From the NCBI RefSeq assembly GCF_028335745.1, contig NZ_CP116477.1:2294001-2358000 (forward strand): 64,000 nucleotides of DNA. Reading direction: 5' to 3'. The translations under genes were made by a program, and so were the position numbers. The notes below the pieces were generated by a model, which had not been told where the DNA came from, searched no databases, and was given only the letters and a program-made list of their open reading frames with translations. Position 1 is the first letter of the stretch; the number at the start of each line of letters is the position of its first letter. This document shows positions 1 to 64,000 of this stretch, piece by piece. This stretch comes from Pectobacterium sp. A5351. Its GTDB lineage: Bacteria; Pseudomonadota; Gammaproteobacteria; Enterobacterales; Enterobacteriaceae.

Positions 1-2
1 CG

Positions 3-434
3 CTATTACTGATCTGTATTTCTATTAGCCTGCATTCATTTGGTTATTTAAGGCAGTTTATGCGGTGGGGCTGCTTTTACCTCGTCCTGCTGCCGATTTT
101 CAATCTCTATCTGGCCACCTATGCCATTGCGAATACCAACGATGTCAGTTGGGGAACTAAAGGATTAACCACACATCAAGTTGGGGAGACAACACGAAAA
201 CGCTGGTCAAAGAGTCGCGATATGCTGCTAGCCATCTGGATTGTTAGCTCGCTGGCCATCGCCCTGCTATTTTTACTAAAGATTTCTCCAGCACAATGGC
301 TGCCCATCAGCCACTATATTGCGGCATTTTTCTTTCTCCGTACCATGCTATCGGCTTCAGTCAGTATTGGTAGCAGCATCACCAAACACCGGCGTATTCA
401 GCGCAAAAAGATCAAGGCATCCATCGCGTACTGA
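3..434 (+). CDS. C-terminal part of a chitin-synthase-like family 2 glycosyltransferase (truncated by window edge)
   Basis: The frame is open from the first bases of the window through an internal ATG at 60 to TGA at 432-434, so the gene starts upstream. The visible 143 residues hold two or three hydrophobic segments and, between them, NDVSWGTKG. This resembles the D-x-SWGT-K-G signature after the catalytic domain of chitin-synthase and related processive GT2 enzymes, which make polysaccharide at the inner membrane. The tail is basic (KHRRIQRKKIK), fitting a cytoplasmic C-terminus. The catalytic DxD and QxxRW regions would lie outside the window, so substrate cannot be inferred. A palindromic repeat and then a biosynthetic cassette follow on the same strand, but the 390-bp gap argues against a shared operon. 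Family assignment is moderate. Confidence 0.6.
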   Translation, partial: LLLICISISLHSFGYLRQFMRWGCFYLVLLPIFNLYLATYAIANTNDVSWGTKGLTTHQVGETTRKRWSKSRDMLLAIWIVSSLAIALLFLLKISPAQWLPISHYIAAFFFLRTMLSASVSIGSSITKHRRIQRKKIKASIAY

Positions 435-606
435 ATAAATTCTATTTAGGCAATTAATGGGGGATTAATCACAACTCAAAAATATTTTTTCTTAATGACA
501 GAATATCGCTGGAATTATTCCCTGATATCTATTTAAACTCAATACCGTTATTAGAGACTATCCTTTCCTATTTTAATTTTCAGGCGCGTTATTCAATAAT
601 AACGCC

Positions 607-743
607 TTAGGGCCTATTTCAGTAGGTGTTTATTGGCATAGCCCGTTTGGGCTCGGGCAGCGCAGAAAAACCGAAGCGTATACATAGTACGTGAAGATTT
701 TGAGCGCTGCCCAGGCCCAAAATGGCAAGTAAAATAGTCCTAA
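607..743. repeat. MITE-like palindromic element
   Basis: The gap between the glycosyltransferase end and the SDR gene carries an element whose ends are imperfect inverted repeats (left TTAGGGCCTATTT, right AAATAGTCCTAA) with a long internal inverted repeat: TTTGGGC and CGGGCAGCGC at 646-663 pair with GCGCTGCCC and GGCCCAAA at 704-721. It has no coding capacity and would fold into a large cruciform or hairpin. I infer a non-autonomous repeat. Only one copy is seen in this window. The rest of 435-823 is AT-rich, with no other feature apart from an ERIC-type end at 762-786. Confidence 0.5.
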
Positions 744-761
744 TGGGATAGGTTCTTATTC

Positions 762-786
762 TGCAACTTGACGTATGACGGATATA
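762..786 (+). repeat. Solo ERIC right-end sequence
   Basis: TGCAACTTGACGTATGACGGATATA matches the right terminus of the ERIC elements elsewhere in this window (CAACTTGAAGTATGACGGGTATA) with few changes, but no ERIC core or left end precedes it. It lies about 37 bp upstream of the SDR start codon, so it may sit in that gene's promoter or leader. A degenerate ERIC remnant is the simplest reading. Confidence 0.5.
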
Positions 787-823
787 TTCTAATGGATAGG
801 GATTTCAATATAAGGGAATCGGT

Positions 824-1603
824 ATGGATACGTCGCACTTCTTTGCCCTGTCTGGGAAAACCGCACTCATCACCGGAGGATCGCGTGGATTAGGGCTGCA
901 AATTGCTGAAGCACTGGGTGCACAAGGGGCGCATATTATTCTTTCAGCGCGTCACACTGATGAATTACAGACCGCGCAGTCACACCTATCCTCACTGGGT
1001 ATTCGTGCCGACTGGATTGTCGCCGACAATGCGCAAGATCGCGATATTGAACGCCTCGCAGAGGAAGCCATCGCCAAGACAGGCCAGATAGATATTCTCG
1101 TCAACAATGCCGGTACGGCATTTGGCTCCCCGGCGGAAGACCATGCGATGGCTGACTGGGATCGCGTCATGAACCTGAATATCCGCAGCCTGTTTTTATT
1201 AACGCAGAAAATCGGCAAATGCAGCATGATCCCCCGTCGCTATGGAAAAATTATCAATGTGGCGTCACTTGCAGGCTTGCAAGGCAATCTGCCCGGTTGG
1301 CTGGAAGGTATCGCTTACAGCACCAGCAAAGGTGCCGTGGTGAACTTTACCCGGGCATTAGCAGGCGAATGGGGAGAATTTAATATCACCGTTAATGCGC
1401 TCGCCCCTGGTTTTTTCCCCTCCAACATGACGCAGAACTTGTTGAATCGACTTGGTGTTGATGCACTGGCGCAAAAGTCCCCGCTGCGACGTATTGGTGA
1501 TGATCAAGACTTAAAAGGCGCAGCAATCCTCTTTGCCTCCGACGCCAGTAAATATATTACGGGCCAAATCCTTTCCATCGACGGAGGCATGAGCGCCATA
1601 TAA
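824..1603 (+). CDS. Short-chain dehydrogenase/reductase (SDR), first gene of a putative biosynthetic cassette
   Basis: The 259-residue protein is a classical SDR: NAD(P)-binding TGGSRGLG near residues 18-25, NNAG near 91-94, the active-site YSTSK, and a C-terminal SIDGGMSAI end typical of gluconate 5-dehydrogenase or 3-oxoacyl-ACP reductase relatives. It should reduce or oxidise a carbonyl/hydroxyl group using NAD(P)(H) in the cytoplasm; the substrate is unknown. The ATG at 824 follows a GGGAATC ribosome-binding-like stretch and gives the full Rossmann N-terminus. It runs in the same direction as the dioxygenase, sulfotransferase and aminotransferase genes that follow after a 129-bp gap, so a role in the same pathway is inferred from position only. 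Confidence 0.8.
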   Translation: MDTSHFFALSGKTALITGGSRGLGLQIAEALGAQGAHIILSARHTDELQTAQSHLSSLGIRADWIVADNAQDRDIERLAEEAIAKTGQIDILVNNAGTAFGSPAEDHAMADWDRVMNLNIRSLFLLTQKIGKCSMIPRRYGKIINVASLAGLQGNLPGWLEGIAYSTSKGAVVNFTRALAGEWGEFNITVNALAPGFFPSNMTQNLLNRLGVDALAQKSPLRRIGDDQDLKGAAILFASDASKYITGQILSIDGGMSAI

Positions 1604-1663
1604 ATACCGCTCACATCATTATTAATGGAGCTCATGGAGGAGGCGCGTAAATATAGCCAATAG

Positions 1664-1690
1664 GCATGCAACTTAAAGTATGGCAGGTAT
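1664..1690 (+). repeat. Degenerate ERIC right-end sequence
   Basis: CATGCAACTTAAAGTATGGCAGGTAT resembles the ERIC right end found in complete elements of this window. It lies in the 129-bp gap between the SDR gene and the TauD-type gene, without a recognisable core or left end. It may be an eroded ERIC insertion that separated two formerly closer genes. Confidence 0.4.
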
Positions 1691-1732
1691 CTACGGAGTT
1701 TTTCAGTCGAGCTAATTACAGGAGTAATAGCG

Positions 1733-2548
1733 ATGAAAAGTTGCTTTGATGGATGGTCACCACAAGTCATTGATAGTGAAGATAAGGCAGCGGTTATTGC
1801 GCATATCGAAAAATATCGGTTTGCCATCGTTACCCACGAATGGAAATACGATGATTCCGACTTCAAAAAAATGTCGGCGCTTTATTCGCTGGGGGACATT
1901 TATCAGTCTGACTTTAACCGTCAGGAACATAAAGAGGGCGTATCCACATCCGGGGTAAATCAGATTGGCGGGCTTACACGCGGCACGCATGTCGTTTTCA
2001 ATAGTACCTCACACCTTTCCCTTCATACCGATGGTTCTTATATCCCGATCGGAAGCATAAAAACATCGATTCTGCTTTGTAAGCAGCATGCGAGCCAGGG
2101 CGGCGGAACCGTTCTGTTCGATAGCGTCTCCGCCTTTCAGCAGCTTCAGGCCGAACACCCTGATTTAGCGAATATTCTGCTTGAAGAACAAATTTTCAGA
2201 CGCCGTTCAACCGGGACACAGTCCGGGAAACAGTACGCCCATATCGGTCCGGTTTTTCGTCCCGATCGGGACGGCGGATTTATTGGTGGCTTTACGCTAG
2301 ATATGACTGCCGACTGGGATTATTCACGCCGTATCCATCCGCGCGTGATTGAGGCCGTCGAATACCTGTCACAACTGGCTGCCGAAGGTAGCCACTATCA
2401 CCTGACATTCCCTCTTTATCGAGGGCAGGCCTTGATCATGCGTAACGATAAAATCTCTCACGGGCGGCATGCCTACACGGACGATCCCGCCAACCCAAGA
2501 ACACTGCTGCGAGGCATGTTCACCCGCGCCCCCACTCTGATCGCATAA
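1733..2548 (+). CDS. TauD/TfdA-family Fe(II)/2-oxoglutarate-dependent dioxygenase
   Basis: The 271-residue protein carries the TauD/TfdA facial triad: His98 and Asp100 in LHTDGSY, and His243 in NDKISHGRHAYTD. Arg256 or Arg260 (PRTLLRGMF) is the likely 2-oxoglutarate carboxylate ligand. Family enzymes couple decarboxylation of 2-oxoglutarate to hydroxylation, halogenation, desaturation or C-S/C-O cleavage of small acids; members in natural-product clusters often act on amino acids. A strong-looking AGGAG (1721-1725) precedes ATG 1733. It is followed after 14 bp by the sulfotransferase gene and by an aminotransferase that overlaps it, so these three are very likely co-transcribed and co-translated. 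The substrate cannot be read from sequence. Taurine use is unlikely, because no tauABC transporter is present here. Confidence 0.85.
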   Translation: MKSCFDGWSPQVIDSEDKAAVIAHIEKYRFAIVTHEWKYDDSDFKKMSALYSLGDIYQSDFNRQEHKEGVSTSGVNQIGGLTRGTHVVFNSTSHLSLHTDGSYIPIGSIKTSILLCKQHASQGGGTVLFDSVSAFQQLQAEHPDLANILLEEQIFRRRSTGTQSGKQYAHIGPVFRPDRDGGFIGGFTLDMTADWDYSRRIHPRVIEAVEYLSQLAAEGSHYHLTFPLYRGQALIMRNDKISHGRHAYTDDPANPRTLLRGMFTRAPTLIA

Positions 2549-2562
2549 TCTAAGGAGAGAGA

Positions 2563-3612
2563 ATGACCGATCGTTCAATGACAGAATCCGCGTTAGCGGT
2601 GCGTTGGGATGGCTGGCTAACCTGCCCGCAAGAGCACCTTCACGCCCGGATGCGGGATGAGTTAACCGAGATGTCGCTAGGTGAGAAAACACTGGCGCCG
2701 ATGCTGGCATTCGTTCATGAATACCGACTCAACGGCGTAAACTGGCGGGCTCAGGGCATACGCGGAGACGAAATTCAGGTGTCGCTACAGGATCTTCAAC
2801 ACGACGCTCCACCCTACTTTGCGCTGTTTTGCGAGAAAATCGCCCTTGCCGAAAAATACAAATGGGTCGGCGGCAGCGTGGATGCGGACATTCTGGCCGC
2901 ACAAACCCGCTATCAGAAATTTGCCATCGTCTCGACGCCCAGAGCGGGCACTCACCTGCTTCGCACGCTGTTAGGTTCCCACCCGAATATTGAAATGCAC
3001 GGTGAAGCCTTCAACCGCTTTGGTCAGCATTTGCTGCCCTATTCCGTTAAAGACACCACGCTGGAGACGATTCTGCATCGCCACCTGTTCAGACCCTATT
3101 TTGAATACGTCGAAGCGGTCGGTTTCGTGCTGTTTCGGGATCTTGATAGCCACTGGGGCGATGCCTCCATCTGGCCCGCCTTGCAGGCGATCCCCGATCT
3201 GAAACTGATCCTGTTGGAAAGAAAAAGCCGGCTACAGCAATTTGTGTCGTTGAAGAAAAGCCTGCGCGATCGCATCTGGTACGTTGGCAAGCAGGATAGC
3301 CGCCCGCTTTCGCACGAAAAAATGACAGTGCCTGTCGATGAATTAACGGAATTCATTGATAACAATCTGGAGAACCAGACCGCGTTTTATCAGGCTTTTC
3401 AGCACCATGACATCCTCACCCTTGACTACGAAGAGGTCACGTCAGCACCCGATTGCGTTACCAACGCGGTGCTGTCTTTTCTGGGGATTTCCAACTTCAG
3501 GCTCTGTGCCGGCACAGGGAAAAAAGAGACCCAAACCATTGATTCGATCGTGAGTAACGTTGATGACATCAGAACCACGCTGACAGGGACAAAATATGAA
3601 TCCTACCTCTAA
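2563..3612 (+). CDS. PAPS-dependent sulfotransferase-like protein with an extra N-terminal region
   Basis: The 349-residue product has a sulfotransferase-type nucleotide-binding region: FAIVSTPRAGTHLLRTLL (about residues 120-137) matches the 5'-phosphosulfate-binding loop seen in Stf0-like and other PAPS-dependent sulfotransferases. It is followed by SHPNIEMHGEAFN, with an acidic residue in the usual general-base area. A later LLERKSRLQQFVSLKKS segment could be the 3'-phosphate site. The first about 115 residues are not part of the fold I recognise and may form a binding or partner domain. Expected reaction: sulfuryl transfer to a hydroxyl or amine, in the cytoplasm. GAGAG before ATG 2563 supports the start, and its 3' end overlaps the aminotransferase start by 17 bp. 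Assignment to the superfamily is good; the substrate is unknown. Confidence 0.72.
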   Translation: MTDRSMTESALAVRWDGWLTCPQEHLHARMRDELTEMSLGEKTLAPMLAFVHEYRLNGVNWRAQGIRGDEIQVSLQDLQHDAPPYFALFCEKIALAEKYKWVGGSVDADILAAQTRYQKFAIVSTPRAGTHLLRTLLGSHPNIEMHGEAFNRFGQHLLPYSVKDTTLETILHRHLFRPYFEYVEAVGFVLFRDLDSHWGDASIWPALQAIPDLKLILLERKSRLQQFVSLKKSLRDRIWYVGKQDSRPLSHEKMTVPVDELTEFIDNNLENQTAFYQAFQHHDILTLDYEEVTSAPDCVTNAVLSFLGISNFRLCAGTGKKETQTIDSIVSNVDDIRTTLTGTKYESYL

Positions 3613-4840
3613 CCCCTACTGGCCGCCTTACACCGCCCTTGCGGAGAAAGATGAACGCCCGCTGATCCACCGTGGCGAAGGGGTTTATCTTTATGATGAA
3701 CGCGGCCAACGCTACTTTGACGCCATGTCCGGCTGTTATAATCACTGTCTTGGGCACTCTCACCCTGAATTCATTGCCGCCCTGCAACAGCAGTTATCCA
3801 CACTGATTCACGCCTGCAATATCTATTCAAACACCCAACTCCCCGGCGAACTGGCCGAAAAACTCGCCGCTCAGCTACTCGGTACAGGCCTTTGTAAGAC
3901 GTTCATCGTTGGGAGCGGTAGCGAAGGCGTTGAAAGTGCACTAAAAATGGCCTGGCAATATCAGGTCAACCGTTCCCGTCCAGCGCGAACGAAAATCGTG
4001 GCGATGAACGGCGCGTACCACGGCTGTACCCTCGGCGCGATGATGGCGACAAGACGCCCGTTTATCAACGAGGGCATTTTACCGACTCTGCTCGCCAGCA
4101 ATACGATCACGATGCCTCCACCTGAACACCTCAGCGATATCCGTGACTGGGAAACGCTGCTGGCAGAACAGGAATCGACTATCGCCGCCGTCATTATTGA
4201 ACCGATTATGGCAATGGAAGGCACCCGACTGCTGCCTGAGGGCTTCCTGCAACAGCTCTCGCTGTTGACAAAAAAGCACGACATTCCGCTGATCTGTGAC
4301 GAAGTCTACTGTGGCGTTGGCCGCGCGGGAACGTTCTGTGAATCAGTCTCACAAGGCGCACAGCCTGATATTGTCATTTTCAGCAAATGTCTGGGCAGTG
4401 GTGTACCTATCACCGCCGTGCTTGCAACGGAGGCGATTACCGACAGCTTCAAAGGGCAAATGCCGCCGTTTTTCCGCCACGGCCACACGCAGTCCGGCAA
4501 CCTGCTGGGCTGCCGCGCGGCGCTGTTTGTCATGGATTATCTGGATGCACATCACCTCTACGATGAAGTCACAGCAAAAGGAAGGATGCTCCTTCAACTC
4601 GCCAAACAATACCTCCCGCCAACCGAGGGGCTGATCAGCGTGCAAGGCAAAGGGCTGATGCTATCGATGACGTTTTCGTCCCTCGAACAGTGTGGTCGCG
4701 CTCAGGCGGCGATACGCCAGCATGGCGTCATCGTTGGTGCCGCAGGTCCGTACTTAAAACTGGCACCGGCTTTCACGATTTCCGCCAATGAAACAGAGGA
4801 ACTGATTCAACGCATGTCTACCGCACTAGGAAGCCTGTAA
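3596..4840 (+). CDS. Class III pyridoxal-phosphate aminotransferase
   Basis: This 414-residue protein has the class III (ornithine/acetylornithine/4-aminobutyrate type) layout: GSGSEGVESALKMA near 106-119 for phosphate binding, NGAYHG near 138-143, ICDEVYCGVGRAG with Asp235 facing the pyridine nitrogen, and SKCLGSGVP with the Schiff-base Lys264. The family moves an amino group between an amino acid or amine and an oxo acid. The ATG overlaps the preceding sulfotransferase gene by 17 bp, a sign of translational coupling. The following 2OG oxygenase starts 94 bp downstream. In context it could supply an amine, beta-amino acid or aldehyde intermediate for the cassette; that role is inference. It lacks features I would need to name it as ArgD, GabT or BioA. 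Confidence 0.85.
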   Translation: MNPTSNPYWPPYTALAEKDERPLIHRGEGVYLYDERGQRYFDAMSGCYNHCLGHSHPEFIAALQQQLSTLIHACNIYSNTQLPGELAEKLAAQLLGTGLCKTFIVGSGSEGVESALKMAWQYQVNRSRPARTKIVAMNGAYHGCTLGAMMATRRPFINEGILPTLLASNTITMPPPEHLSDIRDWETLLAEQESTIAAVIIEPIMAMEGTRLLPEGFLQQLSLLTKKHDIPLICDEVYCGVGRAGTFCESVSQGAQPDIVIFSKCLGSGVPITAVLATEAITDSFKGQMPPFFRHGHTQSGNLLGCRAALFVMDYLDAHHLYDEVTAKGRMLLQLAKQYLPPTEGLISVQGKGLMLSMTFSSLEQCGRAQAAIRQHGVIVGAAGPYLKLAPAFTISANETEELIQRMSTALGSL

Positions 4841-4934
4841 TGGACGTAAACCGCCGCTATCCGTCAGGTGTGATTAACACCCATCAGAGGTAATTGATAT
4901 TCATCAGTGGTCATTGACGACAGGGAGTGAAAAG

Positions 4935-5588
4935 ATGTCTAACTATTTTGATCTTGAACGCCTCATCCACGGCAAGCGACATGAAACCCCATTCCAGTGG
5001 GGAGAATTAACCCAGATATGGCGTAATAGTAATATCGCGTCAACGCTTGCTCACGAGTTCCCGACCGACGGGTTTAACTATCGTGAACGTAACGGCGGTT
5101 ACTTCTATCGCCGTACCCTGATTCCTTTAGCCTCCGGCAAAGTAAGCGACACCACAACGCTGTCCGACGCCTGGCAGGGACTGTGCAGCGAACTGGTTTC
5201 TGACACCTTTACTGCCGCCCTGTCCGCCTTCTGCGGGGCCGACCTTTCCGCATTCAAAATGGAAGCCGTAGCCTTTCGCGGCGGTAGGGACACGCACTAC
5301 CTCCCCCATGTCGACGCGTCGCTGACACGCGGATTCCGTCTGATTATCTATTTTAACGCCGAATGGGAAGAAAGCTGGGGCGGTGCCTTTCAGATTCTCA
5401 ACCCAGAAAACCATGCTGACGTCTGCCATTCCGTCCTCCCGATCATGGGCAACGCCAGCGTCATCATCCGCAACGGGTATTATGAAACCTGGCATGCGGT
5501 CGTGCCGTTAACTGGCGTTTCCGTCAAAACACGCAATGCGCTGAATATCACCTATTACGAACCCGGCACGATGAGTACGGCGCAGTGA
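4935..5588 (+). CDS. 2OG-Fe(II) oxygenase, prolyl-4-hydroxylase-like double-stranded beta-helix
   Basis: From ATG 4935 (AGGGAG eight bases upstream) the product has 217 residues. A TTG at 4914 would add seven residues but lacks a good ribosome-binding site. The iron ligands are visible as His125 and Asp127 in YLPHVDAS and His187 in ETWHAVVP, with Arg200 (KTRNALNITYY) as the likely 2-oxoglutarate anchor. RLIIYFNAEWEESWGGAFQ is typical of the prolyl 4-hydroxylase/PiuC-like oxygenase family. It should hydroxylate or desaturate a small molecule or residue in the cytoplasm. It is a second, unrelated-type 2OG oxygenase in the same cassette as the TauD-like enzyme. Its last codons overlap the start of the kinase gene, so those two are coupled. 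Confidence 0.8.
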   Translation: MSNYFDLERLIHGKRHETPFQWGELTQIWRNSNIASTLAHEFPTDGFNYRERNGGYFYRRTLIPLASGKVSDTTTLSDAWQGLCSELVSDTFTAALSAFCGADLSAFKMEAVAFRGGRDTHYLPHVDASLTRGFRLIIYFNAEWEESWGGAFQILNPENHADVCHSVLPIMGNASVIIRNGYYETWHAVVPLTGVSVKTRNALNITYYEPGTMSTAQ

Positions 5589-6127
5589 AGAAGCTCATTT
5601 TTCTCTACGGGCCGCCAGCGGTGGGGAAACTCACGGTCGGTCGGCTGCTGGCGGAGAAGATGGGAGCAACGCTCTTTCATAATCATCTGACGTATGATTT
5701 AGCGATCGCGGTGCTCCCACCTGACAGTGCATATAGCACACTCAGGCGCTTCGCCTGTGAGCTAAGGATCTATGCCATCTCGCTGTTTTTTGCAGAGGAT
5801 GAGCGCGACCTGATCACGACCTTCTGCTATGAGGGAAGCAAAGACGACGGGTACATTGAGGCGATAAAAGCGCGCTGCGCGGAACATGGCGTTACGCCAT
5901 TTTTCGTCCAACTCTGTAGCGACGAAGCGCACCTTTTAAATCGAGTGGAAAACGCTGACCGGCACCAGTTCGGTAAGGTAAATTCGCAGGATAAGCTCAA
6001 AGCCATTCTGAGGAATTACGACTACGCCGACACGATCGAGGCTGCCCATCATCGGTCGCTGCACACCTCTGCGCTGGCACCTCACGAAGCCGCAGAACAG
6101 CTAATCGAGTGGTTTTCTTCGTATTGA
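5585..6127 (+). CDS. Small P-loop kinase-like NTPase
   Basis: The 180-residue protein begins with the Walker A motif GPPAVGKLTVGRLL at residues 9-22, followed by HNHLTYDLA as in shikimate/gluconate/chloramphenicol-kinase-like AAA_18/AAA_33 proteins that phosphorylate small molecules. A GTG at 5585 overlaps the preceding oxygenase stop (GTGA arrangement). It is the last gene of the cassette; a stem-loop lies directly downstream. Family members phosphorylate small alcohols or nucleosides, or act in self-resistance by modifying an antibiotic. Here a biosynthetic or resistance role is inferred from the operon only. The Walker B and lid regions are not strongly distinctive. Confidence 0.65.
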   Translation: MKKLIFLYGPPAVGKLTVGRLLAEKMGATLFHNHLTYDLAIAVLPPDSAYSTLRRFACELRIYAISLFFAEDERDLITTFCYEGSKDDGYIEAIKARCAEHGVTPFFVQLCSDEAHLLNRVENADRHQFGKVNSQDKLKAILRNYDYADTIEAAHHRSLHTSALAPHEAAEQLIEWFSSY

Positions 6128-6140
6128 AGCGACAAAAAGC

Positions 6141-6166
6141 CCGTTGCCCCTGTTCAGGGGCAACGG
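6141..6166 (-). terminator. Intrinsic terminator for the GlsB/YmgE-like gene, possibly bidirectional
   Basis: A perfect 10-bp GC-rich stem (CCGTTGCCCC/GGGGCAACGG) with a 6-nt loop lies between convergent genes. Read on the minus strand it is followed by GGGCTTTTTG, a usable U-tract, so it should end the minus-strand small membrane protein transcript. On the plus strand the tract is weak. Confidence 0.7.
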
Positions 6167-6174
6167 ATATAGCA

Positions 6175-6423
6175 CTAGTCTCGTATTTTGCGGTACACCC
6201 ACAGCACGACAATCGCGCCGACAATCGCCACCACAAAACTGCCGAAGTTAAAGCCATCGACCCGGCCGAATCCAAAGAAAACGCTGATATACCCCCCCAC
6301 GACCGCACCGACAATCCCGAGCAACACCGTCAGGATAAAGCCGCCGCCGTCTTTACCGGGCATAATCCACTTAGCCAGAATCCCCGCAATCAAGCCAAAA
6401 ATAATCCAGGACAGAATACCCAT
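6175..6423 (-). CDS. GlsB/YeaQ/YmgE-family small membrane protein
   Basis: Taking the ATG at 6423, preceded by AGGAGT, gives 82 residues. The sequence begins MGILSWIIFGLIAGILAKW and continues with PGKDGGGFILTVLLGIVGA and two further glycine-rich hydrophobic segments, the full signature of the transglycosylase-associated/GlsB/YeaQ/YmgE family. These are inner-membrane proteins of about 80 residues linked to general stress responses; the biochemical activity is unknown. An upstream in-frame start would add 18 residues of non-membrane sequence and is not supported. It is monocistronic, convergent with the biosynthetic cassette, and ends at a clear hairpin terminator. Confidence 0.9.
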   Translation of the reverse strand: MGILSWIIFGLIAGILAKWIMPGKDGGGFILTVLLGIVGAVVGGYISVFFGFGRVDGFNFGSFVVAIVGAIVVLWVYRKIRD

Positions 6424-6604
6424 ACCTACTCCTCGCGTTTTCGTTTCACCACACCCGACGATGCCACTCATCAGCAAATCGGGCAGTTAAGCAAGTATAG
6501 GCAAACTTAGGGAAAATAACCTCCTTGTACAGATGTTCCTTAAAATAGAGGTTAATTTAATTAACAAATTTACTGACATGGTTAAACGCATTCATTTTTA
6601 TCGT

Positions 6605-7822
6605 CTACTTACGACTTTTTTCTAGAATTAATTCCGCTTCAAATATATCACCTACCTTTATTTTAGACGAGAGTGCATCTGATACTACGATACTTCTCCC
6701 TACTAGCTCTGATAAGTCTGGATTTTCTTCCTGAATCAATTCATCGAATGTAGGCCTACGTGATAACTCACCAAGAAAATCGGGATTAATACCTTGTTTC
6801 ACAATAATTCTATTAATCTTCTCAGAGCCAACAGAAATTTCACGTGGCAAGTCAAAAATACGTTCCTGACCTCTAAATTGACGATTCATTATAGAGATGT
6901 ATTTATTATTACGTAATTCTTCCTTAGCTCTGTTATCTCTCTCGTTTACCATCTCTTGACGTTCGCGTTCTGCTGTACGGCTTTTATAGTGAACTGAATC
7001 AGGGCGATCCCCAAGAGGGGACGCTATCGCCTCAGCAGAAATTTCTAAGCCAGCCATTCGTAGATATTTTGACATCACTCCTCTAGTGGCAGAGTCAAAG
7101 GCAAATGGGAGTTGTTTGGTACTGATCTCAATCGGATCTTCAGGCTCAGGATCAACTATTTTCAATTGACTTCCCATCTGGCCCTCAATCCCTATTCTCA
7201 ACCCACATGCTAAGCGCTGACCAGTATGGCGAGCTGGAAATATAATTGAATTTTTCTGAGCAACACCACCAGTAGCGGGTGGGCCTTTGTTACCTAATTG
7301 CTGGTCTCTGTATTCATCGCCTGATTGTGTGCCTTTGCACTCAATAACATGCCAATTACCATTGCTATCACGAGCGACAAAATCAGGCGTTTTATTCGGT
7401 CCTCTTTTACTAGTTCGAATTTGTGTTGCACCAGTTGTCGCTGCAAATTTTTTCAGGAAATATCGACCATCAACAATGTGTACTAAAGATAATTTTTCAG
7501 ATAGCCATAACATGGGAACTCCCATACCAAAATCGTCGCTCAAAATAGTTTTTTGATGGGCATCAAGATCGGAAAAACTACGAGTAAGTCTGATATCATC
7601 GTCTCCGGTAAGAGCTGAAAAATATCTAACCCACGCCCAAAACTCACTCAATGAGACTCCCGTGGATGATGTTGGCGTGGTTAGATACCCAATCATCCAA
7701 AGCATTGCCGGGATATTTAGGCTATCCTGACTTTTGCCAGCCAGAAAACTTGCTGGAAATGCTGGCATCCCTCTCTTGGGCCATGTTTTTTTATCAATAA
7801 GTACATCAAGAAATCGATTCAT
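6605..7822 (-). CDS. Uncharacterised AT-rich orphan with a PD-(D/E)XK nuclease-like motif
   Basis: I do not recognise this 405-residue protein as a whole. Near residues 145-164 it has TPDFVARDSNGNWHVIECKG, which fits the PD-(D/E)XK core: Asp147 on one strand, then Glu161-x-Lys163 on the next, as in restriction and repair nucleases. The first about 130 residues are rich in Trp and aromatics. A Lys/Arg/Glu-rich helical stretch follows near 280-310, and the C-terminal region has no recognised motif. Base composition is clearly more AT-rich than the flanking genes, and it stands alone between AT-rich gaps, which suggests horizontal transfer. A solitary defence nuclease or degraded restriction component is possible; that role is inference. 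The ATG at 7822 gives the longest frame; no strong ribosome-binding site is obvious. Confidence 0.6.
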   Translation of the reverse strand: MNRFLDVLIDKKTWPKRGMPAFPASFLAGKSQDSLNIPAMLWMIGYLTTPTSSTGVSLSEFWAWVRYFSALTGDDDIRLTRSFSDLDAHQKTILSDDFGMGVPMLWLSEKLSLVHIVDGRYFLKKFAATTGATQIRTSKRGPNKTPDFVARDSNGNWHVIECKGTQSGDEYRDQQLGNKGPPATGGVAQKNSIIFPARHTGQRLACGLRIGIEGQMGSQLKIVDPEPEDPIEISTKQLPFAFDSATRGVMSKYLRMAGLEISAEAIASPLGDRPDSVHYKSRTAERERQEMVNERDNRAKEELRNNKYISIMNRQFRGQERIFDLPREISVGSEKINRIIVKQGINPDFLGELSRRPTFDELIQEENPDLSELVGRSIVVSDALSSKIKVGDIFEAELILEKSRK

Positions 7823-7971
7823 TTATCTTATTCCGTTAATTATTATCAATCGAAAATTTTTTAATTAATCACCAGATTAATCATACAAATCATAGCATTT
7901 ATCTTTAGTTAGTCTCATTAAAAAATATCAACACTAACGGAGTCCAGAACACTTTATTAAAATGACATGTC

Positions 7972-8326
7972 TCATGAGTTAATGTTGAATCTCTTACTTC
8001 GCATGCAAATACACCGATGCCCACGATACGCCGAGGTGCTTTTTACCGGACGCCCAGCGGCAAACTGGTTGGCGTAGTTCGCTAAAATATTAGGAAAGTC
8101 AGGTGAAGCGACGCGGGCGAGACCCAGAATTCTGAACACTCTCCAGTTCCGTCGCAGGGGCACCCACTTCTCTGCCAGAGAGGTTATTGTGAATGGAAAG
8201 TATCGCGTGTTCAGGGTTCTTCAGATCGTGCACAACCACTTCGCAGAATGGCGCGAACGTCTCGCTCAGCCCTTTCGCTATCGCATCTAACTGCGTCAGC
8301 AGCAGACCTTCTCCAGATGCCGCCAT
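7972..8326 (-). pseudogene. Truncated, frameshifted YheO-like PAS-domain transcriptional regulator
   Basis: The frame 8326-8099 encodes AIAKGLSETFAPFCEVVVHDL and SIHNNLSGREVGAPATELE, matching the N-terminal PAS-like YheO domain. The downstream frame 8163-7972 continues with NYANQFAAGRPVKSTS, which aligns with the conserved end of the same domain (YPN-x-ADGxPIKSSS type). The two parts need at least one frameshift to join, and the C-terminal HTH domain of YheO regulators is absent. The remains directly abut an osmC-like remnant. In intact relatives this is a cytoplasmic DNA-binding regulator of about 220 residues, so this locus is non-functional. Confidence 0.65.
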
Positions 8327-8334
8327 ACGCCTCT

Positions 8335-8640
8335 CACATTCCCATACTTGCGCAAGCGCGTTTTCTGGCGCTGAGTGTGACCTGCGGACGCAGCGTGACG
8401 CTCAGCATCGCCGTTTTTCCCGCTGCATTCACGCCCATCGTTCCTACCGCATCGTCCTGATAATCATCGACGCAGAAACGTTTTTTTGGCCGCGATCGAC
8501 AGGAACCACAGCATATGACAGCTCGACAGCGGGGCCATCAGCGCTTCTTCAGGATCGACCGCGGCCACTGGTGCAGTCGGCTGTAGCGGTTATCAATAAA
8601 ATCTTTCCCATTGCGTTGCCAGCAGATTGACGCACGCTAT
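8335..8640 (-). pseudogene. OsmC/Ohr-family protein remnant
   Basis: Minus-strand translation in shifting frames gives WQRNGKDFIDNRYSRLHQW, then VDPEEALMAPLSSCHMLWFL, then VDDYQDDAVGTMGVNAAGK and TAMLSVTLRPQVTLSA. These are consecutive blocks of the OsmC peroxiredoxin family, including the catalytic-type Cys in SSCHM. At least one break is in a run of seven A bases between AAK and RFC, and another precedes VDPEE. The C-terminal half with the second Cys is missing. It therefore encodes no intact peroxidase. The plus-strand frames over this stretch are not supported by any family resemblance. Confidence 0.7.
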
Positions 8641-8752
8641 TCAGACATCGTTCAGTTCCTTTTATCATGACGCACGTAGATTTCGCCCGGCGAATGACTT
8701 TGTCTCTAACAACTTTGCTTTTAACGACTTTTTTCTAACTATTTGTTTCTAG

Positions 8753-9298
8753 CTACGTTGTCTCTTTAGGCGCAGTACGCCCAGTGTGGCTCTCCAGCCC
8801 GCGCAATAGCGCAGCAAGGTTAGCATCAAGCACCGCCAGAACCTCGGCAGGCAGTACCGAGAGCATCTGACGCTCGTTCTCGATGTGTGCCTCTACGGTG
8901 CGATTAATCAGTTCAAGCCCCGTGCCGGTGAGTTGTACCAGCGTACTGCGCGCATCCTGTTCGTTCTGCACGCGTTCGATAAATCCACGCGTTTCAAGGC
9001 GCTTGAGTCGGTGAGTCATGGTACCAGACGTCACCATCAACGTGGAGAACAGATCGGTCGGGCTGAGGCAATGCGGCGCACCCGCACGCCGTAGCGTCGC
9101 CAGCATATCAAATTCCCAACTGCTCAGGTCAAATCTGGAGAAACAGGATTCCAGACGCTGATCCATGAGCACAGCACAGCGCCGGAGACGTCCAATCGGT
9201 CCCATCGGGCTGGCATCCAGATCGGGGCGCTCACGCCGCCACTGATCAAGAATGGCATCTACTGCGTCGTATTCGCGCTTGCGAGTCGAATTTTTCAT
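8753..9298 (-). CDS. MarR-family transcriptional regulator
   Basis: The 181-residue protein has the MarR winged-helix layout: a helical N-terminus, SSWEFDMLATLRRAG for helix 2-3, SPTDLFSTLMVTSGTMTHRL as the recognition helix region (about 100-120), and the wing GFIERVQNEQDARSTLVQLT. MarR dimers repress nearby genes and release DNA on ligand binding or oxidation. It is divergent from an EamA transporter gene 62 bp away, and two similar 18-bp sites lie in that gap, one touching each start codon. Control of the transporter and autoregulation are therefore likely. A hydrophobic drug, aromatic or metabolite effector is plausible, but not shown. Confidence 0.88.
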   Translation of the reverse strand: MKNSTRKREYDAVDAILDQWRRERPDLDASPMGPIGRLRRCAVLMDQRLESCFSRFDLSSWEFDMLATLRRAGAPHCLSPTDLFSTLMVTSGTMTHRLKRLETRGFIERVQNEQDARSTLVQLTGTGLELINRTVEAHIENERQMLSVLPAEVLAVLDANLAALLRGLESHTGRTAPKETT

Positions 9299-9299
9299 T

Positions 9300-9317
9300 T
9301 ATCTTGACTTCAAGGTA
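9300..9317. promoter_or_regulatory. Putative MarR operator 1
   Basis: TATCTTGACTTCAAGGTA contains the palindrome TTGA-CT-TCAA and starts next to the marR-type start codon. A near copy lies 38 bp away next to the transporter start codon. Inferred binding site for the adjacent MarR protein. Confidence 0.6.
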
Positions 9318-9337
9318 ATTGTTCAACACTATCATAG

Positions 9338-9355
9338 TATCTTGAATTGAAGGTA
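9338..9355. promoter_or_regulatory. Putative MarR operator 2
   Basis: TATCTTGAATTGAAGGTA is a direct near-copy of the site at 9300-9317 and lies just upstream of the EamA transporter ATG (9361). Its position between promoter and start codon suits repression. Inferred. Confidence 0.55.
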
Positions 9356-9360
9356 AAGTC

Positions 9361-10233
9361 ATGAACACGATATCCTCACCACACTATTGGCGCGACGTCC
9401 TACTCACGGCGCTGGCTCCCGCGATTTGGGGGTCGACCTACATTGTGACATCCGAACTCCTGCCGCCGGATCGCCCTTTCACCGCGGCGCTTATCCGCGT
9501 GCTGCCAGCGGGACTGCTGCTGCTGTTATTCACCCGCCGTTTCCCCGCCCGACGAGACTGGTGGCGCGTGCTTGTGCTCAGCGCCTTAAATATCGGTGTT
9601 TTTCAGGCACTGCTGTTTGTCGCCGCTTATCGTTTACCCGGCGGATTGGCGGCGGTACTGGGCGCGATCCAACCGCTGCTGGTCATGGTGTTGATCTGGG
9701 CAGTCGATCACCGCGCCCCCAGGCTGGCTACGCTGTGGTCAGCCATAATTGGCGTGGCCGGCATGGCTATCCTGCTGCTGTCGCCGCAGACGACATTTGA
9801 ACCGATCGGCATCGCCGCCGCACTGCTGGGTGCAGTGTGTATGGCGACTGGCGTCTGGCTGACGCGCCGCTGGCGACTCGATCTGCCAGTGCTGCCGCTT
9901 ACCGGCTGGCAACTCTTCATCGGCGGATTGATGCTGGCACCCGTCGCGTGGGTAGTCGATGCGCCTCTGCCTGCGTTAACGCTGTCGCAATACGCCGCCT
10001 ATATCTACCTCTGCCTGGCTGGTGCCGTGATCTCTTATGGGCTGTGGTTTCGTGGCATAACCCGTCTGCCGACAATTGCCGTTGCGTCATTGGGATTACT
10101 GAGTCCATTAACTGCCGTCGTGCTGGGTTGGGTGTTGCTTTCACAGTCGATGACCGGCACAGCATTTCTGGGGTTGGCGATCGTGCTGGCGAGCGTCTTC
10201 GCCGTGCAATGGACGACCGCGCGAGGTAAGTAA
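9361..10233 (+). CDS. EamA/DMT-family inner-membrane transporter
   Basis: The 290-residue protein has about ten hydrophobic segments in two EamA repeats, starting with ALAPAIWGSTYIVTSELLPP (the conserved first helix) and including GGLAAVLGAIQPLLV and the second-half SYGLWFRGITRLPTIAVASL. DMT/EamA members export or exchange small metabolites such as amino acids, sugars or drugs. The length matches the family. It is divergently arranged with a MarR regulator and separated from narI by a strong bidirectional terminator. A role in efflux of a compound sensed by the MarR protein is inferred; the substrate is unknown. Confidence 0.85.
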   Translation: MNTISSPHYWRDVLLTALAPAIWGSTYIVTSELLPPDRPFTAALIRVLPAGLLLLLFTRRFPARRDWWRVLVLSALNIGVFQALLFVAAYRLPGGLAAVLGAIQPLLVMVLIWAVDHRAPRLATLWSAIIGVAGMAILLLSPQTTFEPIGIAAALLGAVCMATGVWLTRRWRLDLPVLPLTGWQLFIGGLMLAPVAWVVDAPLPALTLSQYAAYIYLCLAGAVISYGLWFRGITRLPTIAVASLGLLSPLTAVVLGWVLLSQSMTGTAFLGLAIVLASVFAVQWTTARGK

Positions 10234-10296
10234 TCAACTCTAAGAGCTGCTGATGACGATTGTTGTTGGCGGGGAAAGATGAAAAGGAATACGTTA

Positions 10297-10329
10297 AAAC
10301 GGCAGCGTTATGATAACGCTGCCGTTTTT
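10297..10329. terminator. Bidirectional intrinsic terminator between eamA-type gene and narI
   Basis: AAAACGGCAGCGTTA and TAACGCTGCCGTTTT form a perfect 15-bp stem with a 3-nt loop, with A and T tracts on the two sides. It can stop the plus-strand transporter transcript and the minus-strand narGHJI transcript. Confidence 0.88.
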
Positions 10330-10336
10330 ATCATAC

Positions 10337-11026
10337 TTAGCGACGGTTACGTACTAACTGGTAGCGACGCGTCAGATACTCGACCGGTGCGCTCCAAATG
10401 TGAACCAGACGGCAGAACGGGAACAGAACGAACAGCGTCAGCCCCAGCACGATGTGCAGTTTGAAGATCAGCGCGACACCCGCCAAATGTGCAGACGCCC
10501 CACCCTGGAAAAACGCCACGCTCTGCGCCCACCCGACCAGTTTCAGCATTTCACTGCCGCCCATATGCTGTGCAGAGAACGGAATGGTCAACAGCCCCAA
10601 ACCGGCCTGAATCACCAGCAAAGACAGGATGAGAATATCGCCAACGCTAGACGTAGCACGAACGCGTGGGTTGGTCAGACGGCGCTTTAACAGTAGCACG
10701 CCACCGACAAACGTCAGCAGGCCAGCTGCACCGCCGCCGAACATCGCCATTTTCTGTTTTACCTCCATTGGCAGGAAGGCTTCGTACATCCAGTGCGGCG
10801 TCAGCATACCGAGGAAGTGCCCGGCAAATACGCCCAGAATCCCCAGGTGGAACAGGTTAGACGCCAGACGCATCCCTTTCTTATCCAGCATTTGACTCGA
10901 ACCGGCACGCCAGCTGTACTGGCCGTAGTCATAGCGCAACCAGCTGCCAATCAGGAAAATGGCCATCGCCAGGTAGGGATAGATGTCAAAAAAGAATATA
11001 TTGAAATAACTAGTGATTGCACTCAT
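10337..11026 (-). CDS. narI: Respiratory nitrate reductase gamma subunit (cytochrome b)
   Basis: NarI anchors the nitrate reductase complex in the inner membrane and passes electrons from quinol through two b hemes to NarH. The 229-residue protein has five hydrophobic helices and retains recognisable NarI blocks such as [47 protein letters not shown] and [13 protein letters not shown], including the His residues that ligate heme. Length is close to the E. coli protein (about 225). Its start overlaps the narJ stop by one base. It is last in narGHJI and is followed by a strong terminator 8 bp beyond its stop. Confidence 0.97.
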
Positions 11027-11745
11027 TAGCGTTGCCCTCCCGCCGATGTCGCGTCAAGATTCAGATATTGCGGCACCACCGCGCCAGCAAAGCGGCGTTG
11101 GTGTTGCGTTTGTTGGGCCGATGCGCAGCCTTCTTCGCCGAGGAACTTAACCTGTTCCTCTTCCCACACGGCATCCAGCGCCTGCGGCGTGTCGTCGCGC
11201 GCTTCGTCAACCACCTTATGTGTGACATCGTCACTTTTCAGGTCGCTACCGGACAGCGATAGCAGCAGGTCGAACAGCACGGCATAGCGACTGTCACGCT
11301 GCTGCAAACGCGCGCCAATCAACGCCAGAATGGGCGCGATGTCGACTAAACCCGCGCGACTCTGCGCGGGCTCCAGACGAGAAAGGTACTCAAGATACAG
11401 CGGCAGGTAGTCCGGCAGCTCACGGCAATCCAGCGCCAAGCCAGCATCCTGATATTGCTGCATCAGATCAACCATCGCCTGACCACGGTCACGAGACTCT
11501 CCGTGAACATGTTCGAACAGCAGCAGCGAGGTCGCCCGACCGCGATCAAACAGGCCGCTATACTCCGCCTGTTTGTCCAACAGATCCTGCGCACATAGCG
11601 TATTGATGAACTGCATGAGCTGGTGGCTCTCACGCAGCGGCAAAGCATCGGTCTGCTCTACCGTTTCGATCAGCTCGGCTCGGTTTTCCCACAGCTCGCT
11701 ATCGGGATAGTCCAACAGGCGGGCAATAATCCGCAGGCTAATCAT
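11026..11745 (-). CDS. narJ: Nitrate reductase molybdenum cofactor assembly chaperone
   Basis: NarJ binds the N-terminus of NarG in the cytoplasm and allows molybdenum cofactor and Fe-S insertion before membrane attachment. The 239-residue acidic protein starts with [18 protein letters not shown] and has the TorD/DmsD-family helical pattern, including [19 protein letters not shown] and [13 protein letters not shown], both characteristic of NarJ. Its start overlaps the 3' end of narH by 8 bp, and its stop touches the narI start, so the whole operon is translationally coupled. It is not part of the mature enzyme. Confidence 0.96.
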
Positions 11746-13303
11746 GGTTAGTCTCCCGCATGACTTTGCTGTTCATATCGCGCGTTTTGCTGCTGACATC
11801 GATGGCATCAATACGCTTGCTGTTGAACAAGTTGAACTTGGTATCGCTACCGTGGCAACCATCGCCAAAGCTGAAGCCGCAGCCTTTGCTTTCCGGGAAC
11901 GCTTCACGCGCCAGTTCACGATGGCTTGCTGGGATCACGAAACGGTCTTCATAGTTCGCAATCGCCAGATAGCGGTACATTTCCTGCGCCTGCGCTTCCG
12001 TCAGCCCAACCTGCTCCAGCGCGCTGGTATCGATTTTGCCTTCTACGGTTTCTGCACGTTTGTAGTGACGCATCGCCAGCATACGTTTCAGCGCCAGTAA
12101 GACCGGCTCGGTATCCCCTGCGGTCAGCAGGTTAGCCAGATATTGCACCGGAATGCGCAGGCTTTCGACGTCCGGCAATACGCCGCTGTGCGCCAATTGG
12201 CCTGCATCCGCGGCAGACTGAATCGGTGACAAAGGCGGTACGTACCAGACCATCGGCAGCGTGCGGTATTCTGGGTGCAGCGGCAGCGCCAGTTTCCAAT
12301 CCATCGCCATTTTGTACACCGGCGACTGCTGTGCCGCTTCAATGACGCTGTTTGGAATGCCGTCTTTCAGCGCTTGTTCAATGACTTTCGGGTCGTGCGG
12401 GTCAAGGAACACGTCCAGTTGGCTCTGGTACAAATCTTTCTCATTTTCCACCGAGGCCGCTTGTTCGATGCGGTCGGCATCATAGAGCAGTACGCCCAGA
12501 TAGCGGATACGTCCGACGCAGGTTTCTGAGCAGAGCGTCGGTTGACCACTTTCGATGCGCGGGTAGCAGAAAATACATTTTTCTGATTTGCCGCTCTTCC
12601 AGTTGAAGTAGATTTTCTTGTACGGGCAACCGGTCAGGCACATGCGCCAGCCGCGGCATTTGTCCTGATCGATCAGAACGATGCCGTCTTCGCCACGTTT
12701 GTAGATCGCGCCACTCGGGCAGGTCGCCACGCACGCGGGGTTCAGGCAGTGCTCGCACAGACGCGGCAGATACATCATGAACGTGTTTTCGAACTGGCCG
12801 TACATCTCTTTCTGCATATGCTCAAAGTTTTTATCTTTGGCGCGTACGCTGAATTCACCACCCAGATCGTCTTCCCAGTTCGGGCCGTTCTCGATTTTCT
12901 TCATCCGCTGACCGGTAATCAGCGAGCGTGGACGGGCAACAGGTTGATGTTTACCTTCCGGTGCTTTACGCAGATTCTGGTAGTCGTAGTCGAACGGCTC
13001 ATAGTAGTCGTCGATTTCTGGCACATCCGGGTTAGCGAAGATTTTGGACAACACGCTGACGCGATTACCCATGCGCGGCTCAAGTTTGCCGCTGATCTTA
13101 CGGATCCAGCCGCCCTTCCATTTTTCCTGATCTTCCCAGGCATGGGGATAACCCACGCCCGGTTTGGTTTCGACGTTGTTGAACCAGGCATATTCCATCC
13201 CTTCACGGCTGGTCCAGACGTTTTTACAGGTAACGGAGCAGGTGTGACAGCCGATGCATTTGTCCAGATTCAGCACCATGCCCACTTGTGAACGAATTTT
13301 CAT
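11738..13303 (-). CDS. narH: Respiratory nitrate reductase beta subunit (Fe-S)
   Basis: NarH carries three [4Fe-4S] clusters and one [3Fe-4S] cluster that move electrons from NarI to NarG on the cytoplasmic face. The 521-residue sequence shows CIGCHTCSVTCKNVW near residues 16-30, CEHCLNPACVATCPSGA, and CRGWRMCLTGCPYKK in which Trp replaces a Cys, the feature that produces the [3Fe-4S] centre. CIFCYPRIESGQPTLCSETC supplies the rest. Length is slightly above the E. coli protein (512). It overlaps narJ by 8 bp, and its ATG shares a base with the narG stop. Confidence 0.97.
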   Translation of the reverse strand: MKIRSQVGMVLNLDKCIGCHTCSVTCKNVWTSREGMEYAWFNNVETKPGVGYPHAWEDQEKWKGGWIRKISGKLEPRMGNRVSVLSKIFANPDVPEIDDYYEPFDYDYQNLRKAPEGKHQPVARPRSLITGQRMKKIENGPNWEDDLGGEFSVRAKDKNFEHMQKEMYGQFENTFMMYLPRLCEHCLNPACVATCPSGAIYKRGEDGIVLIDQDKCRGWRMCLTGCPYKKIYFNWKSGKSEKCIFCYPRIESGQPTLCSETCVGRIRYLGVLLYDADRIEQAASVENEKDLYQSQLDVFLDPHDPKVIEQALKDGIPNSVIEAAQQSPVYKMAMDWKLALPLHPEYRTLPMVWYVPPLSPIQSAADAGQLAHSGVLPDVESLRIPVQYLANLLTAGDTEPVLLALKRMLAMRHYKRAETVEGKIDTSALEQVGLTEAQAQEMYRYLAIANYEDRFVIPASHRELAREAFPESKGCGFSFGDGCHGSDTKFNLFNSKRIDAIDVSSKTRDMNSKVMRETNHD

Positions 13304-16300
13304 CAGGCTTTCTCCTGCTGTACCGATTTTTGTACTGTTTGTTGCTGAACCGTTTGTTGCTGAACATCGTCCTGGCCTTCATCATCCAGCCAGTCGATGC
13401 GTTTCATTTTACGAACCACGACGAATTCATCGCGGTTTGACCCAACGGTGCCGTAGTAGTTAAAGCCATAAGCCAGTTGGGCATAGCCACCGATCATATG
13501 GGTCGGTTTCGGGGTGATACGGGTCACCGAGTTGTGAATACCGCCGCGCTGCTGGGTCACTTCCGATCCCGGCAGGTTAATAATGCGTTCCTGTGCGTGG
13601 TACATCATCGTCATGCCCGCAGGCACACGCTGGCTAACTACCGCACGTGCCGTCAGCGCACCGTTGGCGTTAAACGCTTCTATCCAGTCGTTATCCGCAA
13701 TGCCCAAATCGCGGGCATCCTCTTCGCTCAGCCAGATAATCGGGCCACCGCGACCCAGCGTCAGCATCAATAAGTTGTCGCTGTACGTGGAGTGAATGCC
13801 CCATTTCTGGTGCGGCGTCAGGAAGTTCAGCGCTTTTTCCGGGTTGCCGTTAGGTTTCTTATTCATTACAGGTTCTGCCGCACGGGTATCGACCGGCGGA
13901 CGGTAGACCAGCAGGCTTTCACCGAAGGCGCGCATCCACTCATGGTCTTGATACAGTTGCTGGCGGCCGGACAGCGTACGCCACGGAATCAGCTCATGAA
14001 CGTTGGTATAACAGGCGTTATAGGAAACGTGTTCGTCTTCGAGGCCAGACCAGGTCGGGCTGGAGATAATCTTGCGCGGCTGCGCCTGAATATCACGGAA
14101 GCGAATTTTCTCGTCTTCTTTATTCAGTGCCAGATGCGTGTGGTCACGACCGGTGAATTTGCTCAGCGCTTCCCACGCTTTCACCGCTACCTGACCGTTG
14201 GTTTCCGGGGCCAGAGACAGAATCACTTCTGCCGCATCGATCGCCGTTTCAATCTTCGGACGACCCGCCGCCGCACCGTCAGCCTTGGTGTAGTTCAGCT
14301 TTTTCAGGAAATCGACTTCGGTCTGCGTGTTCCAGCCGATGCCTTTACCGCCGTTGCCCAGTTTGTCCATCAACGGACCGAGCGAGGTGAAACGTTCGTA
14401 CAGGTTCGGGTAATCGCGTTCCACGACCATCAGGTGCGGTGCAGTTTTGCCCGGAATCAGATCGCATTCGCCTTTTTTCCAGTCATCCACACCGAACGGC
14501 TGCGCCATTTCAGCTGGGGAATCGTGTTGAATAGGCAAGGTAACCAGATCGGTTTCCTGACCCAGATGCCCCTGACAGACGCGGGAGAAGGCTTTCGCGA
14601 TACCTTTGTAGATTTCCCAGTCGCTTTTGGAATCCCACGCCGGATCGACAGCCGCAGACAGCGGGTGAATAAACGGATGCATATCCGAGGTATTCATGTC
14701 GTCTTTTTCGTACCAGGTTGCCGTTGGCAGGACGATGTCGGAGTACAGGCAAGTGCTGGACATACGGAAATCAAGCGTCACCACCAGGTCCAGTTTGCCT
14801 TCAACGCCTTGGTCACGCCATTCCACTTCTTCCGGTTTCACGCTGCCCGCCGTGCCCAGATCTTGCCCTTGAATACCGTGCTCCGTACCCAGCAGGTACT
14901 TCAGCATGTATTCGTGGCCTTTACCGGAGGAACCCAGCAGGTTAGAACGCCAGATGAACAGGTTGCGCGGGTAGTTTTGCGGGCTATCAGGCTGCTCAGC
15001 GGCAAATTTGATTTCGCCTGATTTCAACGCCGCAACGGTATATTCCTGCGGCGTGACACCAGCAGCACGCGCTTTCTCTGCGATATCCAACGGGTTAACG
15101 TTCAACTGCGGTGCAGACGGCAACCAGCCCATACGCTCGGCGCGCACGTTGAAATCAATCATGCTGCCGCTAAAGCGGGATTTATCTGCCAGCGGTGACA
15201 GCAGTTCCTGCGGCGCGACGGTTTCATAACGCCACTGGCTGGAATGGTTATAGAAGAACGAGGTACTGTTCATGTGGCGAGGCGGACGCTGCCAGTCCAG
15301 ACCAAACGCCAGCGGCGTCCAACCGGTTTGCGGACGCAGTTTTTCTTGTCCAACGTAGTGCGCCCAACCGCCACCGCTCTGACCGACACAGCCGCAGAAA
15401 ATCAGCATGTTGATGATGCCGCGGTAGTTCATGTCCATATGGTACCAGTGGTTGATACCCGCCCCCACGATGACCATGGAGCGACCGTGCGTTTTATCCG
15501 CGTTATCCGCGAATTCACGCGCAATACGGATGATGTTCTGACGAGAAACGCCCGTAATTTCCTCGGCCCAGGCAGGGCTGTACGCTTTCACATCGTCGTA
15601 ATCACGCGCGCAGTTGTCGTCGTTCAGACCGCGATCCAGGCCGTAGTTCGCCATCGTCAGGTCATACACGCAGGCAACCAGCGCTTCGCTGCCGTCAGCC
15701 AGCGTCAAACGCTTAACCGGCAGTTTGTGCAGCAGGATGTCTTGTAGCTCAACGTTGTTGAAATGCTCGCTGACCGCGCCACCAAAATACGGGAAGCCGA
15801 CATCAACGACATCGTCGTGTGAACCCAGCAGGCTCAGGCGCAGCTTCACTTCTTCGCCGCTCAGACCGTCGCGCTGTTCCAGGTTCCATTTGCCCTGATC
15901 GCCCCAACGGTAGCCGATCGACCCTTGCGGTGCCGTCAGGTTGCCGGTTTCATCATCAACCGCGATGGTTTTCCACTGCGGATTGTTGTCCTGACCGAGG
16001 TTGTCCACCAGATCGGAAGCTCGCAGCATACGACCCGCGGCGTAGTAACCGTCTTCCCGCGGCTCCAGCAGCACCAGCATCGGTAAGTCCGTGTATTGAC
16101 GAACGTACTCGCTGAAATACTGGCTCGGTTTGTCGAGATGGAACTCTTTGAGAATAACGTGGCCCATTGCCAGCGCCATCGCGCTGTCGGTACCTTGTTT
16201 CGGGTTCAACCACTGATCGCACAGCTTGGCGATTTCCGCGTAATCCGGCGTGACCGCCACGGTTTTGGTGCCTTTGTAGCGGACTTCCGTAAAGAAGTGG

Positions 16301-17094
16301 GCATCCGGCGTACGGGTTTGCGGTACGTTAGAGCCCCAGGCAATGATGTAAGAAGAGTTGTACCAGTCGGCAGACTCCGGTACGTCAGTTTGTTCGCCCC
16401 ACGTCATGGGTGACGCAGGCGGCAAGTCGCAGTACCAGTCATAGAAGCTCAGGCAGACACCGCCGAGCAGAGAGAGGTAACGCGCACCGGCCGCGTAGGA
16501 CACCATCGACATCGCAGGAATCGGTGAGAAGCCGATAATACGGTCTGGGCCGAAGGTCTTGGCGGTGTAAACGTTAGAGGCCGCGATCAGTTCGTTGACT
16601 TCATTCCAGTCAGAACGAACGAAACCGCCACGGCCACGAATTTGTTTGTAGTATTTGGTTTTCTCAGGGTCGTTGACGATGGACGCCCAGGCATCAACCG
16701 GATCGCTGTGCGTCAGTTTCGCTTCACGCCACAGTTTCAGCAGGCGCTTGCGCATCATTGGATATTTCAGGCGGTTAGCGCTGTAGAGATACCAGGAATA
16801 GCTGGCACCGCGCGGGCAGCCGCGAGGCTCATGGTTAGGCAGGTCCGGGCGGGTACGTGGATAATCGGTCTGCTGCGTTTCCCACGTCACCAGACCGTTT
16901 TTCACATAAATCTTCCAGCTACATGAACCGGTGCAGTTTACCCCATGGGTAGAACGCACGATTTTGTCATGCTGCCAGCGACTGCGATAGCCGTCTTCCC
17001 AGTCACGATTGGTATTGAGGGTCTGGCCATGACCATCGGAAAACGGTTCAGCCAGTTGTTTGAAGTAACGTAACCGGTCAAGGAATTTGCTCAT
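13303..17094 (-). CDS. narG: Respiratory nitrate reductase alpha subunit (molybdopterin)
   Basis: NarG reduces nitrate to nitrite at a bis-MGD molybdenum centre during anaerobic respiration. The 1,263-residue protein closely follows the E. coli NarG sequence as I know it (1,247). The FS0 cluster ligands are visible as His50, Cys54 and Cys58 in STHGVNCTGSCSW, and the Mo-ligand Asp region is FYDWYCDLPPASP. The N-terminal MSKFLDRLRYFKQ is the NarJ-binding segment. The C-terminus carries an extra low-complexity tail with VQQQT-type repeats, not present in E. coli. It is the first gene of the operon. A perfect FNR-type site lies about 130 bp upstream of the start, fitting anaerobic induction. Confidence 0.98.
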   Translation of the reverse strand: MSKFLDRLRYFKQLAEPFSDGHGQTLNTNRDWEDGYRSRWQHDKIVRSTHGVNCTGSCSWKIYVKNGLVTWETQQTDYPRTRPDLPNHEPRGCPRGASYSWYLYSANRLKYPMMRKRLLKLWREAKLTHSDPVDAWASIVNDPEKTKYYKQIRGRGGFVRSDWNEVNELIAASNVYTAKTFGPDRIIGFSPIPAMSMVSYAAGARYLSLLGGVCLSFYDWYCDLPPASPMTWGEQTDVPESADWYNSSYIIAWGSNVPQTRTPDAHFFTEVRYKGTKTVAVTPDYAEIAKLCDQWLNPKQGTDSAMALAMGHVILKEFHLDKPSQYFSEYVRQYTDLPMLVLLEPREDGYYAAGRMLRASDLVDNLGQDNNPQWKTIAVDDETGNLTAPQGSIGYRWGDQGKWNLEQRDGLSGEEVKLRLSLLGSHDDVVDVGFPYFGGAVSEHFNNVELQDILLHKLPVKRLTLADGSEALVACVYDLTMANYGLDRGLNDDNCARDYDDVKAYSPAWAEEITGVSRQNIIRIAREFADNADKTHGRSMVIVGAGINHWYHMDMNYRGIINMLIFCGCVGQSGGGWAHYVGQEKLRPQTGWTPLAFGLDWQRPPRHMNSTSFFYNHSSQWRYETVAPQELLSPLADKSRFSGSMIDFNVRAERMGWLPSAPQLNVNPLDIAEKARAAGVTPQEYTVAALKSGEIKFAAEQPDSPQNYPRNLFIWRSNLLGSSGKGHEYMLKYLLGTEHGIQGQDLGTAGSVKPEEVEWRDQGVEGKLDLVVTLDFRMSSTCLYSDIVLPTATWYEKDDMNTSDMHPFIHPLSAAVDPAWDSKSDWEIYKGIAKAFSRVCQGHLGQETDLVTLPIQHDSPAEMAQPFGVDDWKKGECDLIPGKTAPHLMVVERDYPNLYERFTSLGPLMDKLGNGGKGIGWNTQTEVDFLKKLNYTKADGAAAGRPKIETAIDAAEVILSLAPETNGQVAVKAWEALSKFTGRDHTHLALNKEDEKIRFRDIQAQPRKIISSPTWSGLEDEHVSYNACYTNVHELIPWRTLSGRQQLYQDHEWMRAFGESLLVYRPPVDTRAAEPVMNKKPNGNPEKALNFLTPHQKWGIHSTYSDNLLMLTLGRGGPIIWLSEEDARDLGIADNDWIEAFNANGALTARAVVSQRVPAGMTMMYHAQERIINLPGSEVTQQRGGIHNSVTRITPKPTHMIGGYAQLAYGFNYYGTVGSNRDEFVVVRKMKRIDWLDDEGQDDVQQQTVQQQTVQKSVQQEKA

Positions 17095-17221
17095 CCGGAC
17101 TCTCCTGCTGCGAAGCCTGCTGGCCCCTGTCGTTATGAAATGCTCGTAGCAGACATCTTTTTTTGCTTACGACACATCGCTCAAGTTGGCGCTAGCGTAT
17201 CCAGCAACCACGTCGCCAAAC

Positions 17222-17235
17222 TTGATAACGATCAA
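17222..17235. promoter_or_regulatory. FNR-type site upstream of narGHJI
   Basis: TTGATAACGATCAA is an exact match to the FNR half-site pair TTGAT-N4-ATCAA. Located about 130 bp before the narG start, it is the expected anaerobic activator site for the narG promoter. Confidence 0.85.
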
Positions 17236-17439
17236 GAGTGTCACCCTGTGAAAAACGGAGTACACCATCAACTACCACTAAAGAATTATCACGAAAAAAT
17301 AATTTAATTATATGATTTTTAAATATAAAAATAAAACCACTGATTTTGTGTTTATACTAAATTCATACACACGACTATTTAGAGGTAGTAGTCGAAGGAG
17401 ACGTAATATTGTGCAGATTTAGTAAGGGGGCGTTGGATG

Positions 17440-17876
17440 TAGCACGAAAAAAAACGCCGCCCCGTAAGGGATGGCGTCGTAGTCACATTTTCATGTTTTA
17501 TGCAGATACTGCGAATATTTCGTGCGCAACAACACTGTCATTTTCATGCTACTTCGTAGCACGCGCCCGACAAGGAGCGCTCAATTGCCGCGCTCCTTGA
17601 CCTGTGGCTATTTGGCGCTAATTGTGTCGCTACGCGATACCTTCGGCGTTCGTGACTGCTATTCGGGCCACTAGTGACGCGTTTACTCGCTCCATAAATG
17701 GAGCTCGCCCTTCGGGTCAGCACAAGTGCTGTTCAAAAACGTCTCTGACGTTTTTGTCCGACGCGGCACTAGTTCTCGCCGCCTCCATGCGGCTCACCCG
17801 GCAGCCACGCCCACCTCAGCACAATTTTTTACGCCAGAGAAAACACAAGCAAAATACATTCTGGCATTTCAGATTA
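17440..17876. other. Gene-free stretch rich in perfect stem-loops between narG and narK
   Basis: No supported gene lies between the narG promoter region and narK's 3' end. The stretch holds several adjacent hairpins: CAAGGAGCG/CGCTCCTTG at 17571-17599 (11-nt loop), CTCCATAAATGGAG near 17689-17702, GCACAAGTGC near 17720-17729, and CAAAAACGTC/GACGTTTTTG at about 17734-17756. The last has flanking A/T runs and could terminate transcription. The density of stems suggests a structured repeat or untranslated RNA rather than a protein gene. I do not recognise the family. Confidence 0.45.
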
Positions 17877-19265
17877 TTAACTTTTCTTTCTGGCGTAGAA
17901 CAGCCAGGTCACCAATACGCACACCACGTAGCACACCACAAACACCTTCATCGCACCGGTGGGTGAACCCGTTAACTCAAGCGACATCCCGAAGGCCTGA
18001 GGAATGAAGAAGCCGCCGATAGCGCCAATGGCTGAGATAAAGCCCAGCGCTGCTGCGGTATCCGTGGCGGCCGCACGCTGCGCATCCGCATCACTTCCAC
18101 CCTGTGTTTTCACACGATCTGCCGTTAATTTACGGAAAATCACGGCGATCATCTGGAATGTGGACCCGCTACCCAGACCGGCCGTCAGGAACAACATCAT
18201 GAAAATACCAAAGAACATGCCGAATGAACCGGCAGAGTTCGCACCAGGCAGAGACTGAAATAACAGCACCGAGAAAATCACCATCAGGATGAAGTTAATC
18301 AACGTCACCTTCACCCCACCAAAGCGGTCGGACAACATTCCGCCAACCGGACGCGCCAGCGCCCCCAGCAGTGGCCCAAAGAACGCGTAGTACAGAATTA
18401 CGATATCGGGAAACTGCGTTCTGGCCAGCATGCCGAAGCCCGCCGAAAAGCCGATAAATGAGCCAAACGTGGACAGATACAGGAAACTGAGCACCCACAG
18501 ATGCATTTGCTTCAGAACCGGCAACTGCTTGCGTATTGACGCATTAGGCGCAGGAAGATCGTTCATGCCAAACCAGGCAGCAGTTGCAGCAATCACCAAA
18601 AACGGTACCCACATCCAGGCTGCATGGTGCAGCCAAATCTGATGGCCATCTGGCTGAACAACACCATTGCCGGAGAATCCCAGAATCGGCAGGAAAATCA
18701 CCACGGGCACCAGCAGTTGCATCACGCTCACGCCGAGGTTGCCCAATCCGCCGTTAATACCTAACGCACTGCCCTGACGTGATTTGGGAAAGAAGAAACT
18801 GATGTTAGCCATGCTGGACGCGAAATTCGCCCCTGCGAAGCCGCACAGCAGAGAAATCGTCACGAAAATGCGGTAAGGCGTGTGCGGATCCTGTACGGCA
18901 AACCCGAGCCAGATACACGGGATAACCAGAATGAAGGTACTCAGCGTCGTCCAACGGCGGCCGCCAACCAGCGGGATAACGAAGGAGTAAGGAACACGCA
19001 ACAGCGCGCCGGAGACGGAAGGCAGCGCGGTCAGTAAAAAGAGTTGGTCTGTGGTAAAACGAAATCCGACCTTGTTTAGGTTAACGGCCACGGTGCTGAA
19101 TATCATCCAGACACAAAACGACAACAGCAGACAGGGAACAGAGATCCAAAGGTTACGCTGTGCTATCCGTTGGCCGCCAGATTGCCAGAATTTTGTCTCT
19201 TCAGGATTCCATTCCCTGATCAGCGTGCTTTGCGATACTTTTTCGGGTGATGAAGGCTGCGTCAT
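17877..19265 (-). CDS. narK: Nitrate/nitrite transporter of the NarK type
   Basis: NarK is a 12-helix major facilitator protein that brings in nitrate and exports nitrite. Starting at ATG 19265 (GAGG upstream) gives 462 residues, against 463 in E. coli; the longer frame from 19310 would add 15 residues without support. Family blocks are present: WMIFSTVAVNLNKVGF, the nitrate signature GGLGNLGVSVMQLLVPVVIF, and FGPLLGALARPVGGMLSDR. The conserved substrate-binding Arg residues lie in those helices. It is separated from narG by a 782-bp hairpin-rich gap and divergent from narXL, with FNR and NarL-type sites in the shared promoter region. Confidence 0.95.
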   Translation of the reverse strand: MTQPSSPEKVSQSTLIREWNPEETKFWQSGGQRIAQRNLWISVPCLLLSFCVWMIFSTVAVNLNKVGFRFTTDQLFLLTALPSVSGALLRVPYSFVIPLVGGRRWTTLSTFILVIPCIWLGFAVQDPHTPYRIFVTISLLCGFAGANFASSMANISFFFPKSRQGSALGINGGLGNLGVSVMQLLVPVVIFLPILGFSGNGVVQPDGHQIWLHHAAWMWVPFLVIAATAAWFGMNDLPAPNASIRKQLPVLKQMHLWVLSFLYLSTFGSFIGFSAGFGMLARTQFPDIVILYYAFFGPLLGALARPVGGMLSDRFGGVKVTLINFILMVIFSVLLFQSLPGANSAGSFGMFFGIFMMLFLTAGLGSGSTFQMIAVIFRKLTADRVKTQGGSDADAQRAAATDTAAALGFISAIGAIGGFFIPQAFGMSLELTGSPTGAMKVFVVCYVVCVLVTWLFYARKKS

Positions 19266-19333
19266 AAAAACCTCGATAAATAAAAACGCGGTAGAATTAA
19301 GGCGCAACATTAGGGATTACACCGCAGGTAAAG

Positions 19334-19347
19334 TTGATGCAAATCAA
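19334..19347. promoter_or_regulatory. FNR-type site in the narK-narXL divergent region
   Basis: TTGATGCAAATCAA matches TTGAT-N4-ATCAA exactly and lies about 70 bp upstream of the narK start codon, where an anaerobic activator of narK would act. Confidence 0.82.
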
Positions 19348-19495
19348 CACGCTGTCAGGTAAAAAAACCGTGTAAAAACAGCCACACTCCTTAATGAGTA
19401 ATAAAAATAGAAAAATAAGCAACGACAATTCAATCTGTTATATCTCTCTTTTTTCTTACTGTCATACCCCCTTTCACGGCACGGATATTCGGTGG

Positions 19496-19511
19496 TACTC
19501 ACTAGTGGGTA
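19496..19511. promoter_or_regulatory. NarL/NarP-type 7-2-7 inverted heptamer site
   Basis: TACTCAC-TA-GTGGGTA is two inverted NarL-like heptamers with the 2-bp spacing used by NarL/NarP. It lies between narK and narX, so it could mediate nitrate control of narK, of narXL, or both. Assignment is from pattern only. Confidence 0.6.
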
Positions 19512-19601
19512 TGGGGTTATCATGTAGGATCGGGAAAAATGCCAAAAGGATTATCCTTCCCGGTACTGGTTTTCTACTCCTCCAGCAGAGGTCGCTGTAT
19601 T

Positions 19602-21410
19602 ATGTTGAAACGTTTCCTGCTGCCGCTGTCGCTCGTCAATCAGGTCGCGCTATTGATGCTGCTACTCGGTTTGCTGGGTATTGCAGGTATGTCGATTTCC
19701 AGTTGGATGTCGCAAAGCATTCAGGGCAACGCGCACGCCATTAATAAAGCAGGCTCGCTGCGCATGCAAAGTTACCGTCTGCTCTCGATGGTGCCGCTCT
19801 CCGCCGAGAATGAAATTTACCTGCAAGAACTGGAAGAAGACGAAGTCAGCAGCGACCTGCAACAGGCGGTACGTCGGGAAGGGCTCAGCGAACAATTCAC
19901 CGCGCTGCGCATTTTCTGGCTGGAAAATCTGCAACCGCATTTGCGGCAGGCCACACAGGCTTCTGACGCTTCAGCGGATGTCGCCCGCTTCGTGAAGCAA
20001 CTGGACGATCTGGTTTCTGCCATCGATCATAAAACCGAACAGCGATTGATGATGGTCACGCTGGTGCAACGCATCTTCATCGGCATCATGTTTATTCTGC
20101 TAGTTACCACGTTCTTTTATCTGCGTCGTCGCCTGCTAACACCGTGGCAACGTCTGGTGTCAATGGCGCAGGCTATCGGTCACGGCGATTTCACCCAGCG
20201 TGTCACCATTAACGGTCATGATGAAATGAGTACGTTGGGACAGGTGCTGAACAGCATGTCGGACGAACTTTCCGCCATGTATCACAGTCTGGAGCAACGC
20301 GTGGCCGAGAAAACCGCCGACCTGCAACAGAAAAATGATCTGCTCTCTTTCCTTTATCGCGCCAGCCGACGCCTGCATACCGGCGCGCCGTTGTGCAGTC
20401 GGTTGATGCCAATCCTGAACGAACTCCCCACATTGACGCCGCTACGCAATATTCAACTTCGGCTGTATGAAGACAACAATCAGGAGCAATTTCATCAATT
20501 TAGCGATGACAGCCCGCCGCAGCCGGAGCACTGCCCGGACAGCAGTTGCCAAAGTTGCGGCATGCAGGGGAAACGGAAAGATCTGCCGGGCGAGCCTCAC
20601 TGTTGGGATCTGCACGATAAACACGGGCAGTACGGCGTCGTGTTGGCCACGCTGCCGGGCAATACCGCGCTCAGCCGAGATCAGAATCAACTGCTGAATA
20701 CCTTGTTGGAACAGTTGACCAGCACGCTGGCGCTGGAGCGTCAATCCAACCATCAACAGCAGTTGATGTTGATGGAAGAACGCGCCACGATTGCCCGCGA
20801 GCTGCACGACTCGATCGCCCAGTCCCTTTCCTGCCTGAAAATTCAGGTGAGCTGCCTGCAAATGCAGGGCGGTGATTTGCCCCTCGTCTCACAACAGCTG
20901 CTGACGGAAATGCGGGAAGAGTTGAACACCGCCTATCGCCAACTGCGCGAACTGCTGACCACCTTCCGGTTAAAGCTGTCGGAATCCGGCCTACTTGCCG
21001 CGCTGCGGGCGTCAGTCGATGAATTTAGCAAGCGGCTTGGGTACCCCATCGAACTCCACTACCGTCTGCCACCGCAGTCGGTCTCCGCGCATCAGGGTAT
21101 TCACGTTCTGCAAATTGTGCGTGAAGCACTGAGCAATATTTATAAACACGCGCAGGCCACACAGGTCGATATTACGCTGCAACTACGTCAGGGCTACATT
21201 GAACTCAGCGTGGCCGACAATGGTATCGGTATTCCTGATGATGCCAGTCGCGCCAACCACTATGGACTTATTATCATGCGCGACCGTGCACGGGGTTTGC
21301 ACGGCGAATGCATTGTTCGACGCCGGCCGTCGGGGGGCACTGAAGTGAACGTCAGCTTCCTCTCCGAACACCATCACCGGCTGCCATTAACAGGAGAAAC
21401 TCATGATTAA
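19602..21410 (+). CDS. narX: Nitrate/nitrite sensor histidine kinase
   Basis: NarX senses periplasmic nitrate and phosphorylates NarL. The ATG at 19602 (AGAGG upstream) gives 602 residues and the standard start [18 protein letters not shown]; an earlier in-frame ATG at 19539 adds 21 unsupported residues. Visible parts are two membrane helices around the periplasmic domain with the P-box [18 protein letters not shown], a HAMP region, a Cys-rich central module ([12 protein letters not shown]), the HisKA_3 phospho-His in [19 protein letters not shown], and the ATPase N and G boxes near [12 protein letters not shown] and [10 protein letters not shown]. The 3' end overlaps narL by 8 bp. The Cys-rich module is typical of NarX. 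Confidence 0.95.
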
Positions 21411-22053
21411 CGAAGATGCCGCCACCCTACTGCTGATTGATGACCATCCCATGTTGCGCAATGGGGTTAAGCAACTCATCAGTATGGATCCAGAATTACA
21501 GGTGGCCGGTGAAGCCAGTCACGGCGAACAGGGTGTCGAACTCGCGGAGCAACTGGACCCGGATTTGATTCTGCTCGATTTGAATATGCCTGGCATGAAT
21601 GGCCTGGAAACGTTAAATCGTCTGCGGGAAAAATCGCTGTCTGGCCGTATTGTCGTCTTTAGCGTATCTAACCACGAAGATGATGTTGTTAACGCCTTAA
21701 AAAATGGTGCCGATGGTTACCTGCTAAAAGATATGGAGCCGGAAGATTTACTGGCTGCGCTGCATCAGGCGGCGTCAGGGAAAATGGTGCTGAGTGAAAC
21801 GCTGACGCCGATCCTGGCCGCCAGCCTGCGCGAAAGCCGTCACAGCAGCGATCGGGATATTCAGCAGCTCACCCCGCGTGAACGCGATATCCTAAAACTG
21901 CTGGCCCAGGGGTTGTCCAATAAAGTCATTGCCCGCAAACTCACGATCACAGAAAGCACCGTTAAGGTTCACGTCAAGCACCTGTTGAAAAAAATGAAGC
22001 TAAAATCGCGGGTTGAAGCGGCAGTCTGGGTATTACAAGAAAAAGTGATTTAA
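21403..22053 (+). CDS. narL: Nitrate response regulator of the NarL/FixJ type
   Basis: The 216-residue protein has a receiver domain with acidic pocket LLIDDHP, phospho-acceptor Asp in [15 protein letters not shown], and Lys in [10 protein letters not shown]. It is followed by a LuxR-type HTH ([41 protein letters not shown]). Phosphorylated by NarX, it activates narGHJI and narK and represses alternative respiration genes. It overlaps narX by 8 bp and is followed by stem-loops, including ATCCTCGC/GCGAGGAT at about 22124-22143. The rest of 22054-22362 has no other feature. Confidence 0.95.
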
Positions 22054-22362
22054 TCAAATCGTCACAAAAAACAGCTATTGTCAGCGGTACGGATAAGGCG
22101 CTCTGGCGCCCTACCGTCCGAGATTATCCTCGCGTAAGCGAGGATGCCGCCACAGCGGATAAGAAACCGTCGTTGGTAAAAACTGTTGTTGATAAAAACA
22201 ATGGGTGGAAATACCACCAATGCCCCGCAAAAACCTAAACGGTTGCTAAACAGCACCGGCATTTATAGCCATTATCCTAATTAATGTGACGTTGCTCTCG
22301 TCTAAACTAGTTTGTAATCGCATTTTTCGGCTTTTACACCGAGTTTAACGTTGAGGAACAAC

Positions 22363-23640
22363 ATGAAGAAGGTCAGTAAGGAGCGGTTTATCGGCCTGGA
22401 GTGGTTACGATTTTTGCTCGGTTGCTATGTGATGATTTATCACACGGTGCACATTTACCCCCAGCGTGAGCGCATTCCTTTCTTAAGCGAGCTCACCAGC
22501 ATGGGGTTCTTCGCAACCAGCACATTCTTTGTTCTGTCTGGTTTTTTACTCGCGCACGTCTACATTAAGGACGGACGTTTGCGTGAACCCGTTCGTCAGT
22601 TCTGGGCCAAACGCTTCTTTAATCTTTATCCCATTCATATCATTGCCCTGCTGTCTTCTATTGCTGTTGTCACGCTCATGCAGTGGCTAGCCGTGCCACC
22701 GGAAGGGCAAGTCGCCAGTGCGCGTTTTGTCATTTATGACACCAACGACCCCGCGGCCGACCCCGAAACGCTGCGCCATTACATGACGAATGCGCAGTTG
22801 GCGTTCAACGGGATATTGCAGGTACTGATGTTGCAGGCATGGAATCCTTACTTCCTGACCTTCAATGCCCCGTTATGGTCACTTTCTACCCTGTTCTTTT
22901 TCTATCTGACCTTCCCGCTGCTGGCCCCGCGCCTGCTGAACAGCCGCCATCCATGGCTGTGGATGGGGATCGTCTGCCTGCTGTATCTGCTGCCGCCGAT
23001 TTGGGTGATCTGGCAACAGCAGTTTGGCATGCCGTACACCGGCTTATTGCAGCGCGGACCGATCTTCCGTCTGCCGGAATTTCTGGCCGGCATTTTGGGG
23101 TATGCGCTGTTCCGTCATTATCGTCAGAAAGATCGCTTACCGCTGACCAAAGGCCAGCGCTCTGCACTCGCCCTCTTTATCAGTGTGAATTTTCTTGTCG
23201 CTACCTGGCTGTTCACAAAAGGCGAAGCCTATTGGTATTTCCTGCTGCATAACGGTTTGCTCCTGCCAGCTCAGGTCGGTTTGGTCTGCCTCAGCGCGCT
23301 GGCGCGTGAACCTAATAGCGAGTGGCTGCGACATTGGTCACCGCGCCTGGGTGCGGCATCACTCTCGATCTTTGCGCTGCACGTTCCGCTCTTCAATCTG
23401 TTCCGTACGCTGGAACAGCTGGTGCGTGGTAACCCGATGGCCTGCTTCAGCGACTGGGATCAGTGCATTGCCGCCGCAGGCCAGGTGCAGCTCTCCATGA
23501 CGGGCTATATCATTTTCCTGCTCACCACCGTGACGCTCTGTGTGCTCTTCCAGGAACGGATCGTGCTGCGCGTGAGGACGTTCCTGACCTCGCGCTTCCT
23601 GAGCAACAACAGCACATCACGCACGCAACGTACTGCGTAG
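22363..23640 (+). CDS. Membrane acyltransferase of the OafA/YrhL (acyltransferase 3) family
   Basis: From ATG 22363 with GAGG upstream the product has 425 residues. It starts ERFIGLEWLRFLLGCYVMIYH, the family's first helix with the conserved His, followed by about ten membrane segments and the family blocks GFFATSTFFVLSGFLLAHVY, FWAKRFFNLYPIHI and APLWSLSTLFFFYLTFPLL. Members acylate sugars on O-antigen, capsule or exported glycans in the inner membrane, moving acetyl groups to the periplasmic face. No polysaccharide genes surround it, so the target is unknown. A TTG four codons upstream overlaps the ribosome-binding site and is not the start. Confidence 0.82.
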   Translation: MKKVSKERFIGLEWLRFLLGCYVMIYHTVHIYPQRERIPFLSELTSMGFFATSTFFVLSGFLLAHVYIKDGRLREPVRQFWAKRFFNLYPIHIIALLSSIAVVTLMQWLAVPPEGQVASARFVIYDTNDPAADPETLRHYMTNAQLAFNGILQVLMLQAWNPYFLTFNAPLWSLSTLFFFYLTFPLLAPRLLNSRHPWLWMGIVCLLYLLPPIWVIWQQQFGMPYTGLLQRGPIFRLPEFLAGILGYALFRHYRQKDRLPLTKGQRSALALFISVNFLVATWLFTKGEAYWYFLLHNGLLLPAQVGLVCLSALAREPNSEWLRHWSPRLGAASLSIFALHVPLFNLFRTLEQLVRGNPMACFSDWDQCIAAAGQVQLSMTGYIIFLLTTVTLCVLFQERIVLRVRTFLTSRFLSNNSTSRTQRTA

Positions 23641-23937
23641 CATCCGTTCTCGCCCACGCTTCTCTGGCCTGAAACCATCTGAGCCAGAGAAGCCTCTCCC
23701 GCATGACGGCGCTCCTTTCGGTTGGCTCCAAAATGTGACAACCGTCGCGTTATAGCCGTTAATCATCAATAGCAACTTTTATAACTATTTACATTCTAAT
23801 CAATTACCGTTTTCGGGTAGAGCATCACCTCGATTCCTGTTAATGTTTGCCGTTCCGGGCTAAACCGGTTCGTTATCAACGGCTGTACGTCTTTGACGGA
23901 CATCTCAATACCTGTCACCACTGTTTACTTGGCAATA

Positions 23938-24978
23938 ATGACACTATCCAAACACGCAATCTCTTCCCTCAGCCTGGTCATCGCCCTCTCTGCTGGCATT
24001 ACACAGAGCCGCGCTGACACCATTTGGCTGAACAACGGCGACAAGCTCACAGGGAAAATCACGCTGCTTGACGGCGGTAAACTCTTTATCAACACCGACT
24101 ATGCCGGCTCTATTTCTGTAGCCTGGGACAAGGTGAAAACCTTTGAATCCGACCATGGTCTGGTGATTCAAGGCGAACGCTACGAGAAAGGCGTTCTGTA
24201 TCCGACGATCAAAGCGGGCGAAAACCGCGCCATCGTCGCGAACCCGTCGCTGGCTAACGAAGCCGCGGGTCCGCAAACATTGCCGCTTTCCGAGATCACG
24301 TCCATCGTCGCACAGAAGCCACTGGTGACCGATTTCGCCTGGAAAGGCAACATTGACGCCGGTATGTCGCACAAGAAGAGTTCGACAGAAACGGATAACT
24401 ACGATGTGACGCTGAATACCAAAGCGCGTCACGATACGTGGCGACACAACCTTGATGCCAGTTACCATTTGGCAAAAGAGGATAAAGTCGAGAGCACCAA
24501 GAATGCGGCTGGCGAATATGCGCTGGATAAGTTCGTGGATGAGAACTGGTTCTGGCAGGGTCGTTATCAGTACAAACGCGACTGGATCGAAAGCATTAAA
24601 ATCAACCGTTCCTTCGGTCTTGGTCCCGGTTATCAGTTCTGGGATAACGATTTAGGCGCGTTCTCTCTGACCTCACTGGTCAACTCCCAAACCTTCGTGT
24701 ATCGCGATACAGGTGAGGATGACTTCTACTCAGGTGGTATAAAGTGGGCGTATAACCGTTACCTGTTCAGCAAATCGGTCGAAGCTTTCACCAACGGTGA
24801 ATTGGGGCGCTCGTTTGACGGCACTGCGCCAATCTACCTGAAAGCGGATGCTGGCCTGCGCTTCAAGCTGACCGACTGGTCTTCTATGACAATGAAAGTG
24901 TCACGTACCCGTATCGAAAGTAATCAGGGAGATGTTGACGACACGCTATACACCATGGGTGTTGGCGTCGGCTGGTAA
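23938..24978 (+). CDS. DUF481 (YdiY-like) outer-membrane-type salt/acid-inducible protein
   Basis: The protein from ATG 23938 (346 residues) has a signal peptide ending near SRADT. A mixed N-terminal region (TIWLNNGDKLTGKITLLDGGKL, then VAWDKVKTFESD) is followed by a beta-rich DUF481 domain with alternating aromatic strands such as RYQYKRDWIESIKINRSFGLGPGYQF, ending with VGVGW, compatible with an outer-membrane beta barrel. The first part resembles the small SmlA-like domain often fused to DUF481. Function is unknown; E. coli YdiY is acid-inducible. A TTG at 23893 would extend it by 15 residues but would displace the signal peptide. It is convergent with chaC, with a stem-loop between. Confidence 0.75.
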   Translation: MTLSKHAISSLSLVIALSAGITQSRADTIWLNNGDKLTGKITLLDGGKLFINTDYAGSISVAWDKVKTFESDHGLVIQGERYEKGVLYPTIKAGENRAIVANPSLANEAAGPQTLPLSEITSIVAQKPLVTDFAWKGNIDAGMSHKKSSTETDNYDVTLNTKARHDTWRHNLDASYHLAKEDKVESTKNAAGEYALDKFVDENWFWQGRYQYKRDWIESIKINRSFGLGPGYQFWDNDLGAFSLTSLVNSQTFVYRDTGEDDFYSGGIKWAYNRYLFSKSVEAFTNGELGRSFDGTAPIYLKADAGLRFKLTDWSSMTMKVSRTRIESNQGDVDDTLYTMGVGVGW

Positions 24979-25000
24979 TTCGGTCGCTTCATACGTCTCA

Positions 25001-25028
25001 AGGTGAACGGCAACATCGTCGTTCACCT
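25001..25028. terminator. Stem-loop between convergent DUF481 gene and chaC
   Basis: AGGTGAACG and CGTTCACCT pair as a 9-bp stem around a 10-nt loop. No strong U-tract follows, so it may be a weak or Rho-assisted terminator. Inferred. Confidence 0.5.
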
Positions 25029-25051
25029 CAACACTCACGCTCGTCACACCG

Positions 25052-25738
25052 CTATTGTCCGCTCCCCGCCGCCGCAGAACACGACTGTTGCAGAACACGC
25101 ACCCGCTGGGCCAGTTCACTCACGCTTGCATCTTCCGTCCCGTGATTTTTCAGCTCTTGCTCCAACGCGAACAGATATTGCGCATTGGTGCCAAGCGGCC
25201 CGCTCGCACGGGCAATCAGCGGGGCAACGCTCTGAATACAGGTATCATTTTCATTAAGAGGATGTTCCGGTTCGGACACAAACACCAGCGCCGTCAGCGG
25301 TGTGCCGTTTTTCCGCTGCAGTTCACACCAGAGCGGACGGTAGCAGCCCGTCAGCATTTCGCGCTTCCAGAGCAGCTCCAGATCTTCACGCAGAGACGCT
25401 TCCGGTAAACGGAAAGCCAGACCTGTCGTTTGTCCACCGGGCTGCAACGCCAGCATCCGCCCCGGCTGGGTTACCGTGCCGCGACCGATAGTGAGACGCA
25501 GGCAAAAGGCACGCTGCCACCCTGTCAGCGTAGCCAGACAGGTTTCTTCGGCGTCAAAAACTGGGTTCCACATCAGCGAACCGTAGCCAAATACCCAGAC
25601 CGGACAGCTATTGGGCCGCAGTGCCAGCATCCTGTCCAACGAATCAGCCCGCTGTTGCGGCGTGAGCAGTAAGGTTTCTTCAATACAACCAAAAGACGTT
25701 CTACAATCTGCTTTCTGCAAAAAATCGCGTGTTAACAC
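25052..25738 (-). CDS. chaC: Glutathione-specific gamma-glutamylcyclotransferase
   Basis: ChaC cleaves glutathione to 5-oxoproline and Cys-Gly in the cytoplasm. The 228-residue product is near the E. coli length (231) and contains the substrate-binding VFGYGSLMWNP motif (residues 48-58), the following DAEETCLATLTGWQRAFCL block, and the Glu-containing MLTGCYRPLWCEL region typical of the family. In E. coli chaC follows chaA and chaB. Here it is on the opposite strand from chaA, 1.5 kb away, with a siderophore reductase gene in between, and chaB is not present in the window. Confidence 0.9.
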   Translation of the reverse strand: MLTRDFLQKADCRTSFGCIEETLLLTPQQRADSLDRMLALRPNSCPVWVFGYGSLMWNPVFDAEETCLATLTGWQRAFCLRLTIGRGTVTQPGRMLALQPGGQTTGLAFRLPEASLREDLELLWKREMLTGCYRPLWCELQRKNGTPLTALVFVSEPEHPLNENDTCIQSVAPLIARASGPLGTNAQYLFALEQELKNHGTEDASVSELAQRVRVLQQSCSAAAGSGQ

Positions 25739-26139
25739 TACTTACCACCCCCAACCTTACTCTTTTCCTGCTCGTCAGATCGGCTCTCGCCCTGCGTTTA
25801 AAAACCTAACTGCTTCATCTGCTTAATTTTACAACACCATCAATCTTGAGGTTATTCATTTATGGCTTTGCGATCAAGTTTGATAGTGGTCACAAAAACT
25901 AAAAAAGTTCGTGATAATGTTTCACTCACGCAAGATTCCGCCTTTGTCCTCTAAATCATTCGCGTTTCAGACAGGCGGTATATCAATTCATCGGCAACTC
26001 GCCGCGAGACTTGACGCTTTCCTGATACAAACCTCATTTTTTTGACGTCAGCAGCCTGCCGAGAATCGTGCGTTTACCGCTAATACAAAAGCGCCGACAG
26101 AATATCGACGGCGATAGGAATAATAACGGACAGACATCA

Positions 26140-26158
26140 AATGATAACAATTATCATC
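26140..26158. promoter_or_regulatory. Fur box upstream of the siderophore-interacting protein gene
   Basis: AATGATAACAATTATCATC is a palindrome very close to the Fur consensus GATAATGATAATCATTATC. It lies 52 bp before the ATG at 26210, so iron-repressed expression of the downstream reductase is likely. The rest of 25739-26139 shows no other feature. Confidence 0.85.
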
Positions 26159-26209
26159 TCGTGTTATTATCTTCTCTATTTTGGCATCGACTACCCACGG
26201 AGACACTGA

Positions 26210-27013
26210 ATGGCAACGCCGCGTCAGCCTGTTTTAGTTCAGGTTAAACAGATCCACGATATTTCCCCTCATTTGCGTTGCATGACTTTCCATCATGACG
26301 CGTTGCGCGATTACCCAGTCGAGCGATATGGCGCGCACATCAAACTCTTTCTGCCACAGGCAGGACAGCAAAAACCGGTTCTGCCTGCCATCGGCGAACG
26401 CGGCCCAGTCTGGCCAGAAGGCGAAGCCCGCCCTATCGTTCGCACCTATAGCGTCCGTGCACTACGACCGGAAGAGGCGGAACTGGATATGGTTTTCGCA
26501 CTGCATGAACACGCCGGACCTGCCGTCACGTTTGCCCGTCAGGCCAAACCCGGTGACTGGATTGGTATTTCGCAACCCGGTGGCCCGCTCCCCATGCTGC
26601 CGCCAGCGGCCGCTTATTATCTGGCTGCTGACCCGTCTTCGCTCCCCGCGCTCATGGCACTGTTAGAGAATCTGCCTGACGACGCTCAGGGACATGCTGT
26701 AATCCGTGTCGACAGCGAGGCGGATAAACTCGCTATTGCTAAACCCTCACAGCTTCAACTGCACTGGATCGTCGGTGGAACAGAGGCAACCGACGCGCTG
26801 TTGCAGCATTTTCAGGCGCTTCCTGCCGTTGAGGATGCGTTTTATTGGTTAGCAGGTGAGGATCGCATCGTGGTTCAGCTTCGTCGTCATGTACGTCGCG
26901 AACGCGGGTGTGAACGAAATCAGATGTATGCCGTGCCTTATTGGCGAGAGGGGTTAAATGAAGAGGATTATCATCATAAACGCCATGATATTATGGATAA
27001 TCCTGACGAATAA
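26210..27013 (+). CDS. Siderophore-interacting NADPH-dependent ferric reductase (YqjH/ViuB family)
   Basis: The 267-residue protein belongs to the SIP family, which reduces ferric siderophores in the cytoplasm to release iron. The FAD-binding RTYSVR motif (near residues 78-83) is followed by a NAD(P)-binding domain (GDWIGISQPGG, YLAADPSSLPAL), and the C-terminal YAVPYWREGLNEEDYHHKRH block is typical of SIP reductases. A Fur box 52 bp upstream agrees with iron control, and GGAG precedes the ATG. No siderophore synthesis or uptake genes are next to it, so which ferric siderophore it serves is unknown. Confidence 0.88.
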   Translation: MATPRQPVLVQVKQIHDISPHLRCMTFHHDALRDYPVERYGAHIKLFLPQAGQQKPVLPAIGERGPVWPEGEARPIVRTYSVRALRPEEAELDMVFALHEHAGPAVTFARQAKPGDWIGISQPGGPLPMLPPAAAYYLAADPSSLPALMALLENLPDDAQGHAVIRVDSEADKLAIAKPSQLQLHWIVGGTEATDALLQHFQALPAVEDAFYWLAGEDRIVVQLRRHVRRERGCERNQMYAVPYWREGLNEEDYHHKRHDIMDNPDE

Positions 27014-27235
27014 CCATAAAAAATATATTTGATATTATCATGATAGGGAGAAGATACCTGAATTCTCCCTTCTCATTGAAATTTTACCTCAAAGCGTAAA
27101 AATCCGTAAAACTCCCCGCATCGCGTCGACAATCTGTTATTATCTTGTTCGTTTTATTACGTTATAACTACTTTTTAGTCACCTTTTGCTGTTTATTGTC
27201 GTTTTATCTCCGGAACCATTCGGGTGGCCGATAGG

Positions 27236-27260
27236 CTAACTTAACGTATGACGGGGATAT
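27236..27260 (+). repeat. Solo ERIC right-end sequence upstream of chaA
   Basis: CTAACTTAACGTATGACGGGGATAT resembles the right terminus of ERIC elements but has no core before it. It ends 40 bp ahead of the chaA start. It is the third isolated ERIC end found close upstream of a gene in this window. Confidence 0.4.
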
Positions 27261-27299
27261 TTTGCCGCATCATTCCTCTGGATAAGGAGAACTCCCGCA

Positions 27300-28400
27300 A
27301 TGAAGTCTCATGCTGAGGTGGTCAAAACTCGCCATCATGAATATTCCCTCATTTTTCCCGTTATTGCGCTGGCCGTGCTCTACATGTGGGGCAGTTCACA
27401 AGATTTTATCGCCATTCTCGGTATTAACGCCCTCGCATTAGCCGGCATACTTTTCAGCGCGTTCAGCGTGGTACGTCACGCCGACGTGCTCGCACACCGT
27501 CTGGGTGAACCCTACGGGTCGTTAATCCTCAGCCTGTCCGTCGTCATTCTGGAGGTCAGCCTGATTTCAGCGCTGATGGCAACCGGTGACGCGGGCCCGG
27601 ACCTGATGCGTGACACCCTCTATTCGATTATCGTGATTGTCACCGGCGGCCTGGTCGGTTTCGCCCTCTTGCTCGGCGGCCGCAAATTCGCGACGCAGTA
27701 TGTTAACCTCAGCGGCATCAAGCAGTACCTGATGGCGATCTTCCCATTGGCGGTGATTGTGCTGGTTTTCCCCAGCGCCTTGCCCGATGGCAATTTCAGC
27801 GTATCGCAGTCGCTGATTATTGCTGCGATTTCCGCAGCGATGTACGGGGTGTTTCTGTTAATCCAAACGCGTACGCACCAAAGCCTGTTTGTGTATGAGC
27901 ACGAAGACGAAGGCGACGGCGACGATCCTCATCACGGTAAACCGTCTGCTCACAGTTCGCTGTGGCACACTGGCTGGCTTCTGATTCACCTGATTGCCGT
28001 TATCGCGGTAACCAAGATGAACTCCATGCCGCTGGAAACGCTGCTGACCGAAATGAACGCACCGACGCAGTTTACCGGCTTCCTGGTTGCGCTGTTAATC
28101 CTCTCGCCTGAAGGGCTGGGAGCGATCCGCGCCGTCCTGAAAAATCAGGTGCAGCGTGCTATGAACCTGTTTTTCGGTTCCGTGCTGGCAACCATTTCAC
28201 TGACGGTTCCTACCGTTACGATCATCGCCATGATCACTGGCCGCACGCTGAACTTCGGTCTGGATATGCCGCACATCGTGGTGATGCTGTCGGTGCTGGT
28301 GCTGTGCCACATTACGTTCTCCACCGGCAGAACCAACGTATTAAGCGGTAGTGCGCATCTGGCGCTCTTTGCCGCCTATCTGATCACCATCACGCTGTAA
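27300..28400 (+). CDS. chaA: Sodium-potassium/calcium:proton antiporter
   Basis: ChaA exchanges Na+, K+ or Ca2+ for protons at alkaline pH or high salt in the inner membrane. The 366 residues match the E. coli length exactly. About eleven hydrophobic segments are present with the cation-exchanger repeats EPYGSLILSLSVVILEVSLI and LLILSPEGLGAIRAVLKN, whose acidic residues bind the cation. A His/Asp/Glu-rich cytoplasmic loop (EHEDEGDGDDPHH) sits between the two halves. AAGGAG precedes the ATG. It is followed by a stem-loop and then dauA in the same direction. Confidence 0.93.
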   Translation: MKSHAEVVKTRHHEYSLIFPVIALAVLYMWGSSQDFIAILGINALALAGILFSAFSVVRHADVLAHRLGEPYGSLILSLSVVILEVSLISALMATGDAGPDLMRDTLYSIIVIVTGGLVGFALLLGGRKFATQYVNLSGIKQYLMAIFPLAVIVLVFPSALPDGNFSVSQSLIIAAISAAMYGVFLLIQTRTHQSLFVYEHEDEGDGDDPHHGKPSAHSSLWHTGWLLIHLIAVIAVTKMNSMPLETLLTEMNAPTQFTGFLVALLILSPEGLGAIRAVLKNQVQRAMNLFFGSVLATISLTVPTVTIIAMITGRTLNFGLDMPHIVVMLSVLVLCHITFSTGRTNVLSGSAHLALFAAYLITITL

Positions 28401-28407
28401 CCCCTCT

Positions 28408-28433
28408 GCCGACGCGGTTTTCGCCGCGTCGGC
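28408..28433 (+). terminator. Stem-loop after chaA
   Basis: GCCGACGCGG and CCGCGTCGGC form a perfect 10-bp GC-rich stem with a 6-nt loop immediately after the chaA stop. There is no clear T-run afterwards, so termination may be partial before dauA. Confidence 0.55.
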
Positions 28434-28563
28434 TCCGCAAGACTGCACTTCTCTTGATGTATATCTGGATCTTCTGAGCGCGTCCGGCGTATCGTAAGGC
28501 TGTCGTCGACGGACCGGCAGGCCCGCCATGTTGATTTACTTCCTTACTTTGGTTTCTGCTTAG

Positions 28564-30291
28564 ATGAAAACGCACGGAATTAACGGCATCAGGCCGTTCA
28601 GCGCGCTGATTGACGCGTGCTGGCGCGAAAAATATACGCTGCAACGTTTTACCCATGACATTATCGCTGGCGTTACCGTCGGTATCATCGCCATTCCCCT
28701 GGCGATGGCTCTGGCCATCGCCAGCGGCGTTCCTCCACAGTACGGGCTCTATACCTCGGCGATTGCCGGGATCGTTATCGCCCTCAGCGGCGGTTCGCGC
28801 TACAGCGTGTCAGGCCCGACAGCCGCCTTTGTCGTTATTTTGTACCCGGTGTCGCAACAGTTCGGACTCTCCGGCCTGCTGATTGCTACTTTGCTTTCCG
28901 GCGTGTTTCTGCTGCTGATGGGGATCTGTCGCTTCGGCCGCCTGATTGAATACATTCCGCTTTCCGTGACGCTGGGGTTTACCTCCGGGATCGCCATCAC
29001 CATCGGTACCATGCAAATCAAGGATTTCTTCGGCTTGCAGATGGCCGTGGTGCCCGAACATTACGTCGAAAAAGTGGCGGCGCTGGCACAATCGCTGCCT
29101 ACCCTGCACCTTGCGGATACGCTGATTGGAGCCACGACGCTGCTGGTTCTCATCGTCTGGCCCAGACTCGGTATTCGCCTGCCCGGCCATTTACCCGCAC
29201 TGCTGGCAGGCGTCGCGGTGATGGGAATCATGTCGCTGCTCGGTGAAAATGTGGCCACCATCGGTTCCCGGTTCAGCTATATGCTGGCGGATGGTTCGCA
29301 AGGGCAAGGCATCCCGCCCATCCTGCCGCAACTCATTCTGCCGTGGGATATTCCGTCACCAGATGGAAAGACGATGACGCTGGATTGGCAAAGTATTTCC
29401 GCTCTGTTGCCTGCTGCATTCTCTATGGCGATGCTGGGCGCGATTGAGTCGCTACTGTGTGCGGTCGTACTGGATGGGATGACGGGCAAAAAACACCATT
29501 CTAACGCGGAGTTGATGGGACAAGGCTTCGGTAACATTATCGCTCCGTTCTTTGGCGGTATTACCGCAACCGCCGCAATTGCCCGCTCCGCCGCCAACGT
29601 ACGCGCAGGCGCAAACTCGCCGATTTCCGCCGTGGTTCACGCACTGTTGGTGCTATTGGCGCTGCTGATCCTTGCGCCGTGGCTGTCTTATCTGCCGCTG
29701 GCGGCAATGGCGTCGCTGCTGCTGATTGTCGCCTGGAACATGAGCGAAGCACATAAGGTGGTAGATTTACTGTGTCACGGTCCGAAAGACGACATCATTG
29801 TGATGCTGCTTTGCATGTCGTTGACCGTACTGTTTGACATGGTGATCGCCATTACGGTCGGCATCGTGCTGGCGTCCCTGCTCTTCATGCGGCGCATCGC
29901 GCAGATGACTCGCCTGAGCGAACTGCCGGACACCAAAATACCGGACCATCTGGTCCTGCGCGTTAACGGCCCGCTGTTTTTCGCCGCGGCAGAGCGCATC
30001 TTCAACGATCTGACCGTGCGCAGCGAAGGCTATCAAAATATCATCTTGCAGTGGGATGCGGTGCCAGTGCTGGATGCGGGCGGACTTAATGCCTTCCTGC
30101 GCTTTAGCGACACATTGCCAGAAGGCAAGCAACTCATCATCACCGACATTCCCTTCCAGCCGTTAAAAACGCTGGCGCGGGCAAAAGTTCATCCGATTGA
30201 AGGACGGCTCAGCTTCTACGGTTCATTAGCGCAGGCGATTGAGGCAACGAGGGAAATAAACAAGAGTGTTCAATTGCAATATCGTGATTAA
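28564..30291 (+). CDS. dauA: SulP-family C4-dicarboxylic acid transporter
   Basis: DauA (YchM) carries succinate and other C4-dicarboxylates at acidic pH. The 575-residue product follows the E. coli sequence closely: [20 protein letters not shown] at the start of the first helix, the SulP signature [30 protein letters not shown], and a C-terminal cytoplasmic STAS domain with [20 protein letters not shown]. About 14 membrane segments are expected. It is preceded by chaA on the same strand and followed by an ERIC-type repeat and an AT-rich islet, where synteny with E. coli breaks. Confidence 0.93.
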
Positions 30292-30321
30292 ATCCGGTTA
30301 TGATATTCACCTGATGCATTC

Positions 30322-30491
30322 TATACCTTAAATAATTCGAGTTGCAGGACAAAACGTTATCGTTTTGAACAACGCAACGCGTTGGCACGCCAGGGCGGCA
30401 AGGGAAAGCATGCCAATAAACTGGCTCAAGTCAGTGATTTGGTCGCCTAGACGCAGCCACCACACATGCAGCGTGAAGTATGACGGGTATA
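30322..30491 (+). repeat. ERIC-type element with internal insertion (left edge of AT-rich islet)
   Basis: The left end TATACCTTAAATAATTCGAG and right end GAAGTATGACGGGTATA are the ERIC termini seen in the canonical 127-bp copy at 54515. At 170 bp, this copy has an inserted or replaced core. It ends just before the two unrecognised genes at 30.6-32.2 kb. Confidence 0.75.
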
Positions 30492-30524
30492 TCTACATTT
30501 CCCTAGGTTACGTCTAAAGTGGAC

Positions 30525-30550
30525 ACAGGGCAGCAAAACGTCTGCCCTGT
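30525..30550. terminator. Stem-loop downstream of the 30.6-32.2 kb genes
   Basis: ACAGGGCAG and CTGCCCTGT pair as a 9-bp stem with an 8-nt loop, about 80 bp past the stop of the minus-strand gene ending at 30628. Possibly the end of that transcript. Confidence 0.45.
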
Positions 30551-30627
30551 ATCGCCTACTCACCCTACAAACAGATACTAAGTATGCTAGTACTTATCAT
30601 GGGCCATGAGATTAGGCTCAATCGCCT

Positions 30628-31134
30628 TTAATCCGGAATATTTTCAACTATCAGTGCGTTTTCTCCATAAAAATTACCCGAATTATCCTGTAGTACAATC
30701 CAACCAGGAACGGTCGCATTGGGCTCAAGATGTGCCGCACCAACGACAATAATATAAAAAGGCATATTTTTCGTATCTTTGTGTTTCCTAACATAATTCT
30801 GGATAGTTTTCCTTTGTAATAGTTGTCGTTCCGGTCCATACGTCTTCTTATCGTTATCGAAACCATATACATTATTATCACTATCTACCATGAGTTGCTT
30901 TAATATATCTTTATCCTTACCATTAGGCTTATCTTCCAGAATAACGGTTAACTCTCCATCATATTCAATTTTAGAAATAAGACCGTCATTATCCTCATCA
31001 GGCACAACTTCAAGTAACAAGACATACTTATCTTTTTTTATATCGAAGCCAGTTTTTTTAAACAGGGATTCAGCACCTTGAGAGATGCAACCATCCTCAT
31101 TGTGAACGTCGCCGATAAAAATCAATGTCGTCAT
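30628..31134 (-). CDS. Unrecognised 168-residue protein with GxxH/E/GxxHL-type motifs
   Basis: I do not recognise this gene securely. From ATG 31134, with CGAGGTGA upstream, it encodes 168 residues, AT-rich and lysine/aspartate-rich, with no signal peptide or membrane segment. LIFIGDVHN near residues 4-12, LLLEVVPDE near 39-47, an Arg-containing YGPERQLLQRKTI, and IIVVGAAHLEP near 128-138 recall, in order, the GxxH...E...R...GxxHL pattern of the ChaN/TIKI/EreA-like superfamily. That link is tentative. The next gene upstream, on the same strand, is 110 bp away and equally unknown; the two probably form one unit. Nucleotide composition differs from the flanking folM and dauA genes, suggesting transfer. 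Confidence 0.55.
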   Translation of the reverse strand: MTTLIFIGDVHNEDGCISQGAESLFKKTGFDIKKDKYVLLLEVVPDEDNDGLISKIEYDGELTVILEDKPNGKDKDILKQLMVDSDNNVYGFDNDKKTYGPERQLLQRKTIQNYVRKHKDTKNMPFYIIVVGAAHLEPNATVPGWIVLQDNSGNFYGENALIVENIPD

Positions 31135-31243
31135 ATTCACCTCGAAAAATAGACTCGTAAATAATTCGCTCAAATAGTGAGCAATGATTAATCATGTCGA
31201 TTTTAACTACTCTAACCTTTCTGCCCTTCACGAAGAAATTTTA

Positions 31244-32224
31244 TTATTTCGGATCGGCTTTAATTGCCTTTGGCGACATGAGCGCACTAATTTCAACGTC
31301 CGTCTTCCCCGTCAATTGTTTTATTGCCGAGTTAATTGCTTGCATATCATTAGCTACATTCCCCATTATCGTATCCATATCAAAATAGTTCATATTAAAT
31401 GCAAACTTGCTAACGGATGATTTCCCAATAGAGACTTTCCACGATCGTTGGTCAATATGCAGATACATCGTTCTCACCTTACAATCATACATCGCAGGGA
31501 TTCCCGAACTGCCTCCCGTTCCTGCCACAGTGTCAAAATAGTAATAAGTCAGGAAGTGATCGACAGAAGACGATTCGCTTTCAAACGAAAAATTCACTGA
31601 TTTTAACTGATTGACCACACCCGTTAAAATACTATCCAACTCTTTCATTGCTCTGTCTGGCAGGCCAAATCCGCCGAATAACTGTGTCAAAAATTCAAGA
31701 TGTAGCTCAGCACTGGTGACTTGCTTCTGAAAACTTTGGCTCACAACGCTAGAAACGGGCAAATAGGATGCCATGGCTTTGACAGCGCCCCCCGATATGA
31801 CATAGCTCCGCCATTTTGCCATAGATTGAGTAAATAGGGCCGCTTGCTTAGGATCGGTAATATCATACCCTCCTGGTTTTTCATTATAAATACAATACGC
31901 CGCCAATGTAGAAATATAAGACTCTAACGTCCTAACCTGGCTCAACATTTGGAGCATGGTATTGTCTATTTTGTTTTCCGGCACCGTGACAACAGATGTC
32001 GTACTCGGTATTTTTACCGCATTGTTAAGAATATCATTTAAACTTTCTGTTGAGGGAGTACCAGCAGGTTCAGCCTCATCCTTTAGAAAAATTTGACGTC
32101 CAGATAATAGACTGCGATTTAATCTCACATGAGATTTTGTGATTGCATAGGAAAACTGCCGAGAAGATAATTCAATAATATCTCTTGCTTCATTACTGAG
32201 AGTCATGGATATATTCCTATTCAT
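31244..32224 (-). CDS. Unrecognised 326-residue protein in an ERIC-bracketed AT-rich islet
   Basis: I do not recognise this protein. It has no evident signal peptide or membrane span. The N-terminal 90 residues are rich in Ser/Thr; the middle (about 90-210) looks helical (LQMLSQVRTLESYISTLAAY, KQVTSAELHLEFLTQLFGG). The last third is beta-like with HFLTYYYFDTVAGTGGSSG and RTMYLHIDQRSWKVSIGKS. Only two cysteines occur (111 and 248). The start at 32224 is preceded by AT-rich sequence; a later Met7 is possible. It sits upstream of the 168-residue gene on the same strand. A secreted effector, toxin or virulence factor is conceivable given location and composition, but nothing in the sequence proves it. 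Confidence 0.5.
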   Translation of the reverse strand: MNRNISMTLSNEARDIIELSSRQFSYAITKSHVRLNRSLLSGRQIFLKDEAEPAGTPSTESLNDILNNAVKIPSTTSVVTVPENKIDNTMLQMLSQVRTLESYISTLAAYCIYNEKPGGYDITDPKQAALFTQSMAKWRSYVISGGAVKAMASYLPVSSVVSQSFQKQVTSAELHLEFLTQLFGGFGLPDRAMKELDSILTGVVNQLKSVNFSFESESSSVDHFLTYYYFDTVAGTGGSSGIPAMYDCKVRTMYLHIDQRSWKVSIGKSSVSKFAFNMNYFDMDTIMGNVANDMQAINSAIKQLTGKTDVEISALMSPKAIKADPK

Positions 32225-32580
32225 AGAGGTGAATGTTTACAGGATAACTTCATCGTTTTATATCTGATATACCAGAGTCTATCAGGATAGAGGCGATTGG
32301 TATAAGCCATATGGTACCAGCAGCGAGAATACGCCTATCCACATACGCTATACGTCACACCATCGAACACTTTTAGGATTTAAAACGAAAAAAAATAAAA
32401 AACCAAGAGATAGATTCTAAATATCAGCATTAAATAAATAGCACAGAGAAAAACATTCACAAATTTTTTATTCGATCTGATTGATTAATCCTTTTAATGA
32501 TCATGAGAATAATTCTCCTCACAAGAGGGTACATCTCAATGCTCCCTTTAAATCCCGATTTAATTAGCAATTAAACACGT

Positions 32581-33050
32581 TCACCACCTTGTCATTAACG
32601 CATAAAAGTGAATGGCGTTATAAAATCCTTTGTGTTGTTTGTATTTATTCCTTGTTTTTTTCTGAGAGAAATCGGACGGACGGTCGTCCCGCAGCGTTAA
32701 ATCCAGTGCCGCGTCACATTCGCGGCTAATGGTGCTCAGTTGCTCGTTCGTCAACGAATAAGGCAGTTGGATATCAACACATTCAAGCCTTGCTGGCGTG
32801 CCAGCGTAATCAGCCTGATAATGTTGGTTCCGTCACTCACCTGCGTAAGCAGCACCTGTAGCGCCAGTCCCTTCAGCCGCTCTTTCGGCGCACTCTGCCG
32901 AGCCGTCTTGATCACCATGCCAAAAATCGGCATCACGCCGTACATCGCATCCATGAAGCGCCAGCGTTTCTTACACAGCGCCGCCAAATAATCCGTATAG
33001 TCCAGACAGAGTTGCTCACCGGAACTTGTAGACTCAGGGGACTTTTCCAT
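32581..33050 (-). pseudogene. Frameshifted small gene of unknown family
   Basis: ATG 33050 follows GGAGGG and opens 99 residues (MEKSPESTSSGEQLCLDYTD...) ending prematurely at 32751. In the next frame, from about 32790, a coherent continuation reads VDIQLPYSLTNEQLSTISRE then CDAALDLTLRDDRPSDFSQKK, running to a stop at 32581. Removing one GT from AATGTGTTGAT joins the two as ...GLNVDIQLPYS..., so a dinucleotide duplication is the likely lesion. The encoded family is not recognised; it has no membrane segment. The lesion or a sequencing error explains the break. The 356-bp gap to the next gene at 32224 is AT-rich and otherwise empty. Confidence 0.5.
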
Positions 33051-33118
33051 ATTCCCTCCTCTCCTCTTCGCCAGTGTTTTGCTGCGCACTACCCTGACGG
33101 GTATAAAACCGTAAGTGA

Positions 33119-33387
<269 letters not shown>

Positions 33388-33454
33388 GTGGTTAATTCAG
33401 GTATATTGTCACGCTTCGCCCCCCTTTTGACTAACGTGTTAAGGAGACCTCATT

Positions 33455-34177
33455 GTGACAACTTTTTCTTCTGCTCCCGTGTTAATTACCGGCGGCGCAC
33501 GTCGTATCGGGCTGGCACTGGCGCGTTCGTTTCTCGCTCAGTCTATTCCGGTCGTCATCAGCTATCGCACGCCTTATACCGAACTGGAAGCTCTACAGCA
33601 AGACGGCGCAGTTTGTCTGACCGCTGATTTCTCTACCACGAAAAACATCTATGCGTTTGCTGAGCAGATCAAATCATTCACGCCACGGCTGCGCGCCATT
33701 ATTCACAATGCCAGCCGCTGGGAGCCAGAAAGCCCCACCACACCGCCAGAACAAACGCTGGCCGATATGCTGCAAATTCATGTCTATACGCCCTACTTGC
33801 TCAACCAGTTACTGGAATCTTGCCTGCGTGGGCAAGGTGTTGCTGGCGCGGATATCATCCATCTAACGGATTACGTGGTAGAAAAAGGCAGCGACAAACA
33901 CATTGCCTATGCCGCCAGTAAAGCGGCGCTGGATAACATGACGCGTTCGTTTGCCCGCAAATTGTCGCCTGAGGTGAAAGTCAACGCGATCGCTCCGGGT
34001 CTAATCCTGTTTAATGAACAGGATGACGACTCCTATCGTCAACAGGCGCTGGACAAGTCTCTGATGAAAATCGCCCCCGGCGAAGAGGAAATTGTCCGAC
34101 TCGTGGATTATCTTTTCAGCAGCAACTACGTCACCGGGAAAACGCTGGGTGTTGATGGTGGGCGGGCTTTGCGTTAA
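33455..34177 (+). CDS. folM: Dihydromonapterin/dihydrofolate reductase of the SDR family
   Basis: FolM reduces dihydromonapterin to tetrahydromonapterin with NADPH. The 240-residue SDR has TGGARRIGLALARSF (about 11-25) for cofactor binding, the arginine pair typical of pteridine reductases, HNASRWEPES in place of NNAG, YAASKAALDNMTRSFA for the catalytic Tyr and Lys, and GVDGGRALR at the end. The start is GTG 33455 with AAGGAG eight bases upstream. In E. coli folM lies next to rstAB as here, supporting the name. Confidence 0.9.
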   Translation: MTTFSSAPVLITGGARRIGLALARSFLAQSIPVVISYRTPYTELEALQQDGAVCLTADFSTTKNIYAFAEQIKSFTPRLRAIIHNASRWEPESPTTPPEQTLADMLQIHVYTPYLLNQLLESCLRGQGVAGADIIHLTDYVVEKGSDKHIAYAASKAALDNMTRSFARKLSPEVKVNAIAPGLILFNEQDDDSYRQQALDKSLMKIAPGEEEIVRLVDYLFSSNYVTGKTLGVDGGRALR

Positions 34178-34458
34178 ATACCTATCCGATCAGTAAGGCT
34201 TCCTGCATCCAGATATTTATCTGCTCAATCGGTTTCATTTTCAGTGCGATTCCCAGTGAAGTCATCGATAATGGTGGCGTGATCGTTCTCGGTAAACAAC
34301 GAGAATCCGGTACGATATCACCGACAAAAGCATGCACCGAAACTTATCTAATTTTGTCTAATAAACAAATACTTAATACCAATTTACGCTTCATTTCTCG
34401 TTTATCGCCTGTCATCAGGCTATGCTATCAGGAATGAGATGGGGATGACGTAGATACC

Positions 34459-35196
34459 ATGCATAAGATTGTTTTTATAGAAGATGATACCGAGGTGGGG
34501 AAATTGATCGCAGCCTACCTCGGCAAGCATGACATTGATGTTCAGGTTGAAGCTCGCGGCGATCAAGCATTGGCCTTTATTGAACAGCAGCAGCCCGACC
34601 TTGTGCTGTTAGACATCATGCTGCCCGGCAAAGATGGTATGACCATCTGCCGGGAATTGCGGCCACAGTACAGCGGCCCGATTGTGTTGTTGACGTCGCT
34701 GGACAGTGATATGAACCATATTCTGGCACTGGAAATGGGTGCCGATGATTACATTCTGAAAACCACACCACCTGCCGTTTTACTCGCTCGCCTGCGCCTG
34801 CATTTGCGGCAATATGCCACCGCGCCCCAAGCCGTGGCAGAAACAGCCGCGCCTGCCGCATTGCAGGTGCATAAATCCCTGCACTTCGGCCTGCTCTGCA
34901 TCGATCCCGTCAATCGTGAAGTGACATTAGGGCAAGAGCACATCGTGTTATCCACTGCGGATTTCGATCTGCTCTGGCAACTGGCGACCCACGCAGGCCA
35001 CATCATGGATCGGGATGCGCTGCTGAAAAACCTGCGCGGCGTCACCTACGATGGTATGGATCGCAGTATTGATGTCGCAATTTCCCGCCTGCGTAAAAAA
35101 TTATATGACAATCCTCTGGAGCCGTTCCGTATCAAAACGGTGCGCAACAAAGGCTACCTATTCGCCCCCAATACGTGGGAGAGCGTCACGCTATGA
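34459..35196 (+). CDS. rstA: OmpR-type response regulator
   Basis: The 245-residue protein has an OmpR receiver (VFIEDDTEVGKLI acidic pocket, phospho-Asp in LVLLDIMLPGKDGM, Lys in ADDYILKTTPP) and a winged-helix output domain ending AISRLRKKLYDNPLEPFRIK and VRNKGYLFAPN. RstA regulates asr and other acid or envelope genes in E. coli; a site matching its box lies upstream of asr in this window. Length exceeds the E. coli protein (239) by a few residues in the linker. Its stop overlaps the rstB start (ATGA). Confidence 0.95.
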   Translation: MHKIVFIEDDTEVGKLIAAYLGKHDIDVQVEARGDQALAFIEQQQPDLVLLDIMLPGKDGMTICRELRPQYSGPIVLLTSLDSDMNHILALEMGADDYILKTTPPAVLLARLRLHLRQYATAPQAVAETAAPAALQVHKSLHFGLLCIDPVNREVTLGQEHIVLSTADFDLLWQLATHAGHIMDRDALLKNLRGVTYDGMDRSIDVAISRLRKKLYDNPLEPFRIKTVRNKGYLFAPNTWESVTL

Positions 35197-36506
35197 GAAA
35201 GCTGTTCGTCCAGTTTTTTCTGTTACTGTTCGCCTGCTTTGTCGTCATGACGCTACTGGTCGGGCTGGTTTATAAAGTCACAGCCGAACGAGCCGGCCGC
35301 CAGTCCATGGATGATCTAATGAAAAGCTCGCTCTATCTCATTCGTAATGAGCTGCGCGCGATTCCGCCCCGCGAGTGGCATAAAACCATCAATCAACTCG
35401 ATTTAAACCTGTCGTTCAAACTGCACATCGAACCGGTGAGTAAATATGCGCTGAGCCCCAAAAATCGACAGCGCCTGAATCAGGGGGAAATTATCGCACT
35501 GGATGACGAATACACGTTTATCCAACGCATCCCCCGCAGCCATTACGTTCTCGCCGTCGGCCCTATTCCTTACCTGTTCTTCCTGCACGAAATGCGGCTG
35601 CTGGATTTACTACTGGTGATGCTCATCGGGCTGTCGCTGGCGCTGCCGGTTTTCCTCTGGATGCGCCCACACTGGCAGGCCATGCTAAAACTGGAGAATG
35701 CCGCGCAGCGCCTGGGAGATGGTCATCTGGAGGAACGCATTCACTTCGATAGCACCTCAAGCCTGTACCGGCTTGGCATCGCCTTCAACCGCATGGCGGA
35801 TAACCTGAACCAGCTCATCAACAGCAAAAAGCAGTTGATTGACAATATTGCACACGAACTGCGTACGCCACTGGTCAGGCTGCGCTATCGGCTGGCCATG
35901 AGCGACAACCTGACAGAAGACGAGCAGCAGGCGTTAAACCGTGATATTGGTCAACTCGAAGCGCTGATTGACGAGCTACTGACGTATGCCAGACTCGACC
36001 GCCCGCAGGTGACGCTGCATCTTGCCAATATTGATATTCCTTCGTGGTTGCGGGCAAAAATTGACGATTTTCGGCTGATCCATCCAGGTAAACATATTTC
36101 GTTGGACATACCACATTCCGCGCAGATTGGCGCACTCGATCTACGTCTGATGGAACGTGTCCTGAATAATTTGATCGGTAACGGATTGCGCTTCTGCCAT
36201 AACCGATTACACATCAGCCTGACATCCGATGCCGAGTATATTGCCTGTCTGCAAGTCGAAGATGACGGCCCCGGTATTGCGCCCGAAAGCCGGGAAAGTG
36301 TTTTTGAACCGTTTATCCGTCTGGAGGCCGGTATCGAGAACAGCAGCGGCGGCTGTGGGCTCGGACTGGCCATTGTTCATGCTATTGCACGGGCTTATGA
36401 CGGCAGTATTACCGTGGATGAAAGCCCGCTCGGCGGCGCTCGCTTCCGTTTTTGTTGGCCGGTAAAAATCGCGACAGAGCAGGCTGCCATCACCCGTCAG
36501 CACTAG
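35193..36506 (+). CDS. rstB: Sensor histidine kinase of the RstB type
   Basis: From ATG 35193, overlapping the rstA stop, the product has 437 residues. An in-frame GTG 18 bases upstream would lie inside rstA. It has two membrane helices flanking a periplasmic sensor with AVGPIPYLFFL, a HAMP domain (DGHLEERIHFDSTSSLYRLG), a DHp helix with phospho-His in DNIAHELRTPLVRLRYRL, an N box (MERVLNNLIGNGLRFC), and G boxes (VEDDGPGIAPE, GGCGLGLAIVH). The sequence parallels E. coli RstB throughout. It controls RstA, whose target asr follows directly. Confidence 0.95.
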   Translation: MRKLFVQFFLLLFACFVVMTLLVGLVYKVTAERAGRQSMDDLMKSSLYLIRNELRAIPPREWHKTINQLDLNLSFKLHIEPVSKYALSPKNRQRLNQGEIIALDDEYTFIQRIPRSHYVLAVGPIPYLFFLHEMRLLDLLLVMLIGLSLALPVFLWMRPHWQAMLKLENAAQRLGDGHLEERIHFDSTSSLYRLGIAFNRMADNLNQLINSKKQLIDNIAHELRTPLVRLRYRLAMSDNLTEDEQQALNRDIGQLEALIDELLTYARLDRPQVTLHLANIDIPSWLRAKIDDFRLIHPGKHISLDIPHSAQIGALDLRLMERVLNNLIGNGLRFCHNRLHISLTSDAEYIACLQVEDDGPGIAPESRESVFEPFIRLEAGIENSSGGCGLGLAIVHAIARAYDGSITVDESPLGGARFRFCWPVKIATEQAAITRQH

Positions 36507-36563
36507 CGCTGAGACGGCGGCAACCCCGCCATTTTCTCCTGCTTGCCTCATTTTTCTGGCTTG

Positions 36564-36577
36564 TACATTAGGTTACA
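36564..36577 (+). promoter_or_regulatory. RstA box upstream of asr
   Basis: TACATTAGGTTACA matches the RstA consensus TACATNTNGTTACA at all but one position. It lies 107-120 bp ahead of the asr start and just after rstB, so phosphorylated RstA probably activates asr as in E. coli. Confidence 0.75.
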
Positions 36578-36683
36578 CGCCGAAACTAATCACTCACTGA
36601 AGCCACTCTCTATTTCTCCTATTCTCTCTTCACCGGCCCAACCAAGGGCTACGAAACGTGAATGAGACAATGAGGAAATGATG

Positions 36684-37256
36684 ATGAATAAAGTATTAGT
36701 TATGATCGCAGGTGCGGCACTGGGTCTATCCTCTGTCGCGTTTGCCGCGGATACTGTCACCAGCGCACCCGCTCAGCCTACGGCGACCACTTCTGCTCCG
36801 GCTAAAGCCGAACACCATAAAAAACAGGTGAAAAAAGCTAAACCTACCGCTGAACAAAAAGCACAAGCGGCCAAAAAGCATGTGAAGAAGGCTAAACCAG
36901 CACCTGCACAAAAAGCACAGGCCGCCAAAAAGCATGTGAAGAAGGCTAAACCAGCACCTGCACAAAAAGCGCAGGCCGCCAAAAAGCATGTGAAGAAGGC
37001 TAAACCAGCACCTGCACAAAAAGCACAGGCCGCCAAAAAGCATGTGAAGAAGGCTAAACCAGCACCTGCACAAAAAGCACAGGCCGCCAAAAAGCATGTG
37101 AAGAAGGCTAAACCAGCACCTGCACAAAAAGCGCAGGCCGCCAAAAAGCATGTGAAGAAGGCTAAACCAGCACCTGCACAAAAAGCGCAGGCCGCCAAAA
37201 AGCACGTGAAGAAGGCGAAAACGGCAAAACCTGTTGACACCACGCCAGCTGCGTAA
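36684..37256 (+). CDS. asr: Acid shock protein with 18-residue tandem repeats
   Basis: Three consecutive ATG codons occur (36678, 36681, 36684); the last has the best spacing from GAGG and gives [21 protein letters not shown], a signal peptide like that of E. coli Asr. The mature protein is basic and built of seven 18-residue units based on [18 protein letters not shown], against a much shorter repeat in E. coli (about 100 residues total). Asr is a periplasmic chaperone-like protein induced by acid under RstBA and PhoBR. An RstA box lies upstream. The repeats are almost identical at DNA level, so copy number may vary between strains. Confidence 0.93.
36858..37235 (+). repeat. 54-bp tandem repeats inside asr, seven units
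   Basis: Seven 54-bp units each encode [18 protein letters not shown], the first after PTAEQ and the last diverging to KTAKPVD. Units differ by only a few synonymous bases (for example GCA/GCG in the second or third codon), suggesting recent expansion by slippage or recombination. Confidence 0.9.
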
Positions 37257-37289
37257 TCGCTAAGATCTGACCGCAATAAAACAGCTATC

Positions 37290-37313
37290 AAACACCCGGT
37301 TTACCGGGTGTTT
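37290..37313 (+). terminator. Intrinsic terminator after asr
   Basis: AAACACCCGG and CCGGGTGTTT form a perfect 10-bp stem with a TTTA loop, followed by ATTTC. It lies 34 bp after the asr stop. Confidence 0.85.
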
Positions 37314-37335
37314 ATTTCATAGGGGGGACAGGAAA

Positions 37336-37416
37336 ATGATGCGCCGTTACTCATTTGAAATTATGTTATCCCTCGTTCTGCTCTGCGGCGTAATCACCCT
37401 GAGTTTTTTTCTCTAG
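37336..37416 (+). CDS. ydgU: Small single-helix membrane protein in the ydgU position
   Basis: A 26-residue frame runs from ATG 37336 (or ATG 37339) to TAG 37414-37416, with AGGGGGGACAGG upstream. It encodes MMRRYSFEIM then LSLVLLCGVITLSFFL, one transmembrane helix with basic N-terminus. In E. coli the small membrane protein YdgU lies between asr and ydgD, exactly as here. Name given from position and overall look; function is unknown. It is below usual gene-calling length limits. Confidence 0.65.
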   Translation: MMRRYSFEIMLSLVLLCGVITLSFFL

Positions 37417-37596
37417 GCTGCAACATTTCCCATAGCCGCCACCCATCATAGGATGGTTATCCATAGGCACGGCGACGCCTTAATTTTAATGCTGCAATAT
37501 CTCAATCATTTGCATCTATAATTCACCCAACACACTATATCGAAATCAATGTGTTCACTCATGCTGCTGACTTTTACTATAAGGCTTATTTACTCC

Positions 37597-38412
37597 ATGC
37601 GCCTATCAGTCTGGTTATTATGTTCACTATCCTTTACGACCCCGTTAAGCTGGGCGGAGTCAGCATCAACAGACACTACCGCACGGCAGCAAATCCTATT
37701 TTTTGGTCACGATGATCGTGATGCCGTTCCTGATGCTACCGTCTGGCCATGGCAAGCTATTGGGCAGTTGGAAACCGCCAGCGGCAACCTCTGCACTGCG
37801 ACGCTGATTTCCCCCCATCTGGCGCTGACGGCTGGGCATTGCGTCGTCACGCCACCGGAAGGCGCGATCGATAAACCGGTCGCGCTGCGCTTTCTGGCGA
37901 CAGAAAATGGCTGGCGTTACGAAACAACAGAAATTGAAGCGCTGGCGAACAAAAGGCTCGCCAGAAAATTGAAAGCCGACGGCGAAGGATGGATCGTGCC
38001 ACCTTCAGCAGCACCATTGGATTATGCCCTGATTCGGCTAAAGCAAACGCCGCCGGGGATTCGCCCGCTTCCACTCTGGCAAGGCAGCCGTCAGGAATTG
38101 ATGCAGGCGTTGAAAGATAACGGTCAGCGCGTCACGCAGGCTGGTTACCCGGAAGATCATCAGGAGACGCTGTATCGCCACCAAAACTGTGTGATCACTG
38201 GCTGGGTTCAGACCGCCGTTATGGCACACCAGTGCGATACGCTGCCGGGTGATAGCGGTTCCCCCCTAATGCTGAATTCGGCCGCTAGCTGGGTGCTCAT
38301 TGGCACCCAAAGCTCTGCACCCGATGCCAATGAACGCGGTCGGGCCGATAATCGTGCCGTGTCCGTTACCACTATTCGCCAGCAGTTAAAAACATTGGCA
38401 AAACAACGCTAA
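37597..38412 (+). CDS. ydgD: Trypsin-like serine protease YdgD, periplasmic
   Basis: Starting at ATG 37597 the 271-residue product begins with a signal peptide (MRLSVWLLCSLSFT... cleaved near SWAES). Trypsin-fold blocks follow: LCTATLISPHLALTAGHCVV with the catalytic His, APLDYALIRL with Asp, and CDTLPGDSGSPLM with Ser. The adjacent AGYPEDH and QNCVITGW pieces match E. coli YdgD. It presumably cleaves envelope proteins; its target is unknown. An upstream in-frame GTG at 37549 would place 16 hydrophilic/hydrophobic residues before the signal and is less likely. Confidence 0.88.
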   Translation: MRLSVWLLCSLSFTTPLSWAESASTDTTARQQILFFGHDDRDAVPDATVWPWQAIGQLETASGNLCTATLISPHLALTAGHCVVTPPEGAIDKPVALRFLATENGWRYETTEIEALANKRLARKLKADGEGWIVPPSAAPLDYALIRLKQTPPGIRPLPLWQGSRQELMQALKDNGQRVTQAGYPEDHQETLYRHQNCVITGWVQTAVMAHQCDTLPGDSGSPLMLNSAASWVLIGTQSSAPDANERGRADNRAVSVTTIRQQLKTLAKQR

Positions 38413-38878
38413 CATCCCTTCAAAGACGCACTACCGCCAGGCAGAAACCATTATTCAAATGGTCGTCTGGCACCAACCACTTTCCGCCAGCGCCATGGTA
38501 TAAAAAATCCATTCTATTCTTATCAGAGATATAGATTAATCATCCACATTGTTATCGCCATAGAGAAGTAGCAATTATCAGGGTGTTATTTTTATCTTAT
38601 GGAACATGCTATTTTTATAATTAGATTCCCATTTATTTACAAAGCATTTTATCAAAAAAACTGTTTACTTCATATCGCAGTCTATTGAAAAAAATAATAA
38701 ATTAACACCGTACACTGAAAACCGAAAACATGGTCTAAGGCCAAAAACCGCCGGAACCTTAACAGAAAGATAAAGGCAGTATAATAAGTTACCGCAATTT
38801 TTATCCTCTATGTTATTGTGTCGCCGTTAAACTAAATTGATGTTGTCGCGATTATTATTGCGAAAAGGAAGAGTCTAT

Positions 38879-40657
38879 ATGTTAAAACATTTGAGTCATG
38901 ACGAAAAAATACGCATGCAGACTCTCGACGAATTAAAAAAAACCGATAGTTCTCAAGATGATATTCTTCACAAACTCACGAAGCTGGCCTGCCAATTGCT
39001 CGACGTCCCAACGGCACTTGTGACACTAACCGGCACTAAATCTCTGCACATTAAAGCAAAAAACCATTTCCCATTAGAGGATATGGATAAAATCGGTTCA
39101 TTCGACCATTTTACCGTACAAACAGGCCAATCCTTTATTTGCCTTGATGCCATTCATGACGAACGTTTTAAAGACAGCCCTTACGTCATCGGAAAACCTT
39201 TTATCCGTTTTTATGCTGGTGTTCCGCTTAAAACCAAAGAAGGTTACTCCATCGGCACGTTCTCCGTCATCGATTATGTCCCACGTACGTTCAGTAAGAT
39301 TCAACTGCGGCTACTGCAAGATCTCGCCGCCATTGCGATGGTGTTAATGGAATACCGCAACGCGATTGGGTTGATTGATGCAGTGACCTTGTTACCCAAC
39401 CGCCAGCGCCTGATTGACGACATCAGCCACATTACCGACATCCACGAGCGCTACCTGCTTATTCTGATTGATACCATCGACATTTCTTACGCCTATGAAA
39501 TGGGATGCGCGCTGGGGATGCCGACGGTAGAAGGCCTGCTGAAAGATATTGGCATCTTCCTGCGTCTCAGCTTAAATGCGTCAGACAATATCTACTGCGC
39601 AGCCGTAGGCCGCTTTGCTCTTTTGGTGAAGGCGGATAAAAAAGAACAAATTCTGGCGGAGCTCGACGCCTGTGCCGAACGGATTCATGAAAGTATCGCT
39701 AGCCATATCCCGCTCAAGCTGGAGTTTTTCGTTGGCTATACTGAATTCCAGATTCCGGCTAACGATCCTCAGCGAATCCTGCGCGAATCCATGAGTGCAC
39801 TGCGCACCGCGATTACCAAGAATATTCGCCAGTTCGCCTATAACCTCGAGGCAGATAAAGCACAACAGATCGCCTTTACTTTGCTCAATGAGCTGGCCGA
39901 TGTGTTACAGAACAACAAACCGGGTCTCTATCTGGTTTACCAGCCGAAGTTAAGCATCAAGACCAACACCGTTATCGGTGCCGAAGCGCTTATTCGCTGG
40001 CATCATCCCGAATTGGGCGAAATTTATCCTGACCAGTTTATTCCGCTCGCAGAAGGCACTACGCTGATGCGCCCGTTAACGGATTGGGTGACCCGGGAGG
40101 CGGCATGCCAAGTGAAACAGTGGCGTCAGGAGGGGTTTAACTTCCCCGTGTCGATTAACGTGTCTGCCAGAAATTTCTCTGAGAATGACTTTATCCCCCG
40201 CCTCATCACTATTCTGGAGAACCTCGGCCTCACCCCTCGGGATATTGATATCGAGTGTGTCGAAACGCAGAAAATCATCGAAAGTACTGAAACACTCGCC
40301 ACCATTCAAACGCTGCAACAGCTCGGTTTTACTATCGCCCTTGATGATTTTGGCACGGGATATAGCAACCTAAGCTATCTGCGCAATATCCCCTCTACGG
40401 TGATAAAGCTGGATAAGTCGCTGATTAAAGATATCAAAACTGACCATAAAAGCCGCGTCATTGTGGAATCGATTATCAGCATGCTGCACAAACTGAACTA
40501 TGTTGTGCTGGCGGAAGGCGTGGAAAACAAAGAAACACTCGACTATCTAGCCTGCTTTGGGTGTGATGAAGTACAGGGCTACTATTTTTCCCGGCCCATT
40601 CCTCCAGCGGCATTCGCCGTCTGGTTAACGACGCACTCGTCACAAACGCCGACATAA
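38879..40657 (+). CDS. GAF - degenerate GGDEF - EAL cyclic-di-GMP phosphodiesterase
   Basis: ATG 38879 has AAGGAAGAG at good spacing and yields 592 residues; a TTG upstream is not supported. An N-terminal GAF domain spans about residues 25-160 (FYAGVPLKTKEGYSIGTFSVID). A GGDEF-fold domain follows at 165-320, with AVGRF replacing the catalytic GGDEF, so it cannot act as cyclase. The EAL domain (about 335-585) keeps EAL (369-371), DDFGTGYSNLSYLR, IKLDKSLI and AEGVEN, the residues needed for Mg2+ and hydrolysis. It should degrade c-di-GMP under GAF control. It has no membrane segment. A 466-bp AT-rich gap (38413-38878) precedes it, with no supported gene. Confidence 0.88.
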   Translation: MLKHLSHDEKIRMQTLDELKKTDSSQDDILHKLTKLACQLLDVPTALVTLTGTKSLHIKAKNHFPLEDMDKIGSFDHFTVQTGQSFICLDAIHDERFKDSPYVIGKPFIRFYAGVPLKTKEGYSIGTFSVIDYVPRTFSKIQLRLLQDLAAIAMVLMEYRNAIGLIDAVTLLPNRQRLIDDISHITDIHERYLLILIDTIDISYAYEMGCALGMPTVEGLLKDIGIFLRLSLNASDNIYCAAVGRFALLVKADKKEQILAELDACAERIHESIASHIPLKLEFFVGYTEFQIPANDPQRILRESMSALRTAITKNIRQFAYNLEADKAQQIAFTLLNELADVLQNNKPGLYLVYQPKLSIKTNTVIGAEALIRWHHPELGEIYPDQFIPLAEGTTLMRPLTDWVTREAACQVKQWRQEGFNFPVSINVSARNFSENDFIPRLITILENLGLTPRDIDIECVETQKIIESTETLATIQTLQQLGFTIALDDFGTGYSNLSYLRNIPSTVIKLDKSLIKDIKTDHKSRVIVESIISMLHKLNYVVLAEGVENKETLDYLACFGCDEVQGYYFSRPIPPAAFAVWLTTHSSQTPT

Positions 40658-40703
40658 CATCCCCGTTAGGCGTGCTATTCAACAAACGGTATGGAGAACG
40701 CGC

Positions 40704-41543
40704 ATGACGCTTCTTACGTCGCAAGATGAGCTCGCTATCAGAAATGCCATGGCTCTGCTGGAAGCCCCCTCTTTTGCAATACAGGCGGCGAATCTGGGTG
40801 GAAAACCGATTGAATGGGGCCTATCAACGTTACCCGCCATGGTGAAAAACAAAATTCAGGATGTGGTTCACTCAGCGCTATACAAAGCGGTAGACGCCGC
40901 GCTCTATACGCTGGACGATGCGCCCGCTCGCGTGGCTTCCCCCAAGACACATAAGCTGGCCGTCGCCGCATCCGGCGCGGTCAGCGGTTTCTTTGGCGCG
41001 GCCGGTTTGCTGGTCGAACTGCCTATCAGTACCACTATCATGATGCGTTCCGTGGCTGATATTGCGCGCAGCGAAGGTTTTTCCCTCGCCGATCTTTCCG
41101 TCAAAGCCGCCTGTGTGGAAGTTTTCGCGCTCGGTGGAACGCAAGAAAGCGACGACGCTGCCGATTCCGCCTATTACACCTCACGCGCCGTTCTGGCAGA
41201 TATCACCCGGCACACTACACGTGAGTTAATCGGCATTGCCGGCAAGAAAAGCGCTGGGAAAGCCTCTGCCCGCATGAGTACCTCGCAGGCAGGAAAAACG
41301 CTGGCAAAGCTGATTGACGCCGTTGCCACCAGACTGGGTGTAACCATGACGGAAAAAATGGCCGCGCAGATTGTTCCAGTGATTGGCGCCGCGAGCGGCG
41401 CAGCTATTAATACGCTGTTTATTCACCACTACCAAAACATGGCAACAGGCCACTTCATCATAAAACGTCTGGAACAGACCTATGGTGAAGAAGCGATCAG
41501 GTCGGCTTACCTTGAGCTCAAAAAGCAGCCATCGCCGACCTGA
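40704..41543 (+). CDS. EcsC-family protein
   Basis: The 279-residue protein matches the EcsC family by its central AASGAVSGFFGAAGLLVELPIS, MMRSVADIARSEGFSL and CVEVFALGG blocks and by GAASGAAINTLFIHHYQNMATGHFIIKRLE toward the C-terminus. These proteins have amphipathic or short hydrophobic stretches and are membrane-associated; function is poorly defined despite the name (from the Bacillus ABC exporter operon). It starts 47 bp after the EAL gene in the same direction, so both may be co-transcribed. It is convergent with hrpA, with only 15 bp between stop codons. Confidence 0.8.
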   Translation: MTLLTSQDELAIRNAMALLEAPSFAIQAANLGGKPIEWGLSTLPAMVKNKIQDVVHSALYKAVDAALYTLDDAPARVASPKTHKLAVAASGAVSGFFGAAGLLVELPISTTIMMRSVADIARSEGFSLADLSVKAACVEVFALGGTQESDDAADSAYYTSRAVLADITRHTTRELIGIAGKKSAGKASARMSTSQAGKTLAKLIDAVATRLGVTMTEKMAAQIVPVIGAASGAAINTLFIHHYQNMATGHFIIKRLEQTYGEEAIRSAYLELKKQPSPT

Positions 41544-41558
41544 TGTGATAACCAGCGA

Positions 41559-44500
41559 TTAGCCTTCAACCTGCTCCATCGCCTGCAATACGCGCTTATC
41601 GGAGATCGGGAACGGCGTTCCCAACTGCTGGGCAAAGTAGCTGACGCGCAGCTCTTCAAGCATCCAGCGCACGGCTTTCACCTCGTCATCGTCACGTCGC
41701 TCCGCAGGCAGCTTGTTCCACCATTGCTGCCACGCCTGTTGAACCTGTTCCACTTTCAACATCTGTGCCCGGTCGCGGTGGACATCCTGTGCCAGCTTCT
41801 CCAGACGTCGCTCTATCGCTTGCAGGTAACGCAGCACGTCCGGCAGGCGCTGCCAGCCGTTTTCAGTCACAAAGCCACGGAAGACCAGACCGTTCATCTG
41901 ACCCTTGATATCGCTTAATGCCAGCGCCATCGCCATGTCTACGCGCCCTTTCAGACGTTTGTTAATGGTGAAAACGGCCGTCAGAATTTGCTCAACCTGT
42001 TTGGCGATATCCACTACCGTCTCGTTCAGCTCTGCGCGCACTTTTTCATGCAGTTGCTGGAAGGCGGCTTCCTGCCAGACCGGCCCGCCGGCTGACTCAA
42101 TCAGCTTATCCACCGCGCAAGCGATACAGTCATCGATGAGATCCAACACTTTGCCATACGGGTTGAAATAGAGGCCGAGTTTCGCCTTGTTCGGCAACTT
42201 GTCATGCAGATATTTGATCGGTGAAGGAATATTCAACAGCAACAGGCGACGCAGCCCCTGTCGCATCACCTGCTGTTGCTGGTGCGGCGTATCAAACAGA
42301 CGAATCGCCACGCTATCCTTTTCATCCACCAACGCCGGATAGGCTTTAACCGAGTAACCGCCACGTTTCTGCTCATAGCAGTCCGGCAGCGAACCAAAGC
42401 TCCAGACGTGCAGACCGCGCTGCTCCAGCCCGTCATCCGCCACGGATGACAGCGTTTGCTGCACTTTATCTTTGAGCTGATCTTTCAGCGCGTTCAGGTC
42501 TTTGCCTTCCCGCTGCGTCCGGTTCTTCTCATCGATGACGCGGAACGTGATTTTCAGATGATCGGGCACCTGATCCCACTGCCATGCCTCACGCGGCACC
42601 GTCACACCCGTCATCAGCCGTAGCTCACGTTCCAGCGCATCCAGTAGCCCTTTCTCTAATGGCGTAGTACGTGCCAGAAACGCCTCGGCGTAGTTTGGCG
42701 CAGGAACAAAGTTACGGCGTAACGGTTTGGGCAAGGATTTAATCAGCGCGATCGTCAGTTCGCGGCGCACGCCGGGAATCTGCCACTCAAAGCCTTCTTC
42801 ACGCACCTGATTAAGAATGGGCAACGGAATATGTACCGTCACGCCATCCGCATCCGCGCCCGGCTCAAACTGATAGGACAGCCGTAATTTCAAGCTTTCC
42901 TGATGCCAGAAGTTCGGATAATCCAGCGCGCTGACCTTCTCCGCACCGTCTTTAATCAACATGCTCTTTTCAAAATTAAGCAGGTCGGCATTATCCCGGC
43001 TGGCGGCTTTCCACCACTTGTCAAAGTGGCGTGACGAGATGATATCGTGCGGCAAGCGCTGATCGTAGAAAGCAAACAGCGTCTCGTCATCTACCAGAAT
43101 GTCGCGGCGGCGCGATTTATGCTCTAAATCTTCGACCTCCGCCAGCAGCTTGAGGTTGGCGCGGAAAAAGGCGTGATGCGTTTGCCAGTCGCCTTCCACC
43201 AGCGCATGGCGGATAAACATCTCACGCGCCAGCGTCGGATCGATTTGGCTGTAGTTCACCTTGCGTGCCGCAACAATCGGCAGCCCGAAGAGCGTCACCT
43301 TCTCCTGCGCCATCACCGTGCCCTGCGCTTTCTCCCAGTGAGGTTCGCTGTAGCTCCGCTTAATCAGATGCTGAGCCAGCGGTTCGATCCACTCGGGTTC
43401 AATACGCGCGGCAATACGTCCCCACAGGCGGCTGGTTTCCACCAGTTCAGCCACCATCGTCCACTTAGGCGGCTTTTTGAATAGCCCAGAGCCAGGGAAA
43501 ATCGCAAACCGGGCGTTACGCGCGCCGCTGAACTCCTGTTTCTCAATATCTTTCTGCCCGATATGCGACAGCAAGCCGGTGAGCAACGCGCAGTGAGTAC
43601 TCAGGTAATCGGCAGGTTCACTGTTGACCGGCAGACCCAGTTCCTTCACCACTTGGCGCAGTTGCGTGTAAATATCCTGCCACTCGCGAACGCGCAGATA
43701 GTTAAGGAAATCTGTGCGGCACTGGCGACGGAACTGACTGGATGACAGCGCCTTTTGCTGGTCACGCAGGTAGTTCCACAGATTGACGAAAGCCAGAAAA
43801 TCGGAGTCTTTATCAGCAAAACGACGGTGTTTCTCATCCGACGCCTGTTTCTTATCCAGCGGCCTTTCACGTGGATCCTGAATCGATAACGCGGCGGTGA
43901 TGATCATCACTTCACGCACACAGCCGGTTTTACGCGCTTCCAGCACCATTCGCGCCAAGCGTGGATCGATCGGCAATTGCGCCAGCTGTTGCCCCTGCGG
44001 CGTCAGTCGGTAATGCCCATTTTCCGCCAGATTAATCGCGCCTAATTCCTCCAGCAACCTTACGCCGTCTTGAATATTGCGCTTATCCGGCGCTTCAACA
44101 AACGGGAACGCAGCGATATCGCCGAGCCCCAGCGACGTCATTTGCAAAATAACGGAAGCCAGATTAGTACGCAGAATTTCGGGATCGGTAAATTCGGGCC
44201 GCGACAGGAAATCCTGCTCGGAATAGAGACGAATACACACCCCGGCGGCGACACGGCCACAGCGCCCTTTACGCTGATTCGCCGACGCCTGCGAGATCGG
44301 TTCAATCGGCAGGCGCTGTACCTTGGTGCGGAAGCTGTAGCGGCTGATGCGCGCGGTGCCGGGATCGATCACATAACGAATCCCCGGCACGGTTAGCGAG
44401 GTTTCCGCTACGTTGGTCGCCAGCACGATGCGGCGGCCATGATGTGACTGAAAGACGCGGTTCTGTTCCTGATTAGATAAACGCGCGTACAGCGGGAGAA

Positions 44501-45446
44501 TTTCGGTATGCGGCAAGTCCAGACGGGTCAGCGCCTCTGCCGTATCGCGAATTTCACGTTCGCCGCTCATGAAGATCAGAATATCCCCCGGCCCTTCGCG
44601 CGTCAGCTCATCTACCGCATCAAAAATCGCCTGTAGCTGATCGCGTTCGCTGTCGTCGGCGTCTTCCACCACAGGACGATAGCGCACATCTACCGGATAC
44701 GTCCGTCCGGACACTTCGATGATTGGTGCGTTATTAAAGTGGCGAGAGAACCGCTGCGGGTCGATAGTAGCGGATGTAATAATCACTTTTAAATCAGGGC
44801 GTTTTGGCAACAGCTGACGCAAATAGCCCATAATGAAATCGATATTCAGGCTGCGCTCGTGCGCTTCATCGATGATCAGCGTGTCGTACTGCATCAACAG
44901 ACGATCCTGCTGAATTTCAGCCAGCAAAATACCGTCCGTCATCAGTTTGACCAGCGTATTGTCACTCACCTGATCGTTAAAACGAACTTTGTAGCCGACG
45001 CTGCCGCCCAACGGCGTTTCCAACTCGGCGGCAATGCGGTCAGCAACGGTTCTGGCAGCCAGACGACGCGGCTGCGTATGGCCAATCAGGCCATGCACGC
45101 CACGACCCAGTTCGAGACAGATCTTCGGCAACTGCGTGGTCTTCCCCGACCCCGTCTCGCCCGCGACGATAATCACCTGGTGGTGACGCAGCGCCTCCAG
45201 TATCTCGTCTTTTTTCTGACTAACGGGAAGCTGTTCAGGGTAGCGAATCGCCGGGCAGCTTGCCCGCCGGTTCTCGACCTTCTGGCGTGCCGCGACAATT
45301 TCCCCCTCAATGTCCTGCGCGATCGCCGTCTGCGCCTGCGGGCTGCTGACCTTCTCTGCGCCCTGCAAACGACGGCGTAGACGTTGTCGATCGCGAAGCA
45401 TTAGCTCACTTAACTGCGTAGATAATGCACTGAGAGGTGATTTCAC
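41559..45446 (-). CDS. hrpA: ATP-dependent RNA helicase HrpA
   Basis: HrpA is a DEAH-box helicase that rescues stalled ribosome complexes and processes some mRNAs in the cytoplasm. The 1,295-residue protein is near E. coli length (about 1,300). Walker A is GETGSGKT at 96-103, Walker B is DEAH at 193-196, and motif III is TSATI. Later family motifs follow: ILIFMSGEREI, VLATNVAETSLTVPGI, and NQRKGRCGR, then the HA2/OB region and the long HrpA-specific C-terminal extension with YFNPYGKVLDLIDDC. Its start is well inside the hrpA-azoR divergent gap. The gene is apparently intact. Confidence 0.96.
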   Translation of the reverse strand: MKSPLSALSTQLSELMLRDRQRLRRRLQGAEKVSSPQAQTAIAQDIEGEIVAARQKVENRRASCPAIRYPEQLPVSQKKDEILEALRHHQVIIVAGETGSGKTTQLPKICLELGRGVHGLIGHTQPRRLAARTVADRIAAELETPLGGSVGYKVRFNDQVSDNTLVKLMTDGILLAEIQQDRLLMQYDTLIIDEAHERSLNIDFIMGYLRQLLPKRPDLKVIITSATIDPQRFSRHFNNAPIIEVSGRTYPVDVRYRPVVEDADDSERDQLQAIFDAVDELTREGPGDILIFMSGEREIRDTAEALTRLDLPHTEILPLYARLSNQEQNRVFQSHHGRRIVLATNVAETSLTVPGIRYVIDPGTARISRYSFRTKVQRLPIEPISQASANQRKGRCGRVAAGVCIRLYSEQDFLSRPEFTDPEILRTNLASVILQMTSLGLGDIAAFPFVEAPDKRNIQDGVRLLEELGAINLAENGHYRLTPQGQQLAQLPIDPRLARMVLEARKTGCVREVMIITAALSIQDPRERPLDKKQASDEKHRRFADKDSDFLAFVNLWNYLRDQQKALSSSQFRRQCRTDFLNYLRVREWQDIYTQLRQVVKELGLPVNSEPADYLSTHCALLTGLLSHIGQKDIEKQEFSGARNARFAIFPGSGLFKKPPKWTMVAELVETSRLWGRIAARIEPEWIEPLAQHLIKRSYSEPHWEKAQGTVMAQEKVTLFGLPIVAARKVNYSQIDPTLAREMFIRHALVEGDWQTHHAFFRANLKLLAEVEDLEHKSRRRDILVDDETLFAFYDQRLPHDIISSRHFDKWWKAASRDNADLLNFEKSMLIKDGAEKVSALDYPNFWHQESLKLRLSYQFEPGADADGVTVHIPLPILNQVREEGFEWQIPGVRRELTIALIKSLPKPLRRNFVPAPNYAEAFLARTTPLEKGLLDALERELRLMTGVTVPREAWQWDQVPDHLKITFRVIDEKNRTQREGKDLNALKDQLKDKVQQTLSSVADDGLEQRGLHVWSFGSLPDCYEQKRGGYSVKAYPALVDEKDSVAIRLFDTPHQQQQVMRQGLRRLLLLNIPSPIKYLHDKLPNKAKLGLYFNPYGKVLDLIDDCIACAVDKLIESAGGPVWQEAAFQQLHEKVRAELNETVVDIAKQVEQILTAVFTINKRLKGRVDMAMALALSDIKGQMNGLVFRGFVTENGWQRLPDVLRYLQAIERRLEKLAQDVHRDRAQMLKVEQVQQAWQQWWNKLPAERRDDDEVKAVRWMLEELRVSYFAQQLGTPFPISDKRVLQAMEQVEG

Positions 45447-45734
45447 GTTGCTCTTCCTTAATTGTTTCTCTAATTCTGTTCTCTACCGGGACAATGCTTG
45501 TCGCCGAATCTGGCTCGATTGAACCTAACCTGATTTCAAGGTACCGCATGTTTAAACCATGGAAATGGTTAAGCCGTGGGGATTTTTAAGACGTGGATAG
45601 TAGCACATTGTCATAAGCGGCTCTAATCGCCCCGCGCAGTCTTATTCAAACGTCATGCAAACATCGTCTTATTCAAGAAAATCGAATAAAGACCTCGAAT
45701 ATTTGCACTTTTCACTTTCCAGAGCACCGCATAA

Positions 45735-46400
<666 letters not shown>

Positions 46401-46465
46401 AGAATCGTTATTCATAACGAATAGGTGTTACCGACCTTGCCATGAAATTGGTTTACTTGGCTTAA

Positions 46466-46699
46466 TTATTGCGCGCCCATGGGCGCGCTTTTCTTTATCT
46501 CATCACCGGCCGCATTGTCCGATTTTTCCAGCAGTTGCGTCGCTTCCTTATCCGCTTTGATGTGAATTTCATGCTCGATCTTCACGTTCATATTGATGGT
46601 GATGGGCTCTTTGGGCGCAGCCACTTCGATACGCGGCACGCATCCCGTCAGAAAAACGACAGCGCAACATGCCGCCAGCCCTATCTCGCTCTTGTTCAT
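46466..46699 (-). CDS. ynbE: YnbE-family outer-membrane lipoprotein
   Basis: The 77-residue product has a lipobox (VFLTGC) and the conserved PRIEVAAPKEPITINMNVKI region of YnbE. In E. coli YnbE joins with YdbH to bridge the envelope for phospholipid transport to the outer membrane. The C-terminus is about 16 residues longer than in E. coli (61) and ends SAPMGAQ. These last codons fall inside the inverted repeat that serves as azoR terminator, so the tail is probably a non-conserved addition. It follows ydbH after 15 bp. No ydbL gene follows, unlike E. coli. Confidence 0.9.
   Translation of the reverse strand: MNKSEIGLAACCAVVFLTGCVPRIEVAAPKEPITINMNVKIEHEIHIKADKEATQLLEKSDNAAGDEIKKSAPMGAQ
46471..46488 (+). 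terminator. azoR terminator overlapping the ynbE 3' end
   Basis: GCGCGCCC-AT-GGGCGCGC is a perfect 18-bp palindrome followed by TTTTCTTT on the plus strand. It terminates azoR and simultaneously encodes the S-A-P-M-G-A end of ynbE on the minus strand. Confidence 0.8.
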
Positions 46700-46714
46700 G
46701 GTTCTGCCTTGAAT

Positions 46715-49306
46715 TTATTCATTGGCCTGCTGTTCCAGCGTATCCCGCAAGTTATCGCCAAAACGTAAGCTGCGCCATAGCTGGAAGATATTCTCCTGAT
46801 GACGATAGTTAAGAATAACCTGTCGGTTCGCACTGAGCTGCGGATTTTTCCCCTGCACCTGCGAGGTCAATGTCAGTTCACCCTGATTACTAAGGTCAAG
46901 CGTGGCGTAGGAACGTCCGATCTCCAGATAACGCAGCCAGCCAATCGCCACACCACCCGCCAGGTTTTTACTCGCTAATTCATCGGCCAGTTGATTATCC
47001 AACCGCAGCGTCAGGAAGCCATCATTGGTAATTCGCCCGCCTTCAATCAACATGGTCGGATGATTAAAATTCAACGGCAGCGTCCCGCTCACGCGCCCAG
47101 ACAGGGCGAACTGTTTTTGCTTCAATGCCGTCAGCAGCTCGCTGAGTTCCACGCTCTTAACGGTGAACACCGCTGGTTCCCGCTGCGGCCAGCGCAGCGT
47201 CGACAGGCCAATATGCCCATCCAATACGTCCATATCCGCCTGCGACATAATCAGCGGTCGCCGCTCGCTGTACGGATAAAACCCTTGTAGATCGACGCGG
47301 ATATGGCTCATCCGAAACAGGTTATCCAGCACATCAATGCGCAACGTAACGGGCTGCTTGACGCCCAGTTGCCAGCGCTGATCTTTCAGACGGTAAGGCA
47401 GGACAAAGTTTACGCCGCTGACTTCACCATCCTGTAACCACAGTCCGCCATTTTTCACCACCCAATGCCCACCGGCGCTGAACCCTTGTTTCCGTGCGGC
47501 GGAGAAGGCCGCCTGTGCGTAAAACTGTCCGGCACGAATGTTCATTTTCAGCCGTGGGGAAAGCAGGGGTTGAAACACCTTAAGCGGCTGCGTCGGCCAC
47601 CACGCGCCGCCGCGCAGTCGCTCCCCATCCCAGCGTCCGCGCAGCCTCACCGGACCAATATCCTCAGCCTGTAGCTGCCCCTGTAGCTGGAAATCATCCG
47701 GACTGCGCCCCTGTATTGCCAGCGTTAACAATGAAGGCGGCAGATAGCCGCCGTTGCTGAAGTGCGTCCGCTCTGAGGCCAGTTGCAACGCCCCTTGAAA
47801 ATATTCGCCTGAACGGGCACGCTGCCAACGGATCGGCTCAGTAATCATCAGCCGAGGCTGATGTACTGTCACCATGCCATAGCCCAACTGATCCAAGCCG
47901 CTCGACAGTTGACTGATTTCAATCAGTGTATCCTGCCATTGGCCTCGCCCGGTGACATCCCACTGACCTTTCAGCGGTGGCAGATGGCCATTGCCCCAAT
48001 AACGCCATTTCCACTGCCCTTGATCCGGCCAGAAATCCTGCGCCTGACCGTCAAGGTGCAGGTTGGCGCGCCCCCAATATTCCTCCCTCGCCTTCACAAT
48101 CGCCTGTAGTCGCCCATTCACGCCAGTCGCACTGACCCGAACGCCCGCCAGCGGCCAGCGCGCCTCTTCCAGATAAACCTGCGGCGCAGGCGTTCCCCAA
48201 GCGCGCAGCAGCGCTCCGGGTAAAAGAGCGAGTTCAGGATTGAGAATCGAGCCCTGCAATACCCCCGGTAGTGTCGCCGTCAGAGAAAGTGCCGGTAAGT
48301 TAGCCTGCCCGGTAAGTTGAAAGCGCAATTCACTGTTGAGCAGACCAATATTGCCCGGTCCCAGCACCAGCACGGCGTTCGCCTTACCGTTATGCCCTTG
48401 CGTCAACATGTTCAAACGCGCAGTAATCGTGGTGGCATCCAGCCCTTGCCGCCAGTGCTGTAACGTCATGGCGATTTGCCCAGAGAGCGACTGAGCGGCA
48501 TAAGGCCAGCGCCAAATGCCGTTAGTCACCTGGATCATCTCATCCGTCAGTTTCCACGGCAGCAATATCAGCGGCGTTTCATCATTCGCCGCATTCAGCA
48601 CCAGTTCACCTTGCTGGTTATGCCAATCCAGCAGGAGCGAAAGCGGATCCGGCGTCTGCCCTGAATCCAGTTTTCCGGTCAGTCGCCCCTGTATCGGAGC
48701 TGCATCCAGCGTATCGGCAAGTGCCATCTCACCACTGACCAGTAGGCGTACGAATCCCGCTGGCGTTGCAAACATGCCTCCATGCAGGGTCAGTTGTGCC
48801 TCATTCAGCTCTGCCCTCACCACCAGTTGATCGCCCTGATAATCGAGCGTTTGTCGCCGTTTACCGTCACTACTGAGCCGCACCTGCCCGGCATAATCCT
48901 GCCAGGGCTGTAGCGTAAACGTCTTTATCTGAATATCAGCAGCCGACAATCGCTGTTGCCACTGCGCCAGCCGCGCTGGGGGCTCAGTTCCGCTACCTGC
49001 TGTCAGATGTTGCAGACAGTCACTGTTTAGCGTCACAGCATCAATATCGACATGCCAGCGCCAGCGATGCCAGCGCAGCGTCATATTCCGTACATCAACT
49101 AACGTGCACTCCCCGACCATAATACGGAACCCTGCGCTATGTAGCCCATCGCCCTGCCAGCCAGGCGTCCCATTCACGGACAGCGATATCTCCGCCGGTA
49201 GCCAGATTGTGGCGATACGCGGCAGCCACTGCGGCAGTGTCCGCCAGGAAAGAAACAGCAGAGCGGCAATGAGGAAAACGACTGGAAGTGCCTGTTTTTT
49301 AATCAT
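46715..49306 (-). CDS. ydbH: YdbH-family AsmA-like intermembrane lipid-transport protein
   Basis: YdbH is an inner-membrane-anchored, elongated periplasmic protein of the AsmA-like family that works with YnbE, redundant with TamB and YhdP, to move phospholipids. The 863-residue protein has an N-terminal membrane anchor (ALPVVFLIAALLFLSWRTL), long beta-rich stretches of DxxLxG-like repeats, and the family C-terminus (LRFGDNLRDTLEQQANE). Length is close to E. coli YdbH (879). It precedes ynbE on the same strand. Upstream (49307-49678) lies a gene-free gap of 372 bp toward an aerotaxis receptor on the opposite strand; nothing else is visible there. Confidence 0.9.
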   Translation of the reverse strand: MIKKQALPVVFLIAALLFLSWRTLPQWLPRIATIWLPAEISLSVNGTPGWQGDGLHSAGFRIMVGECTLVDVRNMTLRWHRWRWHVDIDAVTLNSDCLQHLTAGSGTEPPARLAQWQQRLSAADIQIKTFTLQPWQDYAGQVRLSSDGKRRQTLDYQGDQLVVRAELNEAQLTLHGGMFATPAGFVRLLVSGEMALADTLDAAPIQGRLTGKLDSGQTPDPLSLLLDWHNQQGELVLNAANDETPLILLPWKLTDEMIQVTNGIWRWPYAAQSLSGQIAMTLQHWRQGLDATTITARLNMLTQGHNGKANAVLVLGPGNIGLLNSELRFQLTGQANLPALSLTATLPGVLQGSILNPELALLPGALLRAWGTPAPQVYLEEARWPLAGVRVSATGVNGRLQAIVKAREEYWGRANLHLDGQAQDFWPDQGQWKWRYWGNGHLPPLKGQWDVTGRGQWQDTLIEISQLSSGLDQLGYGMVTVHQPRLMITEPIRWQRARSGEYFQGALQLASERTHFSNGGYLPPSLLTLAIQGRSPDDFQLQGQLQAEDIGPVRLRGRWDGERLRGGAWWPTQPLKVFQPLLSPRLKMNIRAGQFYAQAAFSAARKQGFSAGGHWVVKNGGLWLQDGEVSGVNFVLPYRLKDQRWQLGVKQPVTLRIDVLDNLFRMSHIRVDLQGFYPYSERRPLIMSQADMDVLDGHIGLSTLRWPQREPAVFTVKSVELSELLTALKQKQFALSGRVSGTLPLNFNHPTMLIEGGRITNDGFLTLRLDNQLADELASKNLAGGVAIGWLRYLEIGRSYATLDLSNQGELTLTSQVQGKNPQLSANRQVILNYRHQENIFQLWRSLRFGDNLRDTLEQQANE

Positions 49307-49678
49307 TAGCGCGAATTAAGCATCCTGTTCAGTTGCGGTAAAACGTCGTCCCGTAGGCCTTTGTTGATTATTCATTCACAAATAGCTCTTTTTGTTAACA
49401 AGCAATCCTATCTATCTCACATTTACCACCATTGTGCGTACATGCTCATTACCCTTTCGTGGTAAAATGTTTAATTGAGGTTATATTTTGTAATGAATCA
49501 CGTTATCTCATCATGAACAACGCGTTTCCGGGTGAATATCAGGATTATCTCCTTCTGCCCGAGCCGTCTTAAAAAAAGCAATGAGCAACCTGAACCATTA
49601 CTGCTATCCGCTGATTCATCTCCGCGGGTATGCCTCAGTTAAATCAGTATTCGGACACAGCATATCAAGGACTGCTTC

Positions 49679-51232
49679 ATGCGTAACAACACCCCTGTCA
49701 CCGACCGCCAACTCCCTCTTTCTGAAAAAACCAGACTGATGTCGGTCACGACGCCAGAAAGCCATATTACCTACGCAAACAAAGATTTCATTGACGTCAG
49801 CGGCTACAGCACCGATGAGTTAATGGGGCAGCCCCATAATCTTATCCGACACCCAGATATGCCACCAGCCGCCTTCGCGGATATGTGGAAAACGCTGCGT
49901 GCGGGCAATATCTGGACGGGGATTGTGAAAAACCGGTGTAAAAATGGCGACCATTACTGGGTAAAATCCAGCACCACACCGTTGAGAAAAGGCGGTGAGA
50001 TTAGCGGATATATGTCCGTGCGCACGGCGGCATCACCCGAAGAAATTCGTCAGGCCGAAGCGCTCTATGCCAGCGCAAATGACGGTAAACTGAAACACCG
50101 CACCTTCCATCACGGTCTGCTCATTTATACCGGGCCATTGCGCATTCTGAGTCTGTTTAAAACCATGCCGCTACGCTGGCGCATCCGCAGCTATTTTCTG
50201 CTCTTTAGCCTGATCCCACTGATCGCCGCCTATTCCCTGCTGGCGGGAACCGCATTGGCTTCCGTACTCTTTCCACTGCTCATCACCTGCTGTTTTGTCA
50301 GTGGCGAGCTTCTGGTGCACCATGTTGCCCGTCCCATCGAGCAAATTCTGTCTCAGGCCATGCGTTCCGCAGCCGGGCAGGCTGACAACCTGACACAGCT
50401 TAATCGCGTGGATGAAATTGGCATGCTGATGCGGGCAGTCAACCAGTCCGGTATGAATTTCCGCACTTTCGTGGACGATGTGAATACCAATCTGAGCGAG
50501 CTGAAAAACGCCTGTAATGAAATCGCACAGGGTAACCATACGCTGACGCAGTGCTGCGAGGAAACGGAAGAAAGCCTGCAACAAACCGCCGCTTCCGTAG
50601 AACAGCTTACCGCAACGATAAAAAGCAATGCGGAAGCTTCACTTCAGGCTTCGATATATACACAGGATGTGAATCAGGCGGTGAACTCTGGCGAGCAGGC
50701 CGTCAGCCAGGTCTCGAATACCATGGAGACGATCACACGTTCCAGCGAACGCATTACCGATATCGTCAGCGTAATGGATAATCTCGCGTTCCAGACCAAT
50801 ATTCTGGCCGTGAACGCCGCCGTCGAAGCCGCACATGCCGGGGAACAGGGTAAGAGCTTCGCGGTCGTCGCCAGTGAGGTTCGTTCATTGGCACAGCGTA
50901 GTGCTTCCTCTTCCAGCGATATTTCAACCATCATTGACGAAACGCTGAATAGTATCCGTACCGGTGAACAACAGGTTTCGCATACACATAAATCCATGAG
51001 CAATATTCTGCTTCAGGTTCAGCACGTCACCAACTTAATGAATGAGATCAGCCTCGCCACGCAGGAGCAATCTCTGGGGTTGGAACAAATCAATGAAGCG
51101 GTAAACCGCATTGATGAGCTCACGCACCAGAACACCGCGCTGGCCAGCCAGTCACATTCGGCCACCGATCATCTGCAACAGCAGATATCGAGCATGGTGC
51201 AGGCGGCCTCCGTCTTCAGTCTTTCCCGCTAA
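49679..51232 (+). CDS. Aer-like PAS-domain methyl-accepting receptor, copy 1
   Basis: Like E. coli Aer (506 residues), this 517-residue protein starts with a PAS domain that in Aer binds FAD: TYANKDFIDVSGYSTDEL, NLIRHPDMPPAAFADMWKTL, and NRCKNGDHYWVKSST. Two hydrophobic stretches around 178-215 make a membrane hairpin without a periplasmic sensor. A HAMP region and an MCP signalling coiled coil follow, with the tip DNLAFQTNILAVNAAVEAAHAGEQGKSFAVVASEVRSLAQRS. It would sense redox or energy state and control CheA. AAGGA precedes the ATG. A close paralog lies 611 bp downstream, separated by an ERIC element. Confidence 0.9.
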   Translation: MRNNTPVTDRQLPLSEKTRLMSVTTPESHITYANKDFIDVSGYSTDELMGQPHNLIRHPDMPPAAFADMWKTLRAGNIWTGIVKNRCKNGDHYWVKSSTTPLRKGGEISGYMSVRTAASPEEIRQAEALYASANDGKLKHRTFHHGLLIYTGPLRILSLFKTMPLRWRIRSYFLLFSLIPLIAAYSLLAGTALASVLFPLLITCCFVSGELLVHHVARPIEQILSQAMRSAAGQADNLTQLNRVDEIGMLMRAVNQSGMNFRTFVDDVNTNLSELKNACNEIAQGNHTLTQCCEETEESLQQTAASVEQLTATIKSNAEASLQASIYTQDVNQAVNSGEQAVSQVSNTMETITRSSERITDIVSVMDNLAFQTNILAVNAAVEAAHAGEQGKSFAVVASEVRSLAQRSASSSSDISTIIDETLNSIRTGEQQVSHTHKSMSNILLQVQHVTNLMNEISLATQEQSLGLEQINEAVNRIDELTHQNTALASQSHSATDHLQQQISSMVQAASVFSLSR

Positions 51233-51544
51233 TATCGTCCTCACGGGCGCTCACATTAGAGTGCCCGCCGCTTTCTCTTTTCGTCATTTTCCTTGATATT
51301 CAACATACATTAGCACCGTGCAAATTCACAGACTCATAATATACTTAGCAAGTGAATGCTTTTGGTCATCGGTACGTGCGTTTATTACGAGTCAGGCTAG
51401 ATAACTACTTTCCTGAAGAAAAAATAACAGGCGAAATGAGTGACAATATATAAGTTTACTCGCTAATTATTTCGCAAATATTGCCGTTAACTAACTAGCA
51501 TCCATCGTCTTTCCGTTCGCTAATAGATCTAAAAACATCACATC

Positions 51545-51815
51545 TATACCCCTGAATAATTCAAGTTGCGTGAAGGCGGCAACTGAGCGACAAATCGGTT
51601 AAGACCGATTTAAACAGCGCTAGCGCTGGCCCGAAGGATGAGCTTCATTTATGAGGCTCATTAATCCCCAGGAGCTTACACAGATAAGTGGCTGGGGTGA
51701 TAAGGACAAATTGGCTTAGCCGATTTGAACGACGCTTGCAGCGGCCCTTCAGGGCGAGGCGCAGAATGGGCCGAGTGTCGCCAACGCACAAGCAGCCTGA
51801 AGTATGATGGGGATA
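51545..51815 (+). repeat. Enlarged ERIC element between the two Aer-like genes
   Basis: It opens TATACCCCTGAATAATTCAAG, contains the ERIC core AATCCCCAGGAGCTTACA and AAGTGGCTGGGGTGA, and closes CTGAAGTATGATGGGGATAT. At 271 bp it contains extra GC-rich segments. It ends 28 bp before the start codon of the second receptor. The remaining part of 51233-51844 is AT-rich and gene-free. Confidence 0.82.
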
Positions 51816-51843
51816 TGCTTGCTTATACTAAAAGGATCAATAA

Positions 51844-53397
51844 ATGCGTAAGAATTTTCCGGTCAGTGATATTCAGTATTTATTAGATGAAAAGACCAAG
51901 CTAATGTCGGTGACCACCACCGACAGTCATATCACTTATGCAAATGACGATTTTATTGATGCCAGTGGTTACGACTTTGAGGAAATCCTTCACCAACCTC
52001 ACAATATCGTACGCCACCCGGACATGCCCCCGCAGGCGTTTGCCGACATGTGGGCGACGCTCAAGGCAGGTAAAATCTGGACTGCCGTCGTCAAGAACCG
52101 CCGCAAGAATGGCGATTACTATTGGGTCAAAGCCAGTACGACGCCGTTGATGAAGGACGGAAAAATAACAGGATATATGTCGGTGCGAACCCGAGTCTCA
52201 CAAGAAGAGATTCGGCAAGCTGAAGCGCTTTACCATCAAATGAGTGAGAATAAATTAAAAAACCGTCGACTCTTTCAGGGGCTGCTGATTTATAAAGGCC
52301 CGCTAAAGTTTCTTAGCTTATTTAACGTTATTCCCGTACGTTGGCGGATAAGAAGCTATGTATTCCTTTTCATGCTATTCGCGTTACTTTTCTTACTTGC
52401 TACCCTTCCACTCACTACGCCACTATTAACTTTTGTTTTGGTGCTACTCGCTGGCGCAGCCATTACCAGCGAATTATTAGTTCAGCATGTAGCAAAACCA
52501 CTGGAAAAAATTCTGCGCCAGGCCATTAATTCCGCATCCGGACAGGCAGATAACTCCTTCCAACTTAATCGCGTGGATGAAGTCGGTATGCTATTACGCG
52601 CCGTCAATCAATCCGGCATGAATTTCCGCACATTTGTCGATGATGTTAACGGCAAGCTAGCCGAACTGCGCCACGCTTGCGGCGAGATCGCCTCTGGAAA
52701 TTACACGCTGAGCCAACGCTGTGAAGATACCGCACAAAGTTTGCAATCCACCGCATCGTCAATGGAAGAACTGACAGCGACGATTCAAAGCAACGCGTCT
52801 GCTTCACAGCTCGCGACGCGCTGTGCGAACGATGCCAATCAGGCCGTAGATGCCGGGGAGAAAGCGGTGAGTCAGGTTACGGACACGATGGCGGTCATGA
52901 CCCGTTCCAGCAAAGAGATCACCGACATCATCAGCGTACTGGATAATCTGGCGTTCCAGACCAACATTCTGGCACTCAATGCAGCAGTCGAAGCCGCTCA
53001 CGCGGGAGAACAGGGTAAAAGCTTCGCCGTCGTCGCGGGGGAAGTTCGCATTCTGGCGCAACGTAGCGCTGCCGCCGCCAAAGACATCGCAGAGATTATC
53101 GATACTACGATCGCAAACATTCATACCAGCGATAAATTGGTCAGCCACACCAGCCAGTCCATGAACAATATATTGACTCAGGTACAACAGGTTACGCAGC
53201 TTGTGAATCAAATCAGCCTGGCGACACAAGAACAATCACAAGGTCTGGGACAGATTAACTCAGCGGTAAACAACATTGATGAATTGACGCGCCAGAACAC
53301 AATTTTGGCAACGCATTCCAGTTCTGCCATTAACAGCCTGGAACAGCAGATCTCCACCATGTCCGAAGCCGTGTCGGTTTTCAGTACACCTCGCTAA
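51844..53397 (+). CDS. Aer-like PAS-domain methyl-accepting receptor, copy 2
   Basis: This 517-residue receptor has the same length, PAS, membrane-hairpin, HAMP and MCP layout as its upstream neighbour. Shared motifs include NIVRHPDMPPQAFADMWATL, NRRKNGDYYWVKAS and DNLAFQTNILALNAAVEAA. Differences are concentrated in the membrane region (FLFMLFALLFLLATLPLTTP) and the coiled coil, as expected for an old tandem duplicate with possibly different sensing properties. It should couple redox or oxygen signals to flagellar motion through CheA/CheW. AAAAGGATC precedes the ATG. An inverted repeat follows before ldhA. Confidence 0.9.
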   Translation: MRKNFPVSDIQYLLDEKTKLMSVTTTDSHITYANDDFIDASGYDFEEILHQPHNIVRHPDMPPQAFADMWATLKAGKIWTAVVKNRRKNGDYYWVKASTTPLMKDGKITGYMSVRTRVSQEEIRQAEALYHQMSENKLKNRRLFQGLLIYKGPLKFLSLFNVIPVRWRIRSYVFLFMLFALLFLLATLPLTTPLLTFVLVLLAGAAITSELLVQHVAKPLEKILRQAINSASGQADNSFQLNRVDEVGMLLRAVNQSGMNFRTFVDDVNGKLAELRHACGEIASGNYTLSQRCEDTAQSLQSTASSMEELTATIQSNASASQLATRCANDANQAVDAGEKAVSQVTDTMAVMTRSSKEITDIISVLDNLAFQTNILALNAAVEAAHAGEQGKSFAVVAGEVRILAQRSAAAAKDIAEIIDTTIANIHTSDKLVSHTSQSMNNILTQVQQVTQLVNQISLATQEQSQGLGQINSAVNNIDELTRQNTILATHSSSAINSLEQQISTMSEAVSVFSTPR

Positions 53398-53430
53398 ACC
53401 CGTCCTGACGTTATTATCGCCCCTCAATTT

Positions 53431-53462
53431 CAAACCGTTATTGTCAGTCAGGTAACGGTTTG
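53431..53462 (+). terminator. Stem-loop between aer-like copy 2 and ldhA
   Basis: CAAACCGTTA and TAACGGTTTG pair as a 10-bp stem with a 12-nt loop. No T-run follows directly, so it is a weak or attenuating terminator. Confidence 0.5.
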
Positions 53463-53516
53463 TCACCGCCCTATTTTCTGATAGCTTAATCTCAGGATTT
53501 TTCGGAGAAACTATCA

Positions 53517-54641
<1,125 letters not shown>

Positions 54642-54667
54642 TTGCGGCAGTGCTGACTGCCGCACAC

Positions 54668-54958
54668 TTACCCCGCCGGACAGCTTCCATTCATCAGCGA
54701 TTGTTCGCTACAGCGCTTACCATTGGCTAACTGGCAGGCCCCCACGCTCGCACCGTCAAGCTGTCGGGATATCGCCATCGTCCCGCCAATCAGCGTACAG
54801 TTGACGTCAACAGGAGAACTGCTTTTCAGCAACACGACAGCGTTCTTATCATCATTTTGCGTGGCGTCTTGCTGAGTAGCTGCGGCGTTCTCACTATTAT
54901 TGCTGCATCCCGCCAGCAACAACACAGCGGCAGTACACAGCCATGGCAATAATTTCAT
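54668..54958 (-). CDS. DUF333-type lipoprotein, YdbJ-like
   Basis: From ATG 54958 (CCGAGG upstream) the product has 96 residues with a lipoprotein signal (MKLLPWLCTAAVLLLAGC). After a Asn/Gln/Asp-rich linker comes a DUF333-like domain: VDVNCTLIGGTMAISRQLDGASVGACQLANGKRC. E. coli carries the DUF333 lipoprotein YdbJ next to hslJ and ldhA, so the position fits, but the sequence differs enough that I leave the symbol blank. Envelope-located, function unknown. A longer frame from 55015 lacks a signal peptide. The next 230 bp upstream hold no gene. Confidence 0.75.
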   Translation of the reverse strand: MKLLPWLCTAAVLLLAGCSNNSENAAATQQDATQNDDKNAVVLLKSSSPVDVNCTLIGGTMAISRQLDGASVGACQLANGKRCSEQSLMNGSCPAG

Positions 54959-55188
54959 GTTTTGGCCTCGGGTCGGGTGGAGAGTCAGTTCTGACGCCAC
55001 ATGTGGCATCAACACCTATCGAATAGATTTTTCAGACAAGGACTATATCTATCATACCTCGCGCCGATAACACAGGGGGCAATGCAGGTAAACGGGGAAA
55101 AGATCAAATTTGATAATGTGCCTTTCATAAAGTAAGGAACATATCTTTTCATTTTAAAAAATCCAAGCTTAAAAAGTCGGAATCAGTT

Positions 55189-55463
55189 CTATCTCTGCCA
55201 GTCTTCAAAGAAGACTTTTTGCGCTTTTCCTTCATCTTCCAGAAGTGCCTCTCCCCTTGTTCGAATAACACAATCACTTTGGGGATATGCTGAACGTGTT
55301 AATATCAATCTAACTTTCTGTTCATCGCTTAGAAACGCACCATCCGATTGGACAACGAGACCGCTAATCAGTAGCGCAGCACATGAAGAACATGCTCCAG
55401 CGCGGCATGAATAAGGTAATTCAACATCAAGTGAATCTAAAATAAAAACATAACCATGAACTG
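55189..55463 (-). pseudogene. Remnant of a plant-type [2Fe-2S] ferredoxin
   Basis: On the minus strand a frame without start codon reads YVFILDSLDVELPYSCRAGACSSC as two overlapping pieces, then SGLVVQSDGAFLSDEQ and AYPQSDCVIRTRGEALL, before a TAG at 55189. This is the ferredoxin fold with three cluster cysteines (C-x4-C-x2-C), but the fourth ligand is Arg in ILTRSAYPQSD where LTCVAYP is expected. The N-terminal beta strands are missing. It would not hold a normal [2Fe-2S] cluster, so I call it a decayed gene. It lies between the DUF333 lipoprotein and the beta-glucoside operon, unrelated to either. Confidence 0.65.
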
Positions 55464-55495
55464 AATGAGGCTGTAATTTAAATTACAACCTCATT
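55464..55495. terminator. Long stem-loop at the end of the beta-glucoside operon
   Basis: AATGAGG-c-TGTAATTT and AAATTACA-a-CCTCATT pair over 15 of 16 positions with no loop to spare, so a short loop must form at the centre. Flanked by AT-rich sequence on both sides. It lies about 80 bp past the stop of the last operon gene and could end that transcript. Confidence 0.6.
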
Positions 55496-55573
55496 TATTA
55501 TAGAGCTCGGTGGCCACCTGAGTGGTCACCTTAATAGGATGACAATTACACAGAATTATTTACAGAGTCCGTA

Positions 55574-57031
<1,458 letters not shown>

Positions 57032-57127
57032 TTACACTCTCTTAAGGTGCCTATACTGAACGATGGGATGAGACACCATAATAATGAACGGTGGAAATGC
57101 CAAAGAAACTGGCATTTCCACTGATTA

Positions 57128-57366
57128 TTACCATCACGCTTCCCACATTGCGCCGACATTGAGTGAATCACGTCGGTCGTCATAAGCGGGATTAATCTGT
57201 TTGGTATGACGGCTATTCACACCACCGTCCGTAACATAGAAGCGCAGCATCGATCTAAAATTCGGACGCATCGCAAATGAAATATTCTGCGATAGAGTGA
57301 CTTTCCAGCCTGAATTAGATGCCCCATATTCATAATCCACTTCCTGATAGCCAGTCTCTAGCCACA
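57128..57366 (-). pseudogene. C-terminal remnant of a beta-glucoside/maltoporin-like outer-membrane porin
   Basis: The minus-strand frame encodes MWLETGYQEVDYEYGASNSG then WKVTLSQNISFAMRPNFRSM and LRFYVTDGGVNSRH, alternating strands typical of LamB/BglH-type sugar porins, and stops as GAMWEA-TGA. If TGA (57134-57136) were TGG, the protein would end EAWW before TAA, matching the aromatic C-terminus of LamB-family porins; a nonsense change is thus likely. The 5' part is absent: an ERIC element starts at 57367 and beyond it lies the GH1 gene. Reading into the ERIC to find a start codon is artificial. Intact copies take up aryl-beta-glucosides across the outer membrane. Confidence 0.75.
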
Positions 57367-57567
<201 letters not shown>

Positions 57568-57603
57568 GAATGAACATCATTCCAGAAATACATAGGGCAA
57601 ATT

Positions 57604-59034
57604 TTAGTAACTTACATCAACGTTCAGGTTGCTTCCATTTGAAGAAATAACTCTTTGGTACCAAACGAAGCTTTTCTTTTTAAACCTGGCTAAATCTTTT
57701 AAATCAAACTCAGTACGATTGACATAAATAAAACCATATCGCTTACTAATTCCCTGGTGCGTGCTAACCAAATCAATTGCCGACCATGGACAATAACCGA
57801 ATAATTCTACACCATCGCTAATTGCTAATTGTAACTGCCTAATGTGTTTGGCAAGATAATCAATTCGGTACTGATCGTGGATCTTGTTATCGGCATCCAG
57901 CGTATCGAAAGCACCGAGCCCATTTTCAGTAACAATCATAGGTAATGCATAACGTTCATAGATTTCCCGGCATGTAATTCTGAAACCATCGGGATCGATA
58001 TACCAACCAAACTCATTGTGTTCTAAGTGTGGATTGTCCTGCCCTACATATACGGTTTCATCGATACCTGGAACTTGCTGATCCTGAACGGAACGCTCAT
58101 TATCATCACCTTCCGCTCTTTTCGCACTGACAGTCGTAGATGCATAATAATTAAATGCTACAAAATCAGGTTTAGCATTTTTCAGTAATGCCATTTCACC
58201 TTCATTAATTTTCGGCGCATATCCTTTTCCCTCCAGGAAAGCCCATGCCACTGAGTTGTAACTTCCCCGACATGCCAAATCAAGATACAGCCAGTTTCGG
58301 ATTGAAGAATAATTATTCGCCGCAATTACATCTTCAGGTTTAGAGCTTGCTGGATAAATACAGGAAATATTAGGTGCCGGGCCAATTTTCGCGTTCGGTA
58401 ACATCTTATGACAGGCAATCATCGCTTTGGCCTGTGCCAACATCATATGATGATTCTGCTGATACAGCGATTTAAACGGATTCTGATCTCCTGGAGATAA
58501 TGTTCCTAACACATTACCATGCAGAATCATCATGTTTTGCTCATTGATGGTGAGCCAATATTTAACTCTGTCTCCATACAACTCAAACGCGGTAATAGAA
58601 AAACGTTCGAAAGCATCAATCGTCGCTTTATTAGACCAACCGCCCTTTTCCTGCAATGCCCAGGGCAAATCAAAATGATACAACGTTACAAGGGGCTCTA
58701 TTCCACGCTCACACAAGGCATCGATTAAGCTATTATAAAATTCAGCACCTTTTTCGTTTAATTCACCATCCCCATTAGGATATAAACGACTCCATGAAAT
58801 AGAGAAACGATAAGTTTTCAGACCTAATTCAGAAAAAAGAGAAACGTCTTCTTTAAAATGATGGTAATGATCACTACAAACTTCAAAATTAGTGATACCT
58901 TCAGGAAATTTCGCTTTATCAATAACAGAAGGCCCTTTACCATCCTCGCTCGACGCCCCTTCGACCTGATAAGCTGAGGTCGAAGCCCCCCATAGAAAAT
59001 CGTCTGGAAACGGTTTTAACACGTTATGCTGCAT
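57604..59034 (-). CDS. 6-phospho-beta-glucosidase (GH1), promoter-proximal copy
   Basis: The 476-residue GH1 enzyme has FLWGASTSAYQVEGASS at the first strand, the acid/base Glu165 in LTINEQN, the nucleophile Glu370 in IVTENGLG, and FKKKSFVWYQRVI near the C-terminus. It would split cellobiose- or aryl-glucoside-6-phosphate produced by the PTS components encoded just upstream. It shares overall structure with the second copy at 55574, but differs through much of the sequence, so they may have different aglycone preferences. It lies 12 bp after the IIA gene stop and is surely in the same transcript. Confidence 0.93.
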   Translation of the reverse strand: MQHNVLKPFPDDFLWGASTSAYQVEGASSEDGKGPSVIDKAKFPEGITNFEVCSDHYHHFKEDVSLFSELGLKTYRFSISWSRLYPNGDGELNEKGAEFYNSLIDALCERGIEPLVTLYHFDLPWALQEKGGWSNKATIDAFERFSITAFELYGDRVKYWLTINEQNMMILHGNVLGTLSPGDQNPFKSLYQQNHHMMLAQAKAMIACHKMLPNAKIGPAPNISCIYPASSKPEDVIAANNYSSIRNWLYLDLACRGSYNSVAWAFLEGKGYAPKINEGEMALLKNAKPDFVAFNYYASTTVSAKRAEGDDNERSVQDQQVPGIDETVYVGQDNPHLEHNEFGWYIDPDGFRITCREIYERYALPMIVTENGLGAFDTLDADNKIHDQYRIDYLAKHIRQLQLAISDGVELFGYCPWSAIDLVSTHQGISKRYGFIYVNRTEFDLKDLARFKKKSFVWYQRVISSNGSNLNVDVSY

Positions 59035-59046
59035 ATAAACTCCCGT

Positions 59047-59373
59047 TTAATTACATTTATCACTAAGGCTGGCTACTTCACGGTATAACGCAATAAGTTC
59101 TTCAACGAGATCCCTGCAAAGAATGGCATTCATTAAGTGATCCTGAGCATGGACGATTATCAGATTGACTTTGATACGCCCTTCACCCTCGTCCTCACCA
59201 ATTAATTGTGTTTGGATGAGATGTGCCTGGCGCGCGGATTCTTTTGCTTCTACAAGTAAATTTTCCGCTTTCTCCCACTGCCGCTCTCTCGCAGCACGTA
59301 ATGCTTCCATTGAACAGGAACGAGACTGCCCTGCATGAATAATCAGTTCCATGATAATATTTTCGTTATCCAT
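59047..59373 (-). CDS. PTS lactose/cellobiose-type IIA component
   Basis: IIA receives phosphate from HPr and passes it to IIB. The 108-residue helical protein has the family pattern MELIIHAGQSRS...ALRAARERQWEKAE and the active-site region NLIIVHAQDHLMNA with His75 as the likely phosphorylated residue. Asp78 is conserved in the trimer core. The start at ATG 59373 overlaps the IIC stop by 8 bp; an alternative Met8 start is possible. The set IIB-IIC-IIA with GH1 enzymes resembles cellobiose/chitobiose-class PTS operons of firmicutes and enterobacteria. Confidence 0.9.
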   Translation of the reverse strand: MDNENIIMELIIHAGQSRSCSMEALRAARERQWEKAENLLVEAKESARQAHLIQTQLIGEDEGEGRIKVNLIIVHAQDHLMNAILCRDLVEELIALYREVASLSDKCN

Positions 59374-60679
59374 TATTCCTGCTCTCCTCTTCCACAGCTT
59401 GTTTTTCTTGCGCTAAAAGTTGTTTTTCATACAATTTGAAGAATGGATAGTAGACAACCATTGAAATGACCGTGAGTGCGACAACAAGAATAACTGCCCT
59501 ATAGTCCCACCCTGTGGCCCAAGCCGCACCCACAGGCGCTGGCGTCGTCCACGGTGCCAACGAAACAACATGATTAACCCATCCCAACTTCGTTGCAGAC
59601 CAGGCTATCGTGGCATTAATTAACGGCGCACCGATGAACGGAATAAACATGATAGGGTTCATGATGATTGGTGAACCGAAAATCAGCGGCTCGTTGATAT
59701 TGAAAAATCCAGGTACAAGTCCTAATCGTCCAACCGTTTTAAGATGTACAGAACGACTTCGCCAATAAAGTAATGCCAATCCAAGTGTTGCCCCTGAGCC
59801 ACCAAGCACAATAAAGAATGACCAGAACGACTCAACAAAGATATGCTCAATCGGAAGACCTGCATTCAGTGCAGACTGATTGCTACTCAGATTAGTAATA
59901 TAAAACACTTGCAGGATACCCCCCACAACCGCCGCACCATGAATTCCTGCAAACCAAAGCAAATGCACCAACAGCACTGCAATTAATATCGCAGGCAATG
60001 AATCTGAAGCCGATATCAGTGGCGCGAATACTGACATAATAGCCTGGGGGATCAACATATTTAAATAATGCTGAAAAAATATACTTATTGGATACAGTGT
60101 TAAAAAGATAACCAATACAGGGATAAGTAAGTCAAATGACTCTCTTATTTTCGAAGGAACCTGTTCTGGTAATTTAAAACCTAAATCTTTTCTCTTAAGG
60201 AAATACATTAACTCAGTGCAATAAATTGCAACCAAAATCCCTGTAAATATCCCCTCGCCGCTTAAATATGTAACAGAAAGCGTACTGTTACTAACTGGTG
60301 CAGAGACCAATAGAAAAGACATCACTGCCAGACAAGAAGCCATATAAGCGCTCAATTTATACATTTGAGCTAAGTTATAAGCTATTGCACCGGTGATAAA
60401 TATTGACATTAAACCCATCGTCATATTGAAGGGCATCAGTAATTCTTCAGAGTAGCGTTTGGCAAAACCAAGCCACATCCTGCCAAACGTTGATGATGTA
60501 TTCTCATCAAAGGGTGGATGGGCGAATATTAGCATAAATGAGCCGACAATCAGAAAAGGCATGGCCGCGATAAAACCATCCCGAAGAGCGATAATGTGTC
60601 TTTGGTTAGATATTTTTGCAGCAATTGGTGTTAGCTTATTCTCAATTATTGAGAACAGAATTTCAGAAATTTTTGCCAT
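59366..60679 (-). CDS. PTS lactose/cellobiose-type IIC permease
   Basis: IIC forms the inner-membrane channel that takes the sugar through while IIB phosphorylates it. The 437-residue protein has about ten hydrophobic segments and family motifs: IALRDGFIAAMPFLIVGSFML at the first helix, HLLWFAGIHGAAVVGGI, and GFFNINEPLIFGSPIIMNP, the conserved NEP loop for substrate binding. It starts 17 bp after the IIB stop and overlaps IIA at its end. The sequence supports cellobiose/aryl-beta-glucoside/lichenan-class IIC; the exact sugar is not determined. Confidence 0.93.
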   Translation of the reverse strand: MAKISEILFSIIENKLTPIAAKISNQRHIIALRDGFIAAMPFLIVGSFMLIFAHPPFDENTSSTFGRMWLGFAKRYSEELLMPFNMTMGLMSIFITGAIAYNLAQMYKLSAYMASCLAVMSFLLVSAPVSNSTLSVTYLSGEGIFTGILVAIYCTELMYFLKRKDLGFKLPEQVPSKIRESFDLLIPVLVIFLTLYPISIFFQHYLNMLIPQAIMSVFAPLISASDSLPAILIAVLLVHLLWFAGIHGAAVVGGILQVFYITNLSSNQSALNAGLPIEHIFVESFWSFFIVLGGSGATLGLALLYWRSRSVHLKTVGRLGLVPGFFNINEPLIFGSPIIMNPIMFIPFIGAPLINATIAWSATKLGWVNHVVSLAPWTTPAPVGAAWATGWDYRAVILVVALTVISMVVYYPFFKLYEKQLLAQEKQAVEEESRNNG

Positions 60680-60696
60680 GATGCATTACCTTGATA

Positions 60697-60999
60697 TTAG
60701 ATGAGTTTAAGAGCATCTCTTAGTATTTTCTCACCATTCATTAGACCGTAATCCATTGAATTAATGACAACAACAGGTTTGTTCATCGGCTCAGCAACTT
60801 TCTTCAACTCATCTAACCTGAATTTAATCTGGGGTCCTATGAGACAACAGTCATAATTAAAAATTTCGTCAGAAAACCCTTCTAAGCCAACTGCTTTAAT
60901 TTCCACATCAATACCGCTATCTTTTGCTGCCTGCTGCATTTTTTTTACAACCATACTGGTTGACATACCAGCATTACAACATAGAAGTATTCTATACAT
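60697..60999 (-). CDS. PTS lactose/cellobiose-type IIB component
   Basis: ATG 60999 with GAGG upstream gives 100 residues. The N-terminal strand and P-loop MYRILLCCNAGMSTSMVVKKM contain the phosphorylated Cys8, followed by YDCCLIGPQIKFRLDEL typical of the cellobiose-class IIB fold. It transfers phosphate from IIA to the incoming sugar. It is the first structural gene of the operon; its upstream region has a CRP-like site and then a broken IS3-family element between it and the RpiR-type regulator. The longer frame from 61011 has a worse spacing. Confidence 0.92.
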   Translation of the reverse strand: MYRILLCCNAGMSTSMVVKKMQQAAKDSGIDVEIKAVGLEGFSDEIFNYDCCLIGPQIKFRLDELKKVAEPMNKPVVVINSMDYGLMNGEKILRDALKLI

Positions 61000-61157
61000 G
61001 GTGTTCCTCATTATATTATAAGAATGTGGATATTTCAGAGAAAATTATAAGCAACATTGGTACCTGAATAGTATTACTACAAGCGCTGACTTGAATCAAA
61101 AACGAATTGTCATTAAAAATTACAGAAATGACAAAGAAAAAAAACACTCTGTTATTC

Positions 61158-61173
61158 TGTGCCTTAGATCACG
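61158..61173 (-). promoter_or_regulatory. CRP-like site upstream of the beta-glucoside PTS operon
   Basis: TGTGCCTTAGATCACG fits the CRP pattern TGTGA-N6-TCACA with two differences. It lies about 160 bp ahead of the IIB start in an AT-rich promoter region. It suggests cAMP-CRP (catabolite) control. Apart from this site, 61000-61704 shows no supported gene. Confidence 0.6.
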
Positions 61174-61704
61174 TTATTTATACATGTCATTGATGATTTT
61201 TACTTACCTTTTCATGTGTAAATACCACAGAAGAAAGAGAGTTTCGATAATCTTATAGAAAAACGAATCTCTGATTAAAAACCTTGCTACATGGGGATAT
61301 ACGTGTGTTTATACGTAAACTGGTACCAAAATACTCTGCGTTTAAGAAGCAGTAATGCCAAACTCCGTTATCAAAAAATGTTCCGATGCCCGTATTGCCA
61401 GAGCGGCAATCGTTAATACCGAATTAACAGCAGAAGAAAATGGCATAAATGAGGCGTCTATCACAAAAGATTATTATGAGCATGGCTTCGACAATAAATA
61501 TCTAACACGTTAAATAGCTTTATAATAGCGCTACACTTGCTGAAGGCTGAACCCTGCCAGCACTGGTCTCGTACGATGAGAAGTAAAGCATCAATGTGCA
61601 ATAATGAAATGAGCTTTCCCCAAACCAGCTTCAGCAAAACATGCTGTAAGTGCAAACCAATAGCAAAAATGAAGAGGTGTCCCATGGAACAAATTATTGG
61701 AATT

Positions 61705-62453
61705 TGATCCTATCCACGTAATGTGGGTACAGCACTAAGCGAGGCTCTGTTTTTCAAACTGTTCAGGGCTGAGCCCACCGCATGCACAGTGCCGCCGTCA
61801 TTCTTGATGACATCGACCAGACGATAACAGCACGCGACCACAGGTCAATGACCACTGCAAGATAACAGCCAGCCTTCATCTGTACATAAGTCAGTGATAT
61901 ATCCTACCCATTTTCGATTCGGGCCGCTGACGATAAAATCCTGCTTCAGCAGATTTTCAGACACAGGCAGCCGCTGTGTGGCGTTATTGAATGCCTTGCT
62001 GACACGACAACGCCAAACATACCAACCGCTGCGTGCAACCTGAAACACCCGACACATGGCTTTGATACTGAACGCTACCCGATGTTTTTCGATGAAGACA
62101 TAGCTCATTTCAGGCGCTTCGCGAAGTATGTCGCGGCCTTTTGGGGAATAGCCAGTTCCTCATCCCGCTCAGCCAGTTATCGTTTCAGACGGGCTATTTC
62201 AAGGGACATTTCTTGCTCACGCTCGGAAGAGAAATGTGCATTTTTCAGTTTACTGCACCAAGCGTAAAGCGGTGATTCATACAGGCTGAACTCGCGGGCA
62301 GCGGCAGCCGCACCACTTCAGGGCTTCCTGACGGCATTCAGGCGTGTACTGTTTACGGGGCTTCTTGCTGGTTGATACTGGTTTTGTCATGCGTCACCTC
62401 TGGTTAAGAGTTTACTCACTTAATCACATGTCCACTATTGCTGGGTAAGATCA
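61705..62453 (-). mobile_element. Internally deleted IS3-family insertion sequence
   Basis: Terminal inverted repeats TGATCCTATCCACGTAATGTGG (61705) and, inverted, TGATCTTACCCAGCAATAGTGG (ending 62453) bound 749 bp, about 60 percent of a normal IS3 element. On the minus strand OrfA remains as TKPVSTSKKPRKQYTPECRQ and LKNAHFSSEREQEMSLEIAR with frameshifts and a stop. OrfB remains as [30 protein letters not shown] in another frame, and [13 protein letters not shown] at the end. The catalytic core between the last two parts is deleted. It has inserted between the RpiR-type regulator and the PTS operon. Confidence 0.8.
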
Positions 62454-62557
62454 GGAGGAGGTGAACTTTCATCTCCACCAAAAACTAATTATGACAAAGG
62501 TGGATAATCCCTCCTCTCTTTCATTATTGATTCAAGTAGATAACGTAATATTGCCAC

Positions 62558-62591
62558 CATGCCATGATTCTTCAAAGTGAATCATGGCATG
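62558..62591 (-). terminator. Stem-loop overlapping the rpiR-type gene stop codon
   Basis: CATGCCATGATTC and GAATCATGGCATG form a perfect 13-bp stem with an 8-nt loop. The stop codon of the minus-strand regulator lies inside it. Probably terminates the regulator transcript; the U-tract is weak. Confidence 0.65.
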
Positions 62592-63349
62592 TTATCAGAC
62601 AAACTTTTTCCCAACAGCTCAAGAATATACACGGCAGGAACCTGACTGGTTACATTGAAATCATTATTTATTAGCTTCAAAGGAAGGTGGTATGAAATAT
62701 TAAGATCCGTTATTTTAGATAGCGATGAATTCTGACTACTGCTAACTGATAACAGTTTACAACCATTCTCTTTATATCTAGTAGCAAGTTTAAGTACATC
62801 AGGTGTCTCTCCTGAAACTGACAAGAAAATGGCTACCTCATTAACATAGTTTTTATCTGCAACCGGATACCATGGATCATCAATAAAGTGACTTGATTTT
62901 CCTAAATTAGAAAACATTCTAGCACCATATCTCGCTATCCCCCCTGACGAACCCACACCAACAAATATGACATGATTTGCTTCGCGCAAAAAATTCGCCA
63001 TATTTTTAAACGTAAGATCGAAAAGTCGATACTGAATCATTCTGAAAAAATAAATTATTTCTTTCATATCATCATTTTCAGACATTTCTTTTACTTTTTT
63101 CAAATGATTCGCAAGACTTAATTTAAACTCATTATAACCCTGAAAATTCATTTTATAGCAAAAATTAAGAACCACTGTGGAAGATATATTACACTCTCTT
63201 GATAAATCCCTGACGCTCATATAAATAACCTTATCATAATTCCTAATAATATACTCATAAACACGCATTTCATTATCATTAAGTGAATTATGCGATGTTG
63301 CAATAAACATCGATTGCAGGTCACTGATTTGGTTTTCCCATTCTATCAT
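62582..63349 (-). CDS. RpiR-family (HTH plus SIS domain) transcriptional regulator
   Basis: From ATG 63349, preceded by AAGGAGAG, the product has 255 residues. The N-terminal HTH_6 domain (DNEMRVYEYIIRNYDKVIYM, SVRDLSRECNISSTVVLNFC) binds DNA. A SIS sugar-phosphate-binding domain follows (FVGVGSSGGIARYGARMFSN, VAIFLSVSGETPDVLKLATR). Such proteins sense phosphosugars and control nearby sugar operons. It lies upstream of and in the same orientation as the beta-glucoside PTS genes, about 1.6 kb away because of the IS insertion and a long AT-rich leader. Local control of that operon is inferred. AT content is high, as for the PTS genes. Confidence 0.85.
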   Translation of the reverse strand: MIEWENQISDLQSMFIATSHNSLNDNEMRVYEYIIRNYDKVIYMSVRDLSRECNISSTVVLNFCYKMNFQGYNEFKLSLANHLKKVKEMSENDDMKEIIYFFRMIQYRLFDLTFKNMANFLREANHVIFVGVGSSGGIARYGARMFSNLGKSSHFIDDPWYPVADKNYVNEVAIFLSVSGETPDVLKLATRYKENGCKLLSVSSSQNSSLSKITDLNISYHLPLKLINNDFNVTSQVPAVYILELLGKSLSDNMP

Positions 63350-63579
63350 TATCACTCTCCTTTTCCTTACGTTAAGGAACATAGAATACTCGCGATTGAT
63401 CTCTGATAACGTGAACCTAACCACGATCTACAAGACTCCCGAGAGAACTGAGCCACATCCTGTAGTAATACCCCCATTCTTGACGGAGGCCATAAGCAGA
63501 ATTACGCAGCACGCAACACACGCTATTTTGGAGTGTATCCACCCAATGCCATATTCGACCTTTCTTGATTATAAAATCA

Positions 63580-63736
63580 CTGCCATTCTGTTGCGTTTTT
63601 CCTAGTTGAATAAAATTGAGAGCAATCTTATTTTTTCCACCCATTTAAATAACTCACCACTGGTATATTCCGGACCGTTGTCACAGCATATCGAAACCAC
63701 TTTACCACGCCACTCTATCAGACGCTCCAGCGTTTG
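63580..63736 (-). mobile_element. Fragment of an IS3/IS2-family transposase (OrfB)
   Basis: Minus-strand translation gives LERLIEWRGKVVSICCDNGP then EYTSGELFKWVEK, and in the next frame IALNFIQLGKTQQNG. This is the DDE-type block (CDNGPEYTS) of IS2-like OrfB proteins followed by the usual NIQLEFIQPGKPQQN block, broken by a frameshift. No ends or other parts remain. Between this and the rpiR-type gene (63350-63580) I see no supported feature except weak IS-like sequence. Confidence 0.7.
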
Positions 63737-63739
63737 CTT

Positions 63740-64000
63740 TTGGCACTTGTTACCGGACAGCGTAGAGAGGATATTGCCGCGATTAAATTCAGCGATATTG
63801 TTGGTGATCGGCTATTCGCCGAACAGGGTAAAACAGGAAATAAAATCGCGATCCCGTTCAATCTAACAATCGATACCATAGGGTTGCGTCTGGGTGATGT
63901 CATTGAGCAATGCCGCAATACGGATTACATGATTAGTGTCGGTATTAGAAAAAATAGCCCTCATGGGGCTGTAGAGCTCAATGGGCTAACAAAGGGATTT
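63740..64000 (+). pseudogene. Lambda-type tyrosine integrase fragment, running off the window
   Basis: The plus-strand frame reads LALVTGQREDIAAIKFSDIV, then RLFAEQGKTGNKIAIPFNLT and IDTIGLRLGDVIEQCRN. This is the start of the catalytic domain of lambda/HK022-type integrases, with the catalytic Arg in TGQR and the KTG beta-turn Lys. The N-terminal arm- and core-binding domains are missing; the fragment joins directly to a transposase remnant, so the gene is broken at its 5' side. The reading frame is still open at the window end. This could mark a degraded prophage or integrative element continuing to the right. Confidence 0.75.

Follow-up and report, generated by a model that had tools for sequence, protein, structure and literature searches.

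What do six closely packed genes of Pectobacterium sp. A5351 make, and is their combination new? They lie near the start of the window, by which we mean the whole stretch of 64,000 nt that was analysed (GCF_028335745.1, NZ_CP116477.1, 2,294,001-2,358,000, forward strand), and a preliminary description had presented them as an unrecognised biosynthetic-type cassette without NRPS or PKS, consisting of six genes on one strand at 824-6127. All six open reading frames are intact and are indeed where that description placed them, on the + strand, and the biosynthetic character without NRPS or PKS is borne out. The word 'unrecognised' has to be given up, since Mucyn et al. described this very set of five genes in 2014 as the HrpL-dependent PSPPH_A0110-A0106 of Pseudomonas syringae pv. 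phaseolicola 1448A, with similar operons already pointed out in Pectobacterium, Xanthomonas, Acidovorax and Ralstonia (PMC3879358, cited here and below from excerpts). According to the same excerpts, mutation of A0107, the prolyl-hydroxylase-like gene, reduced growth on bean, a virulence effect termed slight, while avrD had no effect in an earlier competition assay. Among the papers examined on the Pectobacterium version, only PMC3879358 and PMC2856684, both in excerpts, were relevant to the cassette. The window holds a variant of a known operon whose product is chemically unsolved, and we consider it probable that this biosynthetic operon of five enzymes has spread horizontally among plant pathogens, stands here behind a short-chain dehydrogenase (SDR) gene, and remodels a primary metabolite into a small sulfated product.

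The enzyme classes named in the preliminary description are supported by Pfam above cut-offs for five of the six proteins, the exception being the P-loop protein. None of the NCBIfam matches listed (25 of 235 for the SDR and 25 of 69 for the aminotransferase) reaches an equivalog cut-off. Within these matches a cut-off of any kind is attained by one protein, the SDR encoded by the first gene (824..1603, + strand), which passes that of the gluconate 5-dehydrogenase subfamily NF006070 (393 bits, cut-off 279). The first core gene (1733..2548, +), equivalent by gene order to PSPPH_A0110, encodes a TauD/TfdA-type Fe(II)/2OG oxygenase, whose best Pfam match is the broad TauD/TfdA model PF02668 (95 bits) and whose closest solved sequences are 7n7v, a 'predicted hydroxylase', 9j0j (DfmD) and then gamma-butyrobetaine dioxygenases. 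We rejected a taurine dioxygenase proper, as there is no equivalog-level match and the four NCBIfam matches in all (TmpA, TMLD, BBOX and GlaH; 18-38 bits, far under cut-offs) are to other families. A literature search by PDB code for the closest solved proteins returned only unrelated papers.

The second core gene (2563..3612, +; PSPPH_A0109) encodes a Stf0-like protein that qualifies by motif and modelled fold as a PAPS sulfotransferase of predicted activity, with the PAPS-binding 5'-PSB motif and the sulfotransferase fold in its C-terminal part. It also has a conserved N-terminal stretch of about 105 residues, helical in the model, which lies outside every fold-match range listed; a new fold was considered for this domain and set aside, the model being only moderately confident and the Foldseek query TM mostly 0.2-0.4. 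Its 51 homologues fall from 49% identity straight to at most 31% (37 versus 14). The third core gene (3596..4840, +; PSPPH_A0108) encodes a PLP class III aminotransferase (PF00202, 277 bits), and the fourth (4935..5588, +; PSPPH_A0107) a prolyl-4-hydroxylase-like Fe(II)/2OG oxygenase (PF13640/PF13661), all 22 homologues of which are 40-94% identical. The listed start of the latter gene is TTG 4914, and ATG 4935, with GGGAG upstream, is likelier. As had been claimed from the single sequence, the visible catalytic residues are intact in both oxygenases and the aminotransferase, and they are invariant among 18 aligned sequences (18 of 22 rows, leaving out L016, L019, L025 and L036): H98-x-D100, H243 and R256/R260 in the TauD-type enzyme, H125-V-D127, H187 and R200 in the prolyl-hydroxylase-like enzyme, and D235-E236, Y141-H142-G143 and S263-K264 in the aminotransferase. 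The fifth core gene (5585..6127, +; PSPPH_A0106) encodes a small P-loop protein with sub-threshold Pfam P-loop matches only and a predicted model of small-molecule-kinase fold. Its homologues number 360, and of the 120 listed, 26 share 50-89% identity with it and the others at most 41%. It was also weighed, by sequence relationship as well as by fold, as a candidate APS kinase, which would supply PAPS.

The five core genes keep the same order and strand in all 21 loci that carry the sulfotransferase, and are open in 20 of these. It should be noted that the loci, 19 from a genome scan and two from plasmids, were all found via the sulfotransferase, so that 21/21 is co-occurrence given one of the five genes. 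The preliminary description had asked whether its genes co-occur outside the genus; the core does so in Pseudomonas, Xanthomonas, Paracidovorax and Erwinia, and neither rare co-occurrence nor separate housekeeping roles, which it had named as contrary outcomes, was found. Both of the gene overlaps it claimed are real, one of 17 bp (ATG...stop, 3596..3612, +) between the sulfotransferase and aminotransferase genes, a putative case of translational coupling, and one of 4 bp (GTGA, 5585/5588) between the prolyl-hydroxylase-like oxygenase stop and the GTG start of the kinase gene. We regard the arrangement as more than chance because the gene order is preserved in 21/21 loci, because dN/dS values of 0.045-0.208 in 18 pairwise gene comparisons indicate purifying selection, and because the 17-bp overlap recurs with its ATG in frame and at an unchanged offset in 21/21 sequences (Pectobacterium, Erwinia, Pseudomonas, Xanthomonas and Paracidovorax). 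In the P. syringae plasmid annotation, the aminotransferase start is set 57 bp later than this ATG.

Phylogeny suggests that the cassette was transferred as a unit, since the individual trees of the five genes (19 rows each) have their main splits in common and since the copies of X. albilineans and GPE 39 group with Paracidovorax in the concatenated tree (99/96). Monophyly of Xanthomonas gave a p-AU of 0.0145, for a group picked after the single trees were seen. L036 was dropped from the protein alignments and trees, and L016 and L025 also from the trees, so that 19 of 22 rows were used. A phage or virus origin was rejected, with no match in 50,697 phage records and four pattern matches in IMG/VR, none of them a relative.

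The SDR is present in exactly the nine of 25 Pectobacterium genomes that have the sulfotransferase, and the loci examined in Pseudomonas, Xanthomonas and Paracidovorax gave no SDR; to judge from sequence, it is an add-on of the Pectobacterium/Erwinia version. The six-gene unit of the preliminary description stands as one conserved operon, but not as six equal members, being rather a portable five-gene core plus a clade-specific first gene. Pectobacterium has one insertion site: at its right edge a PRK10457-type membrane protein gene (6175..6423, -) adjoins the cassette kinase in 9/9 cassette-bearing genomes, and in 13/13 cassette-less genomes that have it, it stands beside either an ABC-transporter gene or some other conserved gene. 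The upstream intergenic flank, outside the cassette, contains a MITE-like repeat (602..767) with inverted arms of 29 nt and, elsewhere in the genome, three further matches, one nearly full-length (80%) and two partial (88% and 93%). Window positions 1-8000 gave no known RNA element at E 0.1. Among 20 flanking proteins, a chosen ORF subset, no exporter, uptake system, regulator, scaffold enzyme, resistance gene, glycosyltransferase or carrier protein is fixed beside the cassette; to speak of a secreted metabolite is thus an assumption.

How might these enzymes work together? We propose that the cassette builds no backbone of its own and remodels a primary metabolite already in the cell. The 2OG oxygenases, together with the SDR where present, would bring the substrate to a carbonyl by hydroxylation or oxidation, and the class III aminotransferase would convert this carbonyl to an amine; the P-loop kinase would phosphorylate a hydroxyl, as a handle or as a final group, and the Stf0-like enzyme would add sulfate from PAPS. 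A kinase adds a temporary phosphate in the nikkomycin/polyoxin pathway, and our literature search found no paper on the nikkomycin kinase step. We infer the substrate, the order of steps, the product and any role in Pectobacterium. Most likely, the product is a small and polar sulfated metabolite, probably with an amino group, from which the bacterium would benefit in plants; the sulfated, phosphorylated amine of the preliminary description is likewise a product class that we infer. A bolder version, which we hold to be rather unlikely, is that plant pathogens from five or more families (Pectobacteriaceae, Erwiniaceae, Pseudomonadaceae, Lysobacteraceae and Comamonadaceae) share a transferable route to an unseen class of sulfated amino-nucleosides or amino-sugars. 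An ordinary nucleotide or sugar would there pass in series through 2OG oxidation, transamination, phosphorylation and sulfation, with no scaffold enzyme; a lineage-specific first step (the SDR in Pectobacterium and Erwinia, AvrD plus phosphatase in P. syringae) would vary the product, directed at a common plant target.

The cassette might instead modify a macromolecule, such as a surface glycan, a lipid or a peptide (RiPP), and not a free small molecule. Among solved sequences, the one nearest to the sulfotransferase bears the label LPS sulfotransferase NodH; heparan and tyrosylprotein sulfotransferases are among the proteins of similar fold, and the extra N-terminal domain would suit such a role, as would the 99-bp element PSPPH_A0111 ahead of the P. 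syringae core (PMC3879358, excerpts) and the weak resemblance of the prolyl-hydroxylase-like oxygenase to the peptide-maturing oxygenase YhhC (25 of 150 bits, far under the cut-off). However, no small ORF of at least 20 aa is common to the genera in the gaps or upstream (inspected by eye in 16 sequences from genera other than Pseudomonas), the only recurrent one being out of frame over the tauD start in Pectobacterium, and a RiPP was rejected on this absence of a conserved precursor ORF in the same 16 sequences. The flanking proteins offer no fixed glycosyltransferase, carrier protein or exporter, and an aminotransferase and a small-molecule-type kinase suit free metabolites better; we therefore judge a macromolecular target unlikely.

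Decidedly improbable, in our view, is that the cassette is an accessory of type III secretion, everywhere captured into that regulon and working only with the apparatus. Such a link is seen in P. syringae, where the operon is under HrpL control (PMC3879358, excerpts) and where the scan for strict hrp boxes found one ahead of avrD (in L016, L017 and L027), and plasmid loci lie near hopD1/hopQ1-1 or xopAH. Yet the same consensus scan found a strict hrp box in 0/9 Pectobacterium/Erwinia sequences, loose-pattern matches occurring mostly inside genes; window positions 1-8000 contain no strict box and two loose matches, both intragenic. Exact PIP-type boxes lie 264 bp upstream in two of nine Xanthomonas/Paracidovorax loci and may be chance, whereas the other seven have none (+ strand, 600 bp upstream). 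A second FHIPEP protein accompanies the cassette in 8/9 cassette-positive Pectobacterium genomes, but also occurs in 11/16 cassette-negative ones, and the assemblies of X. maliensis and Xanthomonas sp. GPE 39, which were among the 13 cassette genomes out of 21 chosen for the FHIPEP and AvrD searches, have only one such protein, presumably flagellar. General membership of the regulon was rejected on the hrp-box and PIP-box counts. PIP-type matches were also seen inside genes or on the other strand.

That the cassette tailors syringolide, its enzymes adding hydroxyl, amino, phosphate and sulfate groups to what AvrD makes, is very doubtful. The P. syringae plasmids do place the five genes after avrD and a histidine phosphatase, downstream of the single strict hrp box, but syringolides are made in E. 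coli by AvrD alone (PMC3879358, excerpts). P. syringae AvrD had no match in 25/25 Pectobacterium genomes and none in 12 of the 13 cassette genomes searched, the match being in P. syringae pv. cilantro, the positive control; with a single sequence as query, distant relatives at about 30% identity could have been missed. Outside P. syringae and Ralstonia, the lack of AvrD already counts against this reading. Because AvrD is without a match there, syringolide would not be the substrate in these genomes. Least probable of all is that the operon serves to break down or detoxify a plant compound by TauD-like sulfur scavenging and transamination. Genes of the TauD family and for aminotransferases do occur widely in catabolic pathways, and the first oxygenase best matches the broad TauD/TfdA model, but the finer models and solved sequences indicate gamma-butyrobetaine/trimethyllysine-type and other hydroxylases, none of them taurine dioxygenase and every match well short of equivalog cut-offs, the PAPS sulfotransferase and kinase spend energy on adding groups, and no uptake system is fixed among the 20 flanking proteins.

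The reading that we prefer, a transferable route to a small sulfated metabolite, has practical consequences. Our comparison defines the working unit as five genes without AvrD, which have spread as a block among unrelated genera, presumably all plant pathogens, under strong purifying selection, and which also occur where the assembly shows no recognisable type III export gate. The question of the product is therefore directly testable in AvrD-free hosts. Should the product prove to be a virulence metabolite common to these bacteria, it would offer a chemical weak point or a marker shared by several crop pathogens, and one whose cassette is probably overlooked by standard NRPS/PKS cluster finders.

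Several known systems offer points of comparison. In the aminohexuronic-acid branch of polyoxin/nikkomycin biosynthesis (PolD, PolK and PolI/NikK; PMC5365060, excerpts), two 2OG oxygenases and then a PLP aminotransferase are proposed to work one after the other on a single small scaffold; the cassette may be likened to this set by enzyme class, and its six genes lack the radical-SAM enzyme (PolH) and the enolpyruvyl transferase of the octosyl acid route, while having a sulfotransferase, of which the polyoxin/nikkomycin passages of PMC5365060 make no mention. The label 'SanC', given elsewhere to the prolyl-hydroxylase-like protein, was traced to the annotation of PSPPH_A0107 and a nikkomycin-cluster gene name, a link by name only. 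With Stf0/NodH-type bacterial sulfotransferases, core gene 2 has the PAPS-binding motif and C-terminal fold in common, in contrast to its N-terminus. Syringolide biosynthesis is linked genetically to the cassette in P. syringae. The closest counterpart is the P. syringae operon PSPPH_A0112-A0106 itself: in the window, TauD-type oxygenase, sulfotransferase, aminotransferase, second 2OG oxygenase and P-loop kinase follow one another on one strand in the order of A0110-A0106, with identities of 59%, 53%, 63%, 62% and 49%, respectively, and with the same 17-bp overlap. Given this 49-63% identity, the agreeing trees and the sharply bounded sulfotransferase and kinase homologue sets, the five genes are by sequence comparison orthologous to PSPPH_A0110-A0106, and not just of the same Pfam class. 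The two versions differ at the front and in location: avrD and the phosphatase were not found upstream of the window cassette, which is chromosomal and begins with the SDR, whereas the P. syringae operon begins with avrD and the histidine phosphatase and is carried on a plasmid.

The cassette is a real, conserved and mobile operon, which has been known in outline since 2014 and whose chemistry is unsolved. At 824-6127 of the window, an SDR, a TauD-type 2OG oxygenase, a sulfotransferase-like protein, a class III aminotransferase, a prolyl-hydroxylase-like 2OG oxygenase and a P-loop protein are encoded on one strand, and analysis of open reading frames and domain classes recovered this layout as first proposed, including the gene overlaps at 3596/3612 and 5585/5588. 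Judging from a GGGAG upstream and from homologue starts, the fifth gene, encoding the prolyl-hydroxylase-like oxygenase, probably begins at the ATG at 4935 rather than at the TTG at 4914. The preliminary description regarded the catalytic residues of both oxygenases and of the aminotransferase as intact, and this was supported by the invariance of the metal and 2OG ligands and of the PLP lysine region among homologues (18 sequences each). The PAPS motif of the sulfotransferase (23 sequences) and the Walker A motif of the P-loop kinase (40 sequences) are likewise invariant; the motif names are established knowledge, while the invariance was measured here. Purifying selection acts on all six genes: 18 pairwise comparisons against three relatives gave dN/dS of 0.045-0.208. 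Residues 1-110 of the sulfotransferase (window 2563-2892) form a conserved N-terminal domain, modelled as helices ahead of the Stf0 fold, with W15, W18, W61, G65 and R67-G68-D69 invariant; none of the structures listed in the fold comparison covers it.

The suggestion that the cassette was unrecognised does not hold, as it had already been described in outline. In Mucyn et al. (2014; PMC3879358), PSPPH_A0112-A0106, located downstream of avrD in P. syringae, is reported as one HrpL-dependent operon, deletion of avrD or of A0107 each lowers growth on bean, the product is proposed to be a small molecule of unknown identity, the operon genes are speculated to be dispensable for syringolides, and similar operons are named in Xanthomonas, Acidovorax, Pectobacterium and Ralstonia. 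The five core genes correspond to A0110-A0106, with A0107, elsewhere called a 'putative SanC oxygenase' (PMC2856684), as the prolyl-hydroxylase-like oxygenase; this matching was made by gene order and product names rather than by locus-tag conversion. Identity between the core proteins of the window and those of P. syringae is 49-63%. What is new here is the SDR-fronted, AvrD-less form in Pectobacterium and Erwinia, as well as the recognition of the five-gene core as a transmissible unit.

Scanning of GTDB species genomes with the sulfotransferase as probe confirmed 19 loci; among plasmid records, P. syringae-group plasmids matched, and query coverage reaches 80% or more in 14 of 111 records, all from Pseudomonas. 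The closest proteins with a name come from Pectobacterium. The 19 genome loci and two plasmid stretches gave 21 loci for examination. The five core genes have identical order and strand in all 21, which, as the loci were picked by the sulfotransferase, is a co-occurrence conditional on that gene, and all five are open in 20. Co-occurrence beyond Pectobacterium, which had been left to database searches, extends for the five-gene core to Erwinia, the P. syringae group, Xanthomonas and Paracidovorax; these and Pectobacterium are the cassette hosts, to which names of homologous proteins added Ralstonia and one Streptomyces entry. In the remaining locus, from Pectobacterium sp. PL152 (CP091064), several genes are frameshifted, probably through assembly errors and not decay; FHIPEP and PRK10457-type genes are split in the same genome too, which suggests poor assembly. 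The cassette is rare: among 369 genomes sampled evenly across the class it turned up in this one alone, and the sulfotransferase occurs in 9/25 Pectobacterium genomes. Sulfotransferase P0030 and oxygenase P0193, each from a 7632-base contig, may represent one further cassette.

Several features speak to inheritance as a unit. In 21/21 sequences examined, the aminotransferase has an in-frame ATG that makes it overlap the sulfotransferase gene by 17 bp; annotation of the P. syringae plasmids places this start 57 bp later. All five gene trees, with 19 rows apiece, have their main splits in common. Concatenation places the X. albilineans/GPE 39 copies and Paracidovorax in one group (99/96), which is recovered in four of the five single-gene trees (bootstrap/SH-aLRT 81/79, 82/73 up to 96/90) and unresolved in the kinase tree. 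Xanthomonas monophyly is disfavoured (p-AU 0.0145, for a group picked after inspection of the single-gene trees).

Of the six genes proposed as a block, the five core genes stood together in every locus, but the SDR is restricted to Pectobacterium and Erwinia. This protein belongs to the gluconate 5-dehydrogenase subfamily (NCBIfam score above cut-off). At a cut-off of 1e-80, it is encoded in exactly those nine Pectobacterium genomes with the sulfotransferase; both Erwinia loci have it as well, and the rest of the 21 yielded no SDR. Where these genera have the SDR, the P. syringae operon has AvrD and a histidine phosphatase preceding the core. AvrD matched in 0/25 Pectobacterium genomes, and of the 13 cassette genomes searched 12 gave no match, P. 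syringae pv. cilantro serving as working control. Counted against this AvrD-free picture is Ralstonia, where an avrD-like gene and the cluster are reported on one megaplasmid, albeit non-contiguous (PMC3879358). The distribution of SDR and AvrD therefore argues that the core requires neither of them nearby. In P. syringae pv. cilantro the histidine phosphatase beside avrD (L027, 8126-8767) stops ~13 codons short of the match end, with the five core genes open, and on both P. syringae plasmids the next gene after the cassette encodes a CsrA-type carbon storage regulator (12755-12991 in L016 and L017).

In Pectobacterium, the cassette including the SDR occupies one site. The PRK10457-type membrane protein gene (window 6175..6423, minus strand), detected in 22/25 genomes, adjoins the cassette kinase in 9/9 cassette-positive genomes; in the 13 cassette-negative genomes that have it, this flank is taken by an ABC-transporter gene (10) or by some other conserved gene (3), at ~240 bp or less in 12 and ~800 bp in one (L050). 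The three cassette-negative genomes lacking a PRK10457-type match are uninformative on the site. Both outer neighbours are present in three of six cassette loci checked (L018, L020, L021), and the left side differs in the other three. Immediately left of the cassette, window 3-434 encodes the C-terminal end of a chitin-synthase/glycosyltransferase-like gene (Pfam match sub-threshold); related genes occupy the same side in P. aroidearum and P. zantedeschiae. The genome holds one further near-full-length match (80%) and two partial ones (88%, 93%) to a MITE-like element with imperfect inverted arms at 602-767. Erwinia mallotivora has a comparable stretch ahead of its SDR gene; the other Pectobacterium loci aligned lack it. 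A 405-aa protein adjoining the site in this genome (6605-7822, minus strand) has no Pfam match above cut-off and no NCBIfam match at 0.01.

Both P. syringae plasmids and pv. cilantro have a strict hrp box ahead of avrD; such a box was found in 0/9 Pectobacterium/Erwinia sequences, where the looser hrp-box pattern alone matches, mostly within genes. In 2/9 Xanthomonas/Paracidovorax loci, an exact PIP-type box precedes the first core gene by 264 bp. A second FHIPEP gene, presumably of a T3SS, lies ~54 kb away from the cassette in this genome; within Pectobacterium such a second gene is present in 8/9 cassette-positive versus 11/16 cassette-negative genomes, a weak link between cassette and T3SS. 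Only one FHIPEP is seen in each of the assemblies of X. maliensis and Xanthomonas sp. GPE 39.

With regard to chemistry, the cassette holds no scaffold-building gene, and the substrate should therefore be a primary metabolite. On the simplest reading, this substrate would be oxidised to a carbonyl and the carbonyl aminated, with phosphorylation and sulfation as further steps that may come before or after these. In the polyoxin pathway, two 2OG oxygenases and then an aminotransferase are proposed to act on octosyl acid (PMC5365060). The cassette resembles that pathway at the level of enzyme class, in its pairing of two 2OG oxygenases with an aminotransferase, and the polyoxin scaffold enzymes are missing from it; hence, what the two systems have in common is a shared logic rather than membership of one pathway.
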